Of a stretch of DNA of 32,513 nucleotides, positions 1 to 32,513 are shown piece by piece. The position numbers were made by a program, and so were the translations under genes. How positions within the stretch are numbered: position 1 is the stretch's first letter; every line of letters starts with the position of its first letter. Source of the stretch: Candidatus Polarisedimenticolaceae bacterium (GTDB lineage: Bacteria; Acidobacteriota; Polarisedimenticolia; Polarisedimenticolales; DASRJG01); the NCBI GenBank assembly GCA_036376135.1, contig DASVAW010000116.1, forward strand, positions 1-32,513. Reading direction: 5' to 3'. A model generated the notes under the pieces. That model made no database searches and had not been told where the DNA came from. It saw only the letters and a list, made by a program, of their open reading frames with translations.

Positions 1-864
1 CCCGGCGAGGGAATGCCTGATGTCGCCGGCGCGGGCCGGCGCGTAGGCCGGGGTCACCGGGCGCCCCGCGAAGCCGCCGAGCTCCCGCACGAGGTCGTTG
101 AGGCTGATCCGCTCCCCGCAGGCGATATTGAAGGCGAGACCGAAGGCCGTCTCCCCCGCCTCGCACGCCGCCAGGTTCGCGGCGACCACGTTGTCGATGA
201 ACGAGAAGTCGCGGGTCTGCTCCCCGTCGCCGAAGATCGTCGGCACCCTCCCGGCCTTGATCGCGCGGATGAACTTCGGAATCACCGCGGAGTACTCACT
301 CCCCGGGTCCTGGCGCGGCCCGAACACGTTGAAATAACGCAACGCCACCGTCGGGAGCCCGTACAGCCGCCAGAACAGGCCGCAGTAGGTCTCGCCGGCG
401 AGCTTCTGGAGGCCGTACGGGGAGATCGGCGCGGAGGGCATCGACTCGAGCTTCGGGAGCGTCTCGCTCTCGCCGTAGAGCGACGACGACGAAGCGAAGA
501 CCACGCGCTTCACCTTCGCGTCGCGCGCGGCGACGAGCACGTTCAGGGTCCCCGCGACGTTCACGGCGTTGCTCGATACGGGGTCCACGACGGAGCGCTG
601 GACCGAAGGCATCGCGGCCAGGTGAAGGACGTAGTCCGCACCGTCCACGGCGCGCCGGCAGGCGTCGGCGTCCCGGATGTCCCCCTCCAGGAGCTCGAAC
701 GCGCCCCCTCCGCGCGCCGCCCAAGCCGCCGCCTCGGCGAGATTCTCGCGCCGCCCGGTGGAGAAGTCGTCGAGGACCCGGACGCGCTGCCCGCGCGCGA
801 GCAGCGCCTCCACGAGATTCGACCCGATGAATCCGCCCCCGCCGGTGACGAGATAGGTGCTCAA
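1..864 (-). CDS. UDP-sugar 4-epimerase, WbpP-like extended SDR (partial, C-terminus off the window)
   Basis: NAD-dependent extended short-chain dehydrogenase/reductase, likely interconverting UDP-Glc(NAc) and UDP-Gal(NAc) for surface polysaccharide. The first 288 residues are present. The Rossmann glycine motif TGGGGFIG lies at residues 7-14, the SSSS catalytic serine block at 125-128, and the YxxxK pair is Y150/K154. RYFNVFGPRQDP and GDGEQTRDF follow, with the GDIRHS stretch typical of WbpP/UDP-GlcNAc 4-epimerases near the cut. I chose a TTG start: it follows the upstream ugd stop by one base, there is a GGAGG a few bases before it, and translation begins directly with the nucleotide-binding strand. 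It is the last visible gene of the minus-strand sugar-nucleotide operon. The family is clear; the exact substrate is inferred. Confidence 0.9.
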   Translation of the reverse strand, partial: MSTYLVTGGGGFIGSNLVEALLARGQRVRVLDDFSTGRRENLAEAAAWAARGGGAFELLEGDIRDADACRRAVDGADYVLHLAAMPSVQRSVVDPVSSNAVNVAGTLNVLVAARDAKVKRVVFASSSSLYGESETLPKLESMPSAPISPYGLQKLAGETYCGLFWRLYGLPTVALRYFNVFGPRQDPGSEYSAVIPKFIRAIKAGRVPTIFGDGEQTRDFSFIDNVVAANLAACEAGETAFGLAFNIACGERISLNDLVRELGGFAGRPVTPAYAPARAGDIRHSLAG

Positions 865-865
865 C

Positions 866-2173
866 TCAGGACCTCCCGACGCCGACGTAGGTAAACCCCT
901 TCGCGCGCATCACGCCAGGCTCGAAGATGTTCCGGAAATCGAAGACCCGCGGCTTTCCCACCGCGGCGCGGAGCCGGTCGGGGTCCATCCCGCGGAACTG
1001 GTTCCATTCCGTGGCGATGACGACGGCGTCCACCCCCGCGACGGCATCCCACTCGTCCTTGCAGTACGTCACGCCGCGGCGCGGCGTCGCCGCCGATCCT
1101 TCCATCCCGACCGGGTCGTACGCCCGGACCTGCGCTCCGCCTTCGAGCAGCCCGTCCAGGATCGCGAGGGCCGGCGACTCGCGCAGGTCGTCGGTGTTCG
1201 GCTTGAACGTCAGGCCCAGAAGCCCGATCGTGCATCCCTTCACCGATCCGCCGAGCGACGTGCGGATCTTCTCGAGCATCTGCCCCGGGCGCACGTCGTT
1301 CACGCCGATCGCCGCCGAGACGATCTTCAGGTCGATTCCCTGCTCCTCGGCGATCCACTGGATCGCGCGGGTGTCCTTGGGGAAACACGATCCGCCGTAT
1401 CCGGGCCCGGGGTGGAGGAACTTCCGGCCGATCCGCTGGTCGAGGCCCATGCCCGTCGCGACGTCGTGGACGTCGGCGCCGAGACGCTCGCACAGATCCG
1501 CCATCTCGTTGATGTAGGAGATCTTCACCGCGAGGAAGGCGTTGGATGCGTACTTGATCAGCTCGGAGGTGACGACGTCGGTGAGGACGAACGGGGTCTC
1601 GATGAGGTAGAGCGGCCGGTACAGGTCCTTCAGGATCGCCGCCGCCTGCTCGTCCTCCGTGCCGAGGACGACGCGGTTCGGGCGCATGAAGTCCTCGATC
1701 GCCGAGCCCTCGCGCAGGAACTCCGGGTTCGAGGCCACGCTGAACGCGTGCGCCTCCGAGCGCCGGGCCTCGACGATCTCGCGCACGATCCGACCGGTTC
1801 CCGCCGGAACCGTGCTCTTCGTGACGATCACCTTGTAACCGTTCAGGTTGTCCGCGATCGTCCCCGCGACCTCCTTCACGAACGACAGGTCGGCCCGGCC
1901 GTCGTGACTCTGCGGCGTCCCGACGGCGATCAGCACGACGAGCGACTCGCGGATCGCCCGCGGAAGATCGGTCGTGAAGTGCAGGCGCCCCGCCTTGACG
2001 TTGCGCTCCACGAGCTCGTCGAGGCCCGGCTCGAAGATCGGGATCTCCCCGCGCAGCAGGCGGGCGATCTTCCCCTCGTCCTTGTCGACGCAGGTGACGT
2101 TGTTGCCGAACTCGGCGAAACACGCTCCGGTGACGAGACCGACGTACCCCGTGCCGACGACGCAGACGTTCAT
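866..2173 (-). CDS. ugd: UDP-glucose 6-dehydrogenase
   Basis: Oxidises UDP-glucose to UDP-glucuronate with two NAD+. The 435-residue product has the full family length. It begins MNVCVVGTGYVGL (Rossmann fold), continues with the dimerisation domain (residues roughly 200-300) and carries the catalytic cysteine C263 in GGSCFPKD. A C-terminal UDP-binding domain contains TDDLRESPA and ends with VFDFRN. The ATG overlaps the stop of the upstream epimerase gene by four bases (ATGA at 2170-2173), which fixes the start. A longer in-frame extension upstream is only a shadow of that epimerase gene. UDP-glucuronate is the substrate of the UDP-glucuronate-epimerase-like gene just upstream, so the two probably act in sequence. 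Confidence 0.96.
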   Translation of the reverse strand: MNVCVVGTGYVGLVTGACFAEFGNNVTCVDKDEGKIARLLRGEIPIFEPGLDELVERNVKAGRLHFTTDLPRAIRESLVVLIAVGTPQSHDGRADLSFVKEVAGTIADNLNGYKVIVTKSTVPAGTGRIVREIVEARRSEAHAFSVASNPEFLREGSAIEDFMRPNRVVLGTEDEQAAAILKDLYRPLYLIETPFVLTDVVTSELIKYASNAFLAVKISYINEMADLCERLGADVHDVATGMGLDQRIGRKFLHPGPGYGGSCFPKDTRAIQWIAEEQGIDLKIVSAAIGVNDVRPGQMLEKIRTSLGGSVKGCTIGLLGLTFKPNTDDLRESPALAILDGLLEGGAQVRAYDPVGMEGSAATPRRGVTYCKDEWDAVAGVDAVVIATEWNQFRGMDPDRLRAAVGKPRVFDFRNIFEPGVMRAKGFTYVGVGRS

Positions 2174-3120
2174 GGTGTGCTCCGGAACCAGTCGAGAAAA
2201 CGGGAAATCCCCTCGTCGAACCCGACGCGGGGCGACCAACCGAGCTCGGATCGCGCGCGGGACACGTCCGCCCAGGTCCGCTCGACGTCCCCCGCCTGCG
2301 CGGGCAGCACCTCGACGCGCGCGCTTGCCCCCAGCCCCGTCGCGACCGCCGCGATCATCGCGGAGAGCGGCACCGGGCTCGAACCGCCGAGGTTCCAGAT
2401 GCGGAACCCCCGGACCCGCTCCGCGGCGAGCAGGACGCCGTCCACGATGTCGTCGACGTAGGTGTAGTCCCGGGCGGCCGAGCCGTCGCCGAACTGCGGG
2501 ATCGTCTCCCCGGCGGCGATGCGCCGGGCGAACTTGCGGATCGCGAGGTCGGGGCGCTGCCGCGGGCCGTAGACGGTGAAGAAGCGCAGGCACGCCACGT
2601 CCATCGCGAACAGATGGTGGTAGGTGTGCGCCATGAGCTCCCCGGCGCGTTTGGTCGCGGCGTACGGGGAGATCGGATGATCGACGGGATCGTCCTCGGC
2701 GAAGGGCACCTTCGCGTTGTTCCCGTACACCGACGACGACGAACCGAAGACGAACGTCCGGACGCCGTGCCGGCGCGCCGCCTCGAGGACCTTCGCGGTT
2801 CCGTCGAGGTTGACCGAGGCGTAGAGGACGGGGTCCTCGATCGACGGCCGCACGCCCGCACGCGCGGCCATGTGGAACACCGCGTCGTGGCGCTCGCCGG
2901 CGAACGCGGCATGCAGCGCGTCGTCGTCGCGGATGTCCCCGCGGACGAGTCGGTAATCCGGATGCCCCAGGACGCCCCCGACGTTCCGCTCCTTCAGGCT
3001 CGGGTCGTAGAAGTCGTCGAAGGAATCGAGCCCCACGACGCGGTCGCCCCGTCCCAGCAGGCGCTCGACGACGTGGGATCCGATGAACCCCGCCGCTCCG
3101 GTCACCAGTACGGAACGCAT
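2170..3120 (-). CDS. NAD-dependent epimerase, UDP-glucuronate 4-epimerase-like
   Basis: A 316-residue extended SDR. It has TGAAGFIGSH at residues 7-16, the FDDFYDP stretch seen in UDP-glucuronate 4-epimerases at 34-40, SSSSVYGN at 127-134, and the catalytic pair Y153/K157. FTVYGPRQRPD follows. It probably converts UDP-glucuronate to UDP-galacturonate, which fits its place directly before ugd (ATGA overlap). The start ATG lies four bases after the stop of the upstream WbpA-like gene. UDP-glucose 4-epimerase or dTDP-glucose dehydratase activity is less likely but cannot be excluded by eye. Confidence 0.9.
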   Translation of the reverse strand: MRSVLVTGAAGFIGSHVVERLLGRGDRVVGLDSFDDFYDPSLKERNVGGVLGHPDYRLVRGDIRDDDALHAAFAGERHDAVFHMAARAGVRPSIEDPVLYASVNLDGTAKVLEAARRHGVRTFVFGSSSSVYGNNAKVPFAEDDPVDHPISPYAATKRAGELMAHTYHHLFAMDVACLRFFTVYGPRQRPDLAIRKFARRIAAGETIPQFGDGSAARDYTYVDDIVDGVLLAAERVRGFRIWNLGGSSPVPLSAMIAAVATGLGASARVEVLPAQAGDVERTWADVSRARSELGWSPRVGFDEGISRFLDWFRSTP

Positions 3121-3124
3121 CGAG

Positions 3125-4450
3125 CTACAGCCGTACGACCTTCGACGCGCCCGCCCGGACCTCGCGGCATGCGTTGCGGGTGTCGAGCACGACCTTCGAG
3201 TGACGCACGATCATCGGCCAGTCGTACACGGAGTGGTCGGTCACGACGATCACGAGATCCTGCTGCTTCAGGTTCGCGGCCGTCAGCGGGGTGACCTTCT
3301 GCACGCGGCCGTCCTCGAGCTTGAAATCCGCGGCGTAGGGGTCGTGGAACGCCACCCTGGCGCCCTTCTCGTGCAGCAGCCGGATCACGTCGGAAGCCGG
3401 CGACTCACGCGTGTCGCCGGTGTCCTTCTTGTAGGCGAGTCCCAGCACGAAGATCCGTGAGCCCCGGATCGCCTTCCGGCGATCGTTGAGCAGCTCCGCC
3501 GCGCGCCGCACGACGACCTCGGGCATGTGGCCGTTGATCTCGGAGGCGAGCTCGATGAACCGCGCGGAGTAATTGAGCGTCTTCAGCTTCCAGGCGAGGT
3601 AGTGCGGGTCGAGCGGGATGCAGTGGCCGCCGATCCCCGGCCCCGGGTAGAAGCGCATGAAGCCGAACGGCTTCGACGCCGCCCCGTCGATCACCTCCCA
3701 GACGTCGAGGTCGAGCTTCTCGCACATCAGCGCGATCTCGTTGACGAGGCCGATGTTCACCGCGCGGAAGGTGTTCTCGAGGAGCTTGCACATCTCCGCC
3801 GCCTGCGTGGAGGAGACGGGGTGCACCGTCTTGATCGCCGTGCGGTACATCGCGCTCGCCACACGGGTGCAGGCCGGCGTGCAGCCGCCGACGACCTTCG
3901 GCGTGTTGTGGGTCTGCCAGACCTTGTTGCCGGGATCGACGCGCTCGGGGGAGAAGGCGAGGAAGAGGTCGCGGCCGATCTTGAGACCGCCCGCCTCGAG
4001 CTTCGGGCGCATCACCTCTTCGGTCGTCCCGGGATAGGTCGTCGACTCCAGGACGATCAACTGCCCGGGCCGGACCTCCTTCGAGATCTCCTCGAGGGCC
4101 GCCACGATGTACGAGATGTCCGGGTCCTTGGTCTTGCGGAGCGGCGTCGGCACCGCGATGAAGATCGCGTCGAACTTGCCGCAACCCGAAAACGAAGTCG
4201 TCGCGCGGATCTTCTTCGATCGCACGAGCGGGGCCAGGGTGGCGTCGGGGATATCCTCCACGTGGGAGTTCCCCGCGTTGACGCCCTTGACCTTGCGCTT
4301 GTCGAGGTCGATGCCGGTGACCTGGAACCCGACCTTCGCGAACTCGACGGCGAGCGGCAGCCCGACGTACCCCAGCCCGACCACCCCGAGTTGCGCCTTG
4401 CGCGAGGTGATCTTGTCCTCGAGAAGCTTCACGTAGTCATTCGCGGTCAT
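3125..4450 (-). CDS. Nucleotide-sugar dehydrogenase, WbpA/UDP-GlcNAc 6-dehydrogenase type
   Basis: A 441-residue member of the UDP-glucose/GDP-mannose dehydrogenase family. Residues 18-30 hold the GVVGLGYVGLPLA Rossmann motif, LESTTYPGTTEE is characteristic of the WbpA/TviB/WecC-like branch, and the catalytic cysteine is C277 in GGHCIPLDP. DTRESPA and the UDP-binding C-terminal domain follow. It likely makes UDP-N-acetylhexosaminuronate for a surface polymer. An ATG 33 bases further upstream is in frame, but the start at 4450 has an AAAGGA ribosome site at good spacing and matches the family N-terminus. It is the first gene of the sugar-nucleotide group and has its own promoter-like sequence. 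Confidence 0.93.
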   Translation of the reverse strand: MTANDYVKLLEDKITSRKAQLGVVGLGYVGLPLAVEFAKVGFQVTGIDLDKRKVKGVNAGNSHVEDIPDATLAPLVRSKKIRATTSFSGCGKFDAIFIAVPTPLRKTKDPDISYIVAALEEISKEVRPGQLIVLESTTYPGTTEEVMRPKLEAGGLKIGRDLFLAFSPERVDPGNKVWQTHNTPKVVGGCTPACTRVASAMYRTAIKTVHPVSSTQAAEMCKLLENTFRAVNIGLVNEIALMCEKLDLDVWEVIDGAASKPFGFMRFYPGPGIGGHCIPLDPHYLAWKLKTLNYSARFIELASEINGHMPEVVVRRAAELLNDRRKAIRGSRIFVLGLAYKKDTGDTRESPASDVIRLLHEKGARVAFHDPYAADFKLEDGRVQKVTPLTAANLKQQDLVIVVTDHSVYDWPMIVRHSKVVLDTRNACREVRAGASKVVRL

Positions 4451-4500
4451 AGATGTCCTTTGCCCCCCGCAGGGGGAACGCACAGCGACTCCGATCGCAG

Positions 4501-4529
4501 AACATAGGCATGTTAGACGAGAGCGCCAA
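4501..4529 (-). promoter_or_regulatory. Putative sigma70-type promoter of the nucleotide-sugar operon
   Basis: Read on the minus strand, TTGGCG (4529-4524) is separated by exactly 17 bases from TATGTT (4506-4501). Initiation near 4494 would give a leader of about 45 bases. The leader contains a CCCCC/GGGGG hairpin with a 3-base loop (4464-4476) immediately before the AAAGGA ribosome site. The spacing is ideal and the position fits; the assignment is by eye. Confidence 0.5.
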
Positions 4530-4533
4530 GGGG

Positions 4534-5658
4534 TCAGGGTTTTCCGGGTTCCGGGACCGCCGCCTCGATCCCCTGCTTCTGGTAATGACGGATCAGCCAG
4601 CTGGCGAACTTGCTGTCCCCGACCCCCGCCACGACCTCTTCCATGGAGTCGTGCAGCACCCGCTCGTTGACGAGGGCGCCGAGGGTCCCCTGCCCGGAGT
4701 CGATCTTCCCCGCGATCGAGTTCATCCGGGAGACGGTCTCCCGGATGTCCTTCGCCACCGCGTCTCCGTACTCCTTGTCGTACAGCAGGCGGCCGAGAAG
4801 CCCTTCCCGGGATTCGAGCTGGGCGGCGGTGCGTTTGAGGGACGCCGCGGCTTCGGCGAGGTCGGCGACCGCCTGCTTGCTCCTCCCCCCCTCGGAGAGG
4901 AGATCGCCGGCGGCTCCTTCCCCCTTCTCCAGACGCTCGACCGCATCCGCGACCCCGTGGATCGCGCGGCCCAGGTCGTCGGCGCGGGGCTCCATCGACG
5001 GGTCGAACAACATCCGGCCGGCGAATCCCTCCCCCGCGCGCAGCCTCGCCGTCAGCGCCTCGAGGTTCTCGAGCGCGCCCCGCGCCGCCTGGAGCCCCTC
5101 CTTGCCGAACTCCGGGTTCTGGATCATCTCGCCCAGCAGTCCCTTGCCTTCCTCGAGCGGCTCGAGGATCCGACGCAGGGCCAGGGTGATCTCGTTCAGG
5201 TTCTCGGCGATGTCCTCGCCGGTCTCGAGGAAGCGGGAGCCCTCTTGCGTGGGAATCAGCGAGCCCTCCGCGATCTCGGCGCGGCCCGGATCCCCGGGGG
5301 TGATCTCGACGTATTTCTCGCCGCTGAGGTACTGGAGGAAGCGGAGGGCCGCCATCGAGCCCTCGCGGACACGTCCCTGGTAGGCGCGCTGGACGCCGAG
5401 GGTCACCTCGATCCCCGCGCTCGAAGGATCCTGGGACAACCGGACGTCCGTGACCGTCCCCACCTGGACGCCGCTCATCTTCACCGGCGACCCGATCACC
5501 AGACCGTCCGAGCTCTGGAGCACCGCCCGGTACGACGCCTTCTTCGAGAACAGCCGCGACTCCCCGCCGACGGCCATCACCGCCAGGGCGAATACCACGA
5601 GGGCGAGCACGGTGAACCCGCCCACCAGGACGTCTCGACTTCGGTTCTTAGACGCCAT
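4534..5658 (-). CDS. mlaD: MlaD-family MCE-domain protein with C-terminal 38-residue repeats
   Basis: Periplasmic, membrane-anchored substrate-binding component of an Mla-type lipid transporter. The 374 residues start with one transmembrane helix (about 10-31) and an MCE domain (about 43-122, with SSDGLVIGSPVKMSGVQVG). A long helical region follows (150-350). In that region a glycine motif of the form GxGxxGxLL recurs at residues 171, 209, 246, 284 and 322, spacings 38, 37, 38 and 38. E. coli MlaD is about 180 residues, so the tail roughly doubles it. The ATG lies inside the end of mlaF (11-base overlap) behind a GGAGGGG site. The tail could extend the MCE ring into a periplasm-spanning tube; that is inference. 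Confidence 0.93.
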   Translation of the reverse strand: MASKNRSRDVLVGGFTVLALVVFALAVMAVGGESRLFSKKASYRAVLQSSDGLVIGSPVKMSGVQVGTVTDVRLSQDPSSAGIEVTLGVQRAYQGRVREGSMAALRFLQYLSGEKYVEITPGDPGRAEIAEGSLIPTQEGSRFLETGEDIAENLNEITLALRRILEPLEEGKGLLGEMIQNPEFGKEGLQAARGALENLEALTARLRAGEGFAGRMLFDPSMEPRADDLGRAIHGVADAVERLEKGEGAAGDLLSEGGRSKQAVADLAEAAASLKRTAAQLESREGLLGRLLYDKEYGDAVAKDIRETVSRMNSIAGKIDSGQGTLGALVNERVLHDSMEEVVAGVGDSKFASWLIRHYQKQGIEAAVPEPGKP

Positions 5659-6394
5659 GGACCCCTCCGCTCAGGAACTCGCGAAGCAGCGGCTCGTCCG
5701 CCGTCCTCGCCTCGGCGACGGTGCCGTGGAACAGGATGCGTCCCTCGTGCAGGAACGCCAGCCGGTCCGCCACCGCGAAAGCCGACTGGATGTCGTGCGT
5801 CACGACGATCGAGGTGACCCCGAGCCGCCGCTGCAGGCTGCGGATCAGCGCGTTGATCGCGTTCGCCGTGATCGGATCGAGGCCGGTCGTGGGCTCGTCG
5901 TAGAGCAGGCCGGCGGGCGCGAGCGCGATCGCACGGGCGAGGGCGACGCGCTTGCGCATCCCTCCCGAAAGGTCCGAGGGCATCACCTCTTCGATGCCCT
6001 CGAGCTCGACGAGGCCGAGCACCTCGGCGACACGGGCCGCGACGGCTCGCTCGTCCAGGTCGGTGTGCTCGTGCAGGGCGTAGGCGACGTTCTCGTAGAC
6101 GTTCATCGAATCGAACAGCGCGCCCGCCTGGAACAACATCCCGACCTTCTTGCGACACGCGAGGAGCTCGTCCTCGTCGCGAGTCGCGATCTCCTGACCG
6201 TCCACCCACACCTCGCCGCGGTCGGGCCGCTGGAGACCGATCACGTGACGGAGGAGCACCGATTTGCCCGATCCGCTTCCGCCCAGGACGACGAGCGTCT
6301 CGCCGCGGCACACCTCGAGGTCGACGCCCGCGAGGACGACCTTCGGCCCGAAGGCCTTGTGCACGTCGGAGAACCGGATGAAGGCGTCGGCCAC
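5648..6394 (-). CDS. mlaF: ABC transporter ATP-binding protein, MlaF-like
   Basis: Cytoplasmic ATPase driving phospholipid movement with MlaE and MlaD. The 248-residue product carries the Walker A GGSGSGKS, the Q-loop in FQAGALFDSMNV (a stretch characteristic of MlaF/Ttg2A), the signature LSGGMRKRVALARA, the Walker B LLYDEPTTGLDP and the H-loop VTHD. I chose a GTG start at 6394: the mlaE stop lies 8 bases before it, GAGGA overlaps that stop, and the protein then begins at the first ABC strand. A longer in-frame reading would run through mlaE in the wrong frame. Confidence 0.95.
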   Translation of the reverse strand: MADAFIRFSDVHKAFGPKVVLAGVDLEVCRGETLVVLGGSGSGKSVLLRHVIGLQRPDRGEVWVDGQEIATRDEDELLACRKKVGMLFQAGALFDSMNVYENVAYALHEHTDLDERAVAARVAEVLGLVELEGIEEVMPSDLSGGMRKRVALARAIALAPAGLLYDEPTTGLDPITANAINALIRSLQRRLGVTSIVVTHDIQSAFAVADRLAFLHEGRILFHGTVAEARTADEPLLREFLSGGVHGV

Positions 6395-6402
6395 GCGGGT
6401 CC

Positions 6403-7158
6403 TCAGAAGACCATGAACAGCTTGGTCAGGAAGAAATCCGAGATGATCACCGAGATCGACGCCGTCACGACGGTGCGCGTGGTGGCCTTGCCGACCCCGT
6501 CCGCGCCGCCGGTCGCGGTCATGCCGTTGTAACAGGCGATGACTCCGATGAAGAAGCCGAAAAAGAGGGACTTCCCGAGCCCCGACGCGAGGTCGTGAAC
6601 CGACAAGGCGCCGAGCACGTGACTGACGAAGAAGACGCGCCCCTGGCCCACCTCGTAGATCGCCATCAACATCCCGCCGAACAGGCCGATCAGGTCCGCG
6701 AGGACGGTCAGCAGCGGCAGGGTGAGCGTCAACACGCCCACGCGCGGGACCACGAGCTTGCGCACGGGGTCGGCGGCGAGGGCACGCATGGCGTCCACCT
6801 GCTCGGTGACCGCCATCGAGCCGATCTCCGCGGTGATCCCCGCGCCCACCCGCCCCGCGACCATGAGCGCGGTCAGGACCGGCCCCAGCTCGCGGACGAT
6901 CGCGAGCGAGAGCAGGTCCCCCACGAACGTCGTGCCGCCGTACGCCGAGAGCGAATACGCCGTCTGGACGGCGAGGACCATGCCGGTGAACAGCAACGTG
7001 ACGTTGGTGATCGTGAGTGAGCCGACGGCGAGCTCGTAGGCCTGTTCGATCCAGAGCTCGCGCTCGAACCGGCCGGTGAAGGTGCGACGGACGGCCTGCC
7101 ACGCGAGCCCCGTCATGCCCCCGATGTCGGCGAAGGCGCTCCGCAGGAAACCGTCCAT
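6403..7158 (-). CDS. mlaE: ABC transporter permease, MlaE family
   Basis: Inner-membrane permease of 251 residues, the usual size. It contains the conserved MlaE stretch IVRELGPVLTALMVAGRVGAGITAEIGSM in two adjoining parts, followed by VTEQVDAMRALAADP, and about five to six hydrophobic segments. It ends in ISDFFLTKLF. The operon order mlaE-mlaF-mlaD with short gaps or overlaps supports the assignment. No MlaB (STAS) or MlaC (periplasmic carrier) gene is visible in the window. The ATG at 7158 is preceded directly by a GTG (7161), and there is no good Shine-Dalgarno sequence. A well-spaced promoter ends only about 10-13 bases upstream, so the message may be nearly leaderless. Confidence 0.95.
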   Translation of the reverse strand: MDGFLRSAFADIGGMTGLAWQAVRRTFTGRFERELWIEQAYELAVGSLTITNVTLLFTGMVLAVQTAYSLSAYGGTTFVGDLLSLAIVRELGPVLTALMVAGRVGAGITAEIGSMAVTEQVDAMRALAADPVRKLVVPRVGVLTLTLPLLTVLADLIGLFGGMLMAIYEVGQGRVFFVSHVLGALSVHDLASGLGKSLFFGFFIGVIACYNGMTATGGADGVGKATTRTVVTASISVIISDFFLTKLFMVF

Positions 7159-7170
7159 CACGCGCGCCGA

Positions 7171-7199
7171 AGGATAGGGGGCGGGGGGAGGGGGGTCAA
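7171..7199 (-). promoter_or_regulatory. Putative promoter of mlaEFD with homopolymeric spacer
   Basis: On the minus strand TTGACC (7199-7194) is separated by 17 bases from TATCCT (7176-7171). The -35 box overlaps the stop codon of the upstream membrane-protein gene. The spacer is almost pure C on this strand (G-runs of 5, 6 and 6 on the plus strand). The -10 box ends 9 bases before the GTG at 7161 and 12 before the ATG at 7158, leaving almost no leader. Confidence 0.55.
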
Positions 7200-7582
7200 G
7201 ACGACCTCCGCGCCCGGAGGAGCAGCCCGGCGTGGGCCACGGCGAACGCGAGATCCCCCGCTCCGAGCCACAGGAACGCGACGGGGCGACCCTCCCACCA
7301 CGCCTGGGCCAGGAAGGCCGCACCGAGCAGCCGCCCGGCCGCCGTGACCGCGACGACCCCCTGGTGGCTCTGCGCGTCCCGAGCCGCCGCCAGGTAGATC
7401 CCCCCCAGCAGGAGCAGGAAAACGGCGTTCAGCCGGAGGTAGACCGGATCCGGCGGCAGCGTCAGCCCCATCGCCGCAGCGGAGAACCCGGGAAAGGCGA
7501 GGATACCCAGCGCGAAGGCCCAGTCGTACGCCGCCCCCGCGACCATCGAGATTCCCACCGCCCGCCAGCCGCTCCCCCGCAT
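7196..7582 (-). CDS. Small four-helix integral membrane protein, function unknown
   Basis: A 128-residue hydrophobic protein with about four predicted membrane segments (roughly 10-30, 48-66, 76-93 and 100-121) and a positively charged C-terminus (RARRSS). I do not recognise the family by sequence; PPDPVYLRLNAVFLLLLGGIYL resembles small uncharacterised membrane proteins whose helices carry few polar residues. The ATG at 7582 is placed 5 bases after a GGAGG; a GTG two codons earlier is an alternative that would overlap that ribosome site. It lies just before mlaE and diverges from plsC with 32 bases between the start codons. A lipid-related role is possible from position only. Confidence 0.75.
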   Translation of the reverse strand: MRGSGWRAVGISMVAGAAYDWAFALGILAFPGFSAAAMGLTLPPDPVYLRLNAVFLLLLGGIYLAAARDAQSHQGVVAVTAAGRLLGAAFLAQAWWEGRPVAFLWLGAGDLAFAVAHAGLLLRARRSS

Positions 7583-7600
7583 CGGCACCTCCGCGCTGTT

Positions 7601-7614
7601 TATACTCCCCCGGC
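7601..7614 (+). promoter_or_regulatory. Putative -10 element for plsC, giving a leaderless message
   Basis: TATACT at 7601-7606 lies only 8 bases before the ATG at 7615, so transcription would start at or next to the start codon. No convincing -35 hexamer is visible at standard spacing, and no Shine-Dalgarno sequence precedes the ATG. Both facts fit a leaderless transcript. Confidence 0.4.
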
Positions 7615-8337
7615 ATGTTGCGCGGATTGTGGGGGGTCCTGGTTTTCGTCGTGGCGACGTTTTTCGCCGGCCTGGGCGCCGTCGTCGGCGAGTTCCTGCT
7701 CCCCAACCGCGACCTCACCTTTCACCTCGGACAGTTGTGGTCCCGCCTTCACCTGTGGGCGCTCGGAATCCGGGTCGAGTACGAAGGCTCCCCGCCGCCG
7801 GCCGAGGCGCTCCCGTGCGTGTTCGTTGCGAACCACCAGTCGATCGTGGACATGTGGGCGGTCGCGATCCGCCTGCCGACCAGCACGCGATTCGTCGCCA
7901 AGAAGTCGCTGTTCTGGATCCCGATCTTCGGGTGGGCGATTCGCGCCGGCGGGTTCATCCCCATCGACCGATCCAACAAGGACAAGGCGATCGGGAGCCT
8001 CGCCCTCGCCGGCGAGGCGCTCGAGCGGGGCAATTCCGTCATCCTCTTCGCGGAAGGCACGCGCAGCCGGGACGGCCGCCTGAAGCCGTTCAAGAAAGGG
8101 CCGTTCCTCCTCGCGCTGCACGCGAAGGTGCCGGTCGTGCCGATCGCGATCTCCGGGGCCGGGGCGGTGGTGCGTCCGGGGTCGATGCTGGTGAGACCGG
8201 GGACCGTGAAAGTCACGTTTCTGCCGCCGATCGACGTCTCGCCTCATCTTCCCAGCAACTGGGAGGGGCTGTCGGCCGAGGCGAGGAAGCGTATCGTCGC
8301 CCGGCTCGCTCCCGACGAGCTGCCCCTGGACGCCTAA
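7615..8337 (+). CDS. plsC: 1-acyl-sn-glycerol-3-phosphate acyltransferase (PlsC family)
   Basis: Membrane-associated acyltransferase adding the second acyl chain to lysophosphatidic acid, making phosphatidic acid. The 240 residues begin with a hydrophobic helix (about 5-28). The catalytic HX4D motif is H74/D79 in NHQSIVD. The later motifs are FIPIDRSNKDKA, FAEGTRSRDG and VPIAISG, in the usual order and spacing. The length is typical. It stands alone between a divergent membrane-protein gene and the convergent phosphorylase gene. The product could acylate another lipid, since family members differ in acceptor. Confidence 0.93.
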   Translation: MLRGLWGVLVFVVATFFAGLGAVVGEFLLPNRDLTFHLGQLWSRLHLWALGIRVEYEGSPPPAEALPCVFVANHQSIVDMWAVAIRLPTSTRFVAKKSLFWIPIFGWAIRAGGFIPIDRSNKDKAIGSLALAGEALERGNSVILFAEGTRSRDGRLKPFKKGPFLLALHAKVPVVPIAISGAGAVVRPGSMLVRPGTVKVTFLPPIDVSPHLPSNWEGLSAEARKRIVARLAPDELPLDA

Positions 8338-8413
8338 CGCCGTACTCGGGATGGGAGCGGCACCTGCGCCGCCGCGGAATCGGCGCGTGCGATCGTTGTC
8401 GCGAGGTGGGGGG
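8338..8413. other. Convergent intergenic gap between plsC and the PNP gene
   Basis: This 76-base gap separates two 3' ends. It contains only a six-pair inverted repeat, GCGCCG (8366-8371) and CGGCGC (8381-8386), with no T-run on either side. It might slow both polymerases but is not a clear terminator. Confidence 0.35.
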
Positions 8414-9223
8414 TCACGAGAAGGCGGCGAGCGCGGGAGCCCAGGCCGTGCGCGTCCGGGCGACACCCCGCTCCACCGCCCCGACGACCTCCCCGTGCCG
8501 GATGGCCCGCGCGTCCATCCCGGAGCCGCGGTTGGAGATGCACGCGATCGCCGCGACCCGCAGGCCGAGGTAACGGGCCGCGATCGCCTCCGGGACGGTG
8601 CTCATGGACGCGAGGTCCGCGCCGAGCGCCCGGAGCATCCGGACTTCGGCGGGAGTCTCGTAACAGGGCCCGCGCATCGCGGCGAGCACCCCGGGTCGCG
8701 CCTCCAGCGCCTCGCGCAAGACCGCGCTCCACGCGGCGTCGTAGAGTCCCTGAAGGTCGGGGAACGCCGGATCGCGCCGGAACGCCTCGATCTCGGCGAC
8801 CGGGTCGGTCCCCTGCAGGTTGAGATGATCCTCGACGACGGCGAAGCTCCCGGGGCGATCCGCGTCGAGCAACCCCCCCGCGGCGCAGGTCAGGAGAACC
8901 CCCCGCGCCCCCGCGGCGGCAAGCACGCGCACGGGGAAGACGACCTCCGCTCCCGAGCGTCCCTCGTAGCGATGGACGCGTCCCTTGAAGATCCACACGG
9001 AGCCGGGGGCCGCGGCCACCCCTCCCCCGTGCCCGTCCACGCGCGAGACCGGAAACCCCGGGATCGCTTCTCTGGGCACCGGCTCCCCCGCGCCGAGCGC
9101 CTCCGCCAGCGGGCCCCATCCCGACCCGAGGATGACGCCGAGTCGAGGGGCGCCCAGCCGCTCGCGCAGCAACGTCGCCGCCTCGAGCGTCTCGTCGTCG
9201 AGCACTCCCCAGGGTTTGAACAT
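8414..9223 (-). CDS. Purine nucleoside phosphorylase (trimeric PNP family)
   Basis: Cytosolic enzyme cleaving purine nucleosides with phosphate to base and ribose-1-phosphate. The 269-residue product has GVILGSGWG (phosphate-binding loop), GARGVLLTCAAGG, GPCYETPAEVRMLRALGAD and MSTVPEAIAARYLGLRV, all signature stretches of the trimeric PNP/MTAP family. CISNRGSGM stands where most members have CxTNxAxG (base-binding region). The ATG shares one base with the stop of the upstream outer-membrane gene (TGATG at 9225-9221), so the two are translationally coupled although their functions look unrelated. Methylthioadenosine phosphorylase is less likely given the MSTVPE motif. Confidence 0.92.
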   Translation of the reverse strand: MFKPWGVLDDETLEAATLLRERLGAPRLGVILGSGWGPLAEALGAGEPVPREAIPGFPVSRVDGHGGGVAAAPGSVWIFKGRVHRYEGRSGAEVVFPVRVLAAAGARGVLLTCAAGGLLDADRPGSFAVVEDHLNLQGTDPVAEIEAFRRDPAFPDLQGLYDAAWSAVLREALEARPGVLAAMRGPCYETPAEVRMLRALGADLASMSTVPEAIAARYLGLRVAAIACISNRGSGMDARAIRHGEVVGAVERGVARTRTAWAPALAAFS

Positions 9224-12200
9224 CAGAACAGCTTCAGCACGGTGAACAGGAACTCCTGCTTCCCGGAGAGGCCGGGGAGATCGGACGCCAGCGCGCGGCC
9301 GTAGCTGAACGCGATGACCGTCTTCCACGGCCCCACCACGTTGAACGAGAGCCCCGCCCCGGTGAAGCTCCGCCAGCGGTCGTCGCGCTCCTCGTCGCGC
9401 GTGCGACCCTGGTCCACCGCGAGGTCGAATCGGATCGCGCCGAACAGGTTGAACGCGTACCCCGCGCGTGCGAAGTACCCCTTGTCGAAGCGCACCCCGG
9501 TGCCCGCGAATCCGTTCAGACGGTCGTCGCCGAACAGGCCGAAGCCGTAGCGGCTGAACCGGTCGAGGTCCCGCCCGCCGAGGTAGTTCGCCTCGACGCG
9601 CAGCTTCTGGAACTTCGGCAGGTACCACTCCTTGAAGACGCCGGCGTCCCACTGGAGGAAGCTCTCGTGCGTCGGGTCGAACTCCGATCCGGCGGGGTCG
9701 CCCCACTCCTCCCACGACGATCGGGTCGAGCCGGAGACCGATCCACGCACGGTCCACCCCCGCCGATTGAACTCGCCCTGGAAGGTGCCGCGAAGCTCGG
9801 TGTGATCCTGCGGGAGCACGAACGCCGGGTCGGTCTCGTCGTCCCGGAAGTACTGCCGCACGATCGCGGTCCCGACGACCGTGAACTTCACGAATTGCCC
9901 GGCGGGGATGCCCAGGCGCGCGGAGACGATCTGGTTCCGGTCCTGGATGCGCTGCGAGACGACTTCCTCCCCGTCCTCGAACACCTTCTCCTCCCCCTTG
10001 ATGAGGAAGAAGACCCCTTCGAGCGTCAGATCGACGCGCGAGCCGCCCAGGGAGGGCTCGGTGAAGTTGACGAAGTTGACGACGCCGGCGGCGAAGATGT
10101 TCGCCTGCCACCCCTTCTTCAGGAAGTCGTAGTCGAACCAGTTCACCCCGCCCAGCGGAACGACGCCGTCGCTCGCGTCGTCCTTGTAGGCGCCCACGGC
10201 GGCGAACAGCGCGCTCGTGTCGGCGGTCGCTCGCACCGTGCGCGTGCCGTCCTGCTGCCGCTCGAGGTAGCGGAATCCCTCGTCGGTGTCCCGGAGCATG
10301 CGGTTGGACGAGGCGTACGCGTCGTCCCGCGCCTTCGCGAACTCGGGCTTCTTCGGGTTGATCTCGAGCGACTCGAAGGCGAGCTCGCGCGTGACGACGA
10401 GGTTCCGACCCCCGACCGTCCAGAGCTGCTGCCCTTCGACGCGGGCGAGCATCCAGTACGTCTCGCCGTCGGGGCCGGTGTACGGCCGGTAGAAGTCGAT
10501 TTCCTCGTTGGAGAGGACGGGCGGCTCGAGGTTCGTCTGGACGAGGGAGGTCTTCAGCCGGACGAAGGTCTCGCGGTCGATCCACACGCGGCCGCGGTAC
10601 AGGCTCAGCGGCGCTTCGGGGTCCTCGGGCTCGAAGGCGAGGACGTAGGCGGGCCGGCCGTCGACGTCGTCCTCGTCGAGCAGGCGGTACGCGTATTTCT
10701 TGTCGAGCGTCAGGTCGAGCGGGAGGGTCGCGACCTTGTCCGGCTGCACGATCGGCAGCTCGGGGATGTTCTTCCACTTCACCGGATTGCCGTTGATGAA
10801 GTAGTCGGTCTGCTCCCACTCGAGGGCAGCCCCGCGCTCCCAGAAGTAGTTGCTCGCGATCCCGACGTCCACCGTCGAGCCCCCTTGCGCGAGCTTGAAG
10901 TGGTAGTCGAGCCGGCCCCTCCCCTTCCAGCGGTCGAGCCGGTCGTCCTGGACCTGCTGGACCTGGCGGTGACGCGCGAGGATCTCCTCGGCGGTCAATC
11001 CGCGCCGGCCGGCGACCTCGAGGTCCTGCCGTTCCAGCTCGAGTCCCGGCACGTTGGCGGCGGCGCGCTCCCAGACGACGAGCAGCGGGTGGTCCTCGAG
11101 CACGATGCGCAGCGCGCGTCGGCTCTGGCCGGGCACCTCGACGCCGCCGGTCTTGAGGTCGGCGCCGTTCGTCGGGTCGAGCACGCGCGGGTCCTTCACG
11201 TCGATCGTGTCGAGGACGAGCCGGGCCTGCGGCTGGGTGCGTCGATCCGCCCCCTCGAGCGGCGCGTCGTAGACGACGAGCGTGCGGAAGTCCTTCTGAT
11301 GGAAGAAGCGGCCGAGCACGCGGTAACGGTCGTGCGGCGCTCCGTCCGGGGTCCGGATCGACAACCCCCCGGACGGCGCCGGCGAGAACTCCGGCTCGAG
11401 ACGCGCCTGGGTCCCGACGAGCCATCGTCCCTCGGCTCCCGCGGCCGACTCCGAGGTCGGCGCGGCGAAGACGGCCTGCGCGGAAGCGGCGAGCGCCTCG
11501 ACCGCGCGAGCGACCGTCGAGAACGGCGGCGCCCCCGCGGGCGCGTCGACGTAGATCCACAACGCGGGCGCGGGGGGGTGGAGCAGTGCTTCGGCGAGGA
11601 AGGCGGCGACCGTCTCCCCCACGGGCCCGTCCCCCGCGCGAACCGGCAGCACGTCGATGTAGGGCGCGGTGTCGTTGGACCAGACCGCGCGCTGCACGTC
11701 GAGGCCGGACGCCTCCACCGCCCCCTGCGCGATCCGCACCTCCGCCCCGGCGGCCCGACCTTCCGCGCGCGCCGCCACCGCGGCGTTCTTGAGGAAGAAG
11801 GCGTAGACGGCGGGATCCCCGCCGCGTTCGGGACCCGCGCCGAGCTCGAAGGTCCCGACCTTCCCCGCGAAGGCCCGGACCGCGCTGCGCACGAAGGCGA
11901 CCCACGGTTCGAGCGGAGGCTTGCCGTCGCTCCCCGCCGGGTGCAGGTCGTTCGCCCCCTCCAGCGCGAGGACCACGTGGTGGCCGGCACCCTCGAGTTG
12001 CGCGATCGCCGGCTCGAGGCGCGACCAGTCGTACACGCCGGGCTCGCGCTCGATCTCCGACCAGGGCGCCGCGAGCCGGATCCGGAGGCCGCCCCCCGCC
12101 GCGGCGAGCGCGGCGGCCTCCCGGGGCTGCGCGAGCATCCCCAGGGCCGGCCCGCCGAGGGGGACCGGTTCCTCGGCCGGGATCGGGACGCAGGCCAGCG

Positions 12201-12234
12201 CGATCGTCGCGATCGCGCAGCAGGACAATCGCAT
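9223..12234 (-). CDS. Large envelope protein: glycosidase-like domain + LolA-like domain + C-terminal beta-barrel
   Basis: A single uninterrupted 1003-residue frame. Residues 1-20 form a signal peptide; a cysteine at 15 is preceded by ALA, a weak lipobox. Residues about 40-290 resemble a TIM-barrel glycoside hydrolase of the GH39/GH5 type ([16 protein letters not shown]). The expected W-N-E-P catalytic loop reads [11 protein letters not shown], so the usual acid/base Glu seems absent. From about 410, [19 protein letters not shown] starts a LolA/LolB-like beta-rich region reaching about 640. The last ~300 residues have alternating aromatic strands, an Omp85-like [14 protein letters not shown] stretch and a terminal phenylalanine, as in outer-membrane barrels. 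The ATG has GAGGAG before it. The domain architecture is not one I recognise; function unknown. Confidence 0.88.
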
Positions 12235-12267
12235 CGTCTCCTCGATCTGCCCCCTCAGACCGCGCGC

Positions 12268-12296
12268 ATTCTTGGCGCCCCCGACTCCGGTGTCAA
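12268..12296 (-). promoter_or_regulatory. Putative strong promoter of the beta-barrel/PNP operon
   Basis: Minus strand: a perfect TTGACA (12296-12291), 17-base spacer, then AAGAAT (12273-12268). The start codon at 12234 follows after about 27 bases of leader containing GAGGAG. It lies back to back with the gmhA -10 element. Confidence 0.6.
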
Positions 12297-12300
12297 ACGC

Positions 12301-12313
12301 TAGAATCGTCGGC
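12301..12313 (+). promoter_or_regulatory. Putative -10 element for gmhA, giving a leaderless message
   Basis: TAGAAT at 12301-12306 lies 7 bases before the GTG at 12314, so transcription would start at or beside the start codon. There is no Shine-Dalgarno sequence. No good -35 is visible at 16-18 bases; the divergent promoter occupies that region. Confidence 0.4.
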
Positions 12314-12910
12314 GTGAGCCTCCGATCCGATCCCCGGGACCACCTCGCCCGCGCGCTCGCCGAGCACCGCGAGACCTTCGACGCGCTCGCGGCGGCCGTC
12401 GGCCCTTCGCTCGCCCGGGCGACCCGCGCGGTGATCGCGGCGCTGCGATCGGGAGGCAAGATCCTGGTCTTCGGGAACGGCGGATCCGCCGCCGACGCGC
12501 AGCATTTCGCTGCGGAGCTTTCGGGCCGCTACCGCGGCGAGCGCGTGCCCCTCGCGGGGATCGCCCTCACCACCGACACCTCGGCGCTCACCGCGATCGC
12601 CAACGACTACGGCTACGACGAGGTGTTCGCGCGCCAGGTGCGAGCGCTCGCGCGTGCGGGAGACGTGGCGATCGGGATCTCCACCAGCGGCAACTCCGAG
12701 AGCGTCTGCCGCGCGCTCGCGGCGGCGCGCGCGATCGGGGCGACGACCCTCGCGTTCGGCGGCGGCGCCGGCGGCCGCATGGCCGGGCTCGCGGACCACG
12801 CGGTGCTCGTCCCCTCCACGACGACGGCGCGGATCCAGGAGGGACACGCCCTGCTGTTCCACGTCTTGTGCGACGCGATCGAGGAGGAGTTCGGACTTGA
12901 ATCCCGCTGA
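12314..12910 (+). CDS. gmhA: Sedoheptulose-7-phosphate isomerase
   Basis: First step of ADP-heptose synthesis for the LPS inner core: converts sedoheptulose 7-phosphate to glycero-manno-heptose 7-phosphate. The 198-residue SIS-domain protein has [17 protein letters not shown] (phosphate loop plus the HxxxE zinc-ligand pair), [27 protein letters not shown] and the C-terminal [16 protein letters not shown] holding the Gln/His metal ligands. Length and motif order match GmhA (E. coli 192). The GTG start is the last in-frame start before the conserved N-terminal helix. It overlaps hldE by 14 bases, and the pair works in one pathway. Confidence 0.94.
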
Positions 12911-14342
12911 CCTCGAAGCCGCGATCGCACGGCTGGCGGAACGACGCCTGCTCGTCGTGGGCGACCTGATGCTCGACGAATACGTCTGGGGGGACGTCTC
13001 CCGGATCTCCCCCGATGCCCCGGTGCAGGTCGTCGAGGTCCGGCGCCGGACGTTCGCGCTGGGCGGCGCGGGAAACGTGGCGCACAACGCCGCGGTCGCG
13101 GGGGCCCGGGTCGCGTTGTGCGGCTTCACGGGCGCCGACGAGGCCGGGCGACGTTTGATCGAGCTCGCGCGCGGCGCCGGCATCGACCCGGCCGGCATCG
13201 TGGAGGACCTTTCGCGACCGACCACCGTGAAGACGCGGGTCGTCGCCCGCGGCCAGCATCTCGTCCGACTCGACGAGGAATCGACCGCGTCGCCGTCCGC
13301 CGAGGCGCGGGAGTCGATCTTGAGGAACGTCTCCTCGGCCGCGGCCCGCGCGGAGGCCGTCCTCTACTCCGACTACGCCAAGGGGGCGTGCGTTCCCGGC
13401 GCGCTCGCCGCGATCCGGGCCGCGAACCCGCGGGTGCCGATCGTCGTCGACCCGAAGTCGGCCGACGTCTCGATCTACGCGGGGTGCACGGCGATCACCC
13501 CCAACAAGAAGGAAGCGGAGGCCGCGGCGGGCATGCGGATCCGGTCCCACGAGGACCTGGCGACGGTCGCGGCGAGGATCCGCGCCGCGTGCGGCGCGCC
13601 CTTCGTCCTCGTGACCCTCGGCCCGGAGGGGATGGCGCTGTCGGGGCCGGACGGGAGCGTGCACCGCATCGTCGCGCAGGCGCGCGAGGTCTACGACGTC
13701 ACGGGGGCCGGCGACACCGTGCTCGCCTATTTCGGCCTCGCCCTCGGCGCGGGGCTCGACGCGAGGGACGCCGCGACGCTCGCCAACGTCGCGGCGGGGA
13801 TCGCCGTCGCCCGCGTCGGCACGAGCGCCGTCGCCCCGACGGACCTGCTCCAGGGCCAGGCGGCCGGGAAGGCCCTCGACCTGCGCCAGGCCGTCAACCG
13901 CGTGGAGCACGAGCGATCGCTCGGACGACGGATCGTCTTCACCAACGGGTGCTTCGACCTCCTCCACGCCGGCCACGTGCACCTGCTCGAGCGCGCCCGC
14001 GCGAAGGGGGACTTCCTCGTCGTGGCGGTGAACTCGGACGCTTCGGTGCGCCGCCTCAAGGGGCCCGAGCGTCCGGTCGTGGGCCAGGACGATCGCGTGA
14101 AGATCCTCGCCGCCCTCGACGCCGTCGGCGCCGTCGTCGTCTTCGACGACGACACGCCGCTCGCGCACATCGAGGCGCTGCGACCGGACGTCCTCGTCAA
14201 GGGGGGCGACTACACGATCGAGACGATCGTGGGCGCGCCGTTCGTCCTCGGGTACGGCGGTCGCGTCGAGACGGTGCCGCTCGCCCCCGGCCGGTCGACG
14301 ACGTCGATCCTCGAGAGCCTGCGCGGGGACGAGAGGAGCTGA
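12897..14342 (+). CDS. hldE: Bifunctional heptose-7-phosphate kinase / heptose-1-phosphate adenylyltransferase
   Basis: Carries out the kinase and nucleotidyl-transfer steps of ADP-heptose synthesis. The 481 residues are close to E. coli HldE (477). The N-terminal PfkB-type kinase (about 1-320) has [23 protein letters not shown] and the catalytic GAGDT loop. The C-terminal nucleotidyltransferase (about 335-481) has [17 protein letters not shown] with the HxGH motif, and VKGGDYTIE. The start is TTG, placed 8 bases after a strong GAGGAGGAG inside the end of gmhA, with the family N-terminus following. No separate GmhB phosphatase gene is nearby. Confidence 0.95.
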
Positions 14343-14345
14343 GAC

Positions 14346-15128
14346 GTGCCGCGACCCCGCGTGATCACCCTCACGACCGACTTCGGGGTCTCCGATTCGT
14401 GGGTCGGCCAGATGAAGGGGGTGATCCTCGACATCTGCGCCGACGCCGTCGTCGTCGACCTCACGCACGACGTACCCGCGCACGACGTGCCCGCCGGGGC
14501 TTACGCGCTCGTCTGCGGCTTCGGCGCGTTCCCCGAGGGGACGATCCACGTCGCCGTCGTGGACCCGGGGGTGGGGACCGATCGGAAGCGCCTCGTCGTC
14601 CGCGCCCGGGGCCACTGGTTCGTCGCGCCGGACAACGGCCTGCTCACGCGGGTCGTGCGCGGCGCGGACTCGGTCGCGGCGTGGTCGATCGAGGAGCCGC
14701 ACTACCTCCGCGCCTCCGTCGCGGCGACCTTCGAGGGTCGCGACGTTTTCGCCCCCGCCGCGGCGTGGATCGCGCGGGGCACCGAGGCCTCCCACCTCGG
14801 CCCGGCGGTCCGGGAGCTCGTGATGCTCCCCGACCGGACGCCCGAGCTCGTCCCCGGGAAGGAAGTCGCCGTCCCGGTCGTCGCGATCGACCGGTTCGGC
14901 AACGTCGCGCTCGACCTGCAGGGCGGCCGCTTCGCGGGGCGCGTGCTCGTGGGGAACGCGGTGGTCGAGGCGTTCCACCGGACCTACGCCGACGCTCCGG
15001 ACGGACGGCCCTTCCTCCTGTGGAACTCGTCCGGTTTCCTCGAGATCGCGGTTCGCGAGGGGCGCGCCGCGGACCTGCTCGGCCTCGCCCCCGGCGCCGA
15101 GGTTCGGCTCGTTCCCGGCGTGCTATAA
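14346..15128 (+). CDS. DUF62 / SAM hydroxide adenosyltransferase-like protein
   Basis: A 260-residue member of the family that contains SAM-dependent chlorinase/fluorinase and the widespread SAM hydrolases (products adenosine and methionine). The start LTTDFGVSDSWVGQMKG, the VVDPGVGTDR loop, APDNGLL and the C-terminal barrel with LWNSSGFLEIAVREG are all diagnostic. Asp73 and Arg80 match the Asp/Arg pair of the hydrolase triad, with the same seven-residue spacing. At the usual TFHGRD motif this protein reads TFEGRD, so the third triad residue appears to be Glu130. GTG start, three bases after hldE. Halogenase activity is unlikely: those members are rare and carry different active-site loops. 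Confidence 0.9.
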   Translation: MPRPRVITLTTDFGVSDSWVGQMKGVILDICADAVVVDLTHDVPAHDVPAGAYALVCGFGAFPEGTIHVAVVDPGVGTDRKRLVVRARGHWFVAPDNGLLTRVVRGADSVAAWSIEEPHYLRASVAATFEGRDVFAPAAAWIARGTEASHLGPAVRELVMLPDRTPELVPGKEVAVPVVAIDRFGNVALDLQGGRFAGRVLVGNAVVEAFHRTYADAPDGRPFLLWNSSGFLEIAVREGRAADLLGLAPGAEVRLVPGVL

Positions 15129-15147
15129 CCCCGGGCTCGAGGAGCCC
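15121..15147 (+). promoter_or_regulatory. Extended -10 promoter and hairpin before the thiolase gene
   Basis: TGC followed by TATAAC (15121-15129) is an extended -10 box overlapping the DUF62 stop codon. Immediately after it, GGGCTC (15133-15138) and GAGCCC (15142-15147) form a perfect six-pair hairpin with a three-base loop that covers the GAGGAG ribosome site. Transcripts starting about 15136 would lack half of the stem; read-through transcripts from gmhA-hldE would contain all of it. Confidence 0.45.
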
Positions 15148-15148
15148 C

Positions 15149-16312
15149 ATGAAAGAAGGCATTTTCCTCGCGGGCGCCGTGCGCACCCCGATCGGAAGGT
15201 TCGGCGGCGCGTTGGCCCCGCTCCCCGCGGTCGAGCTCGGTGTCGCCGCCGCCGCGGCCGCGATGAACCGGGCGGGAATCGCCCCCGACGCCGTCGACGA
15301 AGTGGTGTTCGGTCACGCCCGCCAGGCCGGGTGCGGTCCCAATCCCGGCCGCCAGGTCGGCGTGAAGGCCGGGATCCCCGTCGGGAGCCCGGCGAAGACG
15401 ATCAACCAGGCGTGCCTGTCGGGATTCCAGGCGATCCTGGACGCGGCACGCGCGATCCGGGGCGGCGAGGCGCAGATCGTCCTCGCCGGCGGCATGGAGT
15501 CGATGTCGCGCGTCCCTTACCTCCTCCCGGTCCCCGAGTCCCGCTGGGGGATGCGCATGGGTCATCGCGAGGTCGTCGACGGAATGTACCGCGACGGCTT
15601 CCTCGACCCGATCTGCGGCAAGGTGATGGGCGAGACCGCGGAGACGCTGGCGACGCAATACGCGATCCCGCGCGAAGAGCAGGACGCCTACGCCGCGCAG
15701 ACGCAGCAGCGCTGCGAGGCCGCCCGTCGCGAAGGACGTTTCGCCGAGGAGATCGTCGCGCTCGACAAGCTCGCCGCGGACGAGCACCCCCGCGACGGAG
15801 TGACCGCGGCCGCGCTGGCGAAGCTCCCGGCGGTGTTCTCCAGGGACGGTACGGTGACCGCCGGGAACAGCAGCGGCATCACCGACGGCGCCGCGGCGAT
15901 GATCGTCCTCTCCGAGTCGGCGGTCGGGCGGCTTGGAGTGAAGCCCCTCGCGCGCCTGGTCGACTGGACCGTCGTGGGGGTCGAGCCGGCGGTGATGGGG
16001 ATCGGGCCGGTCCCCGCGGTGCGGCGCCTGTCCGAGCGCACCGGCGTCCCGCTCGCGTCGGTCGATCTCGTCGAGCTCAACGAGGCCTTCGCCGCGCAGG
16101 TCCTCGCGGTGGACCGCGAGCTCCGCTTCGACCGCGAGCGGCTCAACGTCAATGGAGGATCGATCGCGCTAGGGCATCCGATCGGCTGCTCGGGGGCGAG
16201 GATCGTCGTCACCCTGCTTCACGAGATGCGGCGGAGGGGGGTGCGGCGGGGACTCGCCACGTTGTGCGTCTCGGGCGGGCTCGGCGGAGCCCTCCTCGTG
16301 GAGGCCGCATGA
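15149..16312 (+). CDS. Acetyl-CoA C-acyltransferase (thiolase)
   Basis: Condenses or cleaves acyl-CoA/acetyl-CoA units. The 387-residue product has the nucleophile C89 (NQACLSG), H343 in GHPIGCSGAR and C373 in CVSGGLGG. The H-to-C spacing of 30 equals that of the well-studied Zoogloea thiolase (C89, H348, C378). LAGGMESMS and VELNEAFA are family signatures. The ATG at 15149 follows GAGGAG; a longer in-frame reading through DUF62 and hldE sequence is a shadow. The stop overlaps the next gene (ATGA). It is the first gene of a three-gene CoA-ester operon; whether it is degradative or biosynthetic cannot be told from sequence alone. Confidence 0.95.
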   Translation: MKEGIFLAGAVRTPIGRFGGALAPLPAVELGVAAAAAAMNRAGIAPDAVDEVVFGHARQAGCGPNPGRQVGVKAGIPVGSPAKTINQACLSGFQAILDAARAIRGGEAQIVLAGGMESMSRVPYLLPVPESRWGMRMGHREVVDGMYRDGFLDPICGKVMGETAETLATQYAIPREEQDAYAAQTQQRCEAARREGRFAEEIVALDKLAADEHPRDGVTAAALAKLPAVFSRDGTVTAGNSSGITDGAAAMIVLSESAVGRLGVKPLARLVDWTVVGVEPAVMGIGPVPAVRRLSERTGVPLASVDLVELNEAFAAQVLAVDRELRFDRERLNVNGGSIALGHPIGCSGARIVVTLLHEMRRRGVRRGLATLCVSGGLGGALLVEAA

Positions 16313-17079
16313 GCGACCCGGCGACCGTCCGCCTCTCGATCGTCGACGGGCTCGCGCGCATCACCCTGGACCGGCCCCCGCTCAACGTGCTCACGATCGC
16401 GATGATGCGGGAGCTGGCGTCGGCGCTGCTGGCGGCGGGGGGCTCCCCCGACGTGCGGGTGGTCCGTCTCGACGCCGCCGGGAAGGCCTTCTGCGCGGGG
16501 GTGGACGTCGGCGACCACGTCGGGGACAAGCTCGATCCGATGCTCGATTCCCTCGACGCGGTCTTCGCCGCCTTCGAGGCGGTGCCGCAGCCGGTCGTGG
16601 CGGCGGTGCACGGCGCGGCGCTCGGGGGCGGATGCGAGATCGTCCTCGGCTGCGATCTGTGCGTCGCTTCGGATGCCGCCGTCTTCGGTCAGCCCGAGAT
16701 CAAGCTCGGGGTCTTCGCCCCTCCCGCGTCGATCCTGCTCCCGAGAGCGATCGGCGAGCGACGCGCCCTCGAGTGGCTGCTGCTCGGGGAGAGCCGGACG
16801 GCGCCGGAGGCCGAGCGCGCCGGCCTCGTGAACGCCGTGTTTCCCGCCGCGGAGTTCGAGCAGAGGTCGGCCGCGTGGGTCGACCGCCTCCTCGCGCTCT
16901 CGGGCCCGGCGCTGCGCCTGGCCAAGCAGGCGGTCTCGGACGCGCGGAACCTCGCCCCCCGTGAGGCGAGGGAGATCCTGCATCGCGTCTACCGCAACGA
17001 GCTGATGACGACCGCGGACGCCGACGAAGGACTGCGCTCGTTCCTCGAGAAGCGCAAGCCGGTCTGGACGCACCGCTAG
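16309..17079 (+). CDS. Enoyl-CoA hydratase/isomerase family protein, possibly dienoyl-CoA hydratase type
   Basis: A 256-residue crotonase-fold enzyme. The oxyanion-hole stretch is FCAGVDV and HGAALGGGCE. Both catalytic glutamates of enoyl-CoA hydratase appear to be present as E110 (GGGCE) and E130 (FGQPE), 20 residues apart as in the rat enzyme (144/164). The AGVDVGDHVGDKLDPML stretch and IKLGVFAPPA recall cyclohexa-1,5-dienecarbonyl-CoA hydratases of benzoyl-CoA degradation, but such calls are often unreliable. The ATG overlaps the thiolase stop by four bases. With thiolase and glutaryl-CoA dehydrogenase beside it, hydration of crotonyl-CoA is the simplest role. Confidence 0.92.
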   Translation: MSDPATVRLSIVDGLARITLDRPPLNVLTIAMMRELASALLAAGGSPDVRVVRLDAAGKAFCAGVDVGDHVGDKLDPMLDSLDAVFAAFEAVPQPVVAAVHGAALGGGCEIVLGCDLCVASDAAVFGQPEIKLGVFAPPASILLPRAIGERRALEWLLLGESRTAPEAERAGLVNAVFPAAEFEQRSAAWVDRLLALSGPALRLAKQAVSDARNLAPREAREILHRVYRNELMTTADADEGLRSFLEKRKPVWTHR

Positions 17080-17088
17080 GAGGTTTCC

Positions 17089-18264
17089 GTGGGCCTGGGA
17101 GATTTCTACAGGGGATTCGACTTCGTCGAGCTCGATTCGCTGCTCACCGACGAGGAGAAGATGATCCGCGAGAGCGTGCGGGAGTTCGTGACCGCGGAAG
17201 TGCTGCCCGTCATCGAGGGGCACTTCGAAGCCGGAACGTTCCCGAACGACCTGATCCCGAAGATCGGAGAACTCGGACTTCTCGGCGCGAACCTGTCGGG
17301 TTACGGGTGCGCCGGGCTCGGCGCCGTCGCCTACGGGCTGATCATGCAGGAGCTCGAACGGGGCGACTCGGGCCTGCGGTCGTTCGTCTCGGTTCAGGGT
17401 GCGCTCGTGATGTACCCGATCCACGCGTGGGGAAGCGAAGCCCAGAAACAGCGCTGGCTCCCCGCCCTCGCCTCAGGAAAGGCGATCGGTTGCTTCGGGC
17501 TGACCGAGCCCGACCACGGCTCCGACCCCGGCGGGATGGAGACGCGCGCCGTCCGCAAGGGGGACCGGTGGATCCTCAACGGTGCGAAGGCGTGGATCAC
17601 CAACGGCTCGGTCGCGGACGTCTCGATCGTCTGGGCGCGCACCGAGGAGGGCATCCGCGGCTTCCTCGTGGAGAAGGGAACCCCCGGTTACACCACGAAG
17701 GACCACGTCGGGAAGTTCTCGCTGCGCGCGTCGGTGACGTCGGAGCTGATCCTGCAGGACGTCGAGCTCCCGCTCGACGCGATGCTCCCCGAGGCGACGG
17801 GGCTCAAGGCGCCGCTCGCCTGCCTGACGCAGGCGCGTTACGGGATCGCCTGGGGGGTCGTCGGCCTCGCGATGGCCGTGTTCGACGAGGCGCTGCAGTA
17901 TTCCAAGCAGCGGGTCATGTTCGGAAGGCCGATCGCCGGCTTCCAGCTCACCCAGCGCAAGCTCACGTGGATGGCCACGGAGATCACCAAGAGCCAGCTC
18001 CTCAACCTGCAGGTCGGCCGGCTCAAAGAACGCGGCGCCGTCACGCCGCAGCAGGTCTCGATGGCCAAGATGAACGGCTGCCGGGTCGCGCGGGAGAGCA
18101 CCCACCTCGCGCGCGAGATCCTCGGCGCGAACGGCGTGGCCAGCGAATACCAGACCGGCCGACACTTCTGCAACATCGAGGCCGTGTACACCTACGAGGG
18201 AACCGACGACATCCACACCCTCATCGTGGGGCAGGAGGTCACCGGGATTCCCGCGTTCAAGTAG
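17089..18264 (+). CDS. gcdH: Glutaryl-CoA dehydrogenase-like acyl-CoA dehydrogenase
   Basis: A 391-residue FAD enzyme. LRSFVSVQGALVMYPIHAWG contains the arginine and serine that bind the distal carboxylate in glutaryl-CoA dehydrogenases. CFGLTEPDHGSDPGGM is the flavin-binding motif, and the catalytic base is the Glu in TYEGTDDIH near the C-terminus. It likely oxidises and decarboxylates glutaryl-CoA to crotonyl-CoA, which the adjacent hydratase and thiolase could carry on to acetyl-CoA. The GTG start has AGGAGG six bases before it. The 3' end overlaps the convergent unknown gene by eight bases. An acyl-CoA dehydrogenase of another chain specificity remains possible. Confidence 0.92.
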   Translation: MGLGDFYRGFDFVELDSLLTDEEKMIRESVREFVTAEVLPVIEGHFEAGTFPNDLIPKIGELGLLGANLSGYGCAGLGAVAYGLIMQELERGDSGLRSFVSVQGALVMYPIHAWGSEAQKQRWLPALASGKAIGCFGLTEPDHGSDPGGMETRAVRKGDRWILNGAKAWITNGSVADVSIVWARTEEGIRGFLVEKGTPGYTTKDHVGKFSLRASVTSELILQDVELPLDAMLPEATGLKAPLACLTQARYGIAWGVVGLAMAVFDEALQYSKQRVMFGRPIAGFQLTQRKLTWMATEITKSQLLNLQVGRLKERGAVTPQQVSMAKMNGCRVARESTHLAREILGANGVASEYQTGRHFCNIEAVYTYEGTDDIHTLIVGQEVTGIPAFK

Positions 18265-18736
18265 GCCGGCGCTCCTCGCCCCGGACCGACACGATGTAAC
18301 CGCGCTGGACCAGCGTCACCTGCCCGGAGCCGAGCAGCGGCACGAACCGCGGTGCGCTGTTCAGGTAGTCGACGACGCGCGAGCGCTCGCGGGGCATCGC
18401 GATCGGGAGCTTGCCGATCAGGCTGATGCCCCCGGTCAACGTCATGCGCACGGGAACCTCGTGCCCGGGGTCGGCATAGAGCTCGGGCTCCCCGACCTGC
18501 TCCTCGCCCCCGGCGACCGTCACCGTGATCACGCCGGCCTTGTTGAGCACGAAGCGGTCCTCGCCGCAGGCCACCGGAAAGAACTCCTCGGTCGAGTCGT
18601 TCAGGTGGTCGAGGACCCGCGCGGGCCTCCCGTCGTGTCCCGTGGCTGCGGTGAACAGGGACCCGTCGAGGGTCCTGCCGTCGTCGAGCAGGATCCGGAC
18701 CGCGACTTCGTTTCGCGGCACGCGAAGCAGTTCCAT
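18257..18736 (-). CDS. Unknown protein built of two copies of a ~60-residue beta-rich domain
   Basis: The 159 residues contain an internal duplication: residues 10-74 and 92-152 share the pattern E-V-x-V-R, DG/GG, L-x-G-x-L, then RV-x-D-x-LN, F-x-P, and a closing G-x-I-x-x-V. The strands and turns (a short first motif with an inner glycine, a later hydrophobic-I-x-x-V strand) look like an Sm-like small beta-barrel, which is a guess from pattern only. No signal peptide, membrane segment or cysteine cluster. The ATG has a GGAG site and a TATATT box about 19 bases upstream. It diverges from the PATAN-domain gene, so they may be co-regulated. I do not know the family. Confidence 0.75.
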   Translation of the reverse strand: MELLRVPRNEVAVRILLDDGRTLDGSLFTAATGHDGRPARVLDHLNDSTEEFFPVACGEDRFVLNKAGVITVTVAGGEEQVGEPELYADPGHEVPVRMTLTGGISLIGKLPIAMPRERSRVVDYLNSAPRFVPLLGSGQVTLVQRGYIVSVRGEERRPT

Positions 18737-18763
18737 GGGCGGCCTCCGGCGGCCGAATATAGG

Positions 18764-18791
18764 TTGCCGATCCCCTTTCGGCGATTACATT
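18764..18791 (+). promoter_or_regulatory. Putative promoter of the PATAN-domain gene
   Basis: TTGCCG (18764-18769), 16-base spacer, TACATT (18786-18791); about 20 bases further the ATG at 18812 is preceded by GAGGGA. In the same 75-base divergent gap, TATATT on the minus strand (18761-18756) could serve the unknown gene. Confidence 0.45.
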
Positions 18792-18811
18792 TCCCGCTTC
18801 GAGGGACGGCC

Positions 18812-20056
18812 ATGCCGCTGTACGGGAGCCTCGCGTCGATGCCCCTGGGGGATCTCCTCCAGTGGCTGGGCATCGCCAACAAAACGGGGACCCTCGAGCT
18901 CGAGCGGCAGAAGGTCCGCAAGCGCATCCTCTTCCGGCACGGACGCGTCATCGCCTGCGCCTCCGAGGATCCTTCGGACCTGCTCGGACACTGGCTCGTC
19001 TCCCGCGGGCGGATCTCCGAGGACGTCCTGAGACAGGCGCTCTCGCGGCAGGAGCGGGAGAAGCGGCATCTGGGCGAGCTGCTCGTGGAGATGGGCGCCA
19101 TCAAGAAGGACGACCTCCTCCGCCAGCTCGTCGCCAAGACCGAGGAGTCGATCTTCGCGCTGTTCGAGTGGACCGACGCGGAATTCCGCTTCCGGGACGA
19201 CGACCCCGATCCCGGCAACGTCTTCCCCGTCGACCTGCGCGTGGAGGACGTCCTGCTCCGGGGCGCCCAGCGCCACGACGAGGTGCAGCGCATCCGGACG
19301 ATCTTCAACGACCCCGGCATCGTGCTGCGCCGCACCGCCAAGCTCCCTCCCGCCGAGGTGTTCCGGAACCGGATGGCGAAGAGCCTCTACGAGGCCGTCA
19401 ACGGCGAGCGCAGCGTCGCCGAGATCCTCCTCCACGCCCACGCGTCGGAGTTCCTCGTCACCAAGTTCCTCTTCGAGCTTCACCGCATCGGCGCGGTGGA
19501 GGTGGCGGGGGTCCTTCCCGCTCCGCCGTCCCCCGCGGAGGACCCTCTCGAGTTCGAGCTCCACGTTCCCGAACCGGTGGGCGCGGCGGCGGACGGGACG
19601 GCCCGAAACGAGGCACCCCGGATCGCCGTGGCGGCGCCCGCCGCCGAGCCGCGCCCCGAGGTCGTCGTCCCCGCGGAGACCGACCTCGAGATCGCGCGCC
19701 GCCTGATGGCCCAAGGGGATTTCGACTCGGCGCTCGAGATCCTGGACAGGGCGTACCGGATGCAGCCGGGGGACGAGTCCTTGCGTCGCCTGCTCGCCGA
19801 GGCCGAGTCCGCCTTCGTGGAGAAGGCCTATCGCCATTATCTCCCCCCCTCGAAGATCCCCGTTCTCATGAAGCCGCCCCAGACCCTGCAGAACGAGCAC
19901 CTTTCACCGGCCGAGTTCTTCCTGCTCAGCCGGATGGACGGCTCGTGGAACGTGCGTTCGATCATCCAGATCGCCCCCTTGAGGGAGGTCGAGGCCCTCC
20001 GGACCCTCAAGCGGCTGCGCGAGCGCGGCATACTGGAGCTTCGAGACCCGGCCTGA
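18812..20056 (+). CDS. PATAN (DUF4388) domain protein with TPR-like and winged-helix-like segments
   Basis: A 414-residue cytoplasmic protein. Residues 1-125 match the PATAN/DUF4388 pattern (MPLYGSLASMPLGDLLQWLG, GTLELER, GRVIACASEDP, LGHWLVSRGRISEDVL), a domain seen in regulatory proteins of Myxococcota and Acidobacteriota. Residues about 170-235 look like a helical effector segment (SLYEAVNGERSVAEILLHAH). A Pro/Ala-rich linker (240-285) leads to a TPR-like pair (ARRLMAQGDFDSALEILDRA). The end (about 345-414) repeats the FLLSRMDGSWNVRSIIQIA pattern with LRERGILEL, a winged-helix-like fold. Likely a signalling or adaptor protein; no receiver, kinase or DNA-binding signature is clear. The ATG follows GAGGGA. 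Confidence 0.85.
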   Translation: MPLYGSLASMPLGDLLQWLGIANKTGTLELERQKVRKRILFRHGRVIACASEDPSDLLGHWLVSRGRISEDVLRQALSRQEREKRHLGELLVEMGAIKKDDLLRQLVAKTEESIFALFEWTDAEFRFRDDDPDPGNVFPVDLRVEDVLLRGAQRHDEVQRIRTIFNDPGIVLRRTAKLPPAEVFRNRMAKSLYEAVNGERSVAEILLHAHASEFLVTKFLFELHRIGAVEVAGVLPAPPSPAEDPLEFELHVPEPVGAAADGTARNEAPRIAVAAPAAEPRPEVVVPAETDLEIARRLMAQGDFDSALEILDRAYRMQPGDESLRRLLAEAESAFVEKAYRHYLPPSKIPVLMKPPQTLQNEHLSPAEFFLLSRMDGSWNVRSIIQIAPLREVEALRTLKRLRERGILELRDPA

Positions 20057-20081
20057 CCCCTCCGGTCCCGCCACCGCCGGG

Positions 20082-20090
20082 TGGTACAAT
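20082..20090 (+). promoter_or_regulatory. Extended -10 promoter before the NYN gene
   Basis: TGG followed by TACAAT (20085-20090) is an extended -10 box in the 116-base gap after the PATAN gene. No -35 hexamer is evident. The leader to the ATG at 20173 would be about 75 bases. Confidence 0.4.
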
Positions 20091-20172
20091 GCGGCCTCTT
20101 CCGGGCCGGCTTGCGGGCACATCTCGAGCCCGCTCAACGACTTGCCCGGCGCGAGCGCTTCTCGAGGTTCCC

Positions 20173-21702
20173 ATGCCCCGCTCGGAACGCCAGGTCCTGG
20201 AAGGTCTTCGTCGGCCTGGACTCGTGCGCGTGCTCGACGCCCTGCTCGACCAGGGGCGTCTGCTCCGAGCGGCGAACGCCGTGGGTGTGGCCTACCCGGG
20301 AATGCGGCTGCAGTCGCAAAAGCGGGAGCGGATCGTCGCCGACCTCGCGGACAAGGCCCTCCGGGAGGACGGCCCGGGGAGAAGCCTCGTCCGGCTGCTC
20401 CGCAAACAGACGGCGGCCGAGGTGCGCCCGTGGGCGGCGCTCCCCGTCGCCGATCGCCTGGCTCGTCTGGACGGCGACCCCTCGGGGCTCGACCTGTTCC
20501 TCGCCGCCTCGGCGGATCCCGAGCCCGCCGTCGACGAGGTCCTCGCCGCCAGGGTCGCCGCGTTCGAGCCGGCGGCCCCCCCGTCGACGGAGCCCCCCGC
20601 CCCGGCCAACGGGCCCGAGAGCCCCGATCGCGAGGCGTCGCGACTGCGCAAGAAGACCACGGAGCTCCAGAAGAAGCTCCGCCACCTCGACGGTCAGATC
20701 GCCAAGGGGCGCGAGGTCGAGAAGTCGCTCAAGCGCGACCTGATCCAGCGCAAGGGGGAGCTCGCCGAGGCCCGGATGCTCGCCGAGCGCCTGCGGCGCG
20801 AACTCGACGACGCCAAGGGCGCCCAGGCGACCGCACCCCGCGTGGGGGCCGCGGTCGTCGATCCGCGTCTCGAGGAGATCGACCGCGCGATCAAGCGGCT
20901 CGCCGCCGATCAACGCAAGGTCGCGCACCGGATCGAGAAACTTGCCGAAGCGCCCCCCCCGGCGCCCCCCACGCTCGACCCCGCCGCGCTCGAACCGGCG
21001 CTGGCCCAACTCGCGGACGTCGCCAAGGAGCTCGGGAGCCTGCGTCGCGAGCGCCGCAAGGACCTCCAGGACCTCGGGCGGCGGATGGACGAGATCGCGG
21101 CATCCCTCGCCGCGGTGCGCGAGGCGGCGGAAGCCTCGCCGCGTCCGACCCGGACGGCCTCGCGCCGCAAGGGGGAGCCCGAGCGCGTCGGGGTCTTCGT
21201 GGACGTGCAGAACATGTATTACGCCGCGCGGCAGCTGAAGGGGAAGCTCGACTTCGACGCGCTGCTCGCCGCCGCGGTGCTCGACCGCCGGCTGATCCAG
21301 GCGACCGCGTACGTCGTCGAAACGAAGGAGATCGACCAGTCGGGATTCATCGCGATGCTCGAGCAACGCGCGATCGAGGTCCGGCGCAAGGCGCTGCAGG
21401 TCCGCGCCGACGGCTCGACGAAGGGCGACTGGGACATGGAGATCGCTCTCGACATCCTCGACATGGCGCCCAAACTCGACGTCGTGGCTCTCGTTTCCGG
21501 CGACGGCGACTTCACCGCCCTCGTCAAGCGCGTCAAGGGGCTCGGGCCGAAGGTCGAGGTCCTCGCGTTTCCCAGGGCGACCGCCAAGTCGCTCATCGAG
21601 GCCGCGGACCGCTACACCCCTCTCGACCGGCGCTTCATGATCCGCTCGGACCTGCCCCCGACCCCCGACCTCGCCGAGACGGTCGCGGCCGCGAAGAGCT
21701 GA
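20173..21702 (+). CDS. Coiled-coil protein with C-terminal NYN (LabA/PIN-like) nuclease domain
   Basis: A 509-residue protein. Residues 1-130 are helical (LRRPGLVRVLDALLDQGRLL). A linker rich in Pro and Ala leads to charged coiled-coil stretches (about 153-215, 228-257 and 276-318). A NYN domain of the LabA type occupies about 336-480. It has the metal-binding aspartates in GVFVDVQNMYY, KGDWDMEIALD and LVSGDGDFTALVKRVKG, the usual three sites of PIN-like RNases. The ATG at 20173 follows GAGG; an in-frame ATG at 20089 overlaps the -10 box and is rejected. RNA cleavage is expected from the fold; the target is unknown. The 3' end nearly abuts the convergent lpxH gene. Confidence 0.88.
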   Translation: MPRSERQVLEGLRRPGLVRVLDALLDQGRLLRAANAVGVAYPGMRLQSQKRERIVADLADKALREDGPGRSLVRLLRKQTAAEVRPWAALPVADRLARLDGDPSGLDLFLAASADPEPAVDEVLAARVAAFEPAAPPSTEPPAPANGPESPDREASRLRKKTTELQKKLRHLDGQIAKGREVEKSLKRDLIQRKGELAEARMLAERLRRELDDAKGAQATAPRVGAAVVDPRLEEIDRAIKRLAADQRKVAHRIEKLAEAPPPAPPTLDPAALEPALAQLADVAKELGSLRRERRKDLQDLGRRMDEIAASLAAVREAAEASPRPTRTASRRKGEPERVGVFVDVQNMYYAARQLKGKLDFDALLAAAVLDRRLIQATAYVVETKEIDQSGFIAMLEQRAIEVRRKALQVRADGSTKGDWDMEIALDILDMAPKLDVVALVSGDGDFTALVKRVKGLGPKVEVLAFPRATAKSLIEAADRYTPLDRRFMIRSDLPPTPDLAETVAAAKS

Positions 21703-21706
21703 GCGC

Positions 21707-21709
<3 letters not shown>
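21700..21709. repeat. 10-bp palindrome formed by two convergent stop codons
   Basis: TGAGCGCTCA is a perfect palindrome. Its first three bases are the stop of the NYN gene and its last three, read on the minus strand, are the stop of the lpxH-like gene, so the two convergent genes end 4 bases apart. It is too short for a convincing terminator and has no T-run. Confidence 0.6.
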
Positions 21710-25449
<3,740 letters not shown>

Positions 25450-25453
<4 letters not shown>

Positions 25454-26319
25454 GACGGCTCTCCCGCGGCGAGGAGGTCGAAGGCCCGCTCGAGGTGGCG
25501 CCGCGCCAACCTCCCGCCGGGGGCCGGGAGCAACCCGAGGATGCCGAGCCGGCTCAACGCGAAATCGAAACGGATCGGATCGGAAGGATCGAGCGCCCGC
25601 AGTCGCGCGGTGACCTCGAGAGCCATCGGCCAGCCCGGCGACTTCCGACGGGTCCAGCCGAGCAGCGCCGCGACCCGCACGAGGTGCGTGTCGAGCGGGG
25701 CGACGAGGCGCGCCCGGGAAGCGCGACTCCAGACGCCGCAATCGACGCCGTCGTCCGGGCGAACCATCCAGCGGAGGAACAGGCACGGTCGCTTGCACAA
25801 CGAACCGGACTCCGGCGAGGGGAACAACCACCGCGCCCCGCGGGAGGCGTCGTCCTCGCGGGAGTCCAGGGCGAACAGGCGATCCACGAACGCGCGCATC
25901 GCTCCCTCGTAGGTCTCGCCCCCGGGCTCGGGATCGCCTTCGAGGAAAAACGCCTCGAGGGAGCCCGCGCGCGTGCGCGCGCGCCGGATCAACAGGAACA
26001 ACCTCGCGAGATCCGCGCCCCGAGTGAAGCGGTGCACGAAGCCGTCGAGGCGCCGGGCGTCGCGCCGCTCGTCGAAGGCGTCCACGAAGCGCCCCGGCGA
26101 GCTTCCCGTCGCCTCCAGGACCCGCTCGACGCTCGCGCGGATCGAGGCGACCCGCCCGTACGCGAGCCCCGAGGCGACGATCCCGGCGATCTCGCGGTCG
26201 GAAGGGTCGTCGAAACGCCGGACCAGACCGACGGGATCGGTGTCGAGGAACCCCCGGCGACACGTCGCCGCAAGGGCGGTCAGCCGTCGTGGGAGGTCGT
26301 CGTGGAAGCAGCGGCGCAC
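25450..26319 (-). CDS. TIGR02757/DUF2400 family protein
   Basis: A 289-residue protein of a widespread family without an established function. Diagnostic stretches are DREIAGIVASGLAYGRVASI, the paired SLCKRPCLFLRWMVRPDDGVDCGVW, LVAPLDTHLVRVAALLGWTRRKSPGW, and LRALDPSDPIRFDFALSRLGI. The spread of helical segments and the PLDTH motif recall HhH-type DNA glycosylase folds, and the neighbour is a DNA-repair nuclease, so a nucleic-acid role is plausible but inferred. The GTG at 26319 is the only start that keeps the conserved N-terminus without running into the upstream gene. It has a -10 box 6 bases upstream and no clear ribosome site. First gene of the five-gene repair/queuosine/lpxH operon. Confidence 0.9.
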
Positions 26320-26325
26320 CCCGAG

Positions 26326-26354
26326 AGGATAAACGCCTCCGCTCGTGGCGTCAG
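26326..26354 (-). promoter_or_regulatory. Putative promoter of the DUF2400-nfo-queA-tgt-lpxH operon
   Basis: Minus strand: CTGACG (26354-26349) overlapping the stop codon of the M48 gene, 17-base spacer, TATCCT (26331-26326), then 6 bases to the GTG at 26319. Initiation would fall on or next to the start codon. Confidence 0.45.
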
Positions 26355-27502
26355 AGCAGCCACATCGCCGCGATGGCGAACAACGCCGCCGCCGCGAGCA
26401 CCGCCGCGAGCGCGGCCCACGGCAGCCGGGAGCTTTCCGGCTCGACCGAGCCGAAGGCGAAATCTCCCCGCGGCATCCGCGCCTCGGGGCACAGGCGCAC
26501 CGGGACGAGCGACTTTCCGAGGTCCTTCGGCACGGCCCGGCGGAACACCTCGCGATTGACCTTGAGGGGACCGACGTCCTCCGCGACGCGCCCGTAGAGC
26601 AGCTTCGAAAGGCGGCGCTTGCGCTCGGCCGGGGTCGGATGCGCGAGCGCCGTTTCCGCCACGGCGGGGTCGCCCGCCTCGATCGCCACCTCGAGTCGCT
26701 CGAGGTATCGACTCGCGGCCAGCGCGTCGTACCCGAGCGCGAGCATCCCGAGGACCGCCCGGGCGTCGGCGTCCCGCTCGCGATGACGACCGTACCCGAG
26801 CGAGCCCAGGTCCGAGGCCGCGTCGGCCCACGCCTCCCCGTTGCGATCGCCCCCGCTTCCGGAGGCTCGGAAGCCCAGGCGCGAGAGACGGACCGCCGCG
26901 TCCCCGGAGGCGGCGTGCGCGAGCTCGTGCCCCAGCACGAACGCGAGCTCCGCCTCGTCCTCGAGGAACGCGAGCGCCCCCGCGCTGAGAAGGAGCGTGC
27001 CGCTCGGAAGCGCGAGGGCTCGATGCACGTCCGTGTCCACCACGACGACCCGAACCGCCGACGGCGCCCCTTCGGAGCGCGCCGCGACGTGGCGTGCGAT
27101 CCGGTCGAGATAGGCCTGACCGACCGGCGCCGTCCCGAACTTCCACCGCCCGTCGAGCGCCGAGCGGATCTCGTGTTCCACCGCTTCGGAGACCCGTGCG
27201 TCGGGAAGCTCCGCCGGGATCCGGCCTTCGACGCACGCACCGCACCGCTGCTCGCCGTGCGCGAGCAGCTTCTCGCTCGAGAACGGCAATCCGCACGACT
27301 CGCACGTGAACAGGAAGGCCGCATTCCCGCGGGAGTCCACCCATCGTGTCGCGCAACGCACGCAACGGCGGACCGAGGCTCCCCCCAGGGTGGGACAGGC
27401 CACGCCGGGGATCGCGAACGGCCCGTCGCCGCAGCGGGGACAGGCGCGCGGATCCGGGGGCCCCCCCGCGCGCGGGGGACTCAGCTCCTGCGGGACGCCC
27501 AT
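26351..27502 (-). CDS. M48-type metallopeptidase with N-terminal zinc ribbons and a C-terminal membrane anchor
   Basis: A 383-residue protein. Residues 20-90 hold cysteine pairs C21/C24, C47/C50, C67/C70 and C87/C90, forming zinc-ribbon-like knuckles. The peptidase domain spans about 105-310: HELAH at 192-196 with the third ligand Glu242 in RERDAD, the M48 arrangement. The last ~23 residues (LPWAALAAVLAAAALFAIAAMWLL, in two adjoining parts) are one membrane helix reaching the C-terminus, as in a tail-anchored protein. No signal peptide, so the catalytic part should face the cytoplasm. The ATG lies 22 bases inside the upstream zinc-ribbon gene. Substrate unknown; quality control of membrane proteins (HtpX-like) is a guess. 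Confidence 0.87.
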   Translation of the reverse strand: MGVPQELSPPRAGGPPDPRACPRCGDGPFAIPGVACPTLGGASVRRCVRCATRWVDSRGNAAFLFTCESCGLPFSSEKLLAHGEQRCGACVEGRIPAELPDARVSEAVEHEIRSALDGRWKFGTAPVGQAYLDRIARHVAARSEGAPSAVRVVVVDTDVHRALALPSGTLLLSAGALAFLEDEAELAFVLGHELAHAASGDAAVRLSRLGFRASGSGGDRNGEAWADAASDLGSLGYGRHRERDADARAVLGMLALGYDALAASRYLERLEVAIEAGDPAVAETALAHPTPAERKRRLSKLLYGRVAEDVGPLKVNREVFRRAVPKDLGKSLVPVRLCPEARMPRGDFAFGSVEPESSRLPWAALAAVLAAAALFAIAAMWLL

Positions 27503-28080
27503 CGCGTCACCCCCCAGGCGAGACCGAGTCCTGCGCAGGCGCCGCCGCCCCACCACGCCGCGACCTGACCTCCGAACAGCGTCGAGAGCCCCAGACCGCA
27601 CAACGAGCCCAACCCGAGGCCGATCATCGCCCCGCGGATCCGGTTCGGAGCGCCGGAACCCCGCTCCGTCGCCGCGGGGGGCTCGGCTGCGTCGGGGACC
27701 GGGGCGTCCGCCTCGGGAGCGAGCATGGTCCAGACCATCGCGGAGTCTCCCGGACGATCGAACGAGGTCGAGCCGAGCGCAGGGGCCAGGCTCGGGTCGT
27801 CCATGCCGACCCGCCGAATCCCTTCCGACGGGTCCGGAGCCGCTCCGATCCCGACGGGCACAGGCCGACCCGCCGCGCGCGCCGCCGCGGCGACGAGCCC
27901 CGGCGCGGTCGCCGCGAACGCCCGCAGGCCGGCGTCGTCCGAGAAGCTCGCGCGCACCGCGTACGACCGGCGGGCCCCCAGGTGGACGGTGCCGTCGCAG
28001 CACGAACAACGCGCGCGACGGGGCTCTCCCCCGGCCTCGTGGCGATAAAGCGTTCCGCACGACGGGCAGCTGACGATCAC
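27481..28080 (-). CDS. Zinc-ribbon protein with two C-terminal membrane helices
   Basis: A 199-residue protein of unknown function. The N-terminus has CPSC (5-8) and CSCC (25-28), a short zinc ribbon similar to those that open many bacterial regulatory or membrane proteins. The middle (about 45-140) is Ala/Pro-rich without a recognised domain. Two glycine-rich hydrophobic helices lie near 145-165 and 170-190, ending in RWASRRS. I chose the GTG at 28080 because GGAGG lies 6 bases before it; a GTG two codons upstream (28086) is the alternative, almost touching the ribosome site. It overlaps the M48 peptidase gene by 22 bases and both carry N-terminal zinc ribbons, so they likely act together. 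Confidence 0.8.
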   Translation of the reverse strand: MIVSCPSCGTLYRHEAGGEPRRARCSCCDGTVHLGARRSYAVRASFSDDAGLRAFAATAPGLVAAAARAAGRPVPVGIGAAPDPSEGIRRVGMDDPSLAPALGSTSFDRPGDSAMVWTMLAPEADAPVPDAAEPPAATERGSGAPNRIRGAMIGLGLGSLCGLGLSTLFGGQVAAWWGGGACAGLGLAWGVTRWASRRS

Positions 28081-28103
28081 GGTCACCCTCCCCAGCGCCG
28101 CAA

Positions 28104-28132
28104 AACCTAGGCTTCGCGGGCACCCGGGTCAA
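28104..28132 (-). promoter_or_regulatory. Putative promoter of the zinc-ribbon/M48 operon
   Basis: Minus strand: TTGACC (28132-28127), 17-base spacer, TAGGTT (28109-28104). The leader before the GTG at 28080 would be about 17 bases and contains GGGGAGG. The -10 matches consensus at three of six positions; the -35 at five. Confidence 0.45.
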
Positions 28133-28173
28133 GCGGGGCCGCTTCCCGGCGATCCGGGGGAACCCCTTGCCTA

Positions 28174-28182
28174 TGCTATAGT
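28174..28182 (+). promoter_or_regulatory. Extended -10 promoter of the EF-G-like operon
   Basis: TGC followed by TATAGT (28177-28182); initiation near 28189 gives a leader of about 20 bases with GAGGGA 5 to 10 bases before the ATG. A short inverted repeat AAGCGG/CCGCTT (28131-28144) lies upstream. The remaining part of the 129-base divergent gap holds only the promoter of the minus-strand operon. Confidence 0.5.
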
Positions 28183-28209
28183 TCCGCCTCTTTACTTCGA
28201 GGGAACTCG

Positions 28210-30309
28210 ATGAAGATCTACGACACACCCGACCTGCGCAACGTCGCGATCCTCGGTCACGGCGATTGCGGGAAGACCTCGCTCGTGTCCGCCTTCCTGT
28301 TCGTGGGCGGGGCCGTCAACCGGCTCGGCCGGGTCGACGACGGCACGGCGACGACCGACTTCGACGAGGAGGAGATCGAGCGGAAGATCTCGCTGCAGAC
28401 CGCCCTCGGGCACGTGGAGTGGCGCGGCAAGAAGATCAACCTCATCGACACGCCGGGTTACGCGGCGTTCGTCGCCGACGCGAAGGCCGGCCTCTCCGTC
28501 GCCGACGCCGCTTTCCTGCTGGTCGAGGCGGTCGCCGGGGTCCAGGTCATCACCGAGCGCGTCTTCAAGTATTGCCAGGAGTACCAGGTTCCGCGCGTCT
28601 TCGTGATCAACAAGCTCGACCGCGAGAACGCCTCCTTCGATCGCGCGATGGAATCGATCGCCGGGCGGTTCGACCGGCGCGCGGTCCCGATCCAGATCCC
28701 GATCGGGGCGGAAGGCGCGTTCGAGGGGGTCGTCGACCTCCTCGCGATGAAGGCGCACCGCTACGCCAAGGACGCCTCGGGTCAGGCCACCGAAACCGAC
28801 ATCCCCGCGGAGTTGACCGACCAGGCCGCCGAGTACCGCGCCAAGCTCGTCGAGATGGTCGCCGAGAGCGACGACACGCTGATGGAGCAGTTCTTCGAGA
28901 CGGGCGACCTGCCTCACGAGACCCTGGTCAAGGGCCTCCACAAGGCGTTCCTCGACCGGAAGATCTTCCCGGTGATGCTCTCCGCCGCGACGAAATGCGT
29001 GGGGGCGCGCCAGATGCTCGACGCCGCCGTCGACTTGATGCCGGCCCCCCAGGAGCGTCCCGACCGCGCCGGGACCGTGCCGCCGTCGGGAGCCGAAGGT
29101 TCGCGCAAGGCCTCGGCAGCGGAGCCGGTCTCCGCCTTCGTCTTCAAGACGGTCGCGGACCCGTTCGCGGGGCGGCTGTCGCTCTTCCGCGTCGTCTCCG
29201 GGACGCTGAAGGGGGACACCCCGGTGATCAACGTCGGCCGGGAGGTCGCCGAACGCCTTGGGAACGTCAACGCGATGCAGGGGAAGACCCCGGTGCCCCT
29301 CCCCGAGCTGCGCGCCGGGGATCTCGGCGCGGTGGCCAAGCTGAAGGAGACGAAAACCTCCGACACGCTGGCGGACCCGCAGCATCCGATCCGGTTCACC
29401 CCCATCGAGTTCCCCGAGCCCGCGATTTCCTTCGCGATCGAGCCGAAGGCGAAGGGGGACGAGGAGAAGATCTCGACCGCCCTGCACCGCCTCCAGGAGG
29501 AGGACCCGGTCCTGCGCGTCGGTCGCGACCCCCGTACGCACGAGCTGATCGTCTCCGGGAACGGCCAGGTGCACGTCGAGGTCGCGATCTCGAAGATGCG
29601 GCGCAAGTTCGGCGTCGAGGCGATCCTCAAGCAGCCGAAGGTCCCCTACCTCGAGACGATCAAGCGGAAGGTCGGCCCGGTGCAGGGTCGCCACAAGAAA
29701 CAGACCGGCGGACGCGGCCAGTTCGGCGACTGCTGGATCGAGATCGAGCCGCTCCCGCGCGGCTCGGGCTTCGAGTTCGTCGACAAGATCTTCGGAGGGT
29801 CGATCCCGCAGAACTTCCGCCCCGCGGTCGAGAAGGGGGTGCGCGAGTCCGCCGAACGCGGATGGCTGTCCGGCAACCCCGTGATCGACTTCCGCGTGAC
29901 CCTCACCGACGGCTCGTACCACGCCGTCGACTCGTCGGAGATGGCCTTCAAGGTCGCGGGGTCGCTCGCCTTCAAGGCCGCGATGGAGCAGGCCCGTGCG
30001 ACGATTCTCGAACCGATCTACTCGGTCGAGATCACCGCCCCCGAGGAGTACATGGGCGACATCATGGGCGACCTTTCCTCCCGCCGCGGCAAGCCCCAGG
30101 GCATGGAGAGCCAGGGTCACTACCAGGTGATCAAGGCCCTCGTCCCGCTCTCCGAGATGCTCACCTACGCCTCGACCCTCAAGTCGATGACGTCCGACCG
30201 CGGCACCTTCCACATGGAGTTCGACCACTACGAGGAGGCACCCCCGCCGGTTCAGGAGAAGATCGCGGCCGAATACGCCAGGCACAAGCAGGAAGAGCAG
30301 GAGAGATAA
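28210..30309 (+). CDS. Elongation factor G-like translational GTPase (EF-G2 type)
   Basis: A 699-residue five-domain GTPase. The P-loop is GHGDCGKTS (16-24) where canonical EF-G has AHxDAGKTT. The switch I region reads ERKISLQ instead of ERGITI, and G3 is DTPGY with Tyr84 in the place of the catalytic histidine of DTPGH. G4 is NKLD. Domain IV (KKQTGGRGQFGD) and domain V (PLSEMLTYASTLKSMTSDRG) are complete. These changes mark the EF-G-like paralogue group rather than the main fusA product, which normally sits in the str operon. Role in translocation, recycling or regulation is unresolved for this group. Upstream of asnS by 6 bases, so co-transcribed. Confidence 0.92.
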   Translation: MKIYDTPDLRNVAILGHGDCGKTSLVSAFLFVGGAVNRLGRVDDGTATTDFDEEEIERKISLQTALGHVEWRGKKINLIDTPGYAAFVADAKAGLSVADAAFLLVEAVAGVQVITERVFKYCQEYQVPRVFVINKLDRENASFDRAMESIAGRFDRRAVPIQIPIGAEGAFEGVVDLLAMKAHRYAKDASGQATETDIPAELTDQAAEYRAKLVEMVAESDDTLMEQFFETGDLPHETLVKGLHKAFLDRKIFPVMLSAATKCVGARQMLDAAVDLMPAPQERPDRAGTVPPSGAEGSRKASAAEPVSAFVFKTVADPFAGRLSLFRVVSGTLKGDTPVINVGREVAERLGNVNAMQGKTPVPLPELRAGDLGAVAKLKETKTSDTLADPQHPIRFTPIEFPEPAISFAIEPKAKGDEEKISTALHRLQEEDPVLRVGRDPRTHELIVSGNGQVHVEVAISKMRRKFGVEAILKQPKVPYLETIKRKVGPVQGRHKKQTGGRGQFGDCWIEIEPLPRGSGFEFVDKIFGGSIPQNFRPAVEKGVRESAERGWLSGNPVIDFRVTLTDGSYHAVDSSEMAFKVAGSLAFKAAMEQARATILEPIYSVEITAPEEYMGDIMGDLSSRRGKPQGMESQGHYQVIKALVPLSEMLTYASTLKSMTSDRGTFHMEFDHYEEAPPPVQEKIAAEYARHKQEEQER

Positions 30310-30315
30310 CTCCTC

Positions 30316-31644
30316 GTGAGCCGCGACATCGTCTACATCCGCGAGCTCGGCGACCACGTCGGCGAGACGGTCACCCTCCGGGGGTGGCTCTCCCAGAAAC
30401 GTTCGTCCGGCAAGGTGAAGTTCCTCGTCCTGCGCGACGGTACGGGCTGGCTGCAGTGCGTGGCGTTCGCCAAGGAGGTCTCCCCCGAGCTGTTCGAGCG
30501 TTGCGACAAGGCGCCGCTCGAATCCTCGATCACGGTGAGCGGGTCGGTCCGGAAGGACGACCGCGCCCCCGGGGGTTTCGAGCTCGGTCTCGCCGACGTC
30601 GTGGTCTTCCACGAGGCGGCGGAGTACCCGATCCAGCCGAAAGAGCACGGGGTCGAGTTCCTCTTCGACCACCGCCACCTGTACCTCCGTTCGCGGACGC
30701 CCCAGGCGGTCCTGCGGGTCCGCAACGAGGTGGTCAAGTCCTGCCGCGACTTCTTCTACGACCGCGGATTCGTGCTGATCGACTCCCCGGTCCTCACCCC
30801 CGCCGCGTGCGAGGGGACGACGACCCTCTTCGAGACCGACTACTTCGGCGACAAGGCGTACCTGACGCAGTCGGGACAGCTCTACCTCGAGCCCGGCTGC
30901 ATGGCGTTCGGCAAGGTCTTCTGCTTCGGCCCGACCTTCCGGGCGGAGAAGTCCAAGACCCGGCGCCACCTCACCGAGTTCTGGATGATCGAGCCCGAGG
31001 TCGCGTGGCTCGAGCTTCCGGGCCTGCTCGCCCTCGCCGAGGAGTTCGTCTCCTACGTCGTGGGGCGCGCCCTCGATCGCTGCCGCGAGGACCTCAAGTT
31101 CCTCGAGCGCGACACGACGATGCTCGAGAAGGTCCTCCCGCCGTTTCCGAGGATCACCTACGACGAGGCCGCGAAGATCCTGCTGACCCCGGAGTCGCAG
31201 GAGAAGATGCGCGAGGCCGGCGCCCCGGCCTTCGCCCACGGGAGCGACTTCGGCGCGCTCGACGAGACCCTGCTCACCCAGCAGTTCGACCGTCCCGTGA
31301 TGGTCACGCACTGGCCCGCGGAGATCAAGGCGTTCTACATGCAGCCGGACCCCTCGGACCCGACGAAGGCGCTGTGCGTGGATGTGCTCGCCCCGGAGGG
31401 GTACGGCGAGGTGATCGGCGGCTCGCAGCGCATCCACGACCACGACCTGCTCCTGTCGCGGATCCGCGAGCACGGCCTTCCGGTCGAGGCCTTCCAGTGG
31501 TACCTCGACATCCGGAGGTACGGCACCGTCCCTCACTCGGGGTTCGGGATGGGGATCGAGCGTTGCGTCACCTGGATCTGCGGGATCCAGCACCTGCGCG
31601 AGACGATCCCCTACCCGCGCCAGATCAACCGCCTCTATCCGTGA
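30316..31644 (+). CDS. asnS: Asparaginyl-tRNA synthetase
   Basis: Class IIb synthetase charging tRNA-Asn. The 442-residue product has the N-terminal OB-fold anticodon-binding domain (TVTLRGWLSQKRSSGKVKF), motif 2 in FRAEKSKTRRHLTEFWMIEPE (two adjoining parts) and motif 3 in GFGMGIERCVTWICG. The TPAACEGTTTLFETDYFG stretch is asparagine-type rather than aspartate-type. The GTG start at 30316 follows the EF-G-like gene directly; the nearest ribosome site is GGAGAG inside the end of that gene. Presence suggests direct tRNA-Asn charging. The stop overlaps rimO (GTGA). Confidence 0.96.
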   Translation: MSRDIVYIRELGDHVGETVTLRGWLSQKRSSGKVKFLVLRDGTGWLQCVAFAKEVSPELFERCDKAPLESSITVSGSVRKDDRAPGGFELGLADVVVFHEAAEYPIQPKEHGVEFLFDHRHLYLRSRTPQAVLRVRNEVVKSCRDFFYDRGFVLIDSPVLTPAACEGTTTLFETDYFGDKAYLTQSGQLYLEPGCMAFGKVFCFGPTFRAEKSKTRRHLTEFWMIEPEVAWLELPGLLALAEEFVSYVVGRALDRCREDLKFLERDTTMLEKVLPPFPRITYDEAAKILLTPESQEKMREAGAPAFAHGSDFGALDETLLTQQFDRPVMVTHWPAEIKAFYMQPDPSDPTKALCVDVLAPEGYGEVIGGSQRIHDHDLLLSRIREHGLPVEAFQWYLDIRRYGTVPHSGFGMGIERCVTWICGIQHLRETIPYPRQINRLYP

Positions 31645-32513
31645 AGCGGATCGGCGTCCTCAGCCTGGGCTGCTCGAAGAACCTCGTGGACACCGAGGTC
31701 ATGCTCGGGCATCTCGACGCCGCCGGATGCACCTTCACGACCGATCCGGCCGAAGCCGACGTCCTCGTCGTCAACACCTGCGGATTCATCGAGGCGGCGC
31801 GCGAGGAGTCGATCCGCACGATCCTCGAGGCGGCGGAGTACAAGAAGTCGGGCGTCCTCTCACGCCTCGTGGTCGCCGGGTGCATGGTCCAGCGCTACGG
31901 CGACGAGCTGCGGAGAGAGCTCCCCGAGGTCGACGCTTTCGTCGACCTCGACGGCCTCGACGGGATCGTGGCCGCGGCCGGGCTCGCCCCGCTCCCGAAG
32001 GCCGCCCCGGCCACGGGCCTCCTGCAGATCGGCCCGAAGCCGGCGAGGTTCCTGTACGGCTCCGAGACGCCCCGACGCCTCGCGACACCGAAGTGGACCG
32101 CGTTCGTGAAGATCGCCGAGGGGTGCGACCACACGTGCTCTTTCTGCGCGATCCCGAAGTTCCGCGGCGTGTTCCGCTCGCGCCCACCCGAGGACGTCGT
32201 CGCGGAGGCCGAGGCCCTCGCCCGGCGCGGGGTGCGCGAGATCAACCTCATCGCGCAGGACTCGAGCCACTTCGGCCGCGACCGGGGCGACGCGCACGGG
32301 CTCGCCGACCTCCTGGAGAGGCTGAACGGCGTCGAGGCCCTGCGATGGATCCGCGTCCACTACCTCTACCCCAACACGGTGACCGACCGGCTGATCGCGG
32401 CGATGGCGGCGACCGAACGGGTCGTGAAGTACGTCGACATGCCCCTCCAGCACGCACACGCCGAGACGCTCAGGCGCATGCGCCGCGGCGGTTCGGCGGA
32501 GGGCCACCTCCGC
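31641..32513 (+). CDS. rimO: Ribosomal protein S12 methylthiotransferase (partial, C-terminus off the window)
   Basis: Radical-SAM enzyme that methylthiolates an aspartate of ribosomal protein S12. The first 291 residues are present. The N-terminal UPF0004 domain carries its three cluster cysteines in LGCSKN, NTCGF and AGCM; the radical-SAM cluster motif is CDHTCSFC. KNLVDTEVMLG, INLIAQDSSHFG and VDMPLQH favour RimO over the tRNA enzyme MiaB. The missing part should hold the rest of the TIM barrel and the TRAM domain. GTG start in a GTGA overlap with asnS, which fixes the start. Confidence 0.95.
   Translation, partial: MKRIGVLSLGCSKNLVDTEVMLGHLDAAGCTFTTDPAEADVLVVNTCGFIEAAREESIRTILEAAEYKKSGVLSRLVVAGCMVQRYGDELRRELPEVDAFVDLDGLDGIVAAAGLAPLPKAAPATGLLQIGPKPARFLYGSETPRRLATPKWTAFVKIAEGCDHTCSFCAIPKFRGVFRSRPPEDVVAEAEALARRGVREINLIAQDSSHFGRDRGDAHGLADLLERLNGVEALRWIRVHYLYPNTVTDRLIAAMAATERVVKYVDMPLQHAHAETLRRMRRGGSAEGHLR

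Follow-up and report, generated by a model that had tools for sequence, protein, structure and literature searches.

A predicted outer-membrane protein family in which GH39-like, LolA-like and Omp85-like barrel domains are joined in a single chain

The locus considered here raises the question of what is encoded by one long open frame in which a glycosidase-like, a LolA-like and a barrel-like region appear to follow one another, and of what a protein of this kind might do. The frame lies within the window--that is, within the whole stretch of 32,513 nucleotides that was analysed, which is contig 116 of an assembly of 4.38 Mb that is 97.6% complete. A first-pass annotation placed the frame at 9223-12234 and gave it 1003 residues, both of which are correct, but omitted the strand: the gene lies on the minus strand, running from 12234 to 9223. 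(A plus-strand reading of the same interval was rejected, as it gives an overlapping frame that is meaningless.) The protein begins with MRLSCC... and ends with FTVLKLF; its gene has a third-codon GC content of 0.94 and obtains the top coding score in the window from a codon-based gene caller. The gene and the regions of its product are as follows.

9223..12234, minus strand: fusion gene (ATG start, 1003 codons plus stop; homologues known)
12172..12234, minus strand: candidate signal peptide, residues 1-21 (hydrophobic core, small residues before EEPV)
11410..12153, minus strand: GH39/PslG-like (beta/alpha)-barrel, residues ~28-275, predicted to be catalytically dead (PslG profile match, GH39-like enzyme L021, hhalign)
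11833..11835, minus strand: site at which the NEP motif of active enzymes has its general acid/base Glu; the window protein has Gly134, within GAGP (alignment to the WNEP of PslG and L021)
11548..11550, minus strand: column of the catalytic nucleophile Glu, occupied by Val229 in the window protein (LWIYV versus LWQGE; profile-profile alignment)
11020..11394, minus strand: putative beta-sandwich, residues ~281-405, of the kind that follows the barrel in GH39-type enzymes (inside the longer hhalign alignment)
10231..11004, minus strand: LolA/RseB-like domain, residues ~411-668 (PF17131, PF03888, PDB 4z48 and 3bk5)
9226..10167, minus strand: predicted outer-membrane beta-barrel, Omp85-like, residues ~690-1003 (strand count, hhalign to Omp85)
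9478..9519, minus strand: L6-like motif, residues 906-919 (aligned to Omp85 (V/I)RG(F/Y))
9406..9414, minus strand: DxG motif D941-Q-G943, counterpart of the Omp85 strand-13 (F/G)xDxG (Omp85 alignment)
9226..9252, minus strand: C-terminal FLFTVLKLF, candidate BAM beta-signal (family column counts)

That these regions belong to one protein, as was first proposed from this single frame, is confirmed by homologues of the same length, domain order and ends in 49 of the 100 related genomes searched; this rules out chance or a MAG artefact as the origin of the frame and of the fusion. The protein is present in most genomes of its own class, several of the class genomes without a hit being incomplete. 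Homologue loci were retrieved to the number of 40, and the family alignment (A1) holds 38 sequences; most members comprise 960-1050 residues, with a hydrophobic leader at the start and Phe or Trp at the end; in other classes identity falls to 23-30% while the domain order is unchanged. The N-termini of relatives resemble the first 21 residues of the window protein, which are probably a Sec-type signal peptide. Three shorter members (L060-L062, of about 825-845 residues) keep only the part matching window residues ~397-996--namely, the LolA-like domain and the barrel; in place of the GH39-like part they carry a shorter N-terminus that is unrelated or eroded. Some genomes (G016, G020, G028, G036 and G070) encode a second copy that has diverged. 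No match to the fusion protein was obtained in NCBIfam, PHROGs, plasmid or single-sequence PDB searches or in scans of viral contigs, and a genome-contig scan with the single protein returned only active GH39-like enzymes, which served as catalytic references. Judged by its sequence, the fusion is a conserved, previously undescribed family of outer-membrane proteins, in which a GH39-like domain, a LolA-like domain and an Omp85-like barrel share one chain.

The identities of these domains rest on profile methods. For the N-terminal domain, a single-sequence Pfam search gives a sub-threshold GH42 match only. When searched against the PDB, the family profile matches PslG (4zn2/5bx9; E 1.6e-7), and locus L021 encodes a genuine GH39-like enzyme (with WNEPN and GECG; PF01229, E 3.6e-10) that matches the window protein by BLASTP (2e-13) and also many members of the family in their N-terminal part (best E 5e-20). 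In hhalign comparisons the N-terminal domain (~28-405) aligns with the GH39-like target at 99.8% (E 1.8e-29), or at 99.4% (E 3.8e-21) with default settings; the other domains of the fusion protein yield nothing against the same target. The GH-A-like region recognized earlier is therefore, on both profile and profile-profile matches with null controls, specifically GH39/PslG-like. An AlphaFold model of residues 1-412, computed with two GH39 rows, has a pLDDT of 39; in this low-confidence model the beta-sandwich region is beta-rich, and a Foldseek search with the model ranks PslG first, which is not independent because the GH39 rows were part of the model input.

The same alignments indicate that the fold has lost its catalytic residues. 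At the acid/base column Glu occurs in none of the 33 members having a residue there (Gly in the window protein), and in a 14-sequence profile the WNEP of PslG stands opposite 'adap' of the family. At the nucleophile column, which is less certain than the acid/base column, the window protein has Val229, and the family region around it (strand 7) contains no conserved Glu. Since the acid/base Glu is absent from 33 of 33 members and the nucleophile is Val here, the loss of the NEP loop that was suspected from this one protein extends to the family: in the members sampled the GH39-like domain is, by its sequence, a pseudo-enzyme rather than an active GH39. The best solved relative, PslG of Pseudomonas aeruginosa, has a homologous (beta/alpha)-barrel, but is an active endo-beta-glucosidase whose catalysis needs Glu165 and Glu276 (PMC11912335), whereas the fusion protein lacks Glu at both positions and carries the fold fused to LolA-like and barrel domains.

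Conservation is concentrated elsewhere. The LolA/RseB-like domain is the most conserved part of the protein, with a mean identity of 46%, as against 25% in the N-terminal barrel and 23% in the beta-sandwich, the least conserved parts; it is thus likely to be the functional core. Its likeness to proteins of the LolA/LolB/RseB fold (PF17131, PF03888, PF03548), which the first-pass annotation had read from the start of the domain, is supported by Pfam and PDB profile matches: PF17131 (LolA_like) weakly matches 32 of the 38 members (E down to 4.5e-6, the matches listed falling below the curated cut-off), PF03888 (MucB_RseB) likewise weakly matches 21 of the 38, and the PDB matches are to 4z48, which is uncharacterised, and 3bk5, a putative outer-membrane lipoprotein-sorting protein. 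LolA-type domains bind acyl chains. Unlike those proteins, the fusion protein would be anchored in the membrane through its own barrel. A role as replacement for LolA was rejected, as canonical LolA is encoded separately: it occurs in 98 of the 100 genomes, with two matches in the genome of the window.

The remaining part bears the marks of an outer-membrane barrel. A home-made hydrophobic-alternation profile predictor finds 16 amphipathic strand-like segments in 324 residues, versus 7.5 ± 2.0 (maximum 13) in column shuffles; the terminal residue is Phe or Trp in 30 of the 38 members, and the third-last is Lys or Arg in 31. The barrel ending in Phe that had been read from the window protein alone is thereby supported, and so is its proposed resemblance to Omp85, which proves to be remote but collinear: hhalign aligns the barrel with 24 Omp85 barrels of relatives at 87.3% (E 3.8e-6) over 253 columns, versus 0.2% for the reversed Omp85 target. 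(A smaller alignment of close relatives gives 45%, and subsets of Omp85 give 1-62%.) LptD was rejected as a relative of the barrel (hhalign 0.1%, against an LptD set of six sequences only). Direct HMM searches against Omp85 match 28 of the 38 members versus 8 with reversed decoys, the best E being 0.0027 versus 0.43, a modest advantage that is consistent with a remote similarity.

Omp85 proteins carry the motifs (V/I)RG(F/Y) in L6 and (F/G)xDxG in strand 13 (PMC4490367), opposite which the window protein has LNGF and VDQG. The strict L6 form is absent here, Asn occupying the place of Arg; across the family hydrophobic-x-G-F/Y is common and Arg is the most frequent residue before the invariant Gly, yet occurs in 15 of the 38 members. 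In strand 13 the window protein has DxG without the preceding Phe or Gly, and 33 of the 38 members have D/E-x-A/G. Relative to Omp85/TpsB proteins (BamA, TamA, FhaC, PlpD and 'noNterm'), then, there is collinear similarity over about 250 barrel columns together with relaxed L6 and strand-13 motifs; the differences are the replaced L6 Arg, the absence of POTRA matches in Pfam scans of the family and of a PF01103 match in the window protein. An N-terminus of this kind is absent from the ten Omp85 subfamilies as given in the available part of a published survey (PMC4104836). The barrel is probably derived from Omp85, even though strict tests of membership came out negative. AlphaFold, applied to residues 400-1003 alone without usable homologues, gives a pLDDT of 33. 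As a separate observation, many genomes (G000:C51, G001:C18, G002:C81 and others) contain, besides an Omp85 match of BamA size, one within an open frame of 2000-2800 codons.

The nearest known architecture is DUF5686 (PF18939) of Bacteroidota. The first-pass annotation knew of no described protein of this architecture, which holds for the order of GH39-like, LolA-like and barrel domains but not for the LolA-like domain, which DUF5686 shares. The Pfam family is weakly matched by three members of the fusion family (best E 0.0013, at 17.7 bits versus a cut-off of 39.2). For a comparison domain by domain, 21 DUF5686 proteins were taken from genomes belonging to the same phylum as L021; here the LolA-like domains reach 97.3% (E 2.7e-11), as against 0.1-0.2% for reversed controls. 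The two barrels aligned directly give 3.8% and no alignment, and the DUF5686 barrel reaches 56% against Omp85. Thus the LolA-like domain is homologous, size and domain order are similar, and the C-terminal barrel-like region is possibly related; in contrast, DUF5686 has its own, CarboxypepD_reg-like N-terminus where the fusion protein has the GH39-like fold. Because the LolA-like domain and barrel occur there with a different N-terminus, both families likely represent a core of LolA-like domain and barrel in front of which the N-terminal module can be exchanged. The open-access papers searched contain no mention of DUF5686.

The reading favoured here, which is tentative and falls somewhat short of probable, is that the fusion protein serves as an outer-membrane acceptor and inserter of an acylated substrate (a lipid, lipoprotein or glycolipid). 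Its N-terminal domains would hang in the periplasm, at the place that POTRA domains occupy in Omp85 proteins; the LolA-like half-barrel would take up the acylated substrate (lipoprotein, phospholipid or glycolipid) from the inner membrane and hand it to the Omp85-like barrel, which would insert or flip it into the outer membrane; and the dead glycosidase fold might read the glycan of the substrate or dock a partner. Overall, the protein would combine the role of a LolB-type acceptor with that of an insertase barrel. What speaks for this, at the same tentative level, is the spread of the family, its constant architecture, the GH39/PslG homology with loss of the catalytic residues across the family, the conservation of the LolA-like domain, the similarity of the barrel to Omp85, and the linkage to mlaE and absence of MlaA described below; by analogy, the LolA-like domain also precedes a barrel-like region in DUF5686, and L060-L062 keep just these two parts. 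A published Borrelia cluster, in which a Lol-type ABC transporter and a LolA-like protein occur together with a barrel of the Omp85 type (PMC13078400), may count in its favour as a further analogy. Weighing against it are the sub-cut-off LolA Pfam matches, the remoteness of the Omp85 similarity, the L6 Arg in 15 of the 38 members, and a gene linkage that might be ancestral synteny.

That linkage concerns the genes downstream of the fusion gene, on the same strand; plsC runs opposite.

8414-9223, minus strand: pnp, purine nucleoside phosphorylase-like, next gene downstream of the fusion gene
6403-7161, minus strand: mlaE (PF02405)
5648-6394, minus strand: mlaF (PF00005)
4534-5625, minus strand: mlaD (PF02470)

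At 9221-9225 the fusion gene and pnp overlap by 1 base, stop codon against start, which suggests translational coupling; pnp is kept as neighbour in few relatives only. On the other side, a SAM hydroxide adenosyltransferase gene (window 14361-15128) is among the most frequent neighbours, recurring at 15 of 41 loci, directly upstream in 12. In 20 class genomes the fusion gene and mlaE share a contig. In 18 of these mlaE follows downstream in the same orientation, at no more than about 15 kb and with variable genes between; in one it lies at 34 kb and in one far apart. MlaA, moreover, was found in 0 of the 100 genomes searched (controls positive), while MlaE is present in 96. These observations raise the possibility of a functional link to the MlaEFD transporter, and in particular of an outer-membrane partner that stands in for the absent MlaA (and MlaC), its LolA-like domain exchanging phospholipids with the outer membrane. 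This specific reading is nonetheless unlikely: the linkage is confined to one class, no fusion gene being close to mlaE outside it; MlaE occurs without the fusion protein in about half of the phylum sample; and the glycosidase fold is left unexplained by Mla. Because the genes upstream of the fusion gene are equally syntenic, so that the whole block is conserved, the mlaEFD linkage is suggestive only and may be plain ancestral synteny. In the neighbourhoods compared outside the class, no conserved operon partner was found.

Two other readings are distinctly improbable. According to one, the protein is a porin for polysaccharide export or surface display, in which the dead PslG-like domain guides exopolysaccharide to the barrel, by analogy with the glycosidase-type proteins that accompany export in other systems of this sort. 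PslG, the closest solved relative of that domain, is indeed encoded in an exopolysaccharide cluster (PMC11912335), and the window contains nucleotide-sugar and heptose genes; yet the neighbourhoods compared show no conserved polysaccharide-export neighbour, the best-conserved domain is the LolA-like rather than the sugar domain, some members are without the glycosidase part, and the barrel is Omp85-like. According to the other, the protein is an accessory machine of the Omp85 type that inserts or secretes proteins, its POTRA domains replaced by the LolA-like and glycosidase-like ones. Besides the remote similarity of the barrel, this has in its favour that the Omp85 proteins studied generally serve the assembly or translocation of proteins (PMC4104836). 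The Pfam scans, however, give no POTRA, no conserved secreted partner lies beside the gene, and the genomes have Omp85 proteins of their own as well. The binding of acyl chains by LolA-type domains likewise speaks against this reading. Finally, it is very unlikely that the protein is structural or sensory, with the barrel as a mere anchor for periplasmic domains acting as an RseB-like stress sensor. The MucB_RseB matches in 21 of the 38 members, alongside those of LolA_like, speak for this; against it, the neighbourhoods examined show no recurring regulatory gene, and the Omp85-like motifs argue for more than an anchor.

The acceptor and inserter of acylated substrates is accordingly ranked, still tentatively, ahead of the Mla-partner, polysaccharide-export and protein-insertion readings. 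A more specific form of it, which is itself unlikely, holds that the barrel is an Omp85-derived insertase for lipid or glycolipid rather than protein, its POTRA domains replaced by a LolA-like lipid carrier and by a dead glycosidase for recognition of the sugar headgroup; if true, the Omp85 superfamily would extend beyond protein handling, and this family and DUF5686 would together define a cross-phylum LolA-Omp85 class. More generally, MlaA, and with it the known outer-membrane end of the MCE pathway, is missing from the phylum sample. A protein found in most of its class, in which a lipid-carrier fold and an Omp85-like barrel are physically united and a glycosidase fold serves anew without catalysis, is a testable candidate for the entry of lipids or lipoproteins into the outer membrane outside Proteobacteria.
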